From Taibaiella sp. KBW10 (GTDB lineage Bacteria > Bacteroidota > Bacteroidia > Chitinophagales > Chitinophagaceae), in assembly GCF_003852495.1 (NCBI RefSeq), contig NZ_QAJI01000005.1:1-64000 (forward strand): a stretch of DNA of 64,000 nucleotides. The letters are read 5' to 3'. Below, piece after piece: positions 1 to 64,000 of the stretch (within the stretch, counting starts at the first letter, position 1; every line of letters starts with the position of its first letter). The notes beneath the pieces were generated by a model. It was given only the letters and a program-made list of their open reading frames with translations, was not told the DNA's origin and searched no databases. Both the position numbers and the translations under genes were made by a program.

Positions 1-1
1 T

Positions 2-148
2 TACAGCCTCGATGGCCGGTTATTGTTACAGAAAGCTCTTTCCGCTACACAGGCGACTATCGATATCAGTACACTGCCTATAGGTATCTATACCGTAAAG
101 ATTACAGATAACAACAGCACAAAAACAGTAAAGCTTATAAAAGAATAA
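2..148 (+). CDS. T9SS type A C-terminal sorting domain, 3' end of a gene cut by the window edge
   Basis: Frame 2 is open from the left edge to a TAA at 146-148 and encodes 48 residues. They have the pattern of a type IX secretion Por-secretion tail: YSLDGRLLLQK, then TIDISTLPIGIYTVKI and a basic end, TVKLIKE. In this family the domain directs export across the outer membrane by the PorKLMN/Gld system and is removed on arrival. That system (gldKLMN) is encoded at 10-14.7 kb. The catalytic or binding part of the protein lies outside the window, so its function cannot be stated. A hairpin terminator follows. Confidence 0.85.
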   Translation, partial: YSLDGRLLLQKALSATQATIDISTLPIGIYTVKITDNNSTKTVKLIKE

Positions 149-160
149 CCTATGCATTAA

Positions 161-218
161 GGGAATGCACCTTGCATTCCCCCACCATACCCGGAGCACT
201 ATGTTCCGGGTATTTTTA
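161..218 (+). terminator. Double hairpin terminator after the T9SS cargo gene
   Basis: Two consecutive perfect inverted repeats follow the stop: GGGAATGCA (161-169) with TGCATTCCC (173-181), then ATACCCGGA (187-195) with TCCGGGTAT (205-213). The second is followed by TTTTAT, as expected for an intrinsic terminator. Confidence 0.75.
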
Positions 219-335
219 TGTAAGGAAAGGTATGTGCATACGCATAAAGACAAATGAAGAAGTGGATTAATTATATCACAATGTTGTTAATATTTAATAT
301 ATTTATCAAATCGTTCACTTTTAAAATTTTATTTT

Positions 336-1238
336 ATGAAAAGATGGCTTTACCTAACCTTTCTTTTTGCACTTGCAAGCACCTCTTTTTTATCTGCACA
401 AATTGGAATAGTCGACTGTAGATGTGTTCCCGTATCCTCTGTATCGATTAGCAATATAACCACGACAAGCGCAACGGTCACCTGGGTTCCGACTTTTAAT
501 CAATCGAGGAACTGTATCTTCGTCATTGACATCCAGAATTTAAGCAATCCTTCCGCATCTGTATCTTTACAGGTGAGTGGGACAACGACTTATAATATGC
601 CCAATCTCGCTCCGGGAAACAATTATAAAGTAAGTGTTTATATCAATAATAATACCTCAGGATGTGTGGGTAGACCGGTAGATGCTTCTTTCACCACTTT
701 AAGCAGCACTTATTGCTCCTCCAGCAGTACGACAACACATAGTTACCTCACCTTACAGTATTTAAGATTGAACAATGGTTATATAGGCATGTCTCCATCA
801 TGGATCACCCCTAACGGGTCTATTAGCGCACCAAGCACCGGCAGCCCCTATGTATTTATAGCCACCCCGGTTAATGTGCCTAAAAACACGGTGATCACCA
901 ATGATTTCGGAATATATTACCAGGCACACACTAACACAATACCACCATACATACTTTATCTGAACATATGGATCGACTTTGATAATAACGGGGTATTTGA
1001 TAGCTACGAGCGTGTAAGCAGTGGCAGCCTGACCAGCAGCAGCTCAACCCCACCAAATACAATGGGAGGCGGTGTTTCTTATGCATCAGCTGGACAAATA
1101 CAATCCATAGCCATCCCCAACATGACCGCATCTAATGTACGGGCAAGGATGACCTTAAGTGTCAATCAAAATGTAGGCCCTTGCAGTAGTTTCGCAGAAG
1201 GGCAGGTGGTAGATTTTAAAATAAATATTATTCCTTAA
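336..1238 (+). CDS. Secreted protein with fibronectin type III and GEVED domains
   Basis: 300 aa. The N-terminus is a signal peptide (KRWLYLTFLFALASTSFLSAQ, cleavage near residue 21). Residues about 33-120 look like a fibronectin type III fold (SVSISNITTTSATVTW, then YNMPNLAPGNNYKVSV). Residues about 160-300 match the GEVED domain: YLNIWIDFDNNGVFDSYER near 210 and EGQVVDFKINI at the C-terminus in place of the canonical GEVEDY. GEVED domains are common in secreted Bacteroidota proteins, often next to T9SS tails, but no sorting tail follows here. It is probably an extracellular or periplasmic binding/adhesion protein; the ligand is unknown. Monocistronic, with terminators on both sides. Confidence 0.7.
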   Translation: MKRWLYLTFLFALASTSFLSAQIGIVDCRCVPVSSVSISNITTTSATVTWVPTFNQSRNCIFVIDIQNLSNPSASVSLQVSGTTTYNMPNLAPGNNYKVSVYINNNTSGCVGRPVDASFTTLSSTYCSSSSTTTHSYLTLQYLRLNNGYIGMSPSWITPNGSISAPSTGSPYVFIATPVNVPKNTVITNDFGIYYQAHTNTIPPYILYLNIWIDFDNNGVFDSYERVSSGSLTSSSSTPPNTMGGGVSYASAGQIQSIAIPNMTASNVRARMTLSVNQNVGPCSSFAEGQVVDFKINIIP

Positions 1239-1409
1239 GGAGTAAAATGGGCGAGTGATTGGCCAGGCCAACGTGTGTACTGATTTACCCCTTAATGTTA
1301 TGCCCCACAACAATAAGGGTGCAAACACATAAAGGGTATCGTGCTGAGCAGGCAATAATGTCCGCTATAAAGAGCGTACTTCTTCTTTAAGGCACGAAGC
1401 CTGTATATA

Positions 1410-1440
1410 AAAAGCCACGCTGATATAGCGTGGCTTTTAT
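1410..1440. terminator. Bidirectional hairpin terminator
   Basis: AAAAGCCACGC (1410-1420) pairs with GCGTGGCTTTT (1428-1438). The A and T tracts on the two sides allow it to end both the GEVED gene and the convergent cupin gene. Confidence 0.8.
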
Positions 1441-1454
1441 TTATATTTTAGCTG

Positions 1455-1796
1455 TTAAATTCTTTGATAGTCGTCATCTAAACGGATGATGTCATCCTCT
1501 CCAAAATAAGTTCCGTATTGGATCTCAATAATGGTCAAGGGCGTATCCTGTTTATTTTCCAATCGGTGTTTTGCTCCTTGAGGCACCCTGAATACTTCAC
1601 TTGGCCCTAAGGTATATACTTCGCCATCAAGGGTAATCGTCGCCTCTCCCTCAATAATCGTCCATATTTCTGAGCGATGATGATGATACTGGTAACTTAA
1701 GCGGCCTTTGGGTTTTACTTCAATGCGTTTCACTTTATGCGTTGCGGCGTCTTCTAATACCCAATATTGTCCCCAAGGTCTGATATCTGTTTCCAT
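1455..1796 (-). CDS. Cupin, mannose-6-phosphate isomerase type II C-terminal-like
   Basis: 113 aa, a stand-alone single cupin barrel. It resembles the C-terminal domain of bifunctional mannose-1-phosphate guanylyltransferase/mannose-6-phosphate isomerase: RPWGQYWVLED near residue 6, KVKRIEVKPKGRLSYQYHHHRSE with the metal-binding histidines near 38-40, EGEATITLDGEV near 50-60, and VPQGAKHRLEN as the second cupin motif. Related enzymes interconvert fructose-6-phosphate and mannose-6-phosphate for polysaccharide synthesis. No guanylyltransferase domain is fused, so isomerase activity is an inference; it could also be a sugar-binding cupin. No metabolic partner is adjacent. Confidence 0.75.
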   Translation of the reverse strand: METDIRPWGQYWVLEDAATHKVKRIEVKPKGRLSYQYHHHRSEIWTIIEGEATITLDGEVYTLGPSEVFRVPQGAKHRLENKQDTPLTIIEIQYGTYFGEDDIIRLDDDYQRI

Positions 1797-1888
1797 AATA
1801 CGTTATGCTTTCTGCTAAATGATAGATCCGAATGATTTCTTTTTCTAAAACTGAAAATTCGGAAAAAATATTATAAAAAAAAAGCAAA

Positions 1889-2434
1889 TTATGTATAATA
1901 TGGAGAAATCATAAGATAAACGACCACACCGGTTACAGAAACATAGAACCACAAGGGCCAGGTGTATTTTGCAATCTTACGATGCCGTTCATTTTCGGCG
2001 ATAAGTCCCCGATAAGCGGTAAAAAGAATAAAAGGCAAAATAACCGCTGCCAGTATGATATGAGTAATGAGGATGAAATAATAAATGCCTCTGATCACAC
2101 CTGTTCCCCCATATTTAGTATCTCCTGCCCATAGATGATGGGATATATAGGATAACAGGAATAAAACGGATAATACGATGGCCAGTAAGATTGTATTCTT
2201 ATGTAGCTTTATATTGCGTTGTTTGATAGCAATAAGTGCTACCACAAGACAAACAGAGACCAAAGAGTTGATGATGGCATTGGCCAAGGCAAACTGATGT
2301 ACATTAAAGCTAAAAGGATAAGGTACTTTTAACGCTTTACTATCCAGCAATACTACTGCTCCAAAAATAATTATGGAGACCAGGATGATCCAGAATCTCG
2401 CTCTTTTGTCGTTCTTCTTAATTAAAGGTTGCAT
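1889..2434 (-). CDS. DUF420 membrane protein (CtaM-like oxidase assembly factor)
   Basis: 181 aa with about five hydrophobic segments (around 16-34, 48-68, 83-100, 117-140 and 158-178). It shows the conserved His-containing stretch of DUF420: LFLLSYISHHLW near residue 95 and FILITHIILAAVILP near 120. The family includes YozB/CtaM, needed for aa3 oxidase activity in Bacillus/Staphylococcus. It is the last gene of the minus-strand oxidase cluster, 1 bp after the SCO1 gene, which supports a role in haem A/copper oxidase maturation. The exact biochemical role is unsettled. Confidence 0.8.
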   Translation of the reverse strand: MQPLIKKNDKRARFWIILVSIIIFGAVVLLDSKALKVPYPFSFNVHQFALANAIINSLVSVCLVVALIAIKQRNIKLHKNTILLAIVLSVLFLLSYISHHLWAGDTKYGGTGVIRGIYYFILITHIILAAVILPFILFTAYRGLIAENERHRKIAKYTWPLWFYVSVTGVVVYLMISPYYT

Positions 2435-2435
2435 T

Positions 2436-3125
2436 CTATTTTTTGTTTTTACGTTTTTCCAAATCCAGAAGAATCACGCCATCTGCTATTTTTGCAAGCG
2501 CACGCGCATCCATACCATCATAATACCCTCTTATATTCCTGAAAGTATCTACTAAAACAACCTGTTGGGAATGAATGAATTCATCCGGTGTTTCGGCATC
2601 CAGTTTCAGGCCCAATTCATTCTTCGCATAATCGAATATAGCATCCTTATTACCTGTCAGGAACCACCAGCGATCATGTGATGTGGTATATTTATTGGCA
2701 TACTGCCGCAATACCGGAACACTATCATTAGGATCTACAGAGATACTGACAAACTGCACGAGGTCTGTACTCTTTTTATCAAATGCCTTTACGACTCCTT
2801 TAATGTTTTGTGTTAATGCAGGACATACAGTAGGACATTTAGAAAAGAAAAAATTGATGACCAATATTTTTCCCTTCAAATCCTTGTTAAGGCTTACTTG
2901 CTGGCCTAACTGATTAGTCAGGTTAAGGTCTTTCAGGGTGTGAAATACGGTATCATATTGCATTTCCCCTTTCACGATATGGCTATCTACCCGATCCGGT
3001 CTATAGAATCGAGGAATGTTGAGCGCATTAGAAACGGATTTATTATAGTATAGGAAAAAAGAAAGCGGAAGCAAAACTGCCACCGCTATTCCTATTATAA
3101 ATCCTTTTGACTTTTTTGAAGACAT
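2436..3125 (-). CDS. SCO1/SenC family copper chaperone for cytochrome c oxidase
   Basis: 229 aa. An N-terminal membrane anchor (about residues 10-26) is followed by a thioredoxin fold. The copper ligands are present: CPTVCPAL (CxxxC near residues 98-102) and the distal histidine in DEFIHSQQVVLVD near 185. SCO proteins deliver copper to the CuA centre of subunit II and act as thiol-disulfide partners at the outer face of the membrane. The gene lies between subunit IV (3146-3598) and DUF420. Subunit II, the presumed client, is not in this window. Confidence 0.92.
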   Translation of the reverse strand: MSSKKSKGFIIGIAVAVLLPLSFFLYYNKSVSNALNIPRFYRPDRVDSHIVKGEMQYDTVFHTLKDLNLTNQLGQQVSLNKDLKGKILVINFFFSKCPTVCPALTQNIKGVVKAFDKKSTDLVQFVSISVDPNDSVPVLRQYANKYTTSHDRWWFLTGNKDAIFDYAKNELGLKLDAETPDEFIHSQQVVLVDTFRNIRGYYDGMDARALAKIADGVILLDLEKRKNKK

Positions 3126-3145
3126 CAGATTATATGTTTAAAAGA

Positions 3146-3598
3146 TTAATGGCCGCCAACAAGTGCTTTAATCGTATGGCCAAAGGTTTCGTTGATGCCC
3201 AGGTGATACGTAGAATCTACCAGGAATACCGTAGCCATCCAGAAGACCAACATCATTGGGAAAAGTACAAATTTTGCAAACGTTCTAGTTTCATCACCTA
3301 AGTGCATGAACACCTTTACAATGTAATAGGCCTTTAACATCGTAAGGGCTACAAAGAAGGTAATAACAAAAATATGATGAATGCTCGGGTTAGAGAAATA
3401 CAAACCTAAACCCACTGCAACTTCGATAATGGTAATCAAAGTAAGGATACCGGTTACTTTCCAGATCTTCTTTACTTTAGCCTTACTTTCAGGAGAATTC
3501 AGATCCTCATGATGTGCTAATACGTCTGAATATAATTTCGATTGATCTAATTCGTATAAGTGAGTTAAATCGTGTGCGTCTGAATGATGATGAGACAT
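3146..3598 (-). CDS. Cytochrome c oxidase subunit IV (prokaryotic type)
   Basis: 150 aa. A His/Asp-rich soluble N-terminus (MSHHHSDAHDLTHLYELD) is followed by three transmembrane segments (about 49-70, 78-98 and 110-130). These carry LTLITIIEVAVGLGLYFS and ALTMLKAYYIVKVFMHLGDE, the latter typical of bacterial COX4/CtaF-like subunits. It is a small structural subunit of an aa3-type haem-copper oxidase. Its place between subunit III and SCO1 fits this. The His-rich N-terminus could bind metal, which is inference only. Confidence 0.85.
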   Translation of the reverse strand: MSHHHSDAHDLTHLYELDQSKLYSDVLAHHEDLNSPESKAKVKKIWKVTGILTLITIIEVAVGLGLYFSNPSIHHIFVITFFVALTMLKAYYIVKVFMHLGDETRTFAKFVLFPMMLVFWMATVFLVDSTYHLGINETFGHTIKALVGGH

Positions 3599-3652
3599 AA
3601 TTTTATGATTGATAATGAATCTTAAATATAATTGCTGTTACCCATTTTTCTA

Positions 3653-4411
3653 TTACAACAAATAGAAGAAGGTAAATACGAATACCCAAACTAAATCTAC
3701 AAAGTGCCAATACAAACCTACTTTCTCGATCATTTCATAGTGACCTCTGTTTTCGTAGGTATTGTTCACCACATTCAATAGGATAATGATGTTGATGATC
3801 ACACCCGAAGTTACGTGCATCCCGTGGAAACCGGTAATGGTAAAGAAGTAGTTATAGAATTCATGAGTGGCGCTTAGCGCAACTTCCGGCGTCTTCGCTA
3901 AAGCATCGGCCACATAAGGCTTATGCGTATTAAAGAGGTGTTCAAAAGAACTAACCGGCGTTTTAGCCAAATCATTATAAGAATCCCACCAGGCACCTGA
4001 ATGGTATAAGTGCGTCCACTCCCAAGCCTGACAAGACAAGAAGATTACCCCACCAATAATAGTCCAAAGCATCCATTTGATTACGCCCGCTTTATTATTA
4101 GCGTGACCGGCATGTACTGCAAGCACCATGGTTACAGAAGATACGATCAGGACGAAAGTCATAAAACTTACAAACACCAAAGGGGCATTCCAACCTTCAA
4201 AGAAAGGTACAGAATGGAATACATGGTTCGGATCAGGCCATATTTTGTGCATGAATCTGTTGGAACCCATAGAAACCAGCAAACCACTGAAAGTCAAGGC
4301 ATCAGACAACAGGAAAAACCACATCATCATTTTACCATAGCTCAACTTAAACGGCGACTGTCCTCCACCCCATACAGAAGGGGATTTAGCATTTGTTGTT
4401 GCGTGTGTCAT
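3653..4411 (-). CDS. Cytochrome c oxidase subunit III (first copy)
   Basis: 252 aa with seven hydrophobic segments. Family signatures include KMMMWFFLLSDALTFSG near residue 27, SCQAWEWTHLYHSGAWW near 125, FFTITGFHGMHVTSGVI near 190 and the C-terminal GLYWHFVDLVWVFVFTFFYLL. Subunit III stabilises the catalytic core of aa3-type oxidases. A second, shorter subunit III gene lies just upstream at 4548-5135. Paired subunit III genes are common in Bacteroidota oxidase operons and probably form one complex together. Confidence 0.92.
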   Translation of the reverse strand: MTHATTNAKSPSVWGGGQSPFKLSYGKMMMWFFLLSDALTFSGLLVSMGSNRFMHKIWPDPNHVFHSVPFFEGWNAPLVFVSFMTFVLIVSSVTMVLAVHAGHANNKAGVIKWMLWTIIGGVIFLSCQAWEWTHLYHSGAWWDSYNDLAKTPVSSFEHLFNTHKPYVADALAKTPEVALSATHEFYNYFFTITGFHGMHVTSGVIINIIILLNVVNNTYENRGHYEMIEKVGLYWHFVDLVWVFVFTFFYLL

Positions 4412-4547
4412 AATTTTGTAAAAACAATTTTATAGGAATACTTCTAAGCTAATTTACTTTAAATTGGGTGCAATTTAGTAATAGAAATTCACTTTTCTTG
4501 TATTTTTGTTAAAATATTTTTTATTGTAATTGGTCCTCATACCTGTA

Positions 4548-5135
4548 CTAGCGGTACATCAGCAAGAATACGTACAGATATAGCCATAAGATATCGATAA
4601 AGTGCCAGTAAGCACCCAGGATTTCCAGGCCAACAGGACTTTTTCCTTTATTAAAAAAGCGGTTCTTAAGCAACACCACAATAAGGGCAATAATCCCGCC
4701 AAGGATGTGCACCAAGTGCGCTCCTGCAATCACATAGAAAAAGGAATTGCTCACATTGCCATTAATTCTGATGTTATGTGCATACATCTGCTTAAATCCT
4801 AAATATTGCAATACCATAAAGGCAATACCTAAAATCAGCGTCAGGATCATCAATAAGTTATACCGGCTAAAGGCTTGCTTCTTGTAGGCCTTCAAACCCA
4901 AAAAGTAGGTAAGGCTACTCAACAGGATCACGATGGTAGATACGGCAAATATCTGAGGCATTTCAAATTGCTCCCACATCCCTTGTCCGCGACGCACCAG
5001 ATAACCACTGGTAAATCCCGCAAACATCAGCAGGATGCTGCCCAGCGCAAACCACATCGCAAATTTCTGAGGATGAATTTTTCTGGTTGGTGCAGGTATA
5101 TGTACCGGAACAACCGGATCTTTTACTGTTTCCAT
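4548..5135 (-). CDS. Cytochrome c oxidase subunit III (second copy)
   Basis: 195 aa with five predicted transmembrane segments and the family motifs FAMWFALGSILLMFAGFTSG (residues about 25-44), GAHLVHILGGIIAL near 138 and GAYWHFIDILWLYLYVFL at the C-terminus. It lacks the two extra N-terminal helices and the WEW loop of the 252-aa copy, so the two are divergent partners, not a recent duplication. It is followed by 136 bp without a gene before the longer copy and is preceded by ctaB. Confidence 0.9.
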   Translation of the reverse strand: METVKDPVVPVHIPAPTRKIHPQKFAMWFALGSILLMFAGFTSGYLVRRGQGMWEQFEMPQIFAVSTIVILLSSLTYFLGLKAYKKQAFSRYNLLMILTLILGIAFMVLQYLGFKQMYAHNIRINGNVSNSFFYVIAGAHLVHILGGIIALIVVLLKNRFFNKGKSPVGLEILGAYWHFIDILWLYLYVFLLMYR

Positions 5136-5152
5136 TATGGCTAAAATTTAAA

Positions 5153-6070
5153 TTATAATTTATCGTAAAGAAAGGCAAGAAATACAACGGGGATGTACAA
5201 GAATGAAGTGTACATCAATCCTTTGGCACTCGAATTATCGCTTCTGCGGTAAAACATATAAGAAGCTGCAAAGTAAATGATCCCAAAGATAATGGCGACC
5301 CACATAGATAAGGTGCCGCTCAAATGAATGGCATAGGGAATCATACCCAAAGGAATCATGGTGAGGCTATAATACATGCACTGCAGCCCGGTATATTTGG
5401 TTTTACCTGCATGGCTGGGTAACATACGAATGCCTGCTCTTAAATAATCATCATAACCCACCCAGGCGATTGCCCAAAAGTGTGGAAACTGCCAGAAAAA
5501 TTGAATAAGGAATAAAGACCATCCCCCGAAATTTTCAATTCCGGATAAGGACCCTGTAGCTGCTACCCATCCGATAAGTGGTGGAAAAGCACCGGGTATA
5601 GCCCCTATAAATGTAGAAATCGGATGTATTTTTTTCATCGGTGTGTAGGCAAATCCATATAATAATAAGGATAACAGGCCTAACATACCCGCGAGGAAGT
5701 TAAAGAAATAGCAAATAATAGCGACCCCTAAAACCCCAAATATGATCACCAAAACCCAGGCTTCCGGTGCTTTCATTCTGCCATCAGGCAAGGGCCGGTT
5801 TTGGGTACGGTGCATAAATTTATCACTTTCCCGTTCTAATATTTGGTTGATGATATTGGCGCTTATGGTGATCAGGCTACTCCCAATCGCCATAAGCACG
5901 GCTGTATGCCAGGTAAACCCGGCATGGGGTGCCAGTAAATAGCCTATAATACTGGAGTATACGACCATTATGCTCAACTTCGCTTTCGTAAGTTGTAAAT
6001 AGTCTTTTAATTTAGACGGCCGCGCCTTTTTGTCTTGTTCTGTGATTTGCACTACGATACCCAATTTCAA
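5153..6070 (-). CDS. ctaB: Protohaem IX farnesyltransferase (haem O synthase)
   Basis: 305 aa UbiA-family prenyltransferase that farnesylates haem B to haem O, the precursor of haem A for aa3 oxidases. Visible family motifs: LTKAKLSIMVVYSSIIGY at residue 27, NIINQILERESDKFMHRTQNRPLP (the first Asp-rich motif) near 87-110, and the second, WVGYDDYLRAGIRMLP, near 205-220. About eight membrane helices follow. The start may lie a few codons inside (V7 in VQITEQDKKARPSK), because the first residues are poorly conserved. A -7 element lies 24 bp upstream, so this is probably the first gene of the minus-strand oxidase operon. Confidence 0.93.
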   Translation of the reverse strand: MKLGIVVQITEQDKKARPSKLKDYLQLTKAKLSIMVVYSSIIGYLLAPHAGFTWHTAVLMAIGSSLITISANIINQILERESDKFMHRTQNRPLPDGRMKAPEAWVLVIIFGVLGVAIICYFFNFLAGMLGLLSLLLYGFAYTPMKKIHPISTFIGAIPGAFPPLIGWVAATGSLSGIENFGGWSLFLIQFFWQFPHFWAIAWVGYDDYLRAGIRMLPSHAGKTKYTGLQCMYYSLTMIPLGMIPYAIHLSGTLSMWVAIIFGIIYFAASYMFYRRSDNSSAKGLMYTSFLYIPVVFLAFLYDKL

Positions 6071-6093
6071 TAAATATTTCTATTATCAGGGCA

Positions 6094-6101
6094 CAAAATT
6101 A
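6094..6101 (-). promoter_or_regulatory. -7 element for the ctaB/oxidase operon
   Basis: On the minus strand this reads TAATTTTG, a full match to the Bacteroidota -7 consensus TAnnTTTG, 24 bp upstream of the ctaB start. No clear -33 TTTG lies 19 bp further upstream. Confidence 0.5.
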
Positions 6102-6143
6102 AGGCTTTCGGTTGGATAAAGTTTTAAAATAAAGGCTTATTTT

Positions 6144-6470
6144 TTATACCGCAAAACTTTCGCCGCAAGCACAGGTACGGCTTGCATTAGGGTTGACAAA
6201 ATGAAATCCTTTACCATCCAATCCGTCCGAGTAGTCAAGCGTGGTATCGCAGAGATACAGGAAGCTTTTAATATCAGTTACCAAGGTAATGCCTTTATCG
6301 ACAAATACCTGGTCACCGGATTGTGGCTGATTATCAAAATCCAGTTTATAAGATAGCCCGGAGCAGCCTCCGCCCACAACACTTACGCGTACAAAAAAGT
6401 CTGCTGCAAGCTGCTCATCTTTCTGAATTTGGTGTACCCTGTCTACTGCTTTATCGGTTATATAGATCAT
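6144..6470 (-). CDS. HesB/IscA-family iron-sulfur cluster assembly protein
   Basis: 108 aa A-type scaffold/carrier. The three conserved cysteines are present: GGGCSGLSY near residue 35 and TCACGESF at 98-105. A-type proteins receive Fe-S clusters and pass them to apo-targets in the cytoplasm. It lies 1 bp downstream of the cysteine desulfurase gene, so the two are very probably co-transcribed. No IscU, ferredoxin or HscA gene is adjacent. IscA and SufA cannot be told apart on motif alone. Confidence 0.9.
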   Translation of the reverse strand: MIYITDKAVDRVHQIQKDEQLAADFFVRVSVVGGGCSGLSYKLDFDNQPQSGDQVFVDKGITLVTDIKSFLYLCDTTLDYSDGLDGKGFHFVNPNASRTCACGESFAV

Positions 6471-6471
6471 T

Positions 6472-7617
6472 TTATGACTTAATTTTTAATTGATTTACGG
6501 CCTGCGTTATTTTTCCGGCCACTATTTCCGCTTCTTCCATGGTATTATATTGCCCGAAGCTGAGGCGTATCGAACCCTCGATCACTGAAGGAGGCAAATG
6601 CATCCCTTCCAACACATGCGAGGACTTCTGCTGCGCCGACGTACAAGCCGAACCCACGGAAAAAGCAATTTCATTATTTAATATACTCACTAATCGTTCA
6701 GCCTTTATCCCTTCAAAAGCAATGTTGAGTACATGGGGCAGACGGTGATGTACATCGCCGTTCTCTACTGCTCCTTCCAGCTGCAACAACTGCTGTGCTA
6801 CCGCATCTCTAATTGCTCCGATCTTTGGTATCAGGTTTATTCTGTTTTCCTGACTCAAAGCTGCCGCCTTTCCTAATCCTACAATCGCCGGTACATTTAA
6901 GGTGCCGCTTCTAAACCCATTTTGGTGCCCGCCACCATCCATTTGGGCGATCAGCTGTACCCTTGGGGAGCGCCTGCGGGTATATAAAACACCAATCCCT
7001 TTGGGTCCGTAGAATTTATGCGCACTTAAAGCCAGCAGATCAATGCCATCTTCCTCCACATTCACGGCAACTTTACCAATCGCCTGTGTCGCATCGCAAA
7101 AGAAATATACTTTATGCTTTTTAGCGATCATTCCAATCTCTTTTACCGGATGTAAAACACCCGTTTCATTGTTGGCATACATCAGGGCAATCAAAATCGT
7201 ATCCGGTGTAAAGGCTTCTTCTAAAGCCTCCAAATCGATATGCCCTTCCCTATTGACCTCCAAGTATGTAATTCGCGCGCCTGATTGTTCCAAATGTGTA
7301 CAGGTATCCAATACGGCCTTATGCTCTGTACGGCAAGTGATGATATGATTACCAAAACCCTTCATCACTTCAAAAACACCTTTCAGTGCAAGGTTACAAC
7401 TTTCTGTAGCACCTGAGGTGAAAATTAATTCCTGCTCTGCTGCTCCAATCAAGGCCGCCACTTGACGCTTCGCTATTTGTACTGCTTCATCTGCCTGCCA
7501 TCCCATTGCATGCGTGCGGCTGGCTGGATTACCAAATTTATGGGTAAAATAGGGCAGCATAGCCGCCACTACTTCCGGTGCACAAGGTGTTGTTGCATTA
7601 TAATCCAGATAAATCAC
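6472..7617 (-). CDS. Cysteine desulfurase (NifS/IscS class)
   Basis: 381 aa fold-type I PLP enzyme that converts cysteine to alanine and supplies persulfide for Fe-S clusters and thio-modified tRNA. Family marks: YLDYNATTPCAPEVV at the N-terminus, FTSGATESCNLALKG near 67, the Schiff-base lysine in LSAHKFYGPKGIGVLY near 200, and the active-site cysteine in FSVGSACTSAQQKSSHVLE near 322. The long SACTSAQQ loop places it in class I (IscS/NifS), not SufS. It shares an operon with the IscA-type gene at 6144-6470. Confidence 0.93.
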   Translation of the reverse strand: MIYLDYNATTPCAPEVVAAMLPYFTHKFGNPASRTHAMGWQADEAVQIAKRQVAALIGAAEQELIFTSGATESCNLALKGVFEVMKGFGNHIITCRTEHKAVLDTCTHLEQSGARITYLEVNREGHIDLEALEEAFTPDTILIALMYANNETGVLHPVKEIGMIAKKHKVYFFCDATQAIGKVAVNVEEDGIDLLALSAHKFYGPKGIGVLYTRRRSPRVQLIAQMDGGGHQNGFRSGTLNVPAIVGLGKAAALSQENRINLIPKIGAIRDAVAQQLLQLEGAVENGDVHHRLPHVLNIAFEGIKAERLVSILNNEIAFSVGSACTSAQQKSSHVLEGMHLPPSVIEGSIRLSFGQYNTMEEAEIVAGKITQAVNQLKIKS

Positions 7618-7645
7618 GCCGGAATTTCATTTTGATAAATATCTA

Positions 7646-7653
7646 CAAAAGTA
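7646..7653 (-). promoter_or_regulatory. -7 element for the cysteine desulfurase operon
   Basis: On the minus strand this reads TACTTTTG (TAnnTTTG), 29 bp upstream of the desulfurase start. It forms a divergent pair with 7666-7673. Confidence 0.5.
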
Positions 7654-7665
7654 AGTGCTTTACTT

Positions 7666-7673
7666 TAGTTTTG
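7666..7673 (+). promoter_or_regulatory. Candidate -7 element for methylmalonyl-CoA epimerase
   Basis: TAGTTTTG matches TAnnTTTG on the plus strand and lies 61 bp before the epimerase start. No -33 match is evident. Confidence 0.4.
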
Positions 7674-7733
7674 TGTTTTGGTTTATATCACCTTTATTGA
7701 TTTCACAATTTGTATTATTTATAATTTCCATTT

Positions 7734-8138
7734 ATGTTTAAAAACGTTGAACATATTGGCATTGCAGTTAAAGACCTGCAGGCCTCCATTACGCTATTTG
7801 AAAAATTACTCAATGTAAAAAGTTACAAAACGGAAGCGGTAACCAGTGAGCAGGTAGAGACTGCTTTTTTCCAAACCGGAGAAACAAAAATAGAACTGGT
7901 GGCCTCTACTACAGCAGAAGGAACCATTGCCAAGTATATCGACAAAAAAGGAGAAGGTATCCATCATATTGCCTTTGAAGTTCCTGATATTTTAAGCGAG
8001 ATGGCCCGGCTCAAAAATGAGGGCTTTCAACTACTGAATGAACAGCCTAAAAAAGGAGCCGATAACAAACTAGTTTGCTTCCTTCATCCCAAAACGACCA
8101 ATAGTGTATTAATAGAATTGTGTCAGGAAATCAAGTAA
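7734..8138 (+). CDS. mce: Methylmalonyl-CoA epimerase
   Basis: 134 aa, two betaalpha-betabetabeta modules of the vicinal-oxygen-chelate (glyoxalase/bleomycin) fold. Metal ligands are recognisable: His in VEHIGIAVKDL (near residue 7), Glu/Gln in KIELVASTT near 54, His in GEGIHHIAFEVPD near 80, and Glu in SVLIELCQ near 130. The enzyme interconverts (R)- and (S)-methylmalonyl-CoA between propionyl-CoA carboxylase and the B12-dependent mutase. Neither partner gene is in the window. Length and motifs fit bacterial epimerases well. Confidence 0.9.
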   Translation: MFKNVEHIGIAVKDLQASITLFEKLLNVKSYKTEAVTSEQVETAFFQTGETKIELVASTTAEGTIAKYIDKKGEGIHHIAFEVPDILSEMARLKNEGFQLLNEQPKKGADNKLVCFLHPKTTNSVLIELCQEIK

Positions 8139-8175
8139 TAGCCTGCAATCCCCCTTTAATTCCTAATAAAATGTT

Positions 8176-8225
8176 GATTAACGAACTGATTAACATTGAT
8201 TAACCTGATTAACGAAGATATTAAC
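8176..8225 (+). repeat. Array of four GATTAAC direct repeats plus a variant
   Basis: GATTAAC occurs at 8176-8182, 8188-8194, 8198-8204 and 8207-8213, followed by GATATTAAC at 8217-8225. Start-to-start distances are 12, 10 and 9 bp, roughly one helical turn. The array ends about 33 bp upstream of the candidate -7 element of the HU-like gene. Helically phased short repeats at a promoter suggest cooperative binding of a regulator or nucleoid protein (inference). Confidence 0.6.
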
Positions 8226-8257
8226 ATTAATGAGCGCGTTAGCATTACATATTTTGC

Positions 8258-8265
8258 TATTTTTG
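8258..8265 (+). promoter_or_regulatory. -7 element for the HU-like gene
   Basis: TATTTTTG matches TAnnTTTG. It lies 101 bp upstream of the ATG at 8367 and downstream of the GATTAAC array. This gives a leader of about 95 nt. Confidence 0.45.
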
Positions 8266-8366
8266 TCTTTGTATATGACTTTCCGACCTAATCGTCATAT
8301 TACATGTCAAAATATTTTTATGTTTATTTTTTTTATTCACTCTTTAACAATTGTACTACTTACCTT

Positions 8367-8678
8367 ATGAGAAAAGCAGACATGGTAGCAAAAATTGCTG
8401 ATAAGACCGGCATCCCCAAAGTGGATGTTCTCGTCACATTAGAAACCTTCTTTAAAGAAGTAAAAACATCGCTTACAGATGGAGAAGCGGTATTTATCAG
8501 AGGCTTTGGCAGCTTTATTGTGAAAAAGCGCGCCGCAAAAATTGGCAGAAACATTAAAAAGAATGTCGCCGTTGAAATCCCGGAACACTTGATTCCAGCG
8601 TTTAAACCCGCAAAAGAATTTGCCCAAAACATCAAGGAACATGGCAAGGCTGCGACCAGCGATGGGAATGATGATTAA
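8367..8678 (+). CDS. HU/IHF-family DNA-binding protein
   Basis: 103 aa from the ATG at 8367. An upstream in-frame ATG at 8304 would add 21 residues unlike any HU N-terminus, so the start MRKADMVAKIADKTG is preferred. The fold is standard: helices at 1-45, then GEAVFIRGFGSFIVKKRAAK (the beta-arm base), an arm with NIKKNVAVEIPEHLIPAFKPA, and a final helix with FKPAKEFAQNIK. Bacterial HU/IHF dimers bend DNA and organise the nucleoid. The acidic tail (DGNDD) extends beyond the usual 90-95 residues. The upstream GATTAAC array and long leader suggest dedicated regulation. A strong terminator follows. Confidence 0.92.
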   Translation: MRKADMVAKIADKTGIPKVDVLVTLETFFKEVKTSLTDGEAVFIRGFGSFIVKKRAAKIGRNIKKNVAVEIPEHLIPAFKPAKEFAQNIKEHGKAATSDGNDD

Positions 8679-8696
8679 AAGATAACAATGTGTACA

Positions 8697-8741
8697 GAAA
8701 TGCCGCTTTATTACAAGGCGGCATTTCTTATTTTATTTTTT
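8697..8741 (+). terminator. Intrinsic terminator after the HU-like gene
   Basis: GAAATGCCGC (8697-8706) pairs with GCGGCATTTC (8718-8727), followed by a T-rich run to 8741. Confidence 0.85.
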
Positions 8742-8792
8742 AATCATATAATATTGTGAACAACTTCTACAAAAAATTTTGAAGGGGAAATG

Positions 8793-8800
8793 TATCTTTG
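8793..8800 (+). promoter_or_regulatory. -7 element for recA
   Basis: TATCTTTG matches TAnnTTTG, 20 bp before the recA start. No convincing -33 element or inverted-repeat LexA-type operator was seen between the hup terminator and recA. Confidence 0.55.
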
Positions 8801-8819
8801 TTTTATAAAATATTAAAAT

Positions 8820-9809
8820 ATGTCAGACGAAAAACTGAAAGCGCTCAAGATGACGCTGGACAAGATTGATAAAGATTTTGGAAAGGGTTCTGTGATGAAA
8901 CTGGGCGAAAAAAGCCAATCTGAGATGGAAGTAATCTCAACCGGCTCCTTAGGATTAGACATTGCTTTAGGCGTTGGTGGTTTACCTAAAGGCAGGATCA
9001 TCGAAGTATATGGTCCGGAATCTTCTGGTAAAACAACTATTGCCATACACACAATTGCAGAAGCCCAAAAGGCCGGTGGTATTTGTGCTATTATAGATGC
9101 GGAACATGCTTTTGACGCCGGATATGCCCGTAAATTAGGGGTAAACGTAGATGAGCTTTTGATTTCACAACCGGATTATGGAGAGCAAGCTTTGGAGATT
9201 GCAGAGCGCCTTATTCTTTCCGGTGCATTAGATGTGGTGGTTATTGATTCCGTAGCAGCCTTGGTACCCAAGGGTGAGCTGGAAGGAGAAATGGGAGAAA
9301 GCAAAATGGGCTTACAGGCACGTTTAATGAGTCAGGCCATGCGTAAGCTTACGGCGGCAATTTCGCGTACAAATTGTACCTGTATCTTCATTAACCAACT
9401 GCGCGAAAAAATCGGGGTTATGTTTGGTAGCCCGGAAACAACAACCGGTGGTAATGCCCTTAAATTCTATGCTTCCATTCGTTTGGACATCCGTAGATCT
9501 ACGCAAATCAAAGATGGCGATGTGGTCTTGGGTAACCGTACTAAAGTAAAAGTGGTTAAAAATAAAGTGGCACCACCTTTCAGAATAGCAGAATTTGATA
9601 TTATGTATGGTGAAGGCATCAGCAAAATCGGGGAACTGATTGATCTGGGTGTTGAGCTCAATATCCTTACTAAAAGCGGCTCTTGGTTCAGCTATGGCGA
9701 GAACAAAATTGGCCAGGGAAGAGATGCTGTAAAGACCTTCTTACAAGATAATTCGGAGTTTGCGGAAGAGATCGAAGTAAAGATCAGAGAACAGCTTAAA
9801 ACCGCATAA
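8820..9809 (+). CDS. recA: Recombinase A
   Basis: 329 aa. RecA forms filaments on single-stranded DNA, promotes strand exchange and stimulates LexA-type autocleavage. Motifs: [20 protein letters not shown] near 26-45, Walker [10 protein letters not shown] at about 65-73, [15 protein letters not shown] near 93, Walker [20 protein letters not shown] near 138-156, loop L2 [20 protein letters not shown] near 196-215, and a conserved C-terminal domain ending [14 protein letters not shown]. The acidic tail found in enterobacterial RecA is absent, which is usual in this phylum. Monocistronic, with its own -7 element and terminator. Confidence 0.98.
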
Positions 9810-9832
9810 TAAAGGTTTTAGATAAATAAAAA

Positions 9833-9861
9833 GGGGTGGAAAATGTATTTTCCACCCCTTT
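9833..9861 (+). terminator. Intrinsic terminator after recA
   Basis: GGGGTGGAAAA (9833-9843) pairs with TTTTCCACCCC (9848-9858), flanked by A and T runs. Confidence 0.85.
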
Positions 9862-9905
9862 CCTATTGCAATGAACCAAGTATTGATCATTAACTAATGC
9901 CTAAT

Positions 9906-9943
9906 AAAGAAAGCGGTCCAGCATATGCTGGACCGCTTTCTTT
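9906..9943. terminator. 18-bp perfect hairpin, terminator for gldN and/or recA
   Basis: AAAGAAAGCGGTCCAGCA (9906-9923) is perfectly complementary to 9926-9943 with a 2-base centre. It lies 15 bp past the gldN stop on the minus strand, between convergent genes, so it is probably a bidirectional terminator. Confidence 0.8.
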
Positions 9944-9958
9944 ATATTATTTTGTGGA

Positions 9959-10855
9959 TTATAATTCCCACATATCCATTTCTTTAGAAATGATATCTTC
10001 CATTGCTTTCTGACCTTGAATCAAGCCATCAAAACCACCTTTGAAATTAGCATTTTCTGGATTGTTGTGACTTGTTTTAATGATATAAGCAGAATAATAA
10101 CTGCGATCAATATAATCTGTCCAAGTCATACGACGTACGTCATTTTCCGGATTATAAATCTCATATTGTGCTAATACATCTCTTGCATCAGGATAGTATA
10201 CAGTAAATAAAGGAACTAAGTTTCTAAAAGTACCGTCATCGTTATATTGTGATAACATAGGTGTAATTGCGCGTACTCTTGGTATCATACGACCAGCATT
10301 ACGATCAAAAATCCAATCTTCCTGAACACCGTAGGTCGTTACATCCAAAGGATTAAAGTTACCTTTAGACGTTTCCATGGTTTGCTCTCCCGTTATAGGA
10401 TCGGTTACCATAACCGTCTTTTCCGACATCAGTTGCTTATCTACGTCTTCTACAGACATTGCACGTGTAAATTTATCGTCAGAATAAGCCTTGATTTTAC
10501 CTCTGTGGATTCCGTCAATCAAAATCTCAACAAAAGCACCACCACCCGTATATTCATCACCTTCATAAACGAAAGGCATGTTTTGCTTTTCTTTTACATC
10601 GATACGTTTCCAAACGCGGCGTTTAAAGGCCACATCAATTTCACGTATATTATGCCATTGTAAAGCTTTGTTCTCGTGGTTTACCCGGTCAATCATACCA
10701 TCTGGTACTAATGAAGGCTGCCATTCTTGATTTACATATTCTTTTTTGGGTGCCTGGCTATTGGCTCTATCCGCATTTAAGGGATTTTGTGCCAAAGCAG
10801 TGTTAACCATTAAAAGACCTGCTATAACTGTAGAATATTTCGCTAGGATGTTCAT
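9959..10855 (-). CDS. gldN: Gliding motility/T9SS protein GldN (PorN)
   Basis: 298 aa from the ATG at 10855. An earlier in-frame ATG at 10873 adds six residues before the signal peptide and is less likely. The signal peptide (MNILAKYSTVIAGLLMVNTALA) is followed by a soluble periplasmic domain with the family sequence REIDVAFKRRVWKRIDVKEK near residue 75, FDRNAGRMIPRVRAITPM near 195 and TWTDYIDRSYYSAYI near 250. GldN forms the periplasmic ring complex with GldK and is needed for T9SS export and gliding. Last gene of gldKLMN. Confidence 0.93.
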   Translation of the reverse strand: MNILAKYSTVIAGLLMVNTALAQNPLNADRANSQAPKKEYVNQEWQPSLVPDGMIDRVNHENKALQWHNIREIDVAFKRRVWKRIDVKEKQNMPFVYEGDEYTGGGAFVEILIDGIHRGKIKAYSDDKFTRAMSVEDVDKQLMSEKTVMVTDPITGEQTMETSKGNFNPLDVTTYGVQEDWIFDRNAGRMIPRVRAITPMLSQYNDDGTFRNLVPLFTVYYPDARDVLAQYEIYNPENDVRRMTWTDYIDRSYYSAYIIKTSHNNPENANFKGGFDGLIQGQKAMEDIISKEMDMWEL

Positions 10856-10890
10856 TTCCCTAAAATTTATCATAATTAAATTAAATTATA

Positions 10891-12486
10891 CTATCGTATT
10901 AAGACATTGATCGCTCCCTTAGCCGGTCTTTCAGGGTTACCTGTACCTTTAACATAAATTTGTTCAAAGATATAACGATCTCCGGGTTTTGCTTTATTTA
11001 ATAAGGCTTTTACCGCAGGGGAGTTTTCAAACAAAGGACCTGTTCCATCCGCATTTTCCGCTACATCATTACCTTTTGAAATGCGCAGTACTTTATATCT
11101 TGTTACCAAATATTGGAATTTAAAATCAAATCCCTCTAAAATAGCGGCCAAGCCTTTTTGTACTTTGAATTCACCTGCTGCCATAGTACCAGAACCATCA
11201 ATACTACCCATTTTAACATTCGGTGTCGGGATAGATTTAATACGAATCAAACCACCACCTACTTTAACAACCTGACCAGCCTTATTTTTGGCAGAAATCG
11301 TGTATTCAACTCCTTTATAATTTGGCGTGGTTACTGTTACATTATACTGTCCGTTTCCTACTTTAGTAATTGTTGCACCAGGCATACTCCAGGTCACATC
11401 ATCAATGTTATAACCAGAAGCGGATAAAGTAACCGGGTTGTCTACACCGATATACATTACATTCATGTAATCCAGTTGAAGAGAAGCACCAGCAGAACCT
11501 ACTGTAACATTAAAGGACCAAGGTTGTGTTTCAACTCTTCCTGAAGCACCTTTTGCTTTTACGGTAATGGTACCTCTAACTGTTTGTACTCCAGTTCCGG
11601 ATGCTCTGAACTTCACAGTACCGACACCATCTTTCACTGTTACTGCTCCTACATTAGAAGTTACCGTTGGCATAGCAGCTTTATTATAGGCAGCCATGGT
11701 AACATTTGCAGTGATCTCATCTCCGGCCAATGCGTAACTTGTGTTTGGAACGGCTACTGCCATCAAACCGTCAAATTTAATTACAGTAGGGTCAAAATCT
11801 TCATTTCCTACCTGGCTCATCAGCGTCTCAATCATTACACTCTCTGTATTTTTCACATCGCTTTGCCATTTAGAGAACAAAGTGATTGCTGCAATTACAG
11901 GGATGTTATGGAAGGTACCAAAAGACCAGTCTCCGCTAGGATTCATATCTGTTTTAGACATTTCACCCAATTTCAATGGAATTAATTTTTTCAGTTCTTC
12001 TTTAGTTTCTGCATTAGATCCTTTAGCCAAAATGCTATTAATATAAGCTTCTAATTCAGATTTTACTTTGTCTCCGTTTTTCTCTTCGATAAACATGCGG
12101 GAAGGGATATCGATATCATCCATAAATTTAACTTTACGGCCACCGTTACTTTCCTGAACCCAACCACCAGCTTTCGCTACGATATCAGATTTCCATTGTT
12201 CAAGTCTTGAGCTCATCTTATCAGACTCCTCTTTTACTTGCAAAGCTTTTTTGTATAATGAGTCCGCCCTCGGTTTCAAATCGGGCATTTTATCTGCAAT
12301 ATGTTCAAATGCTTTATATAATCTACTGTTTTTGTCGGCTATACCTGCATTAGAATTCTCAATACTCGTATTGATCGTACTAAATGCATCCAACACCTCC
12401 TTAGTAATATTCAATGCCAACATCGCTGTTAACACCAAATACATAAGGTTGATCATTAACTGCCGGGGCTCCTTAGGTATTGACAT
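10891..12486 (-). CDS. gldM: Gliding motility/T9SS motor protein GldM (PorM)
   Basis: 531 aa with one N-terminal transmembrane helix (MINLMYLVLTAMLALNITKE, residues 10-29) and a large periplasmic part made of a helical domain (to about 220) and several Ig-like beta domains (about 225-531, e.g. VAVPNTSYALAGDEITANVT). GldM pairs with GldL as the proton-driven motor that energises the T9SS and contacts the GldK/GldN ring. The TM helix contains the conserved Glu (E30 region) thought to take part in proton flow. 66 bp separate it from gldL and 35 bp from gldN. Confidence 0.95.
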   Translation of the reverse strand: MSIPKEPRQLMINLMYLVLTAMLALNITKEVLDAFSTINTSIENSNAGIADKNSRLYKAFEHIADKMPDLKPRADSLYKKALQVKEESDKMSSRLEQWKSDIVAKAGGWVQESNGGRKVKFMDDIDIPSRMFIEEKNGDKVKSELEAYINSILAKGSNAETKEELKKLIPLKLGEMSKTDMNPSGDWSFGTFHNIPVIAAITLFSKWQSDVKNTESVMIETLMSQVGNEDFDPTVIKFDGLMAVAVPNTSYALAGDEITANVTMAAYNKAAMPTVTSNVGAVTVKDGVGTVKFRASGTGVQTVRGTITVKAKGASGRVETQPWSFNVTVGSAGASLQLDYMNVMYIGVDNPVTLSASGYNIDDVTWSMPGATITKVGNGQYNVTVTTPNYKGVEYTISAKNKAGQVVKVGGGLIRIKSIPTPNVKMGSIDGSGTMAAGEFKVQKGLAAILEGFDFKFQYLVTRYKVLRISKGNDVAENADGTGPLFENSPAVKALLNKAKPGDRYIFEQIYVKGTGNPERPAKGAINVLIR

Positions 12487-12552
12487 TCTTTTATTCTTTT
12501 TTTATTTAATGAAGAATTAAATTAATAAATGTTAAACAATTCTCAGGCAGGA

Positions 12553-13398
12553 TTAACGGCCTTGCATCGCAGACAACATGTTGCCGTAGATATTGTTCAA
12601 TGAGGTTAAGTTTTTGTTCAATGAAGCAATTTGTCCTTTTACCGCTTCTGCATCTTGTGCAGTGGAAGACATTGATTCAGAGGCAGAAGCTAATGTACCA
12701 TAAAACTTATTCATCGCTTTCAGGTGGTTATTAGCATCTTGCAACTCAACTTCATAAATTTGATTTAAAGAACCCAAGTTTTTAGATAATGTTTGTACTT
12801 GTGAGTGGAATTTCTGAGTATCTTCAGCAGCATTGTTGAAAGATTGCATTGTTCCTACAGCTCCGGCAAACGTATCTTTCATTTGACCTAAAGAAGTTGC
12901 CGCTTCACGTGCGCTTTGGCTAAATTCTCCTGTTGCAGCAGTTACATCTGTGATGTCTTTCATCTGGCTTACAGTAGTACCAAACTTATCGAAGTTTGTT
13001 TTTAAGCTTTTGAAATAATCTGGTTTCAATTCTGCTTCTTCTAACATTTTATCCATTGCAGCTGTTGCGCCTGACATACCACCACCGCTACCCGCACCCA
13101 AAGGTTGTGTAGGAGGGATAAATTTAATTCCTTTTTTATACCCTTCTACTACTGGGTTCTCATCCAGGCTAGGATAGTAACGCTCCCAATAATAATCTTT
13201 ATGAGGGGGTAATAAACCTAATAATAAGAACAGGAATGCTTCTGTCAAAAGACCGATTGTAAGCATCGTGCTCGCACCTGGTAAGTGCTCCAACTTGAAT
13301 AATGCCCCAACAAGTACTACCGCAGCACCTAAACCGATAATTAAGTTTTTTATATATTTACCTTTCTTTGTTTCAAAAAATAAGACGATTGAATTCAT
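12553..13398 (-). CDS. gldL: Gliding motility/T9SS motor protein GldL (PorL)
   Basis: 281 aa. Two N-terminal helices (about 17-36 and 42-62) include NLIIGLGAAVVLVGALFKLEHLPGA, with the conserved Lys and Glu of the GldL channel. The rest is a long cytoplasmic coiled coil rich in Ser/Ala/Gln (QMKDITDVTAATGEFSQSAR onward). GldL forms a pentameric stator around the GldM dimer. Gene order gldK-gldL-gldM-gldN is the canonical one. Confidence 0.95.
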   Translation of the reverse strand: MNSIVLFFETKKGKYIKNLIIGLGAAVVLVGALFKLEHLPGASTMLTIGLLTEAFLFLLLGLLPPHKDYYWERYYPSLDENPVVEGYKKGIKFIPPTQPLGAGSGGGMSGATAAMDKMLEEAELKPDYFKSLKTNFDKFGTTVSQMKDITDVTAATGEFSQSAREAATSLGQMKDTFAGAVGTMQSFNNAAEDTQKFHSQVQTLSKNLGSLNQIYEVELQDANNHLKAMNKFYGTLASASESMSSTAQDAEAVKGQIASLNKNLTSLNNIYGNMLSAMQGR

Positions 13399-13440
13399 TA
13401 TTTTGAGTTGTTGTTTATTATTAGTAAATTATTTTTAAAA

Positions 13441-14721
13441 TTATTTTCTAGTACCACTTGCAGGTTCTGCAATCCCAATAGCCTCTGCCGTACGTACATA
13501 GATATTTCTGAATCCGATATAAGCTTTAGCCGTATCTGCAAATTCATAATCACGATTTTGAATCTGTAAGAACGGAGCAGGATCTCTCCAGCTACCACCT
13601 TTCACAACTTTTCTACGTAACCAAGTTGGATCAGAGTCTTTGATTTTGATATTGATATCAGGATTCATATCTGATAAGAAATTGCGATCGTAAGCGCTTA
13701 CAGTATACGTGGTGCTCGTCCACTCTGCTACGTTTCCGGACATGTTGAACAAACCGTAATCATTTGCCCAATAAGCGTCTGCTCTTGTCGTGTATAAACC
13801 ACCATCGGCAGCATAATCACCACGACCGGGTTTAAAGTTTGCTAAGTAACATCCTTTTTGATTCGCAACATATGGTCCGCCCCAAGGATAAGGAGACAAT
13901 TGGCGTCCGCCTCTTGCAGCCCACTCCCATTGTGTTTCACTAGGCAAAGCGAAATTACCTTCGAAGTATAATTTACGGTTTTCTCTGTCTGCTTTCCACA
14001 ATTGTGTTCTCCAATGAGCAAATGCACTTGCCTGGAACCAGGTTACACCTACAACAGGATATTCGTTAAAAGTAGGAGACCAGTTGTACTGCAACGCGAT
14101 CGGCTCGTTATTAGAATAGTTAAATTGTTTTATCCAAACCGAAGTATCAGGATAAGCACCTATACTTTTCTTTACAACGAAATCCGTTCTTGGTTTTCCT
14201 GTACTTTTCACAGATTCTTCATAATCGAAATAGCTAAAATTGTACACCAATTTCGTATTATCGAATTCTTTTTTGCCCCAACCGGATTGTTCTGCAGGAA
14301 TATACAAGTTCATTAATTGGTCTTGTACATCAGCATCTTTCCAATTGATCTTCTGCTTCCAGTCAATACGTTGTGAACCATCTTCGTTATCAACAAAGTG
14401 CTGCAGTTGTGTATGTGCGATAGAATCTCTAACCCAATTTGTAAATTGACGATACTCTGCATTAGTAATCTCAGTAGCATCCATATAGAAACCTTGCACC
14501 TGTACGTTACGCACTTCAGCATCTAATGCATTTTGAACATCCTGATCGCTGTAGCCAGTTCTTAAATAACCTGCAGGTACCCATACCATCCCTACTGGTG
14601 TAGGTGGTCTGTAGCTGGGGTTCGTGTTGTAATCACCCACAACCTGACCTTGCGAACCAGGTTTTCCGCAACTAGCGAACAACATAGCGACAACGGCAAT
14701 ACTCAAGGATTGTTTTCTCAT
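13441..14721 (-). CDS. gldK: Gliding motility/T9SS lipoprotein GldK (PorK)
   Basis: 426 aa. A lipoprotein signal (LSIAVVAMLFASC, lipidated Cys at about 18) is followed by a formylglycine-generating-enzyme/sulfatase-modifying-factor-like domain (about residues 42-415). Typical stretches are GMVWVPAGYLRTG, MDATEITNAEYRQFTNWV, NEYPVVGVTWFQASAFAHWR, LPSETQWEWAARGG, and NMSGNVAEWTSTTY with KVVKGGSWRDP. In GldK the fold is structural: with GldN it forms the outer-membrane-attached ring of the T9SS. First gene of the gldKLMN cluster; the long AT-rich region upstream must hold its promoter. Confidence 0.95.
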   Translation of the reverse strand: MRKQSLSIAVVAMLFASCGKPGSQGQVVGDYNTNPSYRPPTPVGMVWVPAGYLRTGYSDQDVQNALDAEVRNVQVQGFYMDATEITNAEYRQFTNWVRDSIAHTQLQHFVDNEDGSQRIDWKQKINWKDADVQDQLMNLYIPAEQSGWGKKEFDNTKLVYNFSYFDYEESVKSTGKPRTDFVVKKSIGAYPDTSVWIKQFNYSNNEPIALQYNWSPTFNEYPVVGVTWFQASAFAHWRTQLWKADRENRKLYFEGNFALPSETQWEWAARGGRQLSPYPWGGPYVANQKGCYLANFKPGRGDYAADGGLYTTRADAYWANDYGLFNMSGNVAEWTSTTYTVSAYDRNFLSDMNPDINIKIKDSDPTWLRRKVVKGGSWRDPAPFLQIQNRDYEFADTAKAYIGFRNIYVRTAEAIGIAEPASGTRK

Positions 14722-15094
14722 CTGTTTGTAATTTTCTTTGTTATTGCTTCTTTATTTTTAAGTTTTCTACTAAAGTTATTTTAGCAAAATATTAAAATTT
14801 ATGATTCAAACCTTTTATAATCTGAGCTTGTCTAAATAGTCAAACACTTTACAATAAAGGACTTTAACGATTTTTTACAAGTTTTTTAACCAAATTTAAT
14901 TTCCAAATATCTATAAAAAAGTTTAGAAATCAAATATTTTCTAAAAAATCACAGCACAATATTTAAAAAGTTTTTTAAATAAACAAGCGTATCCCTTTTT
15001 TTTTCCAAAAAAATACTGTTTGTACATACATTCAGCAGGAAACGGTTGGCTAAATAAAGATATTTTATAAACTATTCCAACAATTTTTTCACTT
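14722..15094 (-). other. AT-rich intergenic region upstream of gldK
   Basis: About 370 bp without a gene and very rich in A/T runs. The only promoter-like match on the gldK strand is TAAATTTG at 14898-14891 (TAnnTTTG), about 170 bp from gldK, with no -33 partner. No convincing hairpin was seen. The 3' end of the thioredoxin-domain gene borders the other side, so terminator and promoter functions probably overlap here. Confidence 0.4.
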
Positions 15095-17122
15095 TTATTT
15101 TTGTTTTATTTTTGATAAAATATTTCCGGGGTTTTTCTCGGAGGGTAAACAGGCGTATTTCGTACACAGGTAAAACTGTGTCTCTTCGTTTAAACCTTTT
15201 CCCTGAAATACCGGAAACTCCTCCGGCTTATTTGTTGCCATCAACACCACATGAGGATGGAATCCCGTTTGAAAAGGCGCTATGTCGCCCGATACAGATG
15301 TGCCCAGTACGCTTAGGGTATTAAAGCGGGCATAACGCTGTATACAAGCCGCCCAATAAGCAAAAGAGGTTGGATAGCGCATCGCCTTTGCCTGCATGGC
15401 CTGAAGCATTGAAGCACCCCGGTGCTCCATCTCTTCATCCTCATACCATTTTGCCAATATAATACTATTTTCCGCCATTACTGCGTTTACAGATGGTAAG
15501 GCGCCATCGTAGGTTTCAATTTTCCTTACGATGATGTCTTTTTGGTCTTGATGACTGAAATAGAAAAATAATTGCTGCTCATCGCCGAAATGATCGACCA
15601 CATTGGCATACAGCTCTTTAGCAATGCTAAGATAGGCATGGTCAATACCTGCACTGCTGTACACCAAAATTGCTTTTATGAGATAGGCATAATCTTCCAG
15701 GCTGGCAGCAAATTTTACTTTTTCTCCATCATAGCTTCTGTATAATTTTCCGTCGTTCAAAAAAGTGTCCAGCATCCATGCGATATTTTCTTTTGCCAGT
15801 TGTAAATACCGGCTGCAATCCAATGCCGACGCGGCTTTGACAAGGGCAGTGCATAGCAGTGCATTCCAGGAAAGCAATATCTTATGATCTAAAAGTGGCC
15901 GGACTCTCTGTTGTCTTCGCTGCAGCAAGTGCTGGCGGGCATCTTCTAAAATTATTTCCCAGGCATCAGACGTCAAATGATGGCGCTCTAAAAAGGAGGT
16001 GGATATGTTATTTTTATTCAGAATGGTCACGCCTTCCCAGTTGCCTTCTGGCGTGATATCCCAGTATTCCAATAATGCAGGATGCAGCTCCGGAATAACC
16101 GCTTTTATTTCAGCATAATCCCAGGTATAATACTTGCCTTCTTCTCCCTCGGAATCGGCATCCAAAGCCGCATAAAATCCTATGCCAGATTGGTTTTGAG
16201 ACAATTCATTAATACAGAAATCGAGGGTAGCCGCTATTGCTTTTTTATAGCGTTCTTCTTTGGTTATTTTATATGCATCGGATAATACTTGTACAAACAG
16301 CGCATTATCGTACAACATCTTTTCAAAATGGGGTACTAACCACTCATTATCCGTCGCATACCTGGCCAAACCACCCCCCAATTGATCATAAATGCCCCCG
16401 TTCAACAGCCCATCGATACTTACTAATGCCTGTTTAAGCGCCTGCTCACTATCTGTGAAATAATAATGCTCTAGCAAAAACTGGATCGTCATGGTTTGTG
16501 GAAATTTAGGTGCAGCGCCAAAGCCTCCCCATGCCCTATCTGCCTGGGCCATAATGTTATCCAACACCATTTTATCGTACTCCGGTTCTTCCCCGAGCCC
16601 TTCCTGTACCGATTCGGTAAGGCTAAGCTGATGTAGATGTGCCACTAATTGATCGGACTGGTGGACAATATCTTCCGGTTTTTGGGTCCAGGTGAGGTGT
16701 ATGGCTTCCAGCACTTCCATCCAGGAAGCACGCTGATAAGCCCTTTGTGGTGGAAAATAAGTGCCCCCGTAAAAGGGTTTTCGCCCGGGCGTAACAAACA
16801 TATTTAAAGGCCAGCCGCCCTGACCACTCAGAACCTGAAGCGCATCCATATACAAATGATCGACATCTGGCCTTTCTTCTCTATCGACCTTAATACAAAT
16901 AAAATTTTCATTCATATATGCCGCAACATTTATATCTTCAAAGCTTTCTTTTTCCATCACATGGCACCAGTGGCAGGCAGAGTAACCAATGCTCACCAGG
17001 ACTGGCTTATGTTCTTTCTCTGCGCGCTCGAAAGCCGCGTCACACCAGGGATACCAGTGTACGGGGTTGTGTGCATGCTGCAGTAAATAGGGGCTGGATT
17101 CGTGAATCAATTGATTGGTCAT
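15095..17122 (-). CDS. Thioredoxin-domain protein, DUF255/YyaL (SPATA20-like)
   Basis: 675 aa. Residues 1-160 are the DUF255 thioredoxin-like domain: [41 protein letters not shown] with the CxxC-type pair, [20 protein letters not shown] and [20 protein letters not shown]. The remainder resembles the (alpha/alpha)6 barrel of N-acylglucosamine 2-epimerase/glycoside hydrolase folds, with [35 protein letters not shown] near 240. Family members are widespread but biochemically poorly defined; a redox or sugar-related role has been suggested. No signal peptide, so it is cytoplasmic. Divergent from the histidine kinase. Confidence 0.88.
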
Positions 17123-17220
17123 AAAGGATACAATTTAAAAGCGGCAAAAGCTCGATAACAGGTATTTCGTTAAATGAAATATAAACCAGTGAAATTAGTC
17201 TTTTTTGCAATTTTGAAGAT

Positions 17221-17228
17221 TAACTTTG
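17221..17228 (+). promoter_or_regulatory. -7 element for the histidine kinase
   Basis: TAACTTTG matches TAnnTTTG, 40 bp before the ATG at 17269. A TTTG at 17204-17207 lies closer than the usual 19-bp spacing. Confidence 0.45.
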
Positions 17229-17268
17229 CTTTTGCACTACTGTTAAGGTGCTTTGCTTACAAACAAAT

Positions 17269-18543
17269 ATGAAAAAAGTATTTCCCGTTATTATCGTATT
17301 AATCTGCCTGTCTCTGTTTGGCCTCATGTTTATTCAGTTAAACTGGGTAAAAACAACCATGGAGGTGCAGAAAATCAAATACAGCTTTGAGGTCGAAAAT
17401 GTAATCAATAAAACACGCCATGATTTGCGCAACCGGCTTGCGATGATCAGAGGCCTTAATCCTAATTTCATTCGGATTACCGATCTTAATTCAGACAATT
17501 TTCTTTGGTCGGGGATTAGTGCCCTGCCGGAAGAAGAAATCCGGGGCATTATCCAAACCCACCTCAACGAAGAAAAAATAAAGCTCCCTTTCGAATACTG
17601 TATCACGTTAAGGGGAATGGTGGAGAATAACTCCAAAAGCTTCCGGAGGGATATGTTTGATAATGCGTATCAGGCAACGTTAACACTGGATGGCAGTTAC
17701 GGACTGGTCTTGTATATTCAGGAGCCTAAAAACTATATTTCTCAGCGTACTGCATGGATGTTTGGCGCCTCTGCCCTATTCACTATTATCATTATTGCGG
17801 CCTTTGCGCTTACGATCCGAACCATGTTCAATCAGAAAAAGATTGCGGAAATAAAATCTGACTTCATTAACAATATGACCCACGAATTCAAAACGCCTTT
17901 GGCGACGATTTCGCTGGCCTCTGATGCGCTTTCGATGGATAAGGTGCGCAACAACCCGGAATTATTAAATTATTATTCCGGAATTATTAAATCCGAAAAT
18001 AAACGGATGAATAAGCAGGTAGAAAAGATCTTACAGGCGGCACAAATTGACAAAGATGATCTGAAACTGAATCTTCAACCAACCAATGTACATGATGTCA
18101 TAGAAAAAATGGCAGAGAGCTTTTCTATTCAGGTACAACAGAAAAATGGGTTATTAACGACTAATCTTTTGGCAACCGAAACCTATATTCTGGCAGATGA
18201 AGTCCATTTTTCAAACATCATTTATAACCTTATGGACAATGCCGTAAAATATTCGGCTGAACAGGTCAAAATTGAAGTGTCCACTCAGAATAGCAAGCAA
18301 AATATCATCATCAAAATAAAAGACAATGGTATTGGGATGAGTAAGGAAACGCAAATACACATCTTTGAAAAATTCTACCGGGCACATACAGGTAACTTAC
18401 ACAATATCAAAGGGTTCGGTTTGGGACTGAGTTATGTAAAAGCCATCGTAGATTCCCATAAGGGTAAAATAAAAGTAGAAAGCGCGGTTGGAAAAGGCAG
18501 TACGTTTACCATTGAATTGCCCATAGCCTCACCCGAAGCATAA
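17269..18543 (+). CDS. Membrane sensor histidine kinase, no adjacent response regulator
   Basis: 424 aa from the ATG at 17269; seven codons upstream are open but lack a signal. TM1 is at about 6-24 and TM2 at about 163-185, enclosing a periplasmic sensor of about 140 residues without a recognised domain. The kinase core follows: H-box FINNMTHEFKTPLATISLAS (phospho-His near 205), N-box FSNIIYNLMDNAVKYS near 320, G1 IKDNGIGMSK near 356 and G2 KGFGLGLSYVKAIVDSHKGK near 390. All catalytic motifs are intact. The next gene is asd, 36 bp downstream, so the partner regulator must be elsewhere. The signal is unknown. Confidence 0.9.
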   Translation: MKKVFPVIIVLICLSLFGLMFIQLNWVKTTMEVQKIKYSFEVENVINKTRHDLRNRLAMIRGLNPNFIRITDLNSDNFLWSGISALPEEEIRGIIQTHLNEEKIKLPFEYCITLRGMVENNSKSFRRDMFDNAYQATLTLDGSYGLVLYIQEPKNYISQRTAWMFGASALFTIIIIAAFALTIRTMFNQKKIAEIKSDFINNMTHEFKTPLATISLASDALSMDKVRNNPELLNYYSGIIKSENKRMNKQVEKILQAAQIDKDDLKLNLQPTNVHDVIEKMAESFSIQVQQKNGLLTTNLLATETYILADEVHFSNIIYNLMDNAVKYSAEQVKIEVSTQNSKQNIIIKIKDNGIGMSKETQIHIFEKFYRAHTGNLHNIKGFGLGLSYVKAIVDSHKGKIKVESAVGKGSTFTIELPIASPEA

Positions 18544-18579
18544 TCATTATTACATCTTCTAAATACACAATACCATTTT

Positions 18580-19569
18580 ATGAAAGTAGCTGTTGTCGGT
18601 GCCACAGGATTAGTAGGCAGTACGATGCTCCAGATCTTAGCTGAGCGCAATTTTCCCATAAGTACATTGATTCCAATTGCTTCAGATAAGTCTAAGGGTA
18701 AGCTCATCAGCTTTAAAGGCAAAGAATATCCCGTAGTAACCTTAGCGGAAGGTTTGGCGCTGCAACCAGATATCGCTTTGTTTTCGGCGGGGGGCAGCAC
18801 TTCTTTAGCATGGGCCGAAAAGTTTGCTGCAGTAAATTGTTTTGTGATTGACAATTCTTCTGCCTGGCGGATGGATCCTGATAAAAAACTGGTGGTGCCA
18901 GAGGTGAACGGGCATGTCTTAACAAAAGAAGACAAAATCATTGCCAATCCCAACTGCTCCACGATACAGATGGTAATGGTATTACAACCTTTACATCAAT
19001 TATACCATATCAAAAGAGTAGTCGTAAGCACTTATCAATCCGTAACGGGAAGTGGCCAGAAAGGGGTTGATCATCTCGAGGCAGAGCGCGCTGGCACACA
19101 TGATAAAACATTTTACCCACACCAGATAGACCTTAATGTAATCCCGCACATTGACGTGTTTATGGATAATGGCTATACAAAAGAAGAGATCAAGATGATC
19201 CTTGAAACACAAAAGATCATGGGTGATGACCAAATTCAGGTAACGGCTACCGCTGTAAGGGTACCTGTTATGGGTGGCCATAGTGAAAGTGTGAACATTA
19301 CTTTTGAAAAAGATTTTGAGTTGGACAGGGTCAAAACGACCTTAGAACAGGCACCCGGAATAACATTATTAGACGATGTTCAGCAAAATAGCTATCCCAT
19401 GCCGATACATGCCTGCGGAAAAGACGAAGTTTTTGTAGGTAGAATCAGGAGAGATCATTCCTTCCCTAATACCTTAAATTGCTGGATTGTAGCGGATAAT
19501 CTTCGAAAAGGTGCCGCAACCAATGCCGTTCAAATCGCGGAATACCTGATAGTCAATCACTTAGTTTAA
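18580..19569 (+). CDS. asd: Aspartate-semialdehyde dehydrogenase
   Basis: 329 aa. It reduces aspartyl-4-phosphate to aspartate semialdehyde with NADPH, a branch point to lysine/diaminopimelate, threonine and methionine. Visible: NADP-binding VAVVGATGLVGSTMLQIL at residues 3-20, FSAGGSTSLAWAEKF near 67, the active-site cysteine in NPNCSTIQMVMVLQPL (C126), YQSVTGSGQKGVDHLEAE near 152, and RVPVMGGHSESVNITFEK with the catalytic His near 232. Length is normal. It sits in the same direction as the kinase and may share its transcript, although the functions appear unrelated. Confidence 0.96.
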   Translation: MKVAVVGATGLVGSTMLQILAERNFPISTLIPIASDKSKGKLISFKGKEYPVVTLAEGLALQPDIALFSAGGSTSLAWAEKFAAVNCFVIDNSSAWRMDPDKKLVVPEVNGHVLTKEDKIIANPNCSTIQMVMVLQPLHQLYHIKRVVVSTYQSVTGSGQKGVDHLEAERAGTHDKTFYPHQIDLNVIPHIDVFMDNGYTKEEIKMILETQKIMGDDQIQVTATAVRVPVMGGHSESVNITFEKDFELDRVKTTLEQAPGITLLDDVQQNSYPMPIHACGKDEVFVGRIRRDHSFPNTLNCWIVADNLRKGAATNAVQIAEYLIVNHLV

Positions 19570-19626
19570 TTAGAGTTTCAAACGGCCTAAAGATATGCTG
19601 CTGACGCAAATGAAGGGTTCTTTTAT

Positions 19627-19650
19627 AAGCATAAGTGCATGAATGCTTTA
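19627..19650 (+). terminator. Weak hairpin after asd
   Basis: AAGCAT (19627-19632) pairs with ATGCTT (19643-19648), followed by T-rich sequence. The stem is short, so this is tentative. Confidence 0.35.
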
Positions 19651-19744
19651 TTTTGGGTTTTTTTTATATTTTTACCAACCAATGACTATCTACCAACTGT
19701 CTTATTAAAGGCAAGCTTAAAATAATATTTATATATTAAACTGT

Positions 19745-21664
19745 ATGATGATGAAAAAATATACCATAATGTTGCTTTTCGCAATGTTTTCCGGTTTGTT
19801 AGCACAAGCACAAATAGGATTAAATTTTGACGATACATTAATTTGTAGAGGCAATACCATTACTATGGGTGCATCCTTTACGGGTCAGGTAAACAGCCTG
19901 AGTTCGGATGACTATTTTACCAACGAAGTAATTCCGATAGGTTTTACCTTTAGTTTTTATGGAAAAGACTATACTAAATGTGTGATCTCGGGTAATAACT
20001 TCTTGTCTTTTGACACGACATTAGCCAGTCTCAGCAGTTCTTATCAATATACTACAGCTATAAACTCTACAAATGGCCAACTCAACAAAGTGGTCATGCT
20101 GGGTTTTCAGGATTTAGATTTGAGTAAAGGCGGTACCTTAAAATACCAGACTTTCGGTACACCAGGCCAAAGAAGGTTTATTGTAGAATATTGTATGGTT
20201 CCTAAATATGGCGGAACAGCTTGTAATGCCTACAAGGTAACAAACCAGGTAATTCTTTATGAAGGAACAAATATTATCGAGTTTCATACAACAGATATGC
20301 CGGGTACCCCTACTTGTCCGAGCACAAATGGTGCCGGAACAGGAGGAAACTCAATTCAAGGTTTAAGAGATGTTACAGGATCGGTTACCAACCAAATCTT
20401 CACCCCTAACAGGGCTCCTGCAGATTTATGGGGAACTATTGGTAGCACCAACTCTTCCAGAAGATATACTCCTATGGCTACAACGCCATTCTATACTATA
20501 GACAGTATACCTTTCAATCCTTGGCAGATCATCGAAAATGCAAACAGTGCATTGTTAAAATGGTATGATGCTAACGGTACTTATATCGGTCAAGGTCCTA
20601 CAATGACCGTAACTCCAACCAATCCTCCTCCTCCGGCTACCGGAACGTTCTATACTGTAGAGTATACCGGAAGTGCAGGTTGTGATGTAACCCAATCATT
20701 TACTTTTAAAGATACAGTTAATATCAGATATGACGATAAAAGAGTATTTGTAAGCCAATCTTTATGTGCGGGTGAAACTTATCTGTTCTTTGGAAGATTA
20801 TTATACCAAACTGGTGTATATGATACAACCTTCAAAACAGCTGCTTTAAGATGTGATAGTCAGATCATCCTGACGCTTACAGTAAATCCTAAACCTAATG
20901 TTACCCTTAACGAAAACGATAAGGTAAAAATGTGTCAGGGAGATACTTATGTATTCAGAGCAGTAAAAACAGCAGGTGCTACTTACCAATGGCTTAGAAA
21001 TGGCAGCCCTATTCCAGGTGCCGGTGCCGATACTTTAGCCGCAACAGCAGCAGGTAGCTACCGTGTGAAAATAGTAACGAATAAAGGTTGTACAGATACC
21101 TCTAAATCGGTAGAACTTTTAGTGAAGCCTAACCCTACGGTTAAAATCTCTTATGTAAGTCAGAATGATTTCTGTGCAGAAGATACTGTTACCTTAAAAG
21201 CAACTGCAACAGGAAACAACCTTGAATATGTATGGACGCCTGATGAGTACTTAAGAAAAACGACTACCGGTATATACGATATCGCAGAAGCTATTGTACC
21301 AAAAACAGGGTATGTAAAAGTGAAAGTATTTAACGGAGACATGTGTTCTGCTTCAGATTCTGTATTGATCAAAGTACACCCTTGTTGTGAAATCGGAATG
21401 CCGACAGCATTTACACCAAATGGTGATGGTAGAAATGACTACTTTATGCCAGTGCTGCAAATAGGACAGAAAATTGTTTCTTTCCAGGTGTTCAACAGAA
21501 GAGGCCAACTGATTTTTGACAATGATAACATGACTAAAGGTTGGGATGGTAAAGATAAAGACGGTAATCCTTTGAATAATGATGTGTTTATGTATATCAT
21601 CAAGTATAACTGTTCTGATGGAAAAATCTATGAAGAAAAAGGTGACATTACGATTGTTCGATAA
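19745..21664 (+). CDS. Secreted protein with T9SS type B (gliding-associated CHU_C) sorting domain
   Basis: 639 aa. A signal peptide (KKYTIMLLFAMFSGLLAQAQ) is followed by a beta-rich region without a named domain (SFTFSFYGKDYTKCVISGNNFL resembles beta-sandwich repeats of large adhesins). Ig/PKD-like modules follow at about 385-460 (KMCQGDTYVFRAVKTAGATYQW) and 465-545. The last 90 residues are the type B sorting domain: MPTAFTPNGDGRNDYFMP, VSFQVFNRRGQLIFDN, KGWDGKDKDGNPLNNDVFMY and DITIVR. Type B cargo is exported by the T9SS with partner factors and often stays on the cell surface. Monocistronic with its own terminator. Confidence 0.85.
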   Translation: MMMKKYTIMLLFAMFSGLLAQAQIGLNFDDTLICRGNTITMGASFTGQVNSLSSDDYFTNEVIPIGFTFSFYGKDYTKCVISGNNFLSFDTTLASLSSSYQYTTAINSTNGQLNKVVMLGFQDLDLSKGGTLKYQTFGTPGQRRFIVEYCMVPKYGGTACNAYKVTNQVILYEGTNIIEFHTTDMPGTPTCPSTNGAGTGGNSIQGLRDVTGSVTNQIFTPNRAPADLWGTIGSTNSSRRYTPMATTPFYTIDSIPFNPWQIIENANSALLKWYDANGTYIGQGPTMTVTPTNPPPPATGTFYTVEYTGSAGCDVTQSFTFKDTVNIRYDDKRVFVSQSLCAGETYLFFGRLLYQTGVYDTTFKTAALRCDSQIILTLTVNPKPNVTLNENDKVKMCQGDTYVFRAVKTAGATYQWLRNGSPIPGAGADTLAATAAGSYRVKIVTNKGCTDTSKSVELLVKPNPTVKISYVSQNDFCAEDTVTLKATATGNNLEYVWTPDEYLRKTTTGIYDIAEAIVPKTGYVKVKVFNGDMCSASDSVLIKVHPCCEIGMPTAFTPNGDGRNDYFMPVLQIGQKIVSFQVFNRRGQLIFDNDNMTKGWDGKDKDGNPLNNDVFMYIIKYNCSDGKIYEEKGDITIVR

Positions 21665-21682
21665 TCATCTTAGTTTATAAGC

Positions 21683-21719
21683 AAAAAGAGTGTATGGAAA
21701 ATCCATACACTCTTTTTTT
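21683..21719 (+). terminator. Terminator after the type B T9SS cargo gene
   Basis: A 16-bp perfect stem: 21683-21698 (AAAAAGAGTGTATGGA) pairs with 21702-21717, closed by a 3-base loop, and ends in a T tract. Confidence 0.9.
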
Positions 21720-21779
21720 GTGATTATATTAATAAGTGTATCCCCTATCTTCGTCAGGCACACCAAAATACAAAAACTC

Positions 21780-22589
21780 ATGAAAAAAGTACTGCTTACG
21801 ACCTTTGTCGCCGGTCTATGCCTGTCTGCCTCTGCGCAAAGAATTAATCTGAACAAAGCCGTTAATGCGGCCGGAAAAGGCGTTTCCGCCGCTTCCTTTA
21901 CCAATGCCGATGCCGCAAAATATGCCAAAGAAGCGGTAGAATGGATGGACAAAAACAACAAAATTGCCGGTCCTAAAGATCCTTATACCATTAGGTTGAA
22001 TAAACTTTTCGGCAAGCATAAAAGCCAGGATGGACTTTCTTTAAATTACAAGGTTTACCTGGTTACCGATATTAATGCCTTTGCCTGTGCCGATGGCAGT
22101 GTAAGGGTATTCTCTTCTTTGATGGATATTATGACTGATGATGAACTGTTGTCTATTATCGGCCATGAAATAGGCCATGTAAAAAATGAAGACAGTAAAG
22201 ATGCTATGAAAAATGCCTATATGAAAGCAGCAGCGCTGGATGTCGCATCTTCTGCTTCTAATACAGCACAACAACTGACGGAAAGCCAATTGGGTAAAAT
22301 GGCCAATGCCATGTTGGATGCCACCCATAGCCGCAAACAAGAAAGTGAGGCAGATACCTATGCTTACGACTTCATGAAAGAAAACGGGTATAATGTGGTG
22401 GGTTCTTATACCGCATTCAAAAAACTGGCACTCTTGTCTAATACGAAGGCAAAGACATTTGAAAAAATGATGAGTTCTCATCCCGATAGTGATAAGCGCG
22501 CCGAAACGGCCAAAAAGAAAGCCGAAAAAGATGGTCTTTGGAAAGACCCGGGCACAGTAAGCCTGCCTACAAGCAAGCTGACCAAATAA
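21780..22589 (+). CDS. Secreted M48-family zinc metalloprotease
   Basis: 269 aa from the ATG at 21780; the open frame begins 30 codons earlier inside the preceding terminator and cannot be the true start. Signal peptide MKKVLLTTFVAGLCLSASAQ. The zinc motif is HEIGH within LSIIGHEIGHVKNEDSKDAM (about residues 128-132), and the third ligand is Glu in SRKQESEADTYAYDFM near 185. M48 proteases without membrane helices, such as LoiP/BepA, act in the periplasm on misfolded or outer-membrane proteins. There is no TPR domain here. Substrates are unknown. Flanked by terminators on both sides. Confidence 0.9.
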   Translation: MKKVLLTTFVAGLCLSASAQRINLNKAVNAAGKGVSAASFTNADAAKYAKEAVEWMDKNNKIAGPKDPYTIRLNKLFGKHKSQDGLSLNYKVYLVTDINAFACADGSVRVFSSLMDIMTDDELLSIIGHEIGHVKNEDSKDAMKNAYMKAAALDVASSASNTAQQLTESQLGKMANAMLDATHSRKQESEADTYAYDFMKENGYNVVGSYTAFKKLALLSNTKAKTFEKMMSSHPDSDKRAETAKKKAEKDGLWKDPGTVSLPTSKLTK

Positions 22590-22609
22590 CCTTCTCTTTA
22601 AATAATATC

Positions 22610-22640
22610 CAATAGCTGCCCGAAGATCGGGCAGCTATTG
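22610..22640 (+). terminator. Terminator after the M48 protease gene
   Basis: CAATAGCTGCCCGA (22610-22623) pairs perfectly with 22627-22640 around a 3-base loop. It separates the protease gene from the cbb3 locus. The T tract is short. Confidence 0.75.
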
Positions 22641-22654
22641 TCATTTCGGGAAAC

Positions 22655-22666
22655 TGATAAAAATCA
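22655..22666 (+). promoter_or_regulatory. FNR/CRP-type palindrome 1, upstream of the cbb3 assembly unit
   Basis: TGAT-AAAA-ATCA is a 4+4 palindrome with a 4-bp centre, the geometry of the FNR box (TTGAT-N4-ATCAA). Its centre is 51.5 bp upstream of the first base of the -7 element at 22712. The same spacing is found for palindrome 2 (25712-25723). Binding by an FNR-like activator is inferred. Confidence 0.65.
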
Positions 22667-22711
22667 TAATCCTGCCTGACATCCGTCAGCAGAAAGCCTT
22701 ACAATGCCTGC

Positions 22712-22719
22712 TACTTTTG
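22712..22719 (+). promoter_or_regulatory. -7 element of the hemerythrin-like/ccoI transcript
   Basis: TACTTTTG matches TAnnTTTG, 23 bp before the preferred start at 22743. No TTTG lies 19 bp upstream, as expected of an activator-dependent promoter. It also rules out the open-frame start at 22704. Confidence 0.6.
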
Positions 22720-22742
22720 TACGGAATCAGGCTAAGCGCATC

Positions 22743-23243
22743 ATGAGTGTTTCTTTTATCAATTTTAATTCTTTCGGGCAAGAAGAGCTATGCCACTTCA
22801 TTGCCCAAAGATGTTATGAGCATATGCACCAGTCGCTAAGCCATCTGCAGGTGCACTATCTCCATGAAAATTGTCTTCACGAAAGTGGCACCTCCGATGC
22901 AGCCTTACCCTTCCTCTTCCTCCAATTCAAAGACGAATGTGAGCAACTCATACTACTGGAAGAGCAACTTATCCTCCCTTATTTCAATAAGACCATTTAC
23001 GCCCAAAAAAGATACCGGGAAAATACGGCTCTGAACCCAAAATTGCTTTCCCGCAAACATCGGGAACTCCAGGAACGATATACTAATATGAAGAACGACA
23101 CCTTGCAAAAGATTCGATTCAAGGAGGACACCCAGTACCAGATACTCCGGTATGATCTTCAGGTAACCGCTACGCAACTAAAGGACTGGCATGACCTCAT
23201 CAATATTCTGTTTCAAAAAGACACCCTCAAGGAAACCCTCTAA
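22743..23243 (+). CDS. Hemerythrin-like helical protein in the cbb3 oxidase locus
   Basis: 166 aa from the ATG at 22743; the in-frame ATG at 22704 precedes the -7 element. Predicted all-helical. Spacing of His and acidic residues recalls hemerythrin/RIC (YtfE-like) domains: CYEHMHQSLSHLQVHYLHE (residues about 20-38), CEQLILLEEQLILPYFN (compare the HxxxEExxlFP motif, with its His replaced), and SRKHRELQERYTNMKND near 112. Several ligand positions differ, so di-iron binding is uncertain. It begins the transcript that continues to ccoI 30 bp downstream, behind an FNR-like site, suggesting a role in oxygen, nitric oxide or iron handling. It may instead be an unrelated helical family. Confidence 0.5.
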   Translation: MSVSFINFNSFGQEELCHFIAQRCYEHMHQSLSHLQVHYLHENCLHESGTSDAALPFLFLQFKDECEQLILLEEQLILPYFNKTIYAQKRYRENTALNPKLLSRKHRELQERYTNMKNDTLQKIRFKEDTQYQILRYDLQVTATQLKDWHDLINILFQKDTLKETL

Positions 23244-23273
23244 ATTTTCTACCCCCACTCAAAACAAAAGAAT

Positions 23274-25736
23274 ATGGTTAAGGAATATGCCGGGAGCAAG
23301 GCCCTACAGATAAGCTGCTATCACTGCGGAGAAGACTGCCCCAATAATACAATCCGATTTGAGGACAAATCATTTTGTTGTTCCGGTTGCCAGTCGGTAT
23401 ACCTCTTACTTCAGGAGACCGGCTTATGTACTTATTACAGTTTGAATCAACATGCCGGCATCAATAGAAGGGAGGAGACCCGAAAAGATAAGTTTGCCTT
23501 TTTGGAGTCGGCTACGATTCAGCAAGCCCTCATTCAATTCAGAGATACAGCAGAAACCCACATTACGTTCTATATTCCCTATATCCATTGCAGTAGTTGT
23601 ATGTATCTGCTGGAACAATTACACCGTATTCACAAGGGGGTCATTCGTACCGATATCAATTTCTTAAAAAAAGAAGCCAGTATCATCTTTAAAGAAGCAG
23701 AATTAAGCCTTCGCGGATTAGTAGAACTCTTAACCAGCCTGGGCTATGAGCCACACATCAGTTTGCAGCAAATGCAAAAAAGCAAACCGAAAGTAGCCAA
23801 AAGCCTGATTTATAAATTAGGAGTCGCCGGGTTTTGTTTTGGCAATATCATGCTGCTGAGTTTTCCAGAATATTTTTCAGAAGATGTACAGCAGGAACAG
23901 TACCTGGGCAATATTTTCCGGTACTTAAGCCTGCTTCTTTCCCTGCCTGTATTTTTTTATTGCGCTTCTGTTTTCTTACAATCTGCATGGAAGGGGATCA
24001 GGTATAAACAGGTGAATATAGATTTTCCGGTAGCCATTGCTATTATCGCGACCTTCAGCAGAAGCCTTATTGATGTACTGATGAATAACGGAAGTGGTTA
24101 TTTTGATTCCTTATCCGGTATTGTATTTTTCATGCTTGCCGGCAGGGTATTACAAGATAAAACCTATGGGGCACTTAGTTTCGAGCGGGATTATACCGAT
24201 TACTTTCCCATTGCAGCAAGTTTGGTTAAGGATGGGCATATTGTCGCTTGCCCCCTACCTGATATTAAAGCGGGCAATACCCTGAAAATACACAATAATG
24301 AATTAATCCCGGCCGATGGTATCCTGACCAAAGGAAAGGCGCAGATAGACTATAGTTTTGTAACCGGGGAATCCGTACCCGTAATCCGTGAAATGGGAGA
24401 AATGATCTATGCCGGAGGAAAACAACTGGGATCGGACATGGAAATATTAGTGGTAAAAGAGGTGGCACATAGTTACCTTACCAGCCTATGGAATAAAGAA
24501 CATCAGGGAGAAGATCAGGAGACCAAAGCACATGAAGCGAAATCGTTTGTACATGCCCTTGCAACAAATTTCACCTGGATTGTATTGGGTATTGCCTTGG
24601 TAGCCGGCATTTATTGGTATTATCATGAACCCGCTAAGATCTGGCCTGCCGTCACCACTATCCTAATTATTGCCTGCCCCTGTGCGCTACTGCTTACGGC
24701 CACTTTTACGAGAGGCTACATCCTGCGGATACTCGGCAAGAATGGGCTATTTCTCCGCAATGCCCATGTGATTGAACCGCTCGGAAACCTTACCCATCTT
24801 GTCTTTGACAAAACGGGTACCTTAACCGCAAGCGCGCAGATTACCGCGGCACATTTCGGAGCAGGGCTTTCGCAGGAAGAGGAGAATATTATCGCCTCAA
24901 TCACCCATCCGACAAGCCATGCCATGAGTCGCCCTGTACGGGCCATACTGAAGCATACAGAGCTTTATGAAGTCTTCGACTTTAAAGAACATGCTGGTCT
25001 GGGGGTAAGCGGGCTCGTAAAAGGGAAACACGTGCAAATCGGTACCGCCGGGTTTATGCAACGCGCTGCGGATGAGCTTCCCCAGAAAGGTACTATTCTT
25101 TTTATAAAGATAGGTGGAGCAGACAAAGGTTACTTTGTATTGACCCAAGGTATTAGAAGCGGCATACCGGAACTATTACAACAACTTCAGCACCTGAGTC
25201 AGATCTCGCTGTTATCAGGCGATATGCCCCATCAGGAAACAATGTTCCGCAAAATCGTGGGTGATGGACCCAAACTATACTTTCAACAACAGCCTGCCGA
25301 CAAACTGAATTATGTAAAGGCCTTACAGGATCAGGGACAAGTGGTAGGCATGATCGGAGACGGGCTTAATGATGCCGGGGCCTTAAAACAAAGTAATGTA
25401 GGCATCTGTATTGCTGAAGATACTAATTCTTTTACCCCGGCAGGCGATGCCATACTCAAAGGAGATCAATTACACATACTGCACAAACTGATCAGGCTTT
25501 GTAAAAGCAGTAAAGGCATTATTATCCTTTGTTTCAGTTTTTCCTTTTTATATAATGCGGTGGGGCTGTTCCTTGCCGTTCAGGCAAAGCTATCGCCGAT
25601 AGCTGCTGCCATACTGATGCCCTGCAGCACTTTAAGCATCATGTTGCTGACCTATATCATCAGCAATATGCGCAGCAAACAATTAGGCTTAAAATGGCGT
25701 ACTCAGGAACATGACAAAAGTCATGTTCTCCAATGA
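23274..25736 (+). CDS. ccoI: Copper-exporting P-type ATPase CcoI (FixI)
   Basis: 820 aa P1B ATPase that supplies copper for cbb3 oxidase assembly. The N-terminus has a Cys-rich metal site (CYHCGEDCP at 15-23, CCSGCQSVY at 34-42), followed by an HMA domain with CSSC in YIPYIHCSSCMYLLEQL (about 106-109). Membrane helices start near 180. The actuator carries VTGESVPV near 362; the channel motif is CPCALLLT near 466; the phosphorylation site is DKTGTLT near 512; the HP motif is in ITHPTSHAMSRP near 542; the hinge is GMIGDGLNDAGAL near 693. All catalytic residues are intact. The last 30 bp also hold palindrome 2. Confidence 0.95.
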   Translation: MVKEYAGSKALQISCYHCGEDCPNNTIRFEDKSFCCSGCQSVYLLLQETGLCTYYSLNQHAGINRREETRKDKFAFLESATIQQALIQFRDTAETHITFYIPYIHCSSCMYLLEQLHRIHKGVIRTDINFLKKEASIIFKEAELSLRGLVELLTSLGYEPHISLQQMQKSKPKVAKSLIYKLGVAGFCFGNIMLLSFPEYFSEDVQQEQYLGNIFRYLSLLLSLPVFFYCASVFLQSAWKGIRYKQVNIDFPVAIAIIATFSRSLIDVLMNNGSGYFDSLSGIVFFMLAGRVLQDKTYGALSFERDYTDYFPIAASLVKDGHIVACPLPDIKAGNTLKIHNNELIPADGILTKGKAQIDYSFVTGESVPVIREMGEMIYAGGKQLGSDMEILVVKEVAHSYLTSLWNKEHQGEDQETKAHEAKSFVHALATNFTWIVLGIALVAGIYWYYHEPAKIWPAVTTILIIACPCALLLTATFTRGYILRILGKNGLFLRNAHVIEPLGNLTHLVFDKTGTLTASAQITAAHFGAGLSQEEENIIASITHPTSHAMSRPVRAILKHTELYEVFDFKEHAGLGVSGLVKGKHVQIGTAGFMQRAADELPQKGTILFIKIGGADKGYFVLTQGIRSGIPELLQQLQHLSQISLLSGDMPHQETMFRKIVGDGPKLYFQQQPADKLNYVKALQDQGQVVGMIGDGLNDAGALKQSNVGICIAEDTNSFTPAGDAILKGDQLHILHKLIRLCKSSKGIIILCFSFSFLYNAVGLFLAVQAKLSPIAAAILMPCSTLSIMLLTYIISNMRSKQLGLKWRTQEHDKSHVLQ
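25707..25728 (+). promoter_or_regulatory. FNR/CRP-type palindrome 2, upstream of ccoS-ccoNO-ccoQ-ccoP
   Basis: GAACATGAC (25707-25715), AAAA, then GTCATGTTC (25720-25728) form a perfect 9+9 palindrome with a 4-bp centre; its core is TGAC-AAAA-GTCA. It lies inside the end of ccoI, so it is also coding. The centre is 51.5 bp upstream of the first base of the -7 element at 25769, identical to palindrome 1. It could also form a small hairpin in the ccoI mRNA. Confidence 0.65.
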
Positions 25737-25768
25737 GTATTGTCATAGTCTAGCCCGTGCTAAGGAAA

Positions 25769-25776
25769 TAATTTTG
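25769..25776 (+). promoter_or_regulatory. -7 element of the ccoS-ccoNO-ccoQ-ccoP transcript
   Basis: TAATTTTG matches TAnnTTTG, 17 bp before the ccoS start. There is no -33 TTTG at the usual distance. Confidence 0.6.
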
Positions 25777-25793
25777 TATCCAATTCAAGCCCC

Positions 25794-25958
25794 ATGAGTG
25801 TACTCGTCATTTTATTAGGCATTAGTCTTTGTGTCGGACTCGGTTTTCTGGCCGCCTTTATCTGGTCGGTAAAGTCTGGCCAATTTGAGGATGATTACTC
25901 CCCCGCACATAAACTTTTTTTTGAGGAGGAAACACCAACTGACACCCATAAACAATAA
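25794..25958 (+). CDS. ccoS: cbb3 oxidase assembly protein CcoS (54 aa)
   Basis: Found by direct translation. It encodes 54 residues: one transmembrane helix (SVLVILLGISLCVGLGFLAAF, ending FIWSVKSGQFEDD), followed by an acidic tail. The helix followed by FxWSvkxGQFdD is the CcoS signature. CcoS is needed to insert the redox cofactors (haem and CuB) into the catalytic subunit. It lies between ccoI and ccoNO, the usual position, 18 bp before ccoNO. Confidence 0.93.
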   Translation: MSVLVILLGISLCVGLGFLAAFIWSVKSGQFEDDYSPAHKLFFEEETPTDTHKQ

Positions 25959-25976
25959 TCATAATTAACGTAAACT

Positions 25977-28160
25977 ATGAACAAGGACGCGAAGGAGAAT
26001 GGTTCTCCGGACACAGGAATGCAGGTAGAACATTTTTATTACGACAACAAAACCGTCAGGCTATTCGGCGTTGCCGCCATTTTCTGGGGCCTGATCGGTA
26101 TGCTCGCGGGTGTTTATATTGCCTTTGAACTGGCTTACCCCGGCTTAAATCTCGGTTGGGCACCCATTACCTTCGGTAGGATGCGCCCGGTACACACCAA
26201 TGCCGTCATTTTTGCTTTCGTGGGCAACATCATTTATATGGGCGTCTATTATTCCCTGCAACGTTTGCTAAAAGCCAGAATGTATAGCGATCTGCTCAGC
26301 AAGATCCATTTCTGGGGCTGGCAACTCATTATCCTCCTGGGGGCACTTAGCCTTTGGATGGGCTTTACACAAGGCAAAGAGTATGCCGAACTGGAATGGC
26401 CGCTGGACATTGCCATCACTTTAATATGGGTTGTGTTTGGGATCAATATGTTTGGTACCATTTTAAAAAGAAGAGAACGGCATTTATACGTAGCGATCTG
26501 GTTCTATATAGGTACCTGGGTAGCCGTAGCCATGTTACATATCGTAAACTCTTTTGCACTGCCTTATTCCGGAATGCACAGCTACAGCTGGTATGCAGGA
26601 GTTCAGGATGGTTTGGTACAATGGTGGTACGGTCATAATGCGGTTGCCTTCTTCCTCACCACTCCCTTTCTGGGCTTAATGTATTATTTCGTACCCAAAG
26701 CATCCGGCCGGCCCGTTTATTCTTACCGCTGGTCCATTATACACTTCTGGTCTTTAATCTTCATCTATATCTGGGCCGGGCCACACCACTTGTTAAACAC
26801 GGCCTTACCCGGTTGGGCGCAATCCTTAGGTACTGTATTTTCCATCATGCTCATTGCCCCTTCCTGGGGAGGCATGCTCAATGGTCTTTTAACCTTAAGG
26901 GGTGCATGGGATAAGGTAAGGGATGAACCTATATTGAAATTTTTTGTAGTCGCCCTGACTTGTTATGGCATGGCCACCTTCGAAGGTCCTATGCTGTCTT
27001 TGAAATCGGTCAACGCCATCAGCCACTATACGGACTGGACGATTGCGCATGTGCATGTAGGCGCATTGGGTTGGAATGGCTTTTTAGCATTCGGTGCCTT
27101 ATACTGGTTGTTCCCACGCTTATACCGTACCGAATTATTTTCTAAGAAACTGGCCAATACACACTTTTGGATCGGAACTTTAGGTATTATCCTGTATGTT
27201 ATTCCTATGTATTGGGCCGCACTGACACAGCACTTCATGTGGAAACAATTTACACCGGAAGGAACCCTTAAATACCAGTTCATCGAAACAGTAACCACCA
27301 TTGTTCCTATGTATGCCTTGCGCGGTGTGGGCGGCTTATTGTATGTGTCCGGCATCTTTTTATTGATTTACAATATTGTAAAAACCACTAAAAAAGGAAG
27401 CTTTCTCGCACAGGAAGCAGCTCATGCAGCACCTTTACCAAAGGTAATGCCCAAAGTAGCTAAAGAACACTGGCATAACTGGATTGAACGCCGCCCGGTA
27501 CAAATGTTGGTCTTTGCCTTAATCGCAGTAGTCATCGGCGGTATTGTAGAAATGGTGCCTACCTTTTTGGTAAAATCAAATATCCCTACCATCTCTTCCG
27601 TGAAGCCCTATACGCCACTGGAACTACATGGCCGCAATATTTATATCAGGGAGGGGTGTTATACCTGTCACTCCCAAATGATCAGACCGTTCCGCCATGA
27701 AGTGGCGCGTTACGGAGACTATTCTAAAGCCGGCGAATTCGTATATGACCATCCCTACCAATGGGGATCTAAAAGAACGGGGCCCGACCTGGCAAGATTA
27801 GGGGGCAAATATCCCGACAGCTGGCATTACAATCATATGCTAGACCCAACCTCTATGACTGCAGGATCTATCATGCCTAGCTACCCATGGTTGTTTAGTG
27901 ATCGCATCGACAAAACCAAAACAGCCGCAATGATCAATGCGATGACCAGACTGGGCGTACCGTATGCCAAAGGCTACGATGCAATCGCGAATGATGATCT
28001 CGAAAAGCAAGCGAAAGGCATCCAAGAAAGTCTTGAGAAAGAAAAAATAAAGGTGCACACTACCGATGAGATCGTTGCACTGATTGCTTATATGCAAAGA
28101 CTTGGCACGGACATCAAAAAAGATAATAAAGACAGCCTTAATGCCGCTCTAAGCAATTAA
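25977..28160 (+). CDS. ccoNO: cbb3-type cytochrome c oxidase, fused subunits I and II (CcoN-CcoO)
   Basis: 727 aa. Residues about 1-480 are the 12-helix catalytic subunit CcoN, with the haem/CuB histidines in MRPVHTNAVIF (near 73), WWYGHNAVAFFL (near 220), WAGPHHLLNTALP (near 270) and HYTDWTIAHVHVGALGWNG (near 350-368). Residues about 500-727 are the membrane-anchored mono-haem cytochrome CcoO: GRNIYIREGCYTCHSQMIRP (CxxCH near 561), RTGPDLARLGGKYPDSWH and SIMPSYPWLF with the axial Met. No stop or frameshift separates the parts. Fused CcoNO is a known arrangement in this phylum. The enzyme is a high-affinity terminal oxidase used at low oxygen. Confidence 0.97.
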   Translation: MNKDAKENGSPDTGMQVEHFYYDNKTVRLFGVAAIFWGLIGMLAGVYIAFELAYPGLNLGWAPITFGRMRPVHTNAVIFAFVGNIIYMGVYYSLQRLLKARMYSDLLSKIHFWGWQLIILLGALSLWMGFTQGKEYAELEWPLDIAITLIWVVFGINMFGTILKRRERHLYVAIWFYIGTWVAVAMLHIVNSFALPYSGMHSYSWYAGVQDGLVQWWYGHNAVAFFLTTPFLGLMYYFVPKASGRPVYSYRWSIIHFWSLIFIYIWAGPHHLLNTALPGWAQSLGTVFSIMLIAPSWGGMLNGLLTLRGAWDKVRDEPILKFFVVALTCYGMATFEGPMLSLKSVNAISHYTDWTIAHVHVGALGWNGFLAFGALYWLFPRLYRTELFSKKLANTHFWIGTLGIILYVIPMYWAALTQHFMWKQFTPEGTLKYQFIETVTTIVPMYALRGVGGLLYVSGIFLLIYNIVKTTKKGSFLAQEAAHAAPLPKVMPKVAKEHWHNWIERRPVQMLVFALIAVVIGGIVEMVPTFLVKSNIPTISSVKPYTPLELHGRNIYIREGCYTCHSQMIRPFRHEVARYGDYSKAGEFVYDHPYQWGSKRTGPDLARLGGKYPDSWHYNHMLDPTSMTAGSIMPSYPWLFSDRIDKTKTAAMINAMTRLGVPYAKGYDAIANDDLEKQAKGIQESLEKEKIKVHTTDEIVALIAYMQRLGTDIKKDNKDSLNAALSN

Positions 28161-28204
28161 TTTATCAGGCCATCAGACCGGAGGTCCGGCACAAAAAACA
28201 AGTT

Positions 28205-28375
28205 ATGAAATTCAAAAATTATTTAAGCTCCATAGACGGCATCAGTGTTTATCCTTTATTCACGCTGATCTTGTTTGTACTCATTTTTGTACTGGCCAGC
28301 ATCCTGATTTTCAGTAAAAGTAAACAGACTATAGAACACATCAAAAACATACCCCTTGACGATGGCAATGTTTAA
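28205..28375 (+). CDS. ccoQ: CcoQ-like small subunit of cbb3 oxidase (56 aa)
   Basis: Found by direct translation. 56 residues: a short N-terminus (MKFKNYLSSIDGISVYP), one transmembrane helix (LFTLILFVLIFVLASILIF) and a charged tail (KSKQTIEHIKNIPLDDG). Size, topology and position between ccoNO and ccoP fit CcoQ, which stabilises CcoP in the complex. Sequence conservation in this family is low, so identification rests mainly on context. Its end lies 25 bp before the preferred ccoP start. Confidence 0.8.
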   Translation: MKFKNYLSSIDGISVYPLFTLILFVLIFVLASILIFSKSKQTIEHIKNIPLDDGNV

Positions 28376-28400
28376 ATCATATTTTAATAAAGAACGATCG

Positions 28401-29588
28401 ATGAAGAAATCTCTTTCCCTAACGACTGTACTAACAGGCTTACTGCTCTGTCCCAACTTGCTTTTCGCGGCCAGCACGACTTCGGTCACAAGCGGAGCCG
28501 AAGAAGGTGCCTTTGCAGCCCTGGCGAATCCGGTAGCCATCATTATGCTCACGATACTCATCGTCCTATTGTTTGTAATTATTTTCCTAGGCCGGATTGT
28601 CGCAACCTCGCTGGAATATTATAAATCCAAAAAGCAAGCTGCAAACAGTAAAAACAAGGGCAGCAAGATCGTCTCGGTTTTATTGCCGCTCCTGTTGCTG
28701 ACCGGGTATCATACCTCCGCGCAGGAAGCGACAACCGAAGCTGCTCCTGCTGCCGAAGCCATAACACTCATTGGTGGCATGAATCCTACGCTATTTTATT
28801 TTCTGTTCGGGGTGTTTCTGTTAGAAGCATTAATCATCATTATACTCATTTCAACCATCCGTTTCCTGGTCGGTTTAGAAAAGAAAAAAGCAGCAAAAAA
28901 ATCGAAAAGCATCCATTGGTTTGAAAAGCTGAATGCGACGAAATCGCTTGACCCTGCCTCCGAAGCGGAAGCAAACTGGGGCCATAGTTATGATGGCATT
29001 GAAGAGCTGGATAATCCTACTCCACCCTGGTGGATGGCAGGTTTCGCGCTCTCCGTAGTCATAGGGATCATTTATTTTTATCGTTTTGACATTGCCAAAA
29101 CCGCACCGGATCAGTTTCAGGAATATGCAATAGAGGTACAGAATGGAGAAGCCGCAAAGCTCGCCTATCTTGCCTCAGCAGCCAATAAGGTAGATGAAAA
29201 TACCGTAACCAGCCTCACCGACGCAGCCGATATCGAAGCCGGTAAAACCATATTCGTACAAGTGTGTGCGGCCTGCCATAGCGCAGATGGAGGTGGCACA
29301 GTCGGACCCAACCTAACCGATGATTATTGGTTACACGGAGGTGGTATTAAAAATATTTTCAGAACAATTACGGTCGGTGTACCCGAGAAGGGCATGAAAT
29401 CCTGGAAGGATGATTATACGCCAAGACAGATCCAACAGATTGCGAGTTTTATAGAAACCCTGCACGGCACGAAACCCGCAACGGCCAAAGCCCCTCAAGG
29501 GGAGTTATACAAAGCCGAAAACAAGATGCCGGCAGAAGATAGCACGAAAACAGTAACCGGTGCAACAGCAGCACATACACAGTCTTAA
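28401..29588 (+). CDS. ccoP: cbb3 oxidase subunit III, mono-haem CcoP with an extended N-terminus
   Basis: 395 aa from the ATG at 28401, chosen because it opens a signal peptide (KKSLSLTTVLTGLLLCPNLLFAAS); upstream in-frame TTG/ATG codons overlap ccoQ. Hydrophobic segments follow at about 39-61, 78-95 (VSVLLPLLLLTGYHTSAQ, itself signal-peptide-like), 115-138 and 200-217. The last belongs to the CcoP N-terminal domain (NPTPPWWMAGFALSVVIG). Only one haem-binding site is present: VCAACHSADGGGTVGPNLTD, CxxCH near 289, with KGMKSWKDD as probable Met ligand. Proteobacterial CcoP has two haems. The C-terminus is Ala/Thr-rich and probably disordered. It passes electrons from cytochrome c to CcoNO. 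Confidence 0.92.
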   Translation: MKKSLSLTTVLTGLLLCPNLLFAASTTSVTSGAEEGAFAALANPVAIIMLTILIVLLFVIIFLGRIVATSLEYYKSKKQAANSKNKGSKIVSVLLPLLLLTGYHTSAQEATTEAAPAAEAITLIGGMNPTLFYFLFGVFLLEALIIIILISTIRFLVGLEKKKAAKKSKSIHWFEKLNATKSLDPASEAEANWGHSYDGIEELDNPTPPWWMAGFALSVVIGIIYFYRFDIAKTAPDQFQEYAIEVQNGEAAKLAYLASAANKVDENTVTSLTDAADIEAGKTIFVQVCAACHSADGGGTVGPNLTDDYWLHGGGIKNIFRTITVGVPEKGMKSWKDDYTPRQIQQIASFIETLHGTKPATAKAPQGELYKAENKMPAEDSTKTVTGATAAHTQS

Positions 29589-29607
29589 CCTTTTTGTTTT
29601 GAGTTGA

Positions 29608-29648
29608 AAAATAGGGCTGTTTTGATTCTTCAGAACGGCCCTTATTTT
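29608..29648 (+). terminator. Imperfect hairpin after ccoP
   Basis: AAATAGGGC (29608-29616) can pair with GCCCTTATTT (29638-29647) with one bulge, and inner bases GTT/GAAC extend the stem. T-rich sequence follows. It could partly end the ccoS-P transcript before ccoG. Confidence 0.5.
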
Positions 29649-29769
29649 AAAAATACCTGTACCCAGACCCCCGATAAAATCGGCGACAAGCATCATTGCG
29701 ATTAGGTTCGGCACTTCAAGACAACGCCGACCGAGTTATCCGATTGAGATTCTTTATAATTATTAAGCC

Positions 29770-31176
29770 ATGGCATTCCTTAAAGAAAGTGAGCACAGTT
29801 TCAGAGACGATCTCTCTAATATAGACGAAAAAGGTAAGCGGAAATGGATTTTTCCTACAAAACCCAAAGGCAAGTTTACCCGTGCACGCTATTGGCTCAG
29901 CTATTTCTATTTTGCCTTATTCTTCGGCTTACCGTTCCTGCGCATTCATGGAAAGCCGGTATTGTTATTCAACATACCCGAAGGGAAGTTCATTATATTC
30001 GGCGCCATCTTCTGGCCTCAGGATTTTTTTATTTTCGGACTTATCATGGTAGCCGCTATTCTCGCCATTGCTTTGTTCACCATGGCCTACGGCCGCATTT
30101 TCTGCGGATGGATCTGTCCGCAAACCATATTTTTAGAATCGCTTTTCCGGAGAATAGAATACTTGATTGACGGCGATGCCGCCCGGCAGCGATGGTTACG
30201 CAAGCAAGCATGGACGCCAAAAAAAGCAGGTAAAAGAATACTGAAACACAGCCTTTTTCTCCTCATTTCTTTACTCATAGCCAATACCTTTCTGGCCTAT
30301 ATCATCGGCACTGCAGCTTTATTTGAGCTGATGACCGAACCGATTGCACAACACCTCGGGGGATTTATGGCCATCCTGGTGTTTACCGGCGTCTTCTATG
30401 GTGTATTTGCATTTCTGCGGGAGCTCGTCTGCACAAACATTTGTCCTTACGGCCGCTTGCAAAGTGTACTTCTCGACAAGGACTCTATTGTTGTTGCCTA
30501 TGATTATAAACGGGGAGAACCGAAAGCCAAATTCCGGAAAGTACAGGGAGATGCCGGCGATTGCATCGATTGTGACCAATGTGTAAAAGTTTGCCCTACG
30601 GGTATTGACATCCGCAATGGCACACAGCTGGAATGTGTCAACTGCACCGCTTGTATAGATGCCTGCGATGCGATGATGAAAAACATAAACCGCCCACTTG
30701 GCCTGATCCGTTACGATTCGGAAAATAATATTGCCGAAGGGAAGAAAAGCACGTTCAGCCCAAAGTTGAAAGCCTATACTGCCGCGCTACTTGCGATAAT
30801 AATGGGGATCGCTGTATTGCTCTTTAATAGTGAAAATGTAGATGGCAGCATCATCCGCTCTGCCGGTATGTTGTATCAGGAACGGGGCACAGATAGTATT
30901 TCAAATCTGTATAATATCAAATTCATCAACAAAACCTTCGACCAATTTGACCTCACCTTACAATTAGAAGACCGGCAGGGTACCATTGCTATGGTCGGTA
31001 AACAAGAGATTACTATGAAACCCGAAAGCCAGGGTGCTTCTAACTTTTTTATTGTACTGCCCCGTTCTGCCTTACAAAACAGAAAAGAAAAACTCAAAGT
31101 AGGCGTATACCAAAACGGAAAACTGGTCTTGTATCTTAAAACCACCTTCTTAGGCCCAATGCCACAAAGAAGCTAA
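29770..31176 (+). CDS. ccoG: cbb3 oxidase assembly ferredoxin-like protein CcoG (FixG/RdxA)
   Basis: 468 aa membrane protein with about five helices. Cysteine motif GRIFCGWICPQTIF (near 112) is in the membrane part. A 2[4Fe-4S] ferredoxin domain at about 263-300 reads CIDCDQCVKVCPTG then CVNCTACIDACDAMM, followed by NRPLGLIRYDSENN. The C-terminal third is an Ig-like periplasmic domain (FDQFDLTLQLEDRQG). CcoG reduces Cu(II) to Cu(I) for oxidase assembly in characterised homologues. It starts 181 bp after ccoP and is followed closely by ccoH. Confidence 0.95.
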   Translation: MAFLKESEHSFRDDLSNIDEKGKRKWIFPTKPKGKFTRARYWLSYFYFALFFGLPFLRIHGKPVLLFNIPEGKFIIFGAIFWPQDFFIFGLIMVAAILAIALFTMAYGRIFCGWICPQTIFLESLFRRIEYLIDGDAARQRWLRKQAWTPKKAGKRILKHSLFLLISLLIANTFLAYIIGTAALFELMTEPIAQHLGGFMAILVFTGVFYGVFAFLRELVCTNICPYGRLQSVLLDKDSIVVAYDYKRGEPKAKFRKVQGDAGDCIDCDQCVKVCPTGIDIRNGTQLECVNCTACIDACDAMMKNINRPLGLIRYDSENNIAEGKKSTFSPKLKAYTAALLAIIMGIAVLLFNSENVDGSIIRSAGMLYQERGTDSISNLYNIKFINKTFDQFDLTLQLEDRQGTIAMVGKQEITMKPESQGASNFFIVLPRSALQNRKEKLKVGVYQNGKLVLYLKTTFLGPMPQRS

Positions 31177-31210
31177 TCCTCTTTTTTCAATGACAACACA
31201 AACCATAACA

Positions 31211-31678
31211 ATGAAAACAAAAAAACCTTACGGATTCTGGAATTGGGGCACGGCTTTAGTGATCGTTTTTATATTAGGCGCCTCCGGTATTATTTTTCTG
31301 GTCTATCAATCACAGCAAATGTCTGCCGAATTAGTGACCGAGAATTACTATGCGGAAGAGCTTAAATTTCAACAAAAAATAGATGCCCGCACCCACGCCA
31401 ATCAATTATCGGATTCTGTTCGTATTCATGATGATGGTAAGGGCATTATTTTACTGGCTTTCCCTACAGAATGTATCGGGCAATCTATAACCGGAACGAT
31501 TTATTGTTACAATCCTTCGGATAGCAAAAAAGATTACAGAACGCCCATAAGTATTGATGGCAAAGGCTTACAGGTCATACAAGCGCAGTTCCTGCGTAGT
31601 GGCAGCTACCTCATTCAGATAGAGTGGGCCATGAACGGGAAAACATTCGGAACAGAGATTCCTTTCAAAAAACGATAA
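31211..31678 (+). CDS. ccoH: FixH/CcoH family protein
   Basis: 155 aa from the ATG at 31211; the upstream ATG at 31190 adds MTTQTIT, which has no family support. One N-terminal transmembrane helix (FWNWGTALVIVFILGASGIIFLVY) is followed by ELVTENYYAEELKFQQKIDA, the FixH signature, then an extracytoplasmic beta-rich domain. FixH/CcoH associates with CcoI during cbb3 assembly. It lies 34 bp after ccoG and 4 bp before the TauE/SafE-like gene. Confidence 0.88.
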   Translation: MKTKKPYGFWNWGTALVIVFILGASGIIFLVYQSQQMSAELVTENYYAEELKFQQKIDARTHANQLSDSVRIHDDGKGIILLAFPTECIGQSITGTIYCYNPSDSKKDYRTPISIDGKGLQVIQAQFLRSGSYLIQIEWAMNGKTFGTEIPFKKR

Positions 31679-31682
31679 CACG

Positions 31683-32399
31683 ATGCATACCGCTATCCTT
31701 ATACCGGCATTAGCCATGGGCTTTTTAGGGAGTTTCCATTGTATCGGCATGTGTGGGCCGCTGGCGCTCTCATTACCCGTACAACATTTGAAGGGCTTCA
31801 AAAAAGTATGGGGCATACTGCTCTACAATCTGGGCCGGGTGGTCACCTATGGCATTTTAGGATACATACTGGGTTTCGCGAGCAAGCAATTTGCCTTCTT
31901 CGGCTGGCAACAAAAAATATCCATTGCGGTTGGCAGTATATTCCTGGCTTATCTCTTATTTACCCTGCTGCCTGTCCGGCTTGGTGCCGCAAACGGATTC
32001 TCTGTAAAAGTACCCTGGCGAAAAACAGTACTCCAGGCTTTAGGACAATTATACCAAAACAAAAAAACCGGTTCCGTATTTTTAATTGGCCTGCTCAATG
32101 GATTATTACCTTGTGGCATGGTATACATGGCTTTGGCTGGCGCCTTTGCCACGAGCCATCAATGGGAGAGCACGCTGTTTATGATGGCTTTTGGTATGGG
32201 CACCCTCCCCGCGATGATGTCGCTTAGCCTTTTAGGCAATTTCATCAGCATCCGTTTCCGGAATAGCATTCGCCGCGCCGGCCCATACCTCATCGGCCTT
32301 ATGGGTCTGTTGCTTATTTTAAGAGGTTTAAACCTGGGCATCCCCTATCTCAGCCCGGAACTGAAATCAGAAAAGATGCATTGTTGTGCGCCCCAATAA
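31683..32399 (+). CDS. Sulfite exporter TauE/SafE-like (DsbD-type) membrane protein of the cbb3 locus
   Basis: 238 aa with six hydrophobic segments. Its N-terminus, AMGFLGSFHCIGMCGPLALSL, carries two Cys and one His in the first helix. A second conserved stretch, IGLLNGLLPCGMVYMALAGA, with Cys near 145 and FGMGTLPAMMSLSLLG repeats the pattern, as in the DsbD-like TauE/SafE family. Homologues commonly close cbb3 assembly operons; the Cys/His/Met-rich helices suggest copper or thiol transport rather than sulfite export (inference). It overlaps no neighbour and is probably co-transcribed with ccoG and ccoH. Confidence 0.8.
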   Translation: MHTAILIPALAMGFLGSFHCIGMCGPLALSLPVQHLKGFKKVWGILLYNLGRVVTYGILGYILGFASKQFAFFGWQQKISIAVGSIFLAYLLFTLLPVRLGAANGFSVKVPWRKTVLQALGQLYQNKKTGSVFLIGLLNGLLPCGMVYMALAGAFATSHQWESTLFMMAFGMGTLPAMMSLSLLGNFISIRFRNSIRRAGPYLIGLMGLLLILRGLNLGIPYLSPELKSEKMHCCAPQ

Positions 32400-32542
32400 A
32401 CAAGCATTGTGCCTGTTCCCTCCTCATACTCATGTTTTTCCATTTTTGCCGCGTTCCTCTTCCCTGGTTTATGCAAGGGTAAAGCCTAAAAAATCGCTTT
32501 CCTTATCCTTAAATAGTTTATTTTCGTCTCATATTTTACACT

Positions 32543-33793
32543 ATGGTATTAAACTATATTTGGATAGGATTTTTCCTCATCGGGTTTCTTGTAGCCCTGT
32601 ACAAACTGGCCTTTCTGGGTCAGATGGATATTTTCTCTACCATGATGACCGGCTTGTTTGACAGTGCCAAAACGGGATTCGAAATTTCTATAGGCCTTAC
32701 CGGTATCATGGCGCTGTGGTTGGGTTTTATGAAGATCGGGGAAGGTGCCGGCATCGTCAATGTATTTGCCCGCGGAGTGCAACCTTTTTTTAAGACCTTA
32801 TTCCGGGGCGTTCCCAAAGGACATACCGCTTATGGTAATATTGCGATGAATTTCTCGGCCAATATGCTGGGACTGGACAATGCCGCAACTCCTTTAGGAC
32901 TGAAAGCCATGGGAGACTTACAGGAGCTCAATCCTAAGAAAGATACTGCAAGCGATGCCCAGATTATGTTTCTCGTATTGAATACCGCCGGGATCACGTT
33001 AATCCCCTCTTCGGTTATTGCCATCAGACAATCTATGGCTATTGAGCAAGGGATTAAAGGCCTTAATGCTGCCGATATTTTTCTGCCGATTCTGATCTCT
33101 ACGTTTGTGGCCTTTACTGCCGGAATCCTGATCACCGCTGCCTTTCAGCGCATTAATATCTTTAAATGGCCGGTTCTTATTTTTATTTTAGGTTTTGGCG
33201 GCTTAATTTTCGGCCTGGCTTTTTGGTTGCAGCAGTTTCCACCCGAGCAGATGAGCAAATATGTAGGGCTCATTGGAAGCATGGTTATTCTACTTATCAT
33301 CATTACTTTTTTAACCGCCGGCTTTATTAAGAAGTTAAACGTATATGACCTCTTTATCGAAGGGGCCAAAGAAGGATTCACGACGGCGATAAAGATCATC
33401 CCCTATCTGGTCGCTATGCTGGCCGCCATTAGCGTATTCCGCAACTCCGGTTGTATGGATTATTTGGTTGGCGGTATTGCCTTTATCGTAGCCGGATTAG
33501 GCTTGAATACCGATTTTGTACCGGCATTGCCCGTGGCTTTTATGAAGCCCCTGAGTGGCGGCGGTGCACGTGGCTTAATGGTCGATGTGATGAAGCAATA
33601 CGGCGTCAATTCCTTTCCGGCCAAAATCGCATCTATCATCCAGGGTTCTACCGAGACGACCTTTTATGTACTGGCCGTTTACTTTGGCAGTATAAACGTT
33701 AAGAATACCCGTTATGCCTTGCTTTGCGGCCTACTGGCCGATGGTATTGGCCTGGTCACGGCTATTTTGGTCGGTTATCTTTTCTTTCATTAA
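32543..33793 (+). CDS. Fused SpmA-SpmB-like nucleoside-recognition membrane protein
   Basis: 416 aa with about ten hydrophobic helices. It is two halves of the same family: the SpmA-like half (about 1-215) with IGLTGIMALWLGFMKIGEGAG, NIAMNFSANMLGLDNAATPLG and FLVLNTAGITLIPSSVIAIR, and the SpmB-like half (about 230-416) with GAKEGFTTAIKIIPYLVAML and LPVAFMKPLSGGGARGLMVD plus IIQGSTETTFYVLAVYFGS. In Bacillus, SpmA and SpmB are separate and affect spore dehydration. In non-sporulating bacteria the fused form is of unknown function, perhaps nucleoside or ion transport. It precedes nadE by 24 bp. Confidence 0.87.
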   Translation: MVLNYIWIGFFLIGFLVALYKLAFLGQMDIFSTMMTGLFDSAKTGFEISIGLTGIMALWLGFMKIGEGAGIVNVFARGVQPFFKTLFRGVPKGHTAYGNIAMNFSANMLGLDNAATPLGLKAMGDLQELNPKKDTASDAQIMFLVLNTAGITLIPSSVIAIRQSMAIEQGIKGLNAADIFLPILISTFVAFTAGILITAAFQRINIFKWPVLIFILGFGGLIFGLAFWLQQFPPEQMSKYVGLIGSMVILLIIITFLTAGFIKKLNVYDLFIEGAKEGFTTAIKIIPYLVAMLAAISVFRNSGCMDYLVGGIAFIVAGLGLNTDFVPALPVAFMKPLSGGGARGLMVDVMKQYGVNSFPAKIASIIQGSTETTFYVLAVYFGSINVKNTRYALLCGLLADGIGLVTAILVGYLFFH

Positions 33794-33817
33794 TTTTTAA
33801 AGAATATCTCTACAGTA

Positions 33818-35497
33818 ATGAATATCTTCCTGGCGCAACAAAACTATATTATCGGCGATTTTGCCTACAATACTGCTAAAATTATCGATGCCATTAAAAC
33901 GGCAAAAGCACAAGGCGGCGAACTGATTGTGTTTCCGGAATTGGCCATTTGTGGCTATCCGCCAAGGGATTTTTTAGAGTTCGACGATTTTATAGATGCC
34001 TGCCAGCAAAGCATTGACCTGATCTGTAAAGAAGCGGGCGAAATTGCTGTACTGGTCGGAGCACCGAGCCGGAATCCTGTACCACAGGGAAAGAATTTAT
34101 TCAACAGTGCCTATTTTATTTATGAAAATAAAGTGCAGCAGATCATCAATAAGACCTTGCTGCCCAATTATGATATTTTTGACGAGTATCGCTATTTTGA
34201 ACCCTCCTTCGATTGGTCTATCGTTTCTTTCAAAGGATTGAAACTGGCTGTAACCATTTGTGAAGACATTTGGGATATGGAAGATGACCTGATGTATCGT
34301 TTTTCACCCATGGAAAAACTGATCGAACAGTCGCCGGATCTCATGATCAACCTCAGTGCTTCTCCTTTTGATTATACCCATGCAGAAGACCGCTTGTGGG
34401 TCGTAAGCAAAAATTGTGTACAATATCAATTGCCTATGCTCTACTGTAATACCGTAGGCTCACAAACAGAAATCGTATTTGATGGCGGTTCTTTAATCGC
34501 AGATGCACAGGGAAACATCCTCAAAGAATGCCCTTATTTTGAAGAGGTACTTGTTGCCGTAGATTTTACCGATAGTAAGCTGCAACTTCCGGTAGTGAAG
34601 CCGGTAGAAACCTTACCACTGGCACCTTGTAATCCGGTTACCTTTGATTATACTTTAAATATTGACCGCATACACCAGGCATTGGTGATGGGCATCAGGC
34701 AGTATTTTGAAAAAATGGGTTTTAAAAAAGCAGTTGTCGCCAGTTCTGGCGGTATTGATAGTGCCGTTACGCTGGCTTTAGCCTGTGAAGCTTTGGGACC
34801 GGAAAATGTACATGCTTTGCTGATGCCGTCTCAATTCTCTACCGGGCACTCGGTCAGCGATGCCGAACAGCTCTCCAAAAACCTGAATAACCACTACGAT
34901 ATTATTCCTATTAAAAAGGTCTACGATGCCTTTGAAAGCAGCCTGGAACCGGTTTTTAAGGATTTGCCTTTTAACGTAACAGAAGAAAATATACAGGCGC
35001 GTACAAGAGGGACACTTGTTATGGCTTTGGCCAATAAATTCAATTATATATTGCTCAATACTTCTAATAAAAGTGAACTGGCAACCGGCTATGGTACACT
35101 ATATGGCGATATGGCCGGCGGCATTGCCGTGTTAGGGGATGTCTACAAAATGCAGGTATTTGAACTGGCCAGATACCTTAACCGTGACAAAGAGATTATA
35201 CCGGAGCATATCATCACGAAACCACCATCTGCAGAGCTGAGGCCTGATCAAAAAGATAGTGACAGCTTACCGGACTACAGTATTCTGGATACCATCATTT
35301 ATCAGTATGTCGAGCGCAGACAAAGTCCTCAGGATATTATCGCGCAGGGATTTGATACGGATTTGGTGAAGCGGGTCATCACGATGATCAACCGGAACGA
35401 ATATAAAAGAAACCAGTTTTGCCCGATCATCAGGGTATCACCCAAGTCCTTCGGTATTGGCAGAAGAATGCCGATTGTAGGCAAATATTTAGGATAA
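33818..35497 (+). CDS. nadE: NAD+ synthetase with N-terminal glutaminase-type nitrilase domain
   Basis: 559 aa. Residues 1-260 are a nitrilase/amidase domain with the Glu-Lys-Cys triad: VFPELAICGYPPRDF, NKTLLPNYDIFDEYRYFEP and VTICEDIWDME. Residues about 280-559 are the NAD synthetase domain, with the PPi loop VVASSGGIDSAVTLALACEA near 305-324, STGHSVSDAEQLSKNLN, NTSNKSELATGYGTLYGDMA and KPPSAELRPDQKDSDSLPDY. It makes NAD+ from nicotinate adenine dinucleotide, ATP and glutamine. It is followed 36 bp later by tryptophan 2,3-dioxygenase, which fits NAD synthesis from tryptophan. Confidence 0.96.
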   Translation: MNIFLAQQNYIIGDFAYNTAKIIDAIKTAKAQGGELIVFPELAICGYPPRDFLEFDDFIDACQQSIDLICKEAGEIAVLVGAPSRNPVPQGKNLFNSAYFIYENKVQQIINKTLLPNYDIFDEYRYFEPSFDWSIVSFKGLKLAVTICEDIWDMEDDLMYRFSPMEKLIEQSPDLMINLSASPFDYTHAEDRLWVVSKNCVQYQLPMLYCNTVGSQTEIVFDGGSLIADAQGNILKECPYFEEVLVAVDFTDSKLQLPVVKPVETLPLAPCNPVTFDYTLNIDRIHQALVMGIRQYFEKMGFKKAVVASSGGIDSAVTLALACEALGPENVHALLMPSQFSTGHSVSDAEQLSKNLNNHYDIIPIKKVYDAFESSLEPVFKDLPFNVTEENIQARTRGTLVMALANKFNYILLNTSNKSELATGYGTLYGDMAGGIAVLGDVYKMQVFELARYLNRDKEIIPEHIITKPPSAELRPDQKDSDSLPDYSILDTIIYQYVERRQSPQDIIAQGFDTDLVKRVITMINRNEYKRNQFCPIIRVSPKSFGIGRRMPIVGKYLG

Positions 35498-35533
35498 ACA
35501 GTACATCAGTATCATTAAAATTATTTTATACAA

Positions 35534-36568
35534 ATGGATAAGAAACAGCGGCCACCCGTATACTACAGCGAATACTTACAATTAGACAAAATTCTGGAAG
35601 CCCAGTTTCCGGAAAGCGCCAAGGAAGGCATCAAAGCAGATGATGAGATGTTGTTTATCATCATTCATCAGACGTATGAATTATGGTTTAAACAGATCTT
35701 ACATGAGATCAATATTATCCGTGACATCTTCAAACAGCCCAATGTTTCCGATAATTCGGCCGACATTTTCAATGCAGTTTCCCGCTTAAAACGCATCATT
35801 AAAATCCTGGAAATCCTGGTGGCACAAATCTCTGTTCTAGAGACTATGACCCCATTGGATTTCTTAGACTTCCGTGATCTGTTGCGTCCGGCATCGGGTT
35901 TCCAAAGCATACAGTTTAAAATTGTGGAAGCCTTACTGGGTCTGGAATATGAAAACCGTTTCGGACATGAATACTATTTATCTCAACTGAACGAAGCCGA
36001 CATTAACCGGGTAAAAAGTGCTGAAGGGCAAATCTCTTTGGTTGTTTTATTAAATGGTTGGCTGGAGCGCATGCCTTTTGCCCACAAATCGGAATACTGG
36101 TTGGGCGAAAATGGAAATTTCTGGGATGTATACCGCGCGACTTATGCTTCGGGCTTATCGCCTAATGAACAAGCAAACCTGGAGGTATTTGATCAGTTGT
36201 TTATCAATCCTGACCAATACCCCGCCGGAAGAAGATTAAGCCAACTGGCGATGAAAAATGCTTTGTTCATCATGTTGTATCGCGACTATCCTTTGTTACA
36301 CCTGCCTTTTGAATTACTGGATTTATTGCTGGAGGTAGATGAGCAATTATCAATGTGGCGTTATCGCCATATTCATATGGTGCAACGCGCTATTGGCAAG
36401 CGTGTGGGTACTGGAGGCAGTTCGGGTGCTGCTTATCTGAAATCGGCAGCAGAAAGCCATGTAATCTTTAAGGAAATAGCAGAGATCAGTTCCTTCCTGA
36501 TGCCAAGGGGAGATTTACCAAAACTGCCGGAGCAACTGGTGGCCGATTTATGCTTTAACCGAAGCTAA
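35534..36568 (+). CDS. kynA: Tryptophan 2,3-dioxygenase
   Basis: 344 aa haem enzyme that opens the indole ring of tryptophan to give N-formylkynurenine. Motifs: YSEYLQLDKILEAQFP at the N-terminus, FIIIHQTYELWFKQILHEI (substrate-binding His/Tyr/Phe) near 37-55, TPLDFLDFRDLLRPASGFQS near 100-120, the distal region WRYRHIHMVQRAIG with the axial haem His near 280, and GTGGSSGAAYLKSA near 293. Fully consistent with bacterial TDO. The kynurenine pathway can feed quinolinate and NAD; no other kyn or nad biosynthetic gene is in the window apart from nadE just upstream. Confidence 0.96.
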   Translation: MDKKQRPPVYYSEYLQLDKILEAQFPESAKEGIKADDEMLFIIIHQTYELWFKQILHEINIIRDIFKQPNVSDNSADIFNAVSRLKRIIKILEILVAQISVLETMTPLDFLDFRDLLRPASGFQSIQFKIVEALLGLEYENRFGHEYYLSQLNEADINRVKSAEGQISLVVLLNGWLERMPFAHKSEYWLGENGNFWDVYRATYASGLSPNEQANLEVFDQLFINPDQYPAGRRLSQLAMKNALFIMLYRDYPLLHLPFELLDLLLEVDEQLSMWRYRHIHMVQRAIGKRVGTGGSSGAAYLKSAAESHVIFKEIAEISSFLMPRGDLPKLPEQLVADLCFNRS

Positions 36569-36659
36569 GGTTTTCGTTAATTTATTGTCATTCTGATCTG
36601 AATTAGCGCAACATATGATTTAGTGCTGTAACTTGGTGTAAATTTAAAAACAACAAAAC

Positions 36660-37262
36660 ATGAACGTCTCTGAATTGTTAAACAGCGCCACAGGGCAACA
36701 AATCGTAAGTAATATTTCCAGCCAGTTTGGATTGGATCAGAACCAGGCGGTGTCTGCAGTGCAGGCAGCAGTACCAATGATCCTTGGCGGTCTGGGGCGC
36801 AATGCACAAACTCCGGAAGGGGCAGAAGCATTAAACAGTGCTTTGGAATCGAAGCATGACGGCAGCGTTTTAGATAACATTCAGGGCTTTTTTGGCAACA
36901 GCGATGCCGCCCAACAAGATGGTTCCGGTATTTTGGGACATATCTTCGGCAATCAGGTAGAACAAGTACAGAGTGGTGTATCCCAATCTTCCGGCATTAG
37001 CATGCAAAAGATCGGACCCATCATTGCGATGTTAGCACCTATCGTTTTGGGCTATCTGAGCAAACAGAAACAAAACAACAATGTTACGAATTCGGGTGGC
37101 TTAGGCGACCTGATTGGTGGTTTGGCCGGTAGCCTCGGTGGCGGACAAACACAAAGCCAGGGTCAGGGCGGCGGATTGATTGATATGGTTTCCGGTTTTT
37201 TAGATAAAAACAAAGACGGGAATGTCATCGACGACATCATGGGTATGTTCGGTAAAAAATAA
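36660..37262 (+). CDS. DUF937 (YidB-like) protein with an EF-hand-like tail
   Basis: 200 aa. The N-terminal 140 residues match DUF937: VSELLNSATGQQIVSNISSQ, QAVSAVQAAVPMILGGLGRN, KIGPIIAMLAPIVLGYLSKQ. A Gly/Gln-rich linker follows (GGLAGSLGGGQTQSQGQGGG), then DKNKDGNVIDDIMGMFG, whose DxNxDGxxxDD pattern resembles a calcium-binding EF-hand loop. No signal peptide. Function is unknown; family members are small helical proteins. The 74-aa protein at 41011-41235 ends with a comparable GMFSKK tail. A terminator follows. Confidence 0.75.
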   Translation: MNVSELLNSATGQQIVSNISSQFGLDQNQAVSAVQAAVPMILGGLGRNAQTPEGAEALNSALESKHDGSVLDNIQGFFGNSDAAQQDGSGILGHIFGNQVEQVQSGVSQSSGISMQKIGPIIAMLAPIVLGYLSKQKQNNNVTNSGGLGDLIGGLAGSLGGGQTQSQGQGGGLIDMVSGFLDKNKDGNVIDDIMGMFGKK

Positions 37263-37287
37263 TTTTTTAATTGTGATTGAATAGAGG

Positions 37288-37316
37288 AGCGACTTTCGAA
37301 AGAGAGTCGCTTTTTT
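37288..37316 (+). terminator. Terminator after the DUF937 gene
   Basis: AGCGACT (37288-37294) pairs with AGTCGCT (37305-37311), then a T tract to 37316. Confidence 0.75.
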
Positions 37317-37320
37317 GATG

Positions 37321-37380
37321 TCTTTTCGAGTATAGCGAAGCGAAATGAGTCATCTCAAAACATTATTGAAATGACGCGTT
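37321..37380. repeat. Short interspersed-repeat-like intergenic segment
   Basis: Contains TTTTCGAGTATAGCGAAGCG followed by GAAATGAGTCATCTCA and a second GAAATGACG. The wording (TTTCGAGNNTAGCGAAG, GAAAT, ATCTCA) resembles dispersed palindromic intergenic repeats in other Bacteroidota genomes (from memory). Only one copy is clearly in this window. Confidence 0.3.
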
Positions 37381-37435
37381 TGTCAGCACGACAATAACCC
37401 CACATTTTACCAAAAATGTATTCCCCTAAAATTGA

Positions 37436-37443
37436 TACATTTG
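37436..37443 (+). promoter_or_regulatory. -7 element for tatD/tcdA
   Basis: TACATTTG matches TAnnTTTG. It overlaps the first in-frame ATG at 37432, so translation must start downstream; the ATG at 37480 is preferred. Confidence 0.5.
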
Positions 37444-37479
37444 TTATTGAACAATATGCTCCAAAAGGCATCCCTCCTT

Positions 37480-38115
37480 ATGCACAATATACATACCCAT
37501 AGAAGCCATGGTACTGCTGCAGATGAAATCATTAGCAGGAGCACCCATTTTGACCAAAGTGTAACCCTTCCTCAATGCAGCCTGGGCCTGCACCCCTGGT
37601 ATCTCGATGATGCGGAAGTGCAATGGAAAGCACTACTGGAATATGCAGATCGCCCCAATGTATTGGCAATCGGGGAGTGTGGCCTGGATAAGGCCTGTGA
37701 TACGCCATGGGAGATCCAAACCGAATATTTTGAGAAACAAATCGCACTGGCCAATACCCTGCAGAAACCGCTGATTATTCATTGTGTAAAGGCTTACCAG
37801 GAATGCCTGCTTTTATTAAAGGCGGCAAAGGTGCCCGTGGTCTTTCACGGTTTTAATAAAAATACCGAAACGGCTAAAATGCTTTTGGCCCGGGGTTATT
37901 TCCTTTCTTTCGGTCATCAATTGCTTAAAGAAAGCTATGCAGATACTTTTCGGGAGATTCCTGTAACGCAAATGTGCTTTGAAACAGATGACCAGCCCGA
38001 ACTTTTAATCGAAGACGTATATAAAAGAGCAGCAGAAATGCTGAATTTTCCATTGGATGCCCTTATTTTGCAAATTGAAAAAAATTATCAAAACATTTTT
38101 AGGTATGCAAGATAA
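37480..38115 (+). CDS. TatD-family metal-dependent hydrolase
   Basis: 211 aa from the ATG at 37480, which gives the family start MHNIHTHRSHG (metal ligands HxH at residues 5 and 7). In-frame ATGs at 37432 and 37456 are upstream but lie on or just after the -7 element. Other ligands: Glu in VLAIGECGLDKACD near 75, His in KPLIIHCVKAYQE near 107, His in VPVVFHGFNKN near 130 and Asp in MCFETDDQP near 170. TatD proteins act as 3'-5' exonucleases or related nucleases; the substrate here is not certain. It is short for the family (usually about 255). It overlaps tcdA by 11 bp. Confidence 0.82.
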   Translation: MHNIHTHRSHGTAADEIISRSTHFDQSVTLPQCSLGLHPWYLDDAEVQWKALLEYADRPNVLAIGECGLDKACDTPWEIQTEYFEKQIALANTLQKPLIIHCVKAYQECLLLLKAAKVPVVFHGFNKNTETAKMLLARGYFLSFGHQLLKESYADTFREIPVTQMCFETDDQPELLIEDVYKRAAEMLNFPLDALILQIEKNYQNIFRYAR

Positions 38116-38827
38116 AAGTTGGTTGTCCCGGACAACACTTCTTATTGGTGACGAGGCTTTAGATCGATTAATCAACAGCCATGTGATGGTCGTTGGCCTG
38201 GGTGGCGTAGGTTCTTATGCCGCAGAATTTATATGCCGTTCCGGCGTTGGCAAAATGACCATTATTGATGGGGATGTCGTTGATCCGACCAACCGAAACC
38301 GTCAACTGCCCGCTTTAGCCACCAATCATGGGGTTTCTAAAGCCGACATCATGGCGGAAAGGCTGAAAGCCATCAATCCGGAACTGGAGTTGATCGTGGT
38401 TAAGGAGTTTATTACTCCTGAGAAAGTAGAAGAACTGCTGGATAGCAATCCTGATTATGTAATCGATGCGATTGATAGTTTTACCCCAAAGGCGACGTTC
38501 ATACGCATTGCGCACAACAGGGGCATTCGTTTTGTAAGTTCTATGGGTGCGGGCGGCAAACTGGATCCTACCCGTTTACAAGTGACGGATATTTCCAAAA
38601 CCTTTAACTGTCCTTTCGCAATGAAAGTACGCAAAAGACTAAAAAAATACCAGGTCTATAAAGGCGTGAAAGTAGTGTTCTCCGATGAATTGCCGGTAAA
38701 AGAATCCTTAATGCTGACCGATAATACCAATTTTAAGAAATCGTTCTATGGTACTATTTCTTATGTACCTGCTGCCTTTGGCGGTGCGGTAGCCTCTGTA
38801 GCCATAAGAGATTTGATGAACGCTTAA
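38105..38827 (+). CDS. tcdA: tRNA threonylcarbamoyladenosine dehydratase (ThiF/E1-like)
   Basis: 240 aa from the ATG at 38105; the frame is open for 16 codons upstream inside tatD without support. It begins MQDKSWLSRTTLLIGDEALD and has the nucleotide-binding VMVVGLGGVGSYAAEFICRS near 28-47, then IIDGDVVDPTNRNRQLPAL, DYVIDAIDSFTPKATFI and SSMGAGGKLDPTRL. These match TcdA/CsdL, which converts t6A37 to cyclic t6A in tRNA using ATP. Some ThiF/MoeB relatives look similar, but there is no rhodanese or C-terminal zinc domain. The start overlaps the tatD stop, indicating translational coupling. Confidence 0.85.
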   Translation: MQDKSWLSRTTLLIGDEALDRLINSHVMVVGLGGVGSYAAEFICRSGVGKMTIIDGDVVDPTNRNRQLPALATNHGVSKADIMAERLKAINPELELIVVKEFITPEKVEELLDSNPDYVIDAIDSFTPKATFIRIAHNRGIRFVSSMGAGGKLDPTRLQVTDISKTFNCPFAMKVRKRLKKYQVYKGVKVVFSDELPVKESLMLTDNTNFKKSFYGTISYVPAAFGGAVASVAIRDLMNA

Positions 38828-38845
38828 TATTTATGGGGTATTGTG

Positions 38846-38853
38846 TACCTTTG
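38846..38853 (+). promoter_or_regulatory. -7 element for asnS
   Basis: TACCTTTG matches TAnnTTTG, 33 bp upstream of the GTG start at 38887. Confidence 0.5.
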
Positions 38854-38886
38854 CCCGACATTTTTTATTTATAAAACTCCGAAATC

Positions 38887-40317
38887 GTGAGAACGAAAAT
38901 CAAAGACATATTAACCAGCGAACAAGTAGATTATTCCGTAAACCTTAAAGGATGGGTGCGTTCTTTCCGTAATAACCAGTTTATTGCCCTGAATGATGGC
39001 TCGATTATCCATAATATCCAAGTGGTGATCAATCCGGAAACAACGGATGAATCTTTATTGAAAAGCATTCAAACCGGTGCTGCCTTAAGTATTGAGGGTA
39101 CCGTAATCGCATCGCAGGGTAAAGGTCAGACGGTAGAAGTGGTTGCAAACAGCGTAACGCTTTTAGGAGAATGTAATCCGGAAGAGTTCCCTCTACAGGC
39201 TAAGAACAGACCCAGTTTAGAATATTTAAGAGAAATAGCTCACTTACGGTTCCGCACGAATGTGTTCGGTGCGGTCTTCCGCGTGCGCCACAGCATTGCT
39301 TATGCCATTCATAAATTCTTTAATGATAAGGGTTTTGTATACTTACATACCCCTATTGTGACGGCTTCGGATGCCGAAGGCGCCGGAGAGATGTTCCGGG
39401 TTACGACCTTACCTTTTGACAATCCCCCTCGTTTGGAAAATGGGGAGATCGATTTTACAGAAGACTTTTTTGGCAAAAGCACAAACCTTACCGTTAGCGG
39501 TCAGTTGGAAGCGGAACTGGCAGCCATGGCCTTTGGAGAAGTATATACCTTCGGGCCCACTTTCCGTGCCGAAAACTCTAATACCACGCGCCACCTGGCG
39601 GAATTCTGGATGGTAGAACCGGAAGTTGCTTTCAATGATCTGGAAGACAATATGAATCTGGCGGAATCCTTTATCCAGTATATCATCAAGCATGTACTGG
39701 ACAACAATATGGAAGATCTTAAATTCCTGGATGAGCGCCTGATCAATGAAGAAAAACAGAAACCGGCTAACGAACGCAGTGAAATGGGTTTGCTCGAGAA
39801 GCTGCAATTTGTGATCGATAATCAATTTGAACGCATCACCTATACACAGGCCATCGAGATTTTATTACAATCCAAACCATATCAGAAAAAACAATTTAAG
39901 TATGATGTGGCCTGGGGTATTGATCTGCAAAGTGAGCATGAGCGCTTCCTGGTAGAAAAACATTTCAAAAAACCGGTGATTGTGACCGACTACCCTAAAG
40001 ACATCAAGGCCTTTTATATGCGCCTGAATGACGACGGAAAAACGGTAGCAGCCATGGATATCCTGGCACCGGGTATCGGTGAGATCGTAGGTGGTTCTCA
40101 AAGAGAGGAACGTTTAGACCATCTGACCAAGCGTATGGCCGAAATGGATATCCCAACTGCAGAAATGTACTGGTATCTGGACAGCCGTCGTTTTGGTACG
40201 GCACCGCATGCCGGCTTTGGTTTAGGATTTGAGCGTATGGTTTTATTCATCACGGGTATGACCAATATCCGTGACGTAATCCCATTCCCACGGACACCGA
40301 AAAATGCTGCGTTTTAA
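38887..40317 (+). CDS. asnS: Asparaginyl-tRNA synthetase
   Basis: 476 aa, starting at GTG (no nearby in-frame ATG; the protein begins with the expected residues [10 protein letters not shown]). Residues 1-110 are the OB-fold anticodon-binding domain ([22 protein letters not shown]). The class II catalytic core follows, with motif 2 [25 protein letters not shown] near 222-246, and motif 3 [15 protein letters not shown] near 445, ending [14 protein letters not shown]. It charges tRNA-Asn with asparagine. Two insertions relative to AspRS fit AsnRS. Confidence 0.97.
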
Positions 40318-40462
40318 ACCGCAGACAGACACGCATAAATTTTAGTACCGGAAAATGCTTCAGACCTTATGATCCTTTACGCAAAGGCGAATGGGGCAAG
40401 AAGCATTCTTCGGTTTAAGCAAAACATATTTTTTCATTCTCAGTATTGCCGATTCCTTTTTA

Positions 40463-41002
40463 ATGCTATACCTTAAGGCGCTACATATCATCTTTGTCAT
40501 TACCTGGTTTGCCGGTATATTTTATATGCCCAGGCTGTTTATATACAATACGGAAGCCCAGAGTAATCCTTCGGAGGAAGCCAAAAAAGTATTGACGCAG
40601 CAGTTTGAAATTATGATGAAGCGCTTGTGGCGCGGCATTACGATTCCCTCTGCGCTGTTAACGGCTGTATTCGGGCCGGTAGTGATGTACAAGTTCGGGT
40701 ATTTCAATAGTGTTCCGAGCTGGCTTTGGGTAAAACTATGTTTTGTACTGGGTCTGTATGTATATTTCTTTTTCCTGCATCATATTTTCAAACAACAGAT
40801 GCGCCGGGTCTATACCTACAGTTCTATGCAGCTCCGTATCTGGAATGAGGTCGCCACCATTTTTCTGGTGATTATCGTATTCTTGGTTTCAGTAAAAGAT
40901 GCCATGAGCTGGATTTATGGGCTCATCGGATTAGTCATTTTCATTATCGCCCTGATGAGTGCTATAAGGGTTTATAAAATTATTCGCAGTAAAAAATCTT
41001 AA
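40463..41002 (+). CDS. hemJ: Protoporphyrinogen IX oxidase HemJ (CopD/UPF0093 family)
   Basis: 179 aa from the ATG at 40463; the open frame begins 24 codons earlier without homology. Four to five hydrophobic helices. Key motifs: LYLKALHIIFVITWFAGIFYMPRLFIYN with the conserved His near residue 8, KRLWRGITIPSALLTAVFG near 57, and WLWVKLCFVLGLYVYFFFLHHIF near 93 with a conserved Lys. HemJ oxidises protoporphyrinogen IX in bacteria lacking HemG/HemY. This fits other haem functions in the window (ctaB, hemW). A 74-aa gene follows 8 bp downstream. Confidence 0.88.
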   Translation: MLYLKALHIIFVITWFAGIFYMPRLFIYNTEAQSNPSEEAKKVLTQQFEIMMKRLWRGITIPSALLTAVFGPVVMYKFGYFNSVPSWLWVKLCFVLGLYVYFFFLHHIFKQQMRRVYTYSSMQLRIWNEVATIFLVIIVFLVSVKDAMSWIYGLIGLVIFIIALMSAIRVYKIIRSKKS

Positions 41003-41010
41003 TTTATATC

Positions 41011-41235
41011 ATGGAACAATTAGTAAAAGAATTAGTAGAAAAAGCAAACCTGACGGAAGAGCAGGCGGCCAAAGCCACAGAAGTAATGCTGGCTTTTGTA
41101 AAAACCAAAGTGCCTCCTATGTTTCAGGACAAAATGGATGATATCCTGGCCGGAAAGTTTGATATGAGCAGCCTTATGGGTATGCTGGGCGGCAGTCCTA
41201 TGGATATGATCAAAGGTATGTTCAGCAAGAAATAA
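41011..41235 (+). CDS. Small helical protein of unknown function (74 aa)
   Basis: 74 aa, not recognised beyond a general resemblance to small DUF-type helical proteins. Its N-terminal half (EQLVKELVEKANLTEEQAAK) is an amphipathic helix; the second half (FDMSSLMGMLGGSPMDMIKG) is Met/Gly-rich and ends GMFSKK, like the GMFGKK tail of the DUF937 protein at 36660. No signal peptide. The start is firm: it lies 8 bp after hemJ and the reading frame begins there. Probably co-transcribed with hemJ. It ends at a hairpin terminator. Confidence 0.7.
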   Translation: MEQLVKELVEKANLTEEQAAKATEVMLAFVKTKVPPMFQDKMDDILAGKFDMSSLMGMLGGSPMDMIKGMFSKK

Positions 41236-41259
41236 TCAGGACTTAAATGCCTGAAACGG

Positions 41260-41314
41260 ATAGTATAAATAATAAACGATCTTTAATGACCGTCCGTTGT
41301 TTATACTATTTTTA
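41260..41314 (+). terminator. Hairpin terminator after hemJ/74-aa gene
   Basis: ATAGTATAAA (41260-41269) pairs with TTTATACTAT (41300-41309), followed by TTTTT. The 30-base loop could hold further structure. Confidence 0.6.
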
Positions 41315-41348
41315 TTTATTCATTAAAGATATAAAGATATTCTGTTCC

Positions 41349-42230
41349 ATGAAAAAGATACAATACCTGAGTATATTTATTGTGCTGCTATGCTCCAGCT
41401 TCAAAAATATATACCTGAGCAAAAAGGAACTTCAACAACAGTATCAAAGTAATACTTTTAAATCCGCAATTCTTTGTTTGGATAAAGACAGTAATAAAGT
41501 GTGGATCGGAAATTACAGTTACAATTATGCCATTGTACATTTGAATAATTCAAAGAAAAAAAGAAGTATACACCTGGGAGAAAAGTTCCGAATAGAAAAT
41601 GACACCTTGAAAGGAATGGTATATCAGGATCCTCCTATGATCCCTCAAAAAGCCAATGTAGCAATGAGTGATATAGATTTTATCGAAATCATCACTGCGA
41701 CCAAACCCATCCCCTACTATAATCTTGACAGTGCCCAACAAGCAGTGGTATTTAAGAACGATTCCATAAGCAAAGCTTTTATGGCAACGGGACATAACAA
41801 ATGGATCTTGGTTTCAAAACAGCATCCTTCAGATTCCATTATGATCTTTGAGCAGGCATGCTATGATCTTGAATTTGCCGATGGGACAAAAACACAAAAA
41901 GGGGTTGTCCGTAAGCTTACCACAGACTCTATATATATTTCGAGTGCATTCAATCCGGAAGCAGCAGCCTTTGAGCGACAGGTTTATAGCGAACTTGCCT
42001 ATCATAAAAAAGACTTAGCGATTATTTCCATTCTTAAAAAAGGGGGCTGGGATACTAAGAAGCTTGATGCTGTAACCTATGACTTGTATCCCGAAACCGA
42101 TAATAGCAACAGTCCTTCTCATTTTTACAAACTGCATGGCGAAACGGGAACGATCAGATTATATAGATATTGGTTTACGCAAGTTGGATTTGTAAAAATC
42201 TTTGAAGAGGGAGGAAAGATTTACTGGTAA
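41349..42230 (+). CDS. Hypothetical secreted protein
   Basis: 293 aa from the ATG at 41349; the open frame extends 34 codons upstream through the previous terminator, so the inner start is preferred. A weak signal peptide or anchor (KKIQYLSIFIVLLCSSFKNIY) is followed by a mixed alpha/beta region rich in Lys and Asp, with no domain recognised. Stretches such as DSIMIFEQACYDLEFADGTK and HFYKLHGETGTIRLYRYWFT are not family markers known to me. Its base composition resembles that of neighbouring genes. A strong GC-rich terminator follows. Confidence 0.6.
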   Translation: MKKIQYLSIFIVLLCSSFKNIYLSKKELQQQYQSNTFKSAILCLDKDSNKVWIGNYSYNYAIVHLNNSKKKRSIHLGEKFRIENDTLKGMVYQDPPMIPQKANVAMSDIDFIEIITATKPIPYYNLDSAQQAVVFKNDSISKAFMATGHNKWILVSKQHPSDSIMIFEQACYDLEFADGTKTQKGVVRKLTTDSIYISSAFNPEAAAFERQVYSELAYHKKDLAIISILKKGGWDTKKLDAVTYDLYPETDNSNSPSHFYKLHGETGTIRLYRYWFTQVGFVKIFEEGGKIYW

Positions 42231-42275
42231 GCAGGATCATTAACGAAGAGCATACCGGCAACAATAAAAAGAAAT

Positions 42276-42316
42276 AAAAAGGGGGCTGCGCGCCTTCGGC
42301 GCGCAGCCCCCTTTTT
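42276..42316. terminator. GC-rich 19-bp terminator hairpin, bidirectional
   Basis: AAAAAGGGGGCTGCGCGCC (42276-42294) pairs perfectly with 42298-42316, closed by a CTTCGG-type tetraloop and flanked by A and T tracts. It serves the plus-strand gene at 41349 and the convergent M28 peptidase. Confidence 0.95.
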
Positions 42317-42336
42317 ATAAGAATAATCATGATAAA

Positions 42337-43701
42337 CTAGTCAAAATACTGGTCGGCCATATAGATAAAAGTAGTCATCGCCACCGCACCCAGATGCAGT
42401 TCCCTTTTGTTGACATCTTCAAACACATCGTTTTGGCTGTGGTGCATGTCAAAATAACGCTGAGAATCGGGCATTAAGCCGGCAAGCCTGCAGCCTTGTT
42501 TGGCTAAGGGACCGATATCTACCCCACCACCTTCCTCCTCAAAATCATACACACCCATCGGGAAGAAAATATTTTTCCATGTTTTTATGGTTGCTCTGTC
42601 GGCATCCGTCATTTTAAGGCTAAAACCTCTTGGCGTATAGCCACCTTCATCACTTTCGAGAGCAAGGATATGCCTTTCGTTTTTAGCTTTGGCACTATCG
42701 GCGTAAGCCAGGCCACCTTTCATGCCATTCTCTTCGTTGGCAAATAAGACTACCCTTATCGTATGCTTCGGTTTAATATTGAGTTTCTTCAAGGTACGCA
42801 ATACTTCAATAGACTGTACACAACCGGCGCCATCATCCTGCGCGCCTTCCCCTACATCCCAGGAATCCAGGTGGCCACCAACCACAAGATACCCCTCCTG
42901 CGTTCCCTGCAATTCTCCGATCACATTATAAGCCATGACCATTTCCTTCATGCCACACTCTGACCGCAGTTCCGCAACCGGCTTTCCTTTTTTACACCAG
43001 TCTCCCAAAGCGGCGGCAGTCGAATTCCCGATTGCGAGCGCAGGTATTTTCTGTACCTCGTCTTCATAGCGCATAGAGCCGGTATGCGGCACATCTTTCA
43101 ATCCCGTGGAAAGGGAGCGAATAATGAGCCCCACAGCACCTTTTTTAGCCGCTACATTGGCCCCGTTAAAACGATAAGCCGCAATATCGGAATAGGCATC
43201 AAATGTTTTTAAAAAGTCCTGGCGAAAAGCATAGTTCAGGAAAACTATTTTCCCTTTTACGGCTGCTTCCGGCGCCGCTTTTAAGGCATCCATATTATCA
43301 AAATAAATGATCTCGGCACTAAGTGTTTTTCCGTTCGTTCCTTCCGAATTCCCTAGAGAAAGCATCGGAATACTGATCCATTTACCCTCATTTTTAATGC
43401 GCAAAGATTCTTTTCCGCGCGTCCATTTGGGCACCATTACCGGTTGCAACCATACTTTATCTGCTCCCGATTGTTCCAACAGGGCTTTGCCCCAGGCAAT
43501 CGCTTTATCCTGCTGCGGGCTTCCGCTGAGCCTATGTCCGATGGTCTTGCACAGTACCCTGAGGTTATCATAGGCTGCTCCATGCAGCATAATTTCATTA
43601 CTTATATTTTTGGCCATCACGGAATCAGCTTGCGCGTATAGTCTAGACATTAATCCAGTCAGTACAATCATCAATCCTAATAGCGGTATACATTTCTTCA
43701 T
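42337..43701 (-). CDS. Secreted M28-family zinc aminopeptidase with PA domain
   Basis: 454 aa from the ATG at 43701 (the ATG at 43707 adds two residues). Signal peptide KKCIPLLGLMIVLTGLMSRLYAQ. A protease-associated insert lies at about 115-215 (KGKIVFLNYAFRQDF). The M28 catalytic residues are visible: VVGGHLDSWDVGEGAQDDGAGC (His/Asp ligands and bridging Asp, near 273-294), LFANEENGMKGGLAYAD (Glu-Glu, near 325), ALESDEGGY near 347 and a late His in MHHSQNDVFEDV near 425. Likely a periplasmic or extracellular aminopeptidase/carboxypeptidase with two zinc ions. No T9SS tail is present. Confidence 0.92.
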   Translation of the reverse strand: MKKCIPLLGLMIVLTGLMSRLYAQADSVMAKNISNEIMLHGAAYDNLRVLCKTIGHRLSGSPQQDKAIAWGKALLEQSGADKVWLQPVMVPKWTRGKESLRIKNEGKWISIPMLSLGNSEGTNGKTLSAEIIYFDNMDALKAAPEAAVKGKIVFLNYAFRQDFLKTFDAYSDIAAYRFNGANVAAKKGAVGLIIRSLSTGLKDVPHTGSMRYEDEVQKIPALAIGNSTAAALGDWCKKGKPVAELRSECGMKEMVMAYNVIGELQGTQEGYLVVGGHLDSWDVGEGAQDDGAGCVQSIEVLRTLKKLNIKPKHTIRVVLFANEENGMKGGLAYADSAKAKNERHILALESDEGGYTPRGFSLKMTDADRATIKTWKNIFFPMGVYDFEEEGGGVDIGPLAKQGCRLAGLMPDSQRYFDMHHSQNDVFEDVNKRELHLGAVAMTTFIYMADQYFD

Positions 43702-43735
43702 AATCATTTTTTAAAATCGGCCAAACAAATGTACT

Positions 43736-43743
43736 GGATTTCT
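43736..43743 (-). promoter_or_regulatory. -7 element for the M28 peptidase
   Basis: On the minus strand this reads TACATTTG (TAnnTTTG), 35 bp upstream of the peptidase start. Confidence 0.45.
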
Positions 43744-43882
43744 ACTGTTTTTTTCGGTACTGTACGCTTACTTTGTATCAACACCGCTTTAAAGAAAATA
43801 AGGAAGACCGCTCTTTTTCTAAACCGGCCCGGTAAGGACCATTTATCCCTCTTTAAAAAGAATGCCGACCAAATCAATCGAC

Positions 43883-43890
43883 TATATTTG
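43883..43890 (+). promoter_or_regulatory. -7 element for the flavin reductase/ferredoxin fusion
   Basis: TATATTTG matches TAnnTTTG, 21 bp before the start at 43911. Confidence 0.5.
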
Positions 43891-43910
43891 TAAAAACATT
43901 TTGGATCCTC

Positions 43911-44948
43911 ATGGCGGAACCGTATACATCTCTTATCATTGACCGTATTGTACCCGAAACACCTCAGGCAAAAACATTTTATGTGAAACCTTCGGAAGGG
44001 CCTTTGCTTCCTTATAAACCAGGGCAATTTCTTCATTTGGCTTTCCCTCAAAAATACAATACCGAGTATCGCTCTTATTCCTTTTCTTCTATTCCGAAGG
44101 AGGGAATGGCCTTTACGGTAAAAGCAATGGAAAACGGTAATGTTTCGCGCTTATTTCATGATCATTATCAAGTCGGTGATACGCTTTCTCTGGTCAATAT
44201 TGCCGGGAGGTTTGTCTTGCCCGAAGACCTCAGCAACATAGAGCAGGTCTTTCTCTTTGCTGCGGGTAGCGGCATCACACCGGTATTTGCCCTTCTGAAG
44301 CAATTACTCTTCGAACATCCCGGTATCAAAATATTTTTGGCCTACAGCAATGCTGCGCCTGCGGCGACTATATTTTACAAGCATCTTCAAACCTTACAGC
44401 AAAGCTATGCCGACCGGCTGGCAATCGAGTTTATCTTCAGCAGCGATAAGAATCTGCTTAAAGCCCGCCTGAGCAGCTTTTGGTTGCGCGAGCTGGTGGC
44501 ACAACACAAGCAAGCCGATTGGAAAAACATCCTAGCTTATACCTGTGGTCCGATGGAATATATGGATACAGTTAAGATCACTTTATTTACAGAAGGGGTT
44601 GTACCGCAGCAATTTTATATGGAGTACTTTGAAACGATGAGTGATGATATGATTGTGGCTCCGGAAGATAAGACCCCACATCAAGTGCATTACCGCATCG
44701 GTACCCAGGAAGCGACCCTTGAGGTACAATATCCCGATACCATCCTGGAGGTGGGTCTGAAAGCAGGTCTGCCCCTACCCCATAGCTGTCAGTCGGGGCA
44801 ATGCGGCACCTGTACGGCACGTATCCGCAAAGGGGAAGTCTGGCTACAGTACAACGAGGTGCTGACCCATAAAGATATGGAAGATGGTCTCACCTTGCCT
44901 TGTATGGGCTTCCCCATCAATGGCGATGTATCGATAAGTTACGATTAG
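43911..44948 (+). CDS. FAD-dependent reductase with C-terminal 2Fe-2S ferredoxin domain
   Basis: 345 aa, of the phenylacetate-CoA oxygenase reductase (PaaE)/HcR-like type. FAD-binding: EYRSYSFSSIPKEGMAFTVK near 47 (RSYSxSS). NAD(P)-binding: LFAAGSGITPVFALLKQLL near 118. The 2Fe-2S domain is at about 260-345: PHSCQSGQCGTCTARIRKGE (three Cys) and LTLPCMGFP (fourth Cys). Such proteins pass electrons from NAD(P)H to a monooxygenase or other partner. No paa or oxygenase gene is near, so the partner is unknown. Its stop overlaps the stop of the convergent methyltransferase gene by 4 bp. Confidence 0.9.
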   Translation: MAEPYTSLIIDRIVPETPQAKTFYVKPSEGPLLPYKPGQFLHLAFPQKYNTEYRSYSFSSIPKEGMAFTVKAMENGNVSRLFHDHYQVGDTLSLVNIAGRFVLPEDLSNIEQVFLFAAGSGITPVFALLKQLLFEHPGIKIFLAYSNAAPAATIFYKHLQTLQQSYADRLAIEFIFSSDKNLLKARLSSFWLRELVAQHKQADWKNILAYTCGPMEYMDTVKITLFTEGVVPQQFYMEYFETMSDDMIVAPEDKTPHQVHYRIGTQEATLEVQYPDTILEVGLKAGLPLPHSCQSGQCGTCTARIRKGEVWLQYNEVLTHKDMEDGLTLPCMGFPINGDVSISYD

Positions 44949-45652
44949 GCCGGATGGATTAAAAAGATGGTGGGCCGTTTATGTAAATCGGGTTTTGCGG
45001 CGGCCCATTGCCCGATCGTTTTGGTTTGGATCATTGCTGTAGCCCCGGTAATATCTGCCGCGATACACAGTTTGGTTTTTTGCGGATGGCAGGATTTGAT
45101 GATCTCTTCTAACAGAGGATTATTCCGGTAAGGTGTTTCGATAAAAATCTGCGTTTCCTGTTTTTGGCTTGCCAGGGCTTCTAATTCTTTGATGGCTTTA
45201 CTCCGCATCGGTTCTTTGACCGGAAGGTAACCGGCAAAACGAAAACCCTGCCCGTTAAAGCCTGAAGCCATCAGCGCTAATAAAATTGAACTAGGGCCGA
45301 TATGGGGTACGACCACGGCGCCTATTTCCTGCGCTGCGGCCACTAAGTTGCTGCCCGGATCAGCTACTGCAGGACAACCTGCCTCACTCATCAAGCCTAC
45401 TTCATAACCGGCTTGCAGCCATTGTTTGAGTTGATTGATATTGGCCGACTGTTGGTTGTTGACTTCAGAAAAGGTAATCTCATCAATCACCACCGTTTTA
45501 TCGAAGGCTTTTAAAAACCGCCTTGCGGTACGAATGTTTTCTACAAAATAGTATTTCAGCTGACAGGCTTGTTGCTGTACCTGTTCCGGAATAGTATGGG
45601 TAGTTTCTTCTGCTAAAGGCACGGGGATTAAATGCAAACGACCAAGGGACAT
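44945..45652 (-). CDS. Tetrapyrrole-methylase-fold SAM-dependent methyltransferase (RsmI-like)
   Basis: 235 aa from the ATG at 45652; the open frame extends 32 codons upstream without homology. It begins GRLHLIPVPLAEETTHTIPE and carries VGLMSEAGCPAVADPGSNLV (SAM-binding) near 93, GPSSILLALMASGFNGQGF near 122, ETPYRNNPLLEEIIKS near 173 and CIAADITGATAMIQT. RsmI methylates the 2'-OH of C1402 in 16S rRNA; this protein is shorter and divergent (LIPVPL rather than VGTPIGN), so it may act on another substrate. The family assignment is sure, the substrate is not. Confidence 0.82.
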   Translation of the reverse strand: MSLGRLHLIPVPLAEETTHTIPEQVQQQACQLKYYFVENIRTARRFLKAFDKTVVIDEITFSEVNNQQSANINQLKQWLQAGYEVGLMSEAGCPAVADPGSNLVAAAQEIGAVVVPHIGPSSILLALMASGFNGQGFRFAGYLPVKEPMRSKAIKELEALASQKQETQIFIETPYRNNPLLEEIIKSCHPQKTKLCIAADITGATAMIQTKTIGQWAAAKPDLHKRPTIFLIHPA

Positions 45653-45776
45653 AAAAAGGGATTTTGTGGCACAAAGAAAACCATTTTTTGGCAATCCCAC
45701 CCTTCGATGATCACACAACAGAAAATATCCTCGCCGGAAGTGCTTCAATTTAGCTTAGTATCTAGCTAATATAATA

Positions 45777-45784
45777 TAGTTTTG
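45777..45784 (+). promoter_or_regulatory. -7 element for the YiiX-like hydrolase
   Basis: TAGTTTTG matches TAnnTTTG and overlaps the first open-frame start at 45782, so the true start is at 45791 or 45800. Confidence 0.5.
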
Positions 45785-45799
45785 CGGGTCATGGGCAAA

Positions 45800-46432
45800 A
45801 TGCGTGTATGGATTCTAATGGGGCTCTGCGGTCTGTCGATTGCAGCTAGCCTTGCATACTTCAAAAAGCGCAGTCCGGAAATAAAGAAATCTCATGCGCG
45901 TCAAATCCCGATAGACAGCCTTGCCGCTATACTGCAGGATGGCGATATCGTTTTACGCGCCGGCAATGATATGACCAGCAATATGCTGCGGCAACTAAAC
46001 CTCAGGGATCAGCGTTTTTCACATTGTGGTCTTGTGTTTAAAAGTGCAGATACTTGCTGGGTATACCATAGCATTGGCAGCGAAAGCGATCCCAACCAAG
46101 CGATAAAAAAGGAACGACTGGAGCAATTTTATGCGCCACAAAATAATATAGCCATCGGTTATGCCGGCATGCAGCTGAGTGCGGCAGAGCAGCAGCGCCT
46201 GCAAATGGTCTTGGACAGCTTTTATCAGAAAAAGATCCCTTTCGATATGCAGTTTGATCTACATACAGATGATAAACTATATTGCAGCGAAATGGTCGCA
46301 AAGGCTTTATTGCTGAGTGTACCTCAGATCGGATTAAAAGCGACCGACACCTTGGGTAAGCAATACTGGAGCATTGATAACCTCAGTCACAACGACCGGG
46401 TGAGGATGATTCAATATCTGCCCTACGAATAA
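45800..46432 (+). CDS. YiiX-like permuted NlpC/P60 cysteine hydrolase
   Basis: 210 aa from the ATG at 45800, the start of a signal anchor (MRVWILMGLCGLSIAASLAY); an ATG at 45791 is possible and one at 45782 overlaps the promoter. The circularly permuted papain-like order is visible: DGDIVLRAG, then the catalytic His in QRFSHCGLVFK near 78, then the catalytic Cys in KLYCSEMVAKALL near 160. YiiX/YaeF proteins are predicted amidases or lipid/peptidoglycan hydrolases at the envelope. A DUF4878 lipoprotein gene follows. Confidence 0.8.
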   Translation: MRVWILMGLCGLSIAASLAYFKKRSPEIKKSHARQIPIDSLAAILQDGDIVLRAGNDMTSNMLRQLNLRDQRFSHCGLVFKSADTCWVYHSIGSESDPNQAIKKERLEQFYAPQNNIAIGYAGMQLSAAEQQRLQMVLDSFYQKKIPFDMQFDLHTDDKLYCSEMVAKALLLSVPQIGLKATDTLGKQYWSIDNLSHNDRVRMIQYLPYE

Positions 46433-46443
46433 GGCAATTTTAT

Positions 46444-46451
46444 TACCTTTG
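46444..46451 (+). promoter_or_regulatory. -7 element for the DUF4878 lipoprotein
   Basis: TACCTTTG matches TAnnTTTG, 23 bp before the start at 46475. Confidence 0.45.
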
Positions 46452-46474
46452 CTCTTTATTTACCGTAAGAACAT

Positions 46475-46954
46475 ATGAATAAATATATATCAGGACTCCT
46501 GTTGGGCATCGTTTTGTTGCTGGGCGGTTGCAGAAAAGACTCCTCTAAGGATGTGGCCGAACGTTTTGCCAATGCCTTTCATCACCGCGATTTTAAAATT
46601 GCCATGTCTTTGGCTACCAAAACAAGCCGTGTACAACTGGAAACGATTTCCCAATTTGCCACGGGCTTACCCGAAGCTTCTGTCAAAGAAGCCCAGAATA
46701 TAAAAGTGATAATGGGGAAAGGGGAAGAAAAAGGCGACCGGGCCACGTATTTTTACAAGACTTCAGACAATGACATAGAGCAAAAGATCAACTTGGTAAA
46801 GGTTGATGGCCAGTGGCTGGTGGAGTGGAATAAAATGGACAGCCCTGTAGAAGAGAATAAAGCAGAGCCGGCACCGCCGCCATCGACAGATTCCAGCGTA
46901 CAACTGAAAATAGGCACACCCGCAGCTTTTGCAGACAGCAGTAGTGCGCGTTAA
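46475..46954 (+). CDS. DUF4878-like lipoprotein
   Basis: 159 aa. Lipoprotein signal MNKYISGLLLGIVLLLGGC, lipidated Cys at about 19. The following RKDSSKDVAERFANAFHHRDF and YFYKTSDNDIEQKINLVKVDGQW fit the cystatin/NTF2-like DUF4878 fold. The C-terminal 30 residues are Pro/Ser/Ala-rich (AEPAPPPSTDSS) and probably disordered. Function unknown. It ends 3 bp before the stop of the convergent hemW gene, with no room for a separate terminator. Confidence 0.75.
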   Translation: MNKYISGLLLGIVLLLGGCRKDSSKDVAERFANAFHHRDFKIAMSLATKTSRVQLETISQFATGLPEASVKEAQNIKVIMGKGEEKGDRATYFYKTSDNDIEQKINLVKVDGQWLVEWNKMDSPVEENKAEPAPPPSTDSSVQLKIGTPAAFADSSSAR

Positions 46955-46957
46955 GGC

Positions 46958-48079
46958 TTAGAAAAATAAATCGGCAGCAATGCCATCGGCGAACAATTTA
47001 CCGGCTTTAGTCAGGGTATATTGTTCGTCTTTTTGTTGTACCTGCCCTAATAAAAAGGGAATCATTTTGGCGGCTAATGCCTGCTTTATCTCCTTGCCAA
47101 ATCGATTGCCTACATAATGCATATCAATGCCCCACATGGTTCTGAGGGAAGTCAGGATATACTCATTGATCTGATCTTCCGGAGAAAGGATTTCGAGTTC
47201 CTCATTGGGTAGATTCGTTTCGATCCCTTTTACATATAAACTATTATTGGCCACATTCCACTGGCGGCTATGCCCGTTGAAAGAATGTGCTGAAGGGCCA
47301 ATACCCAGATAGTGCACTCCTTTCCAGTAATTAGTATTGTGCAGGGCATATTTTCCCGGCAGGGCAAAGTTGGAAATCTCATAATGATCAAATCCCGCCA
47401 TGGGCAGCATTTCTTCCATGAGTTCAAACTGCTGTGCCGCCTGTTCGTTTAAGGGTGCCGGTGCTTTTCCTTTTTCAATCTGGTGCGCGAGTAGTGTTTT
47501 CTCTTCGACCGTCAGGGCATAGGCCGAAATATGCGGTATCTGAAACTGAATTGCCTTCAACATATTTTCTCTCCAGGAGGTATTGGTCAGGCCCGGTGTA
47601 CCATAGATCAGATCGATGGTCATGTCATCAAAGCCGGCATCCTGCGCCCTTTTTATGGCCGTTTCAGCTTCATTAGCGGTATGTGCTCTTTGCATAAACC
47701 GTAAATCCTGTTCAAAAAAAGATTGCACACCCATACTCAGGCGGTTGGTCGGTGTACGGCGCAGCATCTGTGCGTAATCCCGGCTCATATCATCCGGATT
47801 CGCTTCCAGTGTGGCTTCTTTAAGGGCTATTTTGGGATAATGTTTAAAAATAGTCTCCCAGATTTGCATCAATGATCCTTCATCAAGTAAGGAAGGGGTA
47901 CCGCCACCAAAATATACGGTTTCCACCACCTGCTCATAAAGATAGTCTTTGCGCAAGACCAGCTCCTTACAAATGGCCGCAACGACTTCATCTTTCTGCC
48001 GTAAAGAGGTAGAAAAATGAAAATTACAATAATTACACGCTTGTTTACAAAAAGGGATGTGAATATAAATTCCTGCCAT
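46958..48079 (-). CDS. hemW: Radical SAM haem chaperone HemW
   Basis: 373 aa. Radical SAM cluster motif CKQACNYCNF (C11, C15, C18 in MAGIYIHIPFCKQACNYC), then TVYFGGGTPSLLDEGSL, EANPDDMS, and RLSMGVQSFFEQDLRFMQRAH near 132, TIDLIYGTPGLTNTSW near 165. The C-terminal HemN/HemW domain holds YWKGVHYLGIGPSAHSF. HemW delivers haem to respiratory enzymes; it lacks the fourth Cys of true coproporphyrinogen dehydrogenase HemN (CxxxCxxC then F). A role here would fit the haem-copper oxidase gene sets in the window. Confidence 0.93.
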   Translation of the reverse strand: MAGIYIHIPFCKQACNYCNFHFSTSLRQKDEVVAAICKELVLRKDYLYEQVVETVYFGGGTPSLLDEGSLMQIWETIFKHYPKIALKEATLEANPDDMSRDYAQMLRRTPTNRLSMGVQSFFEQDLRFMQRAHTANEAETAIKRAQDAGFDDMTIDLIYGTPGLTNTSWRENMLKAIQFQIPHISAYALTVEEKTLLAHQIEKGKAPAPLNEQAAQQFELMEEMLPMAGFDHYEISNFALPGKYALHNTNYWKGVHYLGIGPSAHSFNGHSRQWNVANNSLYVKGIETNLPNEELEILSPEDQINEYILTSLRTMWGIDMHYVGNRFGKEIKQALAAKMIPFLLGQVQQKDEQYTLTKAGKLFADGIAADLFF

Positions 48080-48143
48080 AGGATAAATGAATCTGGTATG
48101 GCAAATTTCAGTATTTTCGCTGTATTAAAATCATAATCTTATT

Positions 48144-48605
48144 ATGCGCACAATATTTGGCCTAGTGATCGTTTTTTTTATGGGATGTCAGCTGAGTTTT
48201 GCACAAAAAGCAACAAGCCCCAAAGCTCCTGCCTGCAGGGACGCTAAAGTACATGGCAAACTGGTATCTATAGACAAGGAATGGGAAGACAAAAAATATA
48301 AACTGGTTTATTTTAACTCTGAAAATATTCCGAGCAAGGCGATGATCCCTTTTAAGATTGATGTGGTACAGGGGGAAACCTATCAGGTCAATTACGTGGT
48401 TGGCGCACATGCAAGCAAATATCAGCTGGATGTGGTGGACAATAATGTAAAAAACGTGGTTAGGGAAAAAGGAAAAGGAGATAAGCAAAATATCGCAGTC
48501 GTATCGAAACAATTTACGGCGGCGACTACCGGTGTTTATATGGTTGTATTCTCTCAACAAACGAAAGAAGACAACTGTGTGGCGATCTCTGTATTGAAAA
48601 AATAA
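48144..48605 (+). CDS. Hypothetical secreted protein
   Basis: 153 aa, not recognised. Signal peptide MRTIFGLVIVFFMGCQLSFAQ, then ACRDAKVHGKLVSIDKEWED and a beta-rich domain (YQVNYVVGAHASKYQLDVVD, TGVYMVVFSQQTKEDNC) with two cysteines that could form a disulfide. It looks like a small periplasmic beta-sandwich. It is followed after 6 bp by an acetyltransferase gene, suggesting co-transcription. Confidence 0.7.
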   Translation: MRTIFGLVIVFFMGCQLSFAQKATSPKAPACRDAKVHGKLVSIDKEWEDKKYKLVYFNSENIPSKAMIPFKIDVVQGETYQVNYVVGAHASKYQLDVVDNNVKNVVREKGKGDKQNIAVVSKQFTAATTGVYMVVFSQQTKEDNCVAISVLKK

Positions 48606-48611
48606 AAAGGG

Positions 48612-49139
48612 ATGAAAAGACTGATCCGCAAACTCTTTCGCTGGAGCGAACAACAGCCGTTCAGCTTTTACCTCACCGATCTGTTATTCAGAAAGATATT
48701 AAGGCAAAATACTTCGGTAAAATGGCCGGTGCATTTCACCAGTACCATCAGAAGCGGAGAGCGGATTACGGTAGGAAAAGAAACTTTTCCCGGCGATTCG
48801 CCCAATAATTATATCAATGCCAGCAATGGTATTGAAGTGGGCAGCTATACGAATATCGGCCCTAATGTAAGTTTGCTCTCTTCCAACCATGATTTTATCG
48901 ACAACAAAATCATCTCTGCCGCACCACCCATAAAAATCGGGGCGTACAGCTGGATCGGCAGCCAGGCCGTTGTGCTGGCCGGTGTGGAATTGGGGGAGTT
49001 TACTATAGTGGGTGCCGGCGCTATCGTAACCAAAAGTTTTCCAGAAGGCTATTGTGTAATTGCCGGGAATCCGGCTAAGGTGATCAAATACCTGGACAAA
49101 GAAAAGTGCTTAGAATTTGCAAGACAAAACCCTAAATAA
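48612..49139 (+). CDS. Left-handed beta-helix (hexapeptide repeat) acetyltransferase
   Basis: 175 aa. Hexapeptide repeats run from about residue 45 to 160: SNGIEVGSYTNIGPNVSLLS, KIGAYSWIGSQAVVLAGVEL, GEFTIVGAGAIVTKSFPEGY. The catalytic His is in LLSSNHDFIDN near 97. The C-terminus IAGNPAKVIKYLD is typical of the WcaF/NodL/CatB-type O-acetyltransferases. Acetyl-CoA is the likely donor; the acceptor is probably a cell-surface sugar, since a flippase-like gene overlaps its end. Context suggests polysaccharide modification (inference). Confidence 0.88.
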   Translation: MKRLIRKLFRWSEQQPFSFYLTDLLFRKILRQNTSVKWPVHFTSTIRSGERITVGKETFPGDSPNNYINASNGIEVGSYTNIGPNVSLLSSNHDFIDNKIISAAPPIKIGAYSWIGSQAVVLAGVELGEFTIVGAGAIVTKSFPEGYCVIAGNPAKVIKYLDKEKCLEFARQNPK

Positions 49140-50532
49140 GATTATCTATAAAGATTCTTTCCTTATCTTTTCCATAAGGCTGCTCAGCACCCTGGCGATG
49201 ATATTGATTTCTTATTATTTTTCGCACCAACTCTCTACTGCTGACTACGGACGGTATACCAATTACTGGAACCGATTTTATGCCTTTAATGCGTTTGCAG
49301 GACTGGGTATTGCCGCTTTTATATTTACCTATTCGAAAGAACGCCTAACCGGGCTTTTACGCAAAGTAAAGCGAAGGCATTACTTTATCTTATCGGGGCT
49401 GATGCTTAGTGGCAGCCTAGCATTCGCCCTCGTGCAACATCACTATGCGCATTCATTTACCATTTCCCTGGCCTTCATCTTACTGAATACCTTATGCATT
49501 ATTGCAGAATCTGCACTGATCATTTTCAGGAAATTCAAACAGATCCTCTTCATTAATATCGGCTACCTTATCGTATACCTGTACCTGCATTTTGAACAGT
49601 TATCTGGAGCCCCTTTTAATGCAGAACAGCTCTTCCGGAGCTTGTGTGTGCTCTTTGCGGTGAAGCTGCTCATCAGCCTTGCCTTCCTGCGAAAAGATAA
49701 GCAGGTGCCCGTAGATGCGGAAATAGAAAAAGAAGAAGCAAATTACCAAAGGCTCTGGCTGCACTTATATATTTTCGACATGACGCAAATACTGATGGTA
49801 TATGTCGATAAGTTTGTCGTATCCATCTTACTGGATGAGTCTACCTCTGCGATCTATTCGAACGGATCCACGCCCATTCCCTTATTGCCCATTATTTTTT
49901 CGGCGGTATCAAGTGCCTCACTCATGCAATTTTCAAGAAATAAAAAAAATGATGTTGGGGTGCAGTTGTCTATTATGAACAACCTCGCCAGAACCTTATC
50001 CAACTTTGCTTTTCCTATTTTCTTTTTCTTCCTGTTTTTCCATTACGAGTTTATCACCAGCTATTTTTCCAACAAGTATATTCCCTCCATACCCATCTTT
50101 GTGGCTTCTTTGTTCGTCATTCCCTTGCGGATGCTGAATTATACGATCATCTTTCAGAAATACGAACGTGGCGACATCATCAACACCGGTGTGGTGCTGG
50201 ATGTCGTAGCAACCTTGTTATTGGTGTATCCTTTATACAGATTGATGGGTCTGCCGGGCATCGCCCTGAGCTTTGTCTTAGGCACCTATATACAGGCGGG
50301 ATACTATTTATACAAGATGACGGTGCTCCTGCAGCGACCGCTCTCTGCCATCTTGCCTTTGAAAAACTTATGCCTGAAATTCTTATTATACGGCCTGCTG
50401 GCTTTCGGGCTTCATGAAGGCTTAAGCCCCTTTGCAACTCCTTATATTTCGATGCTCAGTACCATACTGATCTTTGGACTTGTGATCGCACTTGTGATCC
50501 GAAAGGAGTATAAAAGTAGTACGATTGCTTAA
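49117..50532 (+). CDS. Polysaccharide flippase-like membrane protein (MOP/Wzx-type)
   Basis: 471 aa with about 12 to 14 hydrophobic helices. It appears to start at TTG (49117), overlapping the acetyltransferase by 23 bp; the next ATG lies inside the first helix (about residue 28), so the TTG is preferred. Family features: SIRLLSTLAMILISYYFSHQ, DYGRYTNYWNRFYAFNAFAG near 43, DKFVVSILLDESTSAIYSNG near 226 and VPLYRLMGLPGIALSFVLG-like region near 365. Wzx-type proteins move undecaprenyl-linked sugars across the inner membrane. No glycosyltransferases are adjacent, so the substrate is unknown. Confidence 0.8.
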   Translation: MQDKTLNKIIYKDSFLIFSIRLLSTLAMILISYYFSHQLSTADYGRYTNYWNRFYAFNAFAGLGIAAFIFTYSKERLTGLLRKVKRRHYFILSGLMLSGSLAFALVQHHYAHSFTISLAFILLNTLCIIAESALIIFRKFKQILFINIGYLIVYLYLHFEQLSGAPFNAEQLFRSLCVLFAVKLLISLAFLRKDKQVPVDAEIEKEEANYQRLWLHLYIFDMTQILMVYVDKFVVSILLDESTSAIYSNGSTPIPLLPIIFSAVSSASLMQFSRNKKNDVGVQLSIMNNLARTLSNFAFPIFFFFLFFHYEFITSYFSNKYIPSIPIFVASLFVIPLRMLNYTIIFQKYERGDIINTGVVLDVVATLLLVYPLYRLMGLPGIALSFVLGTYIQAGYYLYKMTVLLQRPLSAILPLKNLCLKFLLYGLLAFGLHEGLSPFATPYISMLSTILIFGLVIALVIRKEYKSSTIA

Positions 50533-50592
50533 ATTTAAATTATCCTTAACCCTTAGCATACAGGCTTATTTTGGGCTTTTAGGGAGAAAGTT

Positions 50593-50600
50593 TAATTTTG
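50593..50600 (+). promoter_or_regulatory. -7 element for hflX
   Basis: TAATTTTG matches TAnnTTTG, 32 bp before the TTG start at 50633. Confidence 0.5.
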
Positions 50601-50632
50601 CATAAATTCATATTTGAAAAAATTCATAGATT

Positions 50633-51820
50633 TTGATAGAAAATAAAAATATACTGGACGAAGAAGTAGATGCCGTGTTGATAGGACTGATCCAAAAAGA
50701 CCAGAAGGAAGCACAGGTAATGGAGTATCTGGATGAGCTTGCCTTTTTGGCGGAAACAGCAGGAGCCCGGACGATAAAGAAGTTTATACAAAAATTGCCC
50801 CATCCCGATAGCCGCACTTTTATTGGTAAAGGAAAGCTGGAGGAAGTGGCTGCTTATGTAAAAATGAAGCATGCCGGTTTAGTGATCTTTGATGATGAAC
50901 TGACCGGTTCGCAAATCAGCAATATCCAAAAAGAGGTTGGGGTTAAAGTAATTGACCGTTCCGATCTGATCCTTGACATTTTTGCCCGCAGAGCGAAAAC
51001 CGCTCAGGCTAAAATACAGGTGGAGCTGGCACAATATCAATACATCTTACCCAGACTAAGGGGTATGTGGAGTCACCTGGAGCGCCAGGGAGGCGGTATT
51101 GGTTCGCGTGGCCCGGGGGAAACGGAAATTGAAACGGATCGTCGTATCGTAAAAGACAAAATCAACTTATTGCGCAAACGCCTGTCTGAGATTGACAAAC
51201 AATCGCAAACGCAGCGCCAGCAAAGAGGGGAATTTATCCGGGTTGCTTTAGTAGGGTATACCAACGTCGGCAAAAGTACTTTGATGAAGGTAATCAGCAA
51301 ATCGGATGTATTTGCAGAGAACAAATTATTCGCTACTCTGGAAACCACTACCCGTAAGGTGGTCTTTGACCAAACACCTTTCCTGTTGAGTGATACAGTT
51401 GGATTTATCCGCAAGTTGCCCCACCATTTGGTAGAAAGTTTTAAATCTACATTGGATGAGGTACGCGAAGCGGACATTCTGTTTCATGTTGTAGACATCT
51501 CTCATCCCAAATATGAGGATCAGATTGGCGTGGTGGACAAAACCCTTCAGGAAATCGGTGCCTTCGATAAACCAATTGTTTTGATCTTTAATAAAATGGA
51601 TCAATACATTAAGCAAACTTTTGATGAGTTTCTGACCGAAGATGTGAAAGAGGAATTACTCAAACAATTGTATCGCAGATGGGATAACCTGACGCATGGC
51701 AATGCGTTGTTTATTTCTGCTTTGGAAATGTCTAATATCGAATTGTTGAGAGAGACCTTACTGAACAAGGTAAAAGAGCTCTATGAAATCCGCTATCCTT
51801 ATCTGACCAATTTCTTTTAA
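50633..51820 (+). CDS. hflX: Ribosome-associated GTPase HflX
   Basis: 395 aa, starting at TTG: the first in-frame ATG (MEYLDELAFLAETAG) would cut into the conserved N-terminal domain, and the -7 element lies just upstream. Domain 1: YLDELAFLAETAGARTIKKF, DSRTFIGKGKLEEV, GVKVIDRSDLILDIFARRAK. The HflX motif is QGGGIGSRGPGETEIETDRR near 161. G domain: VALVGYTNVGKSTLMK, G3 SDTVGFIRKLPHHLVESFKS, G4 FNKMDQY. HflX splits stalled ribosomes. pdxJ follows 9 bp downstream. Confidence 0.95.
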   Translation: MIENKNILDEEVDAVLIGLIQKDQKEAQVMEYLDELAFLAETAGARTIKKFIQKLPHPDSRTFIGKGKLEEVAAYVKMKHAGLVIFDDELTGSQISNIQKEVGVKVIDRSDLILDIFARRAKTAQAKIQVELAQYQYILPRLRGMWSHLERQGGGIGSRGPGETEIETDRRIVKDKINLLRKRLSEIDKQSQTQRQQRGEFIRVALVGYTNVGKSTLMKVISKSDVFAENKLFATLETTTRKVVFDQTPFLLSDTVGFIRKLPHHLVESFKSTLDEVREADILFHVVDISHPKYEDQIGVVDKTLQEIGAFDKPIVLIFNKMDQYIKQTFDEFLTEDVKEELLKQLYRRWDNLTHGNALFISALEMSNIELLRETLLNKVKELYEIRYPYLTNFF

Positions 51821-51829
51821 AGCATTGCT

Positions 51830-52555
51830 ATGACCAAATTATCGGTAAATGTGAATAAGATCGCCACGCTACGCAATAGCCGTGGCGGTAATAATCCTAA
51901 TCTTTTGCAGGTAGCCCTGGATTGTGAGCGTTTTGGTGCCGATGGCATTACCGTGCATCCGCGTCCGGATGAGCGGCATATCCGCTATGCCGATGTGTTT
52001 GAACTGAAAGCAGCCATCCATACCGAATTCAATATTGAGGGCAATCCCAAAGAGGATAAATTTGTACAACTGGTCCTGGACAATAAACCGGCACAGGTAA
52101 CGCTTGTACCTGATGCTACTGATCAGTTGACTTCCAATCACGGATGGGATACGATCAGGGAACAGTCTTTTTTAAAGGATATGATTTCCCTGTTTCAAAA
52201 AGAAAATATCAGGGTATCACTTTTCGTAGATCCGCTAAGTGATATGGTGAAAGCCGCAAAAGATTGTGGTACGGATCGGGTAGAATTATATACGGAGGCT
52301 TATGCCAAAGATTTTCATCAGGATAAAGTTCGGGCAATTGCCCCCTATCTGGCCGCTGCTAAGACAGCCAAAGAACTGGGCATCGGTTTAAATGCCGGCC
52401 ATGACTTAGACCTGCATAACCTTGCTTATTTTGCGCAGCAAATCCCCGATTTGCTGGAAGTATCCATAGGGCATGCGCTGATTAGTGATGCTTTATACCT
52501 TGGCTTGCAAAATACGGTAGCGATGTATAAGCGCTGTTTGGGAGCCTGGCAATAG
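51830..52555 (+). CDS. pdxJ: Pyridoxine 5'-phosphate synthase
   Basis: 241 aa TIM barrel that condenses 1-deoxyxylulose 5-phosphate and 3-amino-2-oxopropyl phosphate to pyridoxine 5'-phosphate. Motifs: [38 protein letters not shown] (catalytic His/Arg region) near 40-60, [18 protein letters not shown] near 90, [19 protein letters not shown] near 183 and [14 protein letters not shown] near 213. Length is typical. Probably co-transcribed with hflX; a strong terminator follows. This organism therefore uses the DXP-dependent route to vitamin B6. Confidence 0.96.
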
Positions 52556-52601
52556 CGCATCTCCTGTAATCTTTACTTTTAAGGAAAAAATTATTCGACA
52601 C

Positions 52602-52648
52602 AATGCATACCGTATGTATGATTATACATACGGTATGCATTTTTTTAT
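52602..52648 (+). terminator. 18-bp terminator hairpin after pdxJ
   Basis: 52602-52619 pairs perfectly with 52624-52641 (arm sequence AATGCATACCGTATGTAT), and 52641-52648 continues as a T tract. Confidence 0.92.
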
Positions 52649-52946
52649 TTAATACCCATAAGTATTAAGTGCTGCTTGTATTGAATATAAGTATACTATT
52701 ATATGTTTATTCGCATAAAGGGAATATTCAGGGCTCAAAAATCGCAACTTCAATACAAAATTGCTATCACTATGATGAAAACAATAAGCGATGCGTACAG
52801 AACAGATCGCTTAGGACCGGCCTTATAAATCCGGCGTTAAGAAAATCATTGGCTCGGTCGATAAAGGCGCAAACCATTGTCTGAGCGCAGCGAGTTCGGT
52901 TTGCGACCGACCGACACCTTGATTTTTAGCCAAGGATTTATACAGC
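52649..52946 (+). other. Hairpin-rich intergenic region
   Basis: No convincing gene. Inverted repeats: AAGCGAT (52786-52792) with ATCGCTT (52806-52812), and a nested set: TTGGCT (52849-52854), CGGTCG (52855-52860) and CGCAAACC (52868-52875) matched in reverse order by GGTTTGCG (52898-52905), CGACCG (52904-52909) and AGCCAA (52928-52933). The arms of the nested set suggest a folded RNA or a decayed mobile-element end. A 71-codon open frame at 52669 crosses these structures and has no gene-like features. Confidence 0.4.
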
Positions 52947-52977
52947 CTTGATTTTAAAGATCCTATTTTTATCTTTG
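52947..52977 (+). promoter_or_regulatory. Near-consensus Bacteroidota promoter for the barrel cluster leader
   Basis: -33 CTTG (52947-52950), 19-bp spacer, -7 TATCTTTG (52970-52977). It is the only promoter in the window where both elements and the 19-bp spacing agree. Transcription would start near 52984 and run into the leader, the pseudogene remnant and the barrel genes. Confidence 0.65.
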
Positions 52978-53102
52978 CAGTGTACGCCCATACTTTTTAA
53001 AAAACAGAACACGTTTATCATAGGAAATACGATAAAAAAAGGACGACAATGAATTAGGCTAAAAGAAACGGGCTATTACTAAGGCTGGCTCCCGATTTTA
53101 CG

Positions 53103-53129
53103 TCTTATCTATGGTGCCAATAGATAAGA
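53103..53129 (+). repeat. Leader hairpin upstream of the barrel cluster
   Basis: TCTTATCTAT (53103-53112) pairs perfectly with ATAGATAAGA (53120-53129) around a 7-base loop. There is no T tract, so a regulatory or stabilising mRNA structure is more likely than a terminator. Confidence 0.55.
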
Positions 53130-53136
53130 TGCAAAA

Positions 53137-53304
53137 ATGCTTATTAAGATCATACAACATCTAAAACACGAAATTCAAGTTCGGGATGAAACCGGAGTAT
53201 ACACCCGGCTGTATGAAATGATAAAAAAATAGAATGGGGAAATACAATACTATGCAGCATCTGCAACAGCACCGTTTAGCGTTCATTTAGGATCTCGATT
53301 CTGA
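53137..53304 (+). pseudogene. 31-codon ORF plus in-frame remnant of an outer-membrane barrel C-terminus
   Basis: From ATG 53137 a frame encodes 31 residues (MLIKIIQHLKHEIQV to LYEMIKK) and stops at TAG 53230-53232. The same frame continues for 23 residues to TGA 53302-53304 and ends PFSVHLGSRF. This matches the C-termini FSFHIGYRF and LGFHIGYRF of the three barrel genes downstream. The 30 bp after the TGA also match the junction sequence after the first barrel gene (CGATTCT then AAAACAAAAA before ATG). It is read as the decayed end of a lost fourth paralogue. Whether the 31-codon ORF belonged to it, or is a separate small gene, is not known. Confidence 0.5.
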
Positions 53305-53324
53305 ATAATCCAAAACAAAAAGCT

Positions 53325-53933
53325 ATGTACAAAAAATGTGTATTAATCGCGGCTACTACCGCAATCACCCTTACTGCTTCGGCTAAGGAAAGAACAACCG
53401 TAATCAGACCTGCATACGGTGCGCATATGCTGCGTGTTATGCCCCTTACCGTATTTAACGGTGGTGTAGGTCTGGGTTTATCCTACGAAAGGATTCTCGA
53501 CAAAGACGGTAAGGTAGGACTCAACATTCCCATGTCTATAGGCATTAAAAATAAATACAATAACTTGGCAACCCCGAGTAATGAAATGAATTATACCTTT
53601 TTGATTAACCCGGGCATTAAATTCTATCCTACCGGACAAAGAAAGGTGACCTATGCTTTAGGCGCTTCTTTATTTGCCGCTTTAGGTACCTATGACGGTA
53701 ATTACTACCGCCGGGGTATGTATCGCTATGAGGAGGGCAACTTGCTGCAAGCAGGAATTATGATTAATAACTACCTGCAGTTTAATATATCACCAAAGGC
53801 AAATATAGGATTAGAATTAGGTGTCGGGCCGTCTTATTTAAATCAATACACGGAAAGTACAACGAGCACAAGCAGGAATACGGGTATTGGCGTCATGGCT
53901 CAGCTCGGCTTTCATATCGGATATCGATTCTAA
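53325..53933 (+). CDS. Outer-membrane beta-barrel protein, tandem paralogue 1
   Basis: 202 aa. Signal peptide YKKCVLIAATTAITLTASA followed by K where the other copies have Q. The body is predicted antiparallel strands: MPLTVFNGGVGLGLSYERIL, NPGIKFYPTGQRKVTYALGA, MINNYLQFNISPKANIGLEL, ending FHIGYRF with the terminal Phe typical of BAM substrates. About eight strands, so a small OmpW/OmpA-like barrel; ligand unknown. Start-to-start distance to paralogue 2 is 628 bp and several stretches are nearly identical at DNA level, including the first 31 bases, indicating recent tandem duplication. Confidence 0.8.
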   Translation: MYKKCVLIAATTAITLTASAKERTTVIRPAYGAHMLRVMPLTVFNGGVGLGLSYERILDKDGKVGLNIPMSIGIKNKYNNLATPSNEMNYTFLINPGIKFYPTGQRKVTYALGASLFAALGTYDGNYYRRGMYRYEEGNLLQAGIMINNYLQFNISPKANIGLELGVGPSYLNQYTESTTSTSRNTGIGVMAQLGFHIGYRF

Positions 53934-53952
53934 ACAATCTAAAACAAAAACT

Positions 53953-54570
53953 ATGTACAAAAAATGTGTATTAATCGCGGCTAGTGCTGCAATGGCTTTA
54001 ACGGCTTCGGCCCAGGAAAGAACTACTGTAATGAGGCCTGTATACGGTGCGAATATAGTTCGTATCATGCCCCTTACGGTGTTTAACGATGGTGTAGGTC
54101 TGGGTTTATCCTACGAAAGGATTCTCGACAAAGACGGCAAGGTAGGGGTGAATATCCCGGTCTCCTTAGGCATTAGAAACAACTCTTATAATGGCAGCAC
54201 GGGAAGTTATGATCAGCGGATGAATTATACGGTTTTGGTTAATCCGGGTATTAAGTTTTACCCTTCAGGACAAAGAAAAGTGACTTATGCCATCGGCGCT
54301 TCCTTATTTGCAGCTATGGGTACAGACGACAGCTATCGTATAGATAATCTGGGGATCTATCACTATACTGAAGGCAGTTTTCTAAAAACCGGAATTATGG
54401 TCAATAACTATTTACAGTTTAACCTGAGCCCAAAAATAAATATCGGCCTGGAATTGGGCATAGGTCCCATGTACTTAAATCAGTATAAAGATAATAATAC
54501 GAATACAACCACCAATTATGGTATTGATGTTATGGGACAATTCAGTTTTCATATCGGATACCGGTTTTAA
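53953..54570 (+). CDS. Outer-membrane beta-barrel protein, tandem paralogue 2
   Basis: 205 aa from the ATG at 53953; the open frame starts 22 codons earlier inside paralogue 1. Signal peptide YKKCVLIAASAAMALTASAQ. Strand regions as in copy 1: MPLTVFNDGVGLGLSYERIL, NPGIKFYPSGQRKVTYAIGA, MVNNYLQFNLSPKINIGLEL, and C-terminus FSFHIGYRF. Loops, for example NNSYNGSTGSYDQRM and YKDNNTNTTTNY, differ most, consistent with surface exposure. It starts 19 bp after paralogue 1, so the genes are likely co-transcribed. Confidence 0.8.
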   Translation: MYKKCVLIAASAAMALTASAQERTTVMRPVYGANIVRIMPLTVFNDGVGLGLSYERILDKDGKVGVNIPVSLGIRNNSYNGSTGSYDQRMNYTVLVNPGIKFYPSGQRKVTYAIGASLFAAMGTDDSYRIDNLGIYHYTEGSFLKTGIMVNNYLQFNLSPKINIGLELGIGPMYLNQYKDNNTNTTTNYGIDVMGQFSFHIGYRF

Positions 54571-54587
54571 GCACTAAAACAATTACG

Positions 54588-55217
54588 ATGTATCGGAACA
54601 TTGCATTAGGGATCTTAGTATCCACAATCTGCTTGGGCGCAACAGCACAGCAAAAAAACACGACCCTAAAGACAGAAACGGCAATAGACGGAAAAAATAT
54701 AGTCCGCCTTATGCCGGTGACTATATTTAACGAGGGCGTAGGCCTGGGCCTTTCTTATGAAAGAATTCTGGATGCAAATGGTAGGATCGGGTTTACACTG
54801 CCTCTTTCTTTGGGAATCCGGAATAGCAACTTTGACAATTACACCTCCTACAACGGAGATAACAGGGGTTATTCCTTTCTCGTTAACCCGGGGATAAAAT
54901 TTTATCCGGCCGGCCAGAGAAAAAAGGTAAGCTACGCCTTAGGTGCCTCTTTATTCGCGGCTACGGGTCAGAGCGATGTATATGATATCAACAATACGGG
55001 GTTTTACCGCCTTTCAAACGGTAACTTTCTGAGAATGGGTATTATGGTGAATAACTATTTACAATTCAACTTAAACCGGAAATTAAATATTGGGCTTGAA
55101 GTAGGCGTAGGCCCTATGTATCTGAATCGATACAAAGATCGCAGTACCAATCAGACCTATAATATGGGGATTGATGCAATGGGGCAATTTAGTTTCCATA
55201 TTGGGTACCGTTTTTAA
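54588..55217 (+). CDS. Outer-membrane beta-barrel protein, tandem paralogue 3
   Basis: 209 aa. Signal peptide YRNIALGILVSTICLGATAQ. It shares VRLMPVTIFNEGVGLGLSYE, NPGIKFYPAGQRKKVSYALG, MVNNYLQFNLNRKLNIGLEV and the end FSFHIGYRF with the other two copies but is more diverged, especially in the N-terminal 35 residues and loops. It is the older branch of the tandem family. 17 bp separate it from paralogue 2 and a terminator follows. Confidence 0.8.
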   Translation: MYRNIALGILVSTICLGATAQQKNTTLKTETAIDGKNIVRLMPVTIFNEGVGLGLSYERILDANGRIGFTLPLSLGIRNSNFDNYTSYNGDNRGYSFLVNPGIKFYPAGQRKKVSYALGASLFAATGQSDVYDINNTGFYRLSNGNFLRMGIMVNNYLQFNLNRKLNIGLEVGVGPMYLNRYKDRSTNQTYNMGIDAMGQFSFHIGYRF

Positions 55218-55236
55218 GGCTATTTAAACCTTTCTG

Positions 55237-55277
55237 AAAACAAAAGGAATCTCCGGTGGTGATTCCTTTTGTTTTTT
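55237..55277 (+). terminator. Terminator after the barrel cluster
   Basis: AAAACAAAAGGAATC (55237-55251) pairs with 55261-55275, then T run. Its T-rich tail touches the gldF -7 element. Confidence 0.9.
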
Positions 55278-55278
55278 A

Positions 55279-55286
55279 TATTTTTG
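55279..55286 (+). promoter_or_regulatory. -7 element for gldF
   Basis: TATTTTTG matches TAnnTTTG, 19 bp before gldF and directly after the preceding terminator. Confidence 0.5.
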
Positions 55287-55304
55287 TGACAGATATTCCA
55301 ATTA

Positions 55305-56039
55305 ATGAAAAGTATTTATTTAAAAGAACTTAGTGCCTTTTTAAGCTCTGTTGTGGGCTATGCAGTGCTCTTCGTATTCCTTATCGTCCTGGGTCTGTTT
55401 CTTTGGGTACTCCCCGATTCCAACTTCCTGGATTATGGCTATGCCAGCATGGAGCAGTTTTTTAAACTGACCCCCTGGTTATTACTCTTTCTTATCCCGG
55501 CCGTTACGATGCGCTCTTTTGCAGATGAGTTTAAGGGAGGCACCATTGAATGGCTGTCTACCAAGCCCCTGACCCTGCACCAGATTATCGGAGGTAAATT
55601 CTGGGCTTCCTTCACCCTGGTGGTGATTGCCCTGATCCCTACCCTTGTCTATGTATTTGCGATCAACTGGCTGGCCATCGACAATGCCACCCTGGATTTT
55701 GGTGCGATTGCAGGTGCTTATGTAGGACTTATTCTATTAATTGCCGCTTTTGTTGCAATCGGTATTTTTTCCTCCACACTCACCGACAACCAGATTGTAG
55801 GATTTTTATTGGCTGTAATCCTTTGCTGGCTTTTATACAGCGGCTTTGAGGCGATCAGCCGTATGCCTGTTTTTGCCGGAGGAGCTGACTATTACATACA
55901 ATTAATCGGTATGGATGCCCATTACAATTCCATTAACCGCGGGGTTATCAATACCAAAGATGTTATTTATTTTTTAAGTGTTACCGCCATATTCTGGCAG
56001 ATTACTTTGTTTACCCTGAAGCGTAAAAGGCTCCAATAA
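55305..56039 (+). CDS. gldF: Gliding-associated ABC transporter permease GldF
   Basis: 244 aa, six transmembrane helices. Family sequence: YLKELSAFLSSVVGYAVLFV at residue 5, TPWLLLFLIPAVTMRSFADE near 56, FKGGTIEWLSTKPLTLHQII near 78, and GGADYYIQLIGMDAHYNSIN near 195. GldF is the permease paired with the ATPase GldA and substrate-binding GldG in gliding bacteria. gldG normally follows gldF, but here rsgA follows, with the stop and start codons overlapping (TAATG). gldG and gldA must be elsewhere or absent. Confidence 0.9.
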   Translation: MKSIYLKELSAFLSSVVGYAVLFVFLIVLGLFLWVLPDSNFLDYGYASMEQFFKLTPWLLLFLIPAVTMRSFADEFKGGTIEWLSTKPLTLHQIIGGKFWASFTLVVIALIPTLVYVFAINWLAIDNATLDFGAIAGAYVGLILLIAAFVAIGIFSSTLTDNQIVGFLLAVILCWLLYSGFEAISRMPVFAGGADYYIQLIGMDAHYNSINRGVINTKDVIYFLSVTAIFWQITLFTLKRKRLQ

Positions 56040-56977
56040 TGCACCCCTATTTGAAAGCAGTAATATATAAGTCTACCGGTAGTTTCTACACAGCAATAGA
56101 CGATTCCGGCAAAGTGTGGTCGGCAAGAGCCCGGGGTAAATTCAAGATAGATACCGAAATCAAATCGACCAACCCGATCGCGGTGGGCGATATAGTAACC
56201 CTGCAACCGGAGAATGATGTGGATCATACAGCCATGATCACCGCTATCGACCCGCGCCGTAATTACATGGTGCGTACATCTCCCCATAACCGGCACCACA
56301 AACATATTGTGGCTTCCAATATTGATGAGGCCATTGTCGTGGCGACTATTCATAATCCGCGCACGTCTAACGGTTTTTTAGACCGCTTCCTGATTACGGC
56401 AGAGGCCTATCATATTCCGGCAACCATTATATTCAATAAAGCGGATCTCATTACTGCAGATTATGTAGAGGAATGGGAAGAAAGAAAACGGATTTACGAA
56501 ACGATCGGCTATAAAACATTTACGGTACAGGCTACTGATCCGGAAAGCATTGAGACACTTAAAGCGCATCTTGCACATAAAACCTGCTTGATAAGCGGCC
56601 ACTCTGGTGTGGGCAAAAGTACCCTGATCAATGCCCTGTCACCCGCCCTGGACCTCCGGGTGCAGGAAGTCTCTGACTGGAGCGGTAAAGGACAGCACAC
56701 CACTACCTTTGCGGAAATGTACCGGCTGGAAAATGAAGGCAAACTTATCGATACACCGGGTGTAAAAGAATTCGGGATTGTAGATATAGACCAGTACGAA
56801 CTGGCACAATATTTTCCGGAAATGCGCGCCAAATTACCGGAATGCCGGTTCAACAATTGCCTGCATATTAATGAGCCGGACTGTGCGGTAAAAGCGGTAT
56901 TGGGCGAAGAGGTCAGTGTGTCCCGCTATGAAAGCTACCTGAATATACTGGACTCTTTACCTAAAACTAAATATTAA
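56039..56977 (+). CDS. rsgA: Ribosome small-subunit-dependent GTPase A
   Basis: 312 aa. An N-terminal OB fold (GSFYTAIDDSGKVWSARARG, VGDIVTLQPENDVDHTAMIT) precedes a circularly permuted GTPase domain in which G4 (IIFNKADLI near 140) comes before G1 (ISGHSGVGKSTLINAL near 187) and G3 (LIDTPGVKEFG near 237). A zinc-binding tail has CRFNNCLHINEPDCAV near 275. RsgA assists 30S subunit maturation. It is translationally coupled to gldF (TAATG) and followed after 3 bp by a GNAT gene. Confidence 0.95.
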   Translation: MHPYLKAVIYKSTGSFYTAIDDSGKVWSARARGKFKIDTEIKSTNPIAVGDIVTLQPENDVDHTAMITAIDPRRNYMVRTSPHNRHHKHIVASNIDEAIVVATIHNPRTSNGFLDRFLITAEAYHIPATIIFNKADLITADYVEEWEERKRIYETIGYKTFTVQATDPESIETLKAHLAHKTCLISGHSGVGKSTLINALSPALDLRVQEVSDWSGKGQHTTTFAEMYRLENEGKLIDTPGVKEFGIVDIDQYELAQYFPEMRAKLPECRFNNCLHINEPDCAVKAVLGEEVSVSRYESYLNILDSLPKTKY

Positions 56978-56980
56978 TTC

Positions 56981-57418
56981 ATGTCTCTCGCTCCCATCGA
57001 AATCATCAGAAGCCAACATCCCGATTACCTGAAAGTGCTGTCGCTGCGCCAGGCGGTTCTGCGTGCTCCTTTGGGACTTAACCTGTATGATGAAGACCTG
57101 AGCAGAGAGATTGACGAACATATCTTCATTTATAAAGACGGAACGGACATTGTAGGTTGCTTATTATTAGCACCCAATGATGTACAAAAGGGGAAATTAC
57201 GCCAAATGGCCATTGCCCCGGCATACCAGGGGAAAGGAATTGGCGCGGCGCTACTTGCATTTGCAGAGACCTTTGCCCGTCAAAAAAACTATACCATGTT
57301 TACCCTGCATGCCCGCAATCCGGTACGTGCTTTTTATGAAAAATCAGGATATGAACCGCAAGGCGATATCTTTGAAGAAGTAGGCATTCCTCATATCAAA
57401 ATGATCAAATATCTGTAA
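56981..57418 (+). CDS. GNAT-family N-acetyltransferase
   Basis: 145 aa. Motif A of the fold is clear: KLRQMAIAPAYQGKGIGAAL (residues about 68-87, RxxQGKGIG being the acetyl-CoA pyrophosphate loop), preceded by GCLLLAPNDV and followed by FTLHARNPVRAFYEKSGYEP, typical of the ElaA/YjcF type. The acceptor is unknown. It sits in a tight row rsgA-GNAT-holA with gaps of 3 bp each, so it is part of an operon. Confidence 0.88.
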   Translation: MSLAPIEIIRSQHPDYLKVLSLRQAVLRAPLGLNLYDEDLSREIDEHIFIYKDGTDIVGCLLLAPNDVQKGKLRQMAIAPAYQGKGIGAALLAFAETFARQKNYTMFTLHARNPVRAFYEKSGYEPQGDIFEEVGIPHIKMIKYL

Positions 57419-57421
57419 GCA

Positions 57422-58453
57422 ATGGCCAAGGCGACGAAAGAAAAAATAGATACCCTGGGGGAATTTAACCGGTTAATGGCTGTTTTAAAATCGAAACAGT
57501 TTAAAAACGTTTACCTGCTGGAAGGAGACGAACCTTATTATATCGACCTGTTGCTGGATTATTTTGATCATCAGATCCTGGATGCAGACCAGAAGGATTT
57601 TAACCTGATTACTCTATATGGTAAAGATAGCGAATGGAGCGACGTAGTAAACGCCTGTAGCCGTTTTCCTATGTTTGCCGACCATACGATTGTGATCCTG
57701 AGAGAAGCGGCCCAATTGCGCCAGATGGACCTGATGATCCCTTATTTAGAAAACCCATCGGCCACCTCTATGCTCGTGATCGACTACAGGGGCAAGGATA
57801 CCAATAGTAAGGATAAATGGCTAAAGCCGATAAAAGAGAAAGGGATTGTCTTCAAAAGCCATCGCCTGACGGAAGAGGATATTCCGGGCTGGATACAGCA
57901 GTATGCAGCCATGCAGCAGTTTAAGGTAGAAACGGAGCAGGCAGAAGTGTTGGCCGGTTATCTCGGTAACGATCTGCAAAAGATCACGAACGAACTGCAA
58001 AAGGTACAGATCAATGAACCTAACCTGTCGGTATTAAGCCCCGAAATGGTGGAACGGTATATCGGCATCAGCAGGGAATATAATTACATGGAGTTTCCCA
58101 AAGTGATTTTCAGCAACGATAAGGTGCGGATGAGCCGTATGCTCACCTACTTTGTGGCTAATCCTAAAAGTGCTCCGCTACCGGCTTTGATGGCCACTTT
58201 CTATACCTTTGCCGACCGGATTTACCGTTGCTACTCCGTACCGGATGATTATAATAACCCGGAGAGCCGTTCTTTATATTATTACCGTGCTTATGCCAAA
58301 CAATTTCAGTTAACAACGGTACATAAATTTATTGCTTTGCTCAATGAGTTTGCCTTAAAAACGGTGGGCATCAACATCGCAAATAAAAGCGACAGTGAAT
58401 TACTCAAAGAACTGGTCGGAAAACTCAATGCTTTATTACACCCTCAGGGTTAA
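57422..58453 (+). CDS. holA: DNA polymerase III subunit delta
   Basis: 343 aa. It loads the beta clamp together with gamma/tau and delta prime. Family features: FKNVYLLEGDEPYYIDLLLDYFD near 30, the beta-clamp-binding region CSRFPMFADHTIVILREAAQLR near 78, AGYLGNDLQKITNELQKV near 178 and SREYNYMEFPKVIFSNDK near 215, followed by the helical collar domain. Third gene of the rsgA-GNAT-holA row; the SDR gene starts 18 bp later. Confidence 0.93.
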   Translation: MAKATKEKIDTLGEFNRLMAVLKSKQFKNVYLLEGDEPYYIDLLLDYFDHQILDADQKDFNLITLYGKDSEWSDVVNACSRFPMFADHTIVILREAAQLRQMDLMIPYLENPSATSMLVIDYRGKDTNSKDKWLKPIKEKGIVFKSHRLTEEDIPGWIQQYAAMQQFKVETEQAEVLAGYLGNDLQKITNELQKVQINEPNLSVLSPEMVERYIGISREYNYMEFPKVIFSNDKVRMSRMLTYFVANPKSAPLPALMATFYTFADRIYRCYSVPDDYNNPESRSLYYYRAYAKQFQLTTVHKFIALLNEFALKTVGINIANKSDSELLKELVGKLNALLHPQG

Positions 58454-58471
58454 CCATTAATATACAAGATT

Positions 58472-59257
58472 ATGAATCTCGATTTAACACATAAAAGAGC
58501 CCTGGTAGGGGGCAGTACTCAAGGTATCGGTTTAGCAATTGCGACTGAATTGGCCTTATTAGGTGCGAGCTGCACGCTGATTGCCCGTAATGAAGCCAGC
58601 CTTAAAACGGCAGTAGCGACTTTAGATCAGTCTAAAGGACAAGTACATGAATACCTCGTTGCCGATTACAGTGATTATAAAAATGTAGCCGCAGTAGTGA
58701 CGGCTTATGTGGCACAAAAACCGGTACATATCCTCATCAATAACAGTGGCGGACCCGCTGCCGGCCCTATTGTTGATGCACAACCGGAAGCATTCCTAGC
58801 TACGTTCCAGCAACACCTGATCTGTAACCAACTCCTGACCCAGGCCGTATTACCTTCTATGAAAAAAGAGGCTTATGGGCGGATTGTAAATGTGATTTCT
58901 ACTTCTGTAAAAATACCCTTAAAGAACCTGGGTGTTTCTAATACCATTCGGGGAGCGGTGGCTTCCTGGGCAAAAACCATGAGCAATGAGCTGGCTCCTT
59001 TTGGCATTACGGTCAATAATGTATTGCCTGGCGCTACGGCGACAGCAAGGCTCTCGGGCATCATTGATAATAAGGTATCTAAAACAGGTACCGATAAGGC
59101 TGAGGTGACCCAGGAAATGATTTCGGAGATTCCGATGAAGCGTTTTGGGCAACCCGAAGAAATTGCATCGCTCGCGGCTTATTTATGCTCCCCTGCAGCG
59201 GCTTACCTTACCGGCGTAAGTATCCCGGTAGATGGCGGCAGAACGGGTAGTTTATAA
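58472..59257 (+). CDS. SDR-fold protein lacking the YxxxK catalytic motif
   Basis: 261 aa Rossmann fold. The cofactor motif is GGSTQGIGLAIATELALLGA (residues 8-27; normal is TGxxxGIG), and NNSGGPAAGP sits at about 90 in place of NNAG. At the active site the family reads SxxxxYxxxK, whereas here VISTSVKIPLKNLGVSNTIRG has no Tyr, and the expected Lys aligns with Arg. This resembles the BKR-like SDR subgroup that lacks the complete tetrad. The C-terminal PEEIASLAAYLCSPAAAYLT and VDGGRTGSL are standard. It may bind NAD(P) without oxidoreductase activity, or use other residues. Confidence 0.85.
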   Translation: MNLDLTHKRALVGGSTQGIGLAIATELALLGASCTLIARNEASLKTAVATLDQSKGQVHEYLVADYSDYKNVAAVVTAYVAQKPVHILINNSGGPAAGPIVDAQPEAFLATFQQHLICNQLLTQAVLPSMKKEAYGRIVNVISTSVKIPLKNLGVSNTIRGAVASWAKTMSNELAPFGITVNNVLPGATATARLSGIIDNKVSKTGTDKAEVTQEMISEIPMKRFGQPEEIASLAAYLCSPAAAYLTGVSIPVDGGRTGSL

Positions 59258-59285
59258 ATAGATACCTACCCACACGACAATAAAA

Positions 59286-59322
59286 AACAACAAAGGCGGC
59301 CTATGATGCCGCCTTTGTTGTT
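59286..59322. terminator. Bidirectional terminator between the SDR and CHU_C genes
   Basis: AACAACAAAGGCGGC (59286-59300) pairs perfectly with 59308-59322 around a 7-base loop. It lies between convergent genes. Confidence 0.9.
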
Positions 59323-59338
59323 CTGATAAACATAATCC

Positions 59339-60391
59339 CTATCTTATTAAAACCAAATCTCCTCTAAAAACCTTCACACTGCCATCCAGTAACCGTAGAC
59401 GAATACTGTAAAAATAAGTACCCATCTCTGCCGGCTGTCCTTTATATTGACCATCCCATCCATCGGTGCCATTGATCGTCTCAAAAACGACCTGACCCCA
59501 GCGGTTGATGATCCTGAATTCTTCTACCCCCTGGTAACCGACATTTGCAATCCTGAACACATCATTTTTACCATCTCCGTTTGGGGTAAAAGCATTGGGT
59601 ATTTTCATCCCATCGATTACAGTTACACGAGCGGTAGCGGTATCACGGCAACCGTATTCATTAATCCCAATCAGGGTATATTGTACCGACTCCTGCGGAT
59701 AAGCCACAGGATTGCCAATCAATTTATCGCTCAGCCAGGAGGCATCGGTCCATAAATAGTATAAGGCGCCTTCTGCCTTGTAATACACCGGCTGTCTTGC
59801 GGTGATGGTGGTATCTTCCGGGCTGATACGCAATACCGGTTTGGGACTTAAGCGTACCCGAAGCGAATCACTCCCCCAACAGCCACTGGACACATCCTGC
59901 GCGGTAAAAATGAATTGCTGTGTCTGATCAATATGACCCGATGCGAGACTGGTATCGCTGCGTTCCAGAAGGTTTGCAGGAGACCAGGAATAGTTGTAAG
60001 CTCCGGCATACAGTAACTTGGCCTCTACAGTGAAGCTTCCGTCGCAGGTCGCGGTGTCTTGCAACGCAGGGCTGACGACTACGGGCTTTTGTACCAGCAT
60101 ACTGCGGCTAATCGACTGGCCATTTACGGTATACACGAGCACACATTGGTAAGGAAATACGGTAACCCCTTGTGCCGCTTTAACCGGGTTGAAATACCAT
60201 CGTCCTTCTTTCAGCATGATGCCACATCCGGAAAAGGTACCACCAGCAGGCTGCCCCGATAGCTGATAATCGGTATCGGCATAACAATATCTTCCTATTA
60301 TCGCACTTCCATCCGCATTGGTTATGGTTAAGGTCTGCCCATAACCGATCGTACTGACCCATAGCAATCCTAAAAACAACAACAGCCTCAT
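59339..60391 (-). CDS. Secreted protein with T9SS type B (CHU_C) sorting domain
   Basis: 350 aa. Signal peptide MRLLLFLGLLWVSTIGYG, then two or three Ig/PKD-like modules (FTVEAKLLYAGAYNYSWSPA; PEDTTITARQPVYYKAEGA), and a type B sorting domain in the last 90 residues: KIPNAFTPNGDGKNDVFRIA, EEFRIINRWGQVVFET, TDGWDGQYKGQPAEMGTYFY, and the end FRGDLVLIR. The protein is compact, and almost all of it is Ig-like, so it may be a surface adhesin or scaffold. The similar cargo at 19745 shares the tail but not the body. 83 bp upstream is the end of the SBBP-like gene. Confidence 0.88.
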   Translation of the reverse strand: MRLLLFLGLLWVSTIGYGQTLTITNADGSAIIGRYCYADTDYQLSGQPAGGTFSGCGIMLKEGRWYFNPVKAAQGVTVFPYQCVLVYTVNGQSISRSMLVQKPVVVSPALQDTATCDGSFTVEAKLLYAGAYNYSWSPANLLERSDTSLASGHIDQTQQFIFTAQDVSSGCWGSDSLRVRLSPKPVLRISPEDTTITARQPVYYKAEGALYYLWTDASWLSDKLIGNPVAYPQESVQYTLIGINEYGCRDTATARVTVIDGMKIPNAFTPNGDGKNDVFRIANVGYQGVEEFRIINRWGQVVFETINGTDGWDGQYKGQPAEMGTYFYSIRLRLLDGSVKVFRGDLVLIR

Positions 60392-60474
60392 AGTACAAAC
60401 ATCTTTAGGGTTTTGAATTTATTATAAGGCACAAGGGATCCGGGCGAAAACCCGAATCCTGATGCCGCTCGTTC

Positions 60475-62682
60475 CTATTTTTTAATCACTTTTTCCACCT
60501 TAATCAGGCCACCCTCTTTATCCAATATTTTCAGGAAGTATATACCCGGAACGACAGTAGCCAGATTGACCTTTTTTTGATTTTTTGTATGGATCATCAC
60601 CCTGCCCTCTACGCTGGTCAGCACCGTTTGCACGGCAACCGGGCTTTCGATATAAAGCATATCTACGGCAGGATTAGGATAGATCTTGATTTGAGTGGCC
60701 ACCCCATATACATCTTTCAAAGAAGTTACATTGGTTACGGCATACACTTCTGATGTATCAGAACATCCTTCTGGAGTAGTGACGACCACTTTGTAATTAC
60801 CATTACGGGAAACGGTATAGGTACTTTGTGTCGCGCCGATGATCACTGTATCATTTAACAACCACTGATAACTTTGATAAGCGCTGGTTACCCCAAGCTC
60901 AAAATTATTAACCGTGATAAAAGGTTCCAGTATGTTATTTACGGTCAGGTCAAGATTAACCACACTATCACAACCTCCGGCACTCCAATAGTGACGATAG
61001 TATTGTCCGCTTTGGGTGTAGGTGACACCATCCAAAACATACTCATTACAAGCACTAATGGTGAGGTTGGTGGTAGAAGTATCTACACAGGTATATTTGG
61101 CCGCGAAATAGTTTATACTTCTGCTCGGCGCCACGATATGACCCGCAGTACTTAAAGGGTCTATATTAAACGGATTGGTTCTGAACATACCGGCAGTATA
61201 CAGGTTGTTAGAAGCATCTACATAAACGACATTCGCATTAAGGCGCTCTGAACTGATCAGCGGGCTTACACTGCCAAAACGCATGGTCCAGTCTATGGCA
61301 CCCGCACTCTTATATTTGCGCACAAATGCGTGGGTATATGTCTGAAAAGTAACACCCGCAGCATTAAATCTTCCTTCTACCGTACCGGATACATAAACAT
61401 TCCCGAACGCATCTAAAGTTAATTTTGCAGGATCGTAGGTCAGGTCGGTCGGCTGATTCAGGTTCACTACATTTTCCCATACCAGGTTTCCGGATTGATT
61501 ATACTTAGCTACATAAGCACCGCTGCTTTGTATATAGCTGTTAGTGTATATTCCGTTATCATGTATTCTTATAGAATCCTGAAAAGAACCGATGACGACT
61601 ACATTACGATTGGTATCTACCTGTACATCGCTGGCGATACTTCTTTTTGATTCAAAAACATGTGCCCACAAAGCTGTTCCGTTTGTATCGTACCGGGCCA
61701 CAAAAGAGTTGTAGGCCAGGCTTCCGATATTCAGCGGATGCACCATGTATGGTGTATTGTTATCAAAGCTCAAATCGAATGTATCGCTGATATAACCTGT
61801 TGCATAGATATGGCCATCATTGTCAGGAATCATTTTAAAACGCATCATATTCCCGATATTGTTGCCTTTTGTAAATTGCATTTTTTCCAAAGAACCATCT
61901 TCCTTATCTAAACGAAACCACATACCCGGGTTTCTTGGAACAGTATTACTAAATGTTTTGAGGTAATTGGCTCCTGTAGGATCAAAGACCAAACTGTCTC
62001 CCGCCTGCGCTTCCATCACAAAACCGGATACATAGAGTTTGCCGTTTTTGTCCATCTCCAGATTATTAAGGTTGATGTCTGCAGCACGATTGTAGATCGA
62101 TACAAAAGGCGTTACATTTTTAGTCATGTGTTTGGCCCACTCCAGTTCCCCCTCTTTGTTTAATTTCACGACGAAAGCATCTTTTGCGATCACCAGTGTA
62201 TTGTCTTTTGCTTCTAATAAATGTGTGCCGGCACCCGGATCTACGTCAATTGTACCGGGAAAAGAACCCGCCACATAGATATTAGCACTATCATCGATCA
62301 CCATACCTGCAGCACCCGGTGCATTATACACGTGATTGAGTTTATAGATTTTTTTATCAAATTTTTTCATCCAGACGAGATTAGAATCTTTATCCATTTT
62401 GGTAATGACAAATTCATACTGGCCCGAACCCGAGGTCAGTTGTTCTCCCCTTATCAAAAGCTGTGGCGATACGCCACCAACCAGCATGCTGTCTGCAAAC
62501 AATCCGAATGAATAAATATTGCCCTGTTTATCGGTTCTGATATGTCGGATATCAAAGCTACCCTGCGTTCTGCGGGCACTGTGTTGCACATTCCAATCAA
62601 ATTCCTGTTGCTGCGCCATCAGGTTTAGCGGAAAAAGTGCCGTAAAGAGCAGGCACAGCAGGAGTACACTAATTTTTTGCAT
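60475..62682 (-). CDS. Secreted beta-propeller-like protein with T9SS type A sorting domain
   Basis: 735 aa from the ATG at 62682; 21 upstream codons are open without a signal. Signal peptide KISVLLLCLLFTALFPLNLMAQ. Residues about 30-500 contain repeated motifs of SBBP/beta-propeller type: GNIYSFGLFAD, DSNLVWMKKFDKK, NIYVAGSFPGTIDVDPGAGT, ATGYISDTFDLS, GNVYVSGTVEGRFN, NLYTAGMFRTNPFNIDP. An Ig-like part follows (CDSVVNLDLTVNN). The last 75 residues are a type A tail: KIYPNPAVDMLYIESPVAVQ, VPGIYFLKILDKEGGLIKVE, KVIKK. Exported by the T9SS; ligand unknown. Confidence 0.88.
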   Translation of the reverse strand: MQKISVLLLCLLFTALFPLNLMAQQQEFDWNVQHSARRTQGSFDIRHIRTDKQGNIYSFGLFADSMLVGGVSPQLLIRGEQLTSGSGQYEFVITKMDKDSNLVWMKKFDKKIYKLNHVYNAPGAAGMVIDDSANIYVAGSFPGTIDVDPGAGTHLLEAKDNTLVIAKDAFVVKLNKEGELEWAKHMTKNVTPFVSIYNRAADINLNNLEMDKNGKLYVSGFVMEAQAGDSLVFDPTGANYLKTFSNTVPRNPGMWFRLDKEDGSLEKMQFTKGNNIGNMMRFKMIPDNDGHIYATGYISDTFDLSFDNNTPYMVHPLNIGSLAYNSFVARYDTNGTALWAHVFESKRSIASDVQVDTNRNVVVIGSFQDSIRIHDNGIYTNSYIQSSGAYVAKYNQSGNLVWENVVNLNQPTDLTYDPAKLTLDAFGNVYVSGTVEGRFNAAGVTFQTYTHAFVRKYKSAGAIDWTMRFGSVSPLISSERLNANVVYVDASNNLYTAGMFRTNPFNIDPLSTAGHIVAPSRSINYFAAKYTCVDTSTTNLTISACNEYVLDGVTYTQSGQYYRHYWSAGGCDSVVNLDLTVNNILEPFITVNNFELGVTSAYQSYQWLLNDTVIIGATQSTYTVSRNGNYKVVVTTPEGCSDTSEVYAVTNVTSLKDVYGVATQIKIYPNPAVDMLYIESPVAVQTVLTSVEGRVMIHTKNQKKVNLATVVPGIYFLKILDKEGGLIKVEKVIKK

Positions 62683-62758
62683 ATAATGAATTAAAGATGT
62701 TGAGAAAATGACCCTTAAAGAGTCTCTTAATTGCTCACCGCACAAAGTGGTGTTATCG

Positions 62759-62766
62759 CAAAATTA
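62759..62766 (-). promoter_or_regulatory. -7 element for the SBBP/T9SS gene
   Basis: On the minus strand this reads TAATTTTG (TAnnTTTG), 77 bp upstream of the preferred start. Confidence 0.45.
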
Positions 62767-62796
62767 ATGTAGGCATACAGCATTTAAATGCGCAAC

Positions 62797-62820
62797 TCTA
62801 CTCTAAAATAATAGAGTAGA
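62797..62820. repeat. Inverted repeat in the divergent promoter region
   Basis: TCTACTCTA (62797-62805) pairs with TAGAGTAGA (62812-62820), 6-base centre. It lies between two divergent promoters and could be an operator (inference). Confidence 0.4.
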
Positions 62821-62900
62821 ACTACTTGTTTTCATTTTTTATTATATGTTCTTTTTTGAAAAAAAGACGGTGAAATGACAATCTTCGTTTTTCGTATTTT

Positions 62901-62908
62901 TAATTTTG
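62901..62908 (+). promoter_or_regulatory. -7 element for the TPR gene
   Basis: TAATTTTG matches TAnnTTTG, 49 bp before the start at 62957. In the leader, CGAAAAC (62916-62922) can pair with GTTTTCG (62929-62935). Confidence 0.5.
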
Positions 62909-62956
62909 TACCTTCCGAAAACATAAGGGTTTTCGCCAGAAGGGCAGGTAAGTACT

Positions 62957-64000
62957 ATGAGCAGATTCTTTTTTAGATGTTATTTATTGATCGTGTTATT
63001 CGTAACGAGCCATCATGTGTTTGCACAAAGCGAGGGCAACCCTACGCTTGTGTCTACCCTTGACACCGCGGGCATAACCAGGGCAATAACTGCAGGAAAG
63101 AACAGTAATCATATTGATAGTGCACTCCAAATCCTTAGCTATGCCTACAACAGCAGTAGGGCACTTCATTTTGAAAAAGGAATGCTTGTATCCGGTATAG
63201 AACTGGGCTTGGCTTATGCCCGGAAAGGACAATATGATATCGCCCTGCGCAAACTGGAACAGGCTTTGTTATTGGCAGAAAAGTATCCCGCATATTTAGG
63301 TATTGTACATAACCGGATCGGAAATGTATACAATTACCAATCTGATTTTGAGAAGGCTGCCTATTATTATCAACAGGCCGCATTGCTCTCGGAAAAACAC
63401 TCTGCTAGTGTCATGCCCGCCAGCTACGCTTACAGCAACCTCGCGACCATTATGGCGCAACAAAAACAATATCACAAAGCCGTTTATTATATTGATAAAG
63501 CTATTATCTATGCCCGGCAACAAAAGGACTTGCCCCTGTTGGCGACACTTCTTTTGAATAAAGCGGTCAACTTAAATAACCAAGAACAAAGGGTTGCGGC
63601 ACTTATTATTTTGGATACCGCCGCTCAAATCGCCAGGAGCACGCATAATATGAGCCTATTGTTTACCATTCTGATCAATGCCGGTAGCATCAATCTCTAT
63701 CTTGAAAAAGCCCCTACTGCATTGCAAAAGCTAAAGGAGGCGGAACAAATTTCGGCCAAACAAGATGTGAGCCTTTTTGAGCAGGTATCTTTATATGGCA
63801 TCATAGGAGATACCTACCTGCAATTAAAAGCATATGACCAGGCTAAGGCTTATCTTGATCTCGCCTGGGAACATGCAGAAACCATTCCCAAAGAGAAGAT
63901 GTTTTTACTGGCCAAAAAGTCGGAGCTGGCGCATGCGCTCGGCAATGACCAACAAGCCTACCGCCTGTCGCAGGAGTACCACAGATTTAAAGACAGCCTG
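62957..64000 (+). CDS. TPR-repeat protein with signal peptide, cut by the right edge
   Basis: Open for 348 codons from ATG 62957 to the window end without a stop. Signal peptide SRFFFRCYLLIVLFVTSHHVFAQ. Repeating 34-residue-like units follow: GIELGLAYARKGQYDIALRK, GIVHNRIGNVYNYQSDFEKA, YSNLATIMAQQKQYHKAVYY, YGIIGDTYLQLKAYDQAKAY, each with the A-helix/B-helix TPR pattern (about six to seven repeats). In this phylum such N-termini often precede a transmembrane helix and a histidine kinase or LuxR-type regulator; that part lies outside the window, so the class is inferred only. Confidence 0.85.
   Translation, partial: MSRFFFRCYLLIVLFVTSHHVFAQSEGNPTLVSTLDTAGITRAITAGKNSNHIDSALQILSYAYNSSRALHFEKGMLVSGIELGLAYARKGQYDIALRKLEQALLLAEKYPAYLGIVHNRIGNVYNYQSDFEKAAYYYQQAALLSEKHSASVMPASYAYSNLATIMAQQKQYHKAVYYIDKAIIYARQQKDLPLLATLLLNKAVNLNNQEQRVAALIILDTAAQIARSTHNMSLLFTILINAGSINLYLEKAPTALQKLKEAEQISAKQDVSLFEQVSLYGIIGDTYLQLKAYDQAKAYLDLAWEHAETIPKEKMFLLAKKSELAHALGNDQQAYRLSQEYHRFKDSL

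Follow-up and report, generated by a model that had tools for sequence, protein, structure and literature searches.

The window analysed here, 64,000 nucleotides long, opens contig C8 of a soil bacterium's genome (3.6 Mb in 12 contigs). Between pdxJ and gldF it holds three intact genes for barrel proteins of ~200 aa, arranged head to tail, and directly before the first of them a short piece that reads as the end of another such gene. The features of the locus are listed in order below, all of them on the + strand.

51830–52555, +: pdxJ, bordering the array locus on the left (above the cut-offs of NCBIfam TIGR00559 and NF003626)
52602–52641, +: likely terminator after pdxJ, a hairpin with a T-run (18-nt perfect inverted repeat; role judged by eye)
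52718–52955, +: fragment, with both ends missing, of a ~477-bp MITE-like repeat (repeat searches)
52948–52977, +: TTG-N19-TATCTTTG, a candidate primary promoter of Bacteroidota type whose −33 part falls within the repeat fragment (pattern match; putative function)
53096–53108, +: possible regulatory element TTTTACGTCTTAT, also before the first gene in E. flava and E. aurantiacus, with shorter variants in G003 and G004 (weak)
53137–53232, +: 31-codon ORF without recognised relative or shown barrel similarity (Pfam and profile searches)
53279–53304, +: putative relic, a barrel gene 3′ end fragment ending FSVHLGSRF-stop (alignment, shuffles and tail matrix)
53279–53519, +: putative exchange tract whose counterpart is 53908 to about 54147 and whose right end lies at codon 65 of paralogue 1 (206/241 columns identical)
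53305–53324, +: 20-nt A-rich junction resembling the one that separates paralogues 1 and 2; probable translation start region for paralogue 1
53325–53933, +: barrel paralogue 1, 202 aa (open, complete)
53953–54570, +: barrel paralogue 2, 205 aa, predicted 8-stranded barrel with signal peptide (open, complete; model)
54588–55217, +: barrel paralogue 3, 209 aa (open, complete)
55237–55275, +: likely array terminator, a hairpin with a T-run after paralogue 3 (arms 94% complementary; role judged by eye)
55305–56039, +: gldF, right flank of the array locus (NCBIfam TIGR03518, above cut-off)

The barrel genes and their relatives

As the initial annotation had described, the three genes lie head to tail, all open and complete; paralogues 1 and 2 repeat with a period of 628 bp (53313/53941) and share 31 identical bases from the ATG, and Lys is present at position +1 of the expected signal cleavage site of paralogue 1 (ASA/KERT). 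This Lys is unremarkable, since Arg occupies the same site in other members of the family (LSA/RPP in the second gene of E. flava and AAA/RGL in the first gene of G003; cleavage sites judged by eye). The junction between paralogues 1 and 2 measures 19 bases and that before paralogue 1 20 nt. Matches to paralogue 2 at E 0.001 reveal no further barrel copies in the genome besides these three. An AlphaFold2 model of paralogue 2, obtained from nine sequences (mean pLDDT 80), exhibits eight long strands between residues 34 and 204 and a final Phe, with signal peptide and strand count judged by eye, and returns 29 PDB chains as fold matches at E ≤ 0.001, among them OmpW (Z 16.7 over 163 residues at 3.3 Å) and the barrel domain of OprF (Z 16.2 over 131 residues at 2.0 Å). 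On this model, with its signal peptide, eight strands and C-terminal aromatic end, the array genes are predicted to encode 8-stranded outer-membrane β-barrels. In predicted fold these proteins are like the small 8-stranded outer-membrane barrels (OmpW, the OmpA/OprF domain, OmpX, NspA and Ail), but the family differs from these in that its profile finds no sequence relative in the PDB at E up to 1. All three proteins also match Pfam DUF3575 (PF12099) weakly (E 0.00064 to 0.007), but with 19.5, 17.6 and 16.1 bits each remains under its gathering score of 21.1 bits.

A match to the family is present in 9 of 39 genomes, this one included. The genus comparison comprises five genomes of Edaphocola, one per species and again including our own; G001 is E. 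flava, G002 is E. aurantiacus and the remaining two are denoted G003 and G004. All five have three intact genes between pdxJ and a gldF-like permease, and in two of them, G003 and G004, the permease is preceded by an additional short segment containing a small reading frame. The types of gene at the locus differ among the species, as seen in a tree of 22 rows. Here the own paralogues 1–3 group with the third gene (C) of E. flava and E. aurantiacus at a support of 88/93, which is under the tree tool's mark of good support, and neither this tree nor the matches within the own genome contain a counterpart of the A or B type of those two species. In the codon tree, paralogues 1 and 2 pair at 87/94 and all three form one group at only 63/56. 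In the tree, the second and third genes of G003 and G004 are placed apart from their positional counterparts in E. flava and E. aurantiacus, so that the position letters need not mean orthology. Since the locus is occupied by other types of paralogue in the relatives, it has presumably both lost and gained copies.

In a wider draw on the bacterial family (Chitinophagaceae), members of the gene family occur in 56 of 294 genomes and in 21 of 101 genera. Fifteen regions were fetched, mostly chosen for several matches, and by an ORF test 11 of these contain 2 to 8 adjacent copies, three contain one and one contains none; going by these regions, tandem arrays of up to eight copies are common in that bacterial family. 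A REP-associated tyrosine transposase-like gene (L042, 3762–4382; 63.5 bits, cut-off 80) lies near a two-gene array of another genus (G005). A second barrel locus, of two genes, is found in E. flava (L043, about 1699–2770, on G001:C8) and in E. aurantiacus (L044, 2063–3266, on G002:C1). One of the E. flava copies has two in-frame stops (TGA and TAG); its positional counterpart in E. aurantiacus is open, as are both genes of that species, and judged by these reading frames the second locus is a case of copy loss elsewhere in the genus.

The gene end before paralogue 1 and the shared tract

Upstream of paralogue 1, the TAG at 53230 and the frame ending in PFSVHLGSRF-TGA (53302–53304), which the initial annotation had taken for an echo of the barrel C-terminus, are both present. 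Alignment of the DNA of 53200–53330 to 53880–53960 places 53279–53321 on 53908–53950, that is, on the end of paralogue 1 and its junction to paralogue 2, with 36 of 43 positions identical and no gap. The score of 51 compares with a maximum of 33 in dinucleotide shuffles of 52956–53324 (0/1000 as good). As the ungapped match extends through 53321, the junction after the fragment does resemble that after paralogue 1. The similarity is not limited to the A-rich junction bases, because the coding part alone (20 of 24 bases, score 28) is not equalled in 5000 base shuffles, whose maximum is 24, and exceeds the best of 3090 other window stretches, which scores 23; the echo of a barrel C-terminus is thereby upheld. 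The stop codon of the fragment is 20 bases before the start of paralogue 1, the right place for a preceding gene. Only about 26 bases of its coding part are recognisable, and relative to paralogue 1 the sequence exhibits changes at aromatic positions (F to V and Y to S). The best tail for the fragment outside the own genome is that of the second gene of G003 (score 31), the other B tails scoring 15, 15 and 17.

The initial annotation had gone further and proposed a decayed fourth copy. A profile of 20 family members was run against 52956–53278 in three frames, with stops as X, and found no barrel-like signal above chance in that stretch, its best score being matched or exceeded in 284 of 1000 shuffles; the corresponding values are 143 of 1000 for 53050–53278, and 51 of 1000 when the tail is included (52956–53303). 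A tblastn search with 22 family members gives a best E of 0.010 among the matches listed, from an alignment that passes through a stop. As the profile test puts this stretch at chance, a decayed gene body upstream of 53279 was rejected. The 31-codon ORF at 53137–53232 was similarly rejected as a known domain or as part of a barrel, having neither a Pfam match at E up to 1 nor a barrel-like profile score above chance. At the DNA level, 52956–53324 produces only short matches of ~16–37 bases (best E 0.004) in 18 other genomes, and 53050–53400 produces none at E up to 0.1 in the four other genomes of the genus. Of the proposed fourth copy there stands a real 3′ gene-end fragment before paralogue 1, but not a demonstrable decayed copy: what the letters upstream of paralogue 1 hold is a gene tail and no demonstrable decayed gene.

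A tract common to paralogues 1 and 2 also has the fragment as its left end. This tract (53279–53519) includes identical runs of 33 and 48 bases, and its three parts (tail, junction and gene head) are about equally alike, at 84–85%. To the left, where the similarity ends at 53279, only 26 of 51 columns of 53230–53278 agree with the matching part of paralogue 1, and to the right (53520–53600) 57 of 89. In a maximum chi-square scan of paralogue 1 against paralogue 2 the break is at residue 65 of paralogue 1. Over all sites, 168 of 194 are identical before the break and 277 of 406 after it (0/1000 permutations as extreme), and at third positions 48 of 64 before residue 65 and 59 of 136 after it (1/1000); the permutations assume independent sites, so that significance is somewhat overstated. 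In six other pairs the third-position breaks are equalled in 54 to 926 of 1000 permutations, whereas the all-sites breaks are equalled in 0 to 39 of 1000 in five pairs and in 55 in the sixth, so that taken by itself the all-sites result does not set paralogues 1 and 2 apart. In five of these six, however, the all-sites break is of the opposite sense to that of paralogues 1 and 2, the head being less alike than the rest. Since heads are the most variable part of the gene in other pairs, the closeness of the two heads points to exchange. Trees of either gene half do not yield paralogues 1 and 2 as a supported pair. Neighbours in the array have probably exchanged sequence, and paralogues 1 and 2 are probably a recombination mosaic. 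The repeated unequal recombination with copy loss that had been proposed for the array is partly supported, by this break (0/1000, 1/1000) and by the other gene types in relatives, but not as regards a decayed whole fourth copy.

Tail-like ends before the first genes of other loci were sought with a 10-residue matrix, made from 60 gene ends (those of the present species included) and applied to ≤350 bases before the first gene at 22 loci. The own tail scores 13.2, at 23 bases before the ATG. E. flava scores 12.0 and E. aurantiacus 9.5, the latter below the 10.5 attained by the best of 44 controls, which were downstream and reverse complement stretches; among the 19 other upstream stretches one attains 10.0 and the others ≤4.7, with no clear tail in G003 (4.7) and G004 (2.8). 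The tail is 24 bases before the ATG in E. aurantiacus, and in E. flava 25 bases if the same start is used, or 4 with the start taken by the script. Of 1000 shuffles at the DNA level, 20 do as well as the match in E. flava and 18 as well as that in E. aurantiacus. The evidence is weak, but the two species may carry a similar tail before their first gene, which, as they are close, counts as one event and hints at a tail older than the species split.

The leader and its repeat

The leader between pdxJ and the array contains the truncated MITE-like repeat. Matching places, partial pieces included and with at most 40 candidates per genome scored, number at least 38 in the own genome, 40 in E. flava, 42 in E. 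aurantiacus and 4 in G004; none is found in G003 or in 14 other genomes, so that the 19 genomes searched include four with a match, every one from this genus. Full copies are contained in L086–L103 and form hairpins, and those of E. flava and E. aurantiacus exhibit terminal inverted repeats (CTGACTATCCGC / CTGAGTATCCGC) that are absent from the copy in the window. Apparent target-site duplications of 8–10 bp, with one mismatch allowed, accompany 11 of 22 copies, 10 of them cleanly; L071 is wrongly paired, and the scan missed the ends of 3 of the 22 copies and mispaired those of others. In its short length, inverted ends, apparent target-site duplications and many copies the repeat is like bacterial MITEs, for example those of Porphyromonas gingivalis (PMC4596501). 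It differs from them in being confined to one genus among the 19 genomes, and by eye there is no transposase partner among the ORFs beside three of its seven own-genome end matches (one on C1, two on C6).

The pattern TTG-N19-TATCTTTG straddles the right end of the repeat fragment. Four such patterns occur in the window where 1.56 would be expected, a count that 8 of 100 shuffles also attain; TANNTTTG occurs once in the leader (52556–53325), within the candidate promoter. With respect to the −33/−7 consensus TTTG/TANNTTTG, cited in PMC6847099, the candidate fits except at the first −33 base (the window reads CTTG). It is possibly a repeat-borne promoter for the array. If transcription started there, the tail would be within the leader of the array transcript.

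For the element TTTTACGTCTTAT, the number of shuffles (of 1000) that are as good is 30 in E. flava, 16 in E. aurantiacus, 217 in G003 and 103 in G004. A statistically weak TTTNCGTCTT-like element is upstream of the first array gene in all five genomes of the genus (53096–53108 here; leaders L038–L041), and TTTACGTCTA, also statistically weak, is in the gap between the A and B genes of E. flava and E. aurantiacus. A search of 52500–53400 against Rfam returns 14 matches up to E 1, all far under their gathering scores and over the pdxJ hairpin.

History of the locus

The reading that we favour, at a probability of about 0.58, is that of a tandem barrel array whose turnover involves duplication, loss and unequal exchange among adjacent genes, the fragment being the last ~26 coding bases of a lost preceding gene. 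The ancestral array would probably have been pdxJ-A-B-C-gldF (letters denote position), as in E. flava and E. aurantiacus, and from the tree the own lineage would have lost the A and B types while C-like genes expanded to three. The fragment would be the end of the gene that once preceded paralogue 1. Most simply this was B, although its identity is only suggested, because the junction behind the fragment is short (20 nt), like the second–third gene junctions of G001–G004 (23, 23, 12 and 11 nt) and unlike the first–second ones (119, 119, 76 and 72 nt). This junction would have been retained for its role in starting translation of paralogue 1. Two stretches, one made up of the tail of paralogue 1, the junction and the head of paralogue 2 and the other of the relic tail, the junction and the head of paralogue 1, would have undergone an exchange that homogenised ~240 bases, which may account for the equal identity of tail, junction and head; the exchange may have been a crossover or a conversion, and the order of events is likewise proposed. 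Counting against such a history are the 88/93 grouping with C, the 63/56 for the three own genes as one group, the half-trees without a pair of paralogues 1 and 2, and the all-sites breaks in other pairs. Moreover, as nothing is recognisable upstream of 53279, the existence of a preceding gene rests on 26 bases.

A reading that dispenses with a fourth copy accommodates this last point. A single conversion-like event could have overwritten the front of paralogue 1 with a stretch comprising its own tail, the junction and the head of paralogue 2, in which case no gene ever ended at 53304; the fragment is indeed the left end of the shared tract, has about the identity of that tract (36/43 compared with 206/241) and has nothing barrel-like above chance upstream of it. 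However, the left join would have to be made without homology, and the possible tails in E. flava and E. aurantiacus (12.0 and 9.5, control maximum 10.5) suggest an older tail, so that we regard such an overhang as possible though on balance doubtful. In the version of the initial annotation, repeated unequal recombination was followed by the decay, in situ, of an entire fourth copy, all within a mechanism for surface-protein variation. In favour of this proposal, the fragment and the paralogue 1/2 mosaic both exist, and the predicted outer loops differ most between paralogues (for 1 and 2, pN is 0.32 in loops and 0.13 in strands and turns). We consider the proposal improbable, given the lack of a decayed body (284/1000 shuffles), the overall purifying constraint (dN/dS about 0.14 at dS about 1.2 for paralogues 1 and 2), a copy number of three in all five genus genomes compared, and an exchanged tract that covers the signal peptide and first strands without the long loops. 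Diversifying selection on the loops is not claimed, because in most pairs synonymous divergence is close to saturation or beyond it, and the ratios there mean little.

The tail may instead be more than a passive relic and be kept as part of the leader of the first gene, as translation start context or for regulation. Tail-like ends 23–25 nt before the first start codon in three species (for E. flava only with the start of E. aurantiacus) would agree with such a role, as would the A-rich junction, for adenines upstream of the start codon promote initiation in Flavobacterium (PMC6847099). Yet the match in the two relatives is weak at the DNA level (equalled in 20 and 18 of 1000 shuffles), the fragment is altered at aromatic positions relative to paralogue 1, and G003 and G004 have no clear tail, leaving a leader role with little to recommend it. 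A further idea, to which we assign an equally slender chance, is that the truncated tail and junction are kept before the first gene, in three species with different first-gene types, as a homology anchor for conversion from the downstream neighbour; the first gene would then have matching sequence on both sides, and its front could be rewritten from that neighbour.

As for surface variation, a cassette-type layout would consist of one expressed locus and silent incomplete donors, and the genome presents three complete genes, one 26-base tail and no further copy at E 0.001. With all copies complete and no silent store found, dedicated cassette switching is unlikely. The locus displays the hallmarks of birth-and-death evolution, namely adjacent paralogues at a syntenic position with types that differ among species, and probable exchange between neighbours (the half-trees do not resolve the pair). 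Taken at the level of sequence, the locus resembles the usual turnover of a gene family and not a system dedicated to surface variation. The p28/map1 cluster of Ehrlichia, as presented in PMC4534519, likewise consists of tandem, mostly complete paralogous surface-protein genes with fragments, for which recombination is reported; it has 17–22 genes and expression data, whereas the present array has three genes, belongs to a soil genus and is known from sequence alone. Searches by title returned no Edaphocola literature on this locus, and none was found on tandem outer membrane β-barrels in the Chitinophagaceae, which does not in itself make the array undescribed.

On the favoured reading of turnover, the array would represent a case in a soil genus in which locus and copy number stay while gene types and mosaic pieces change. 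It also illustrates that a gene end next to a tandem array is not necessarily the remains of a dead gene and can be the edge of an exchange tract.
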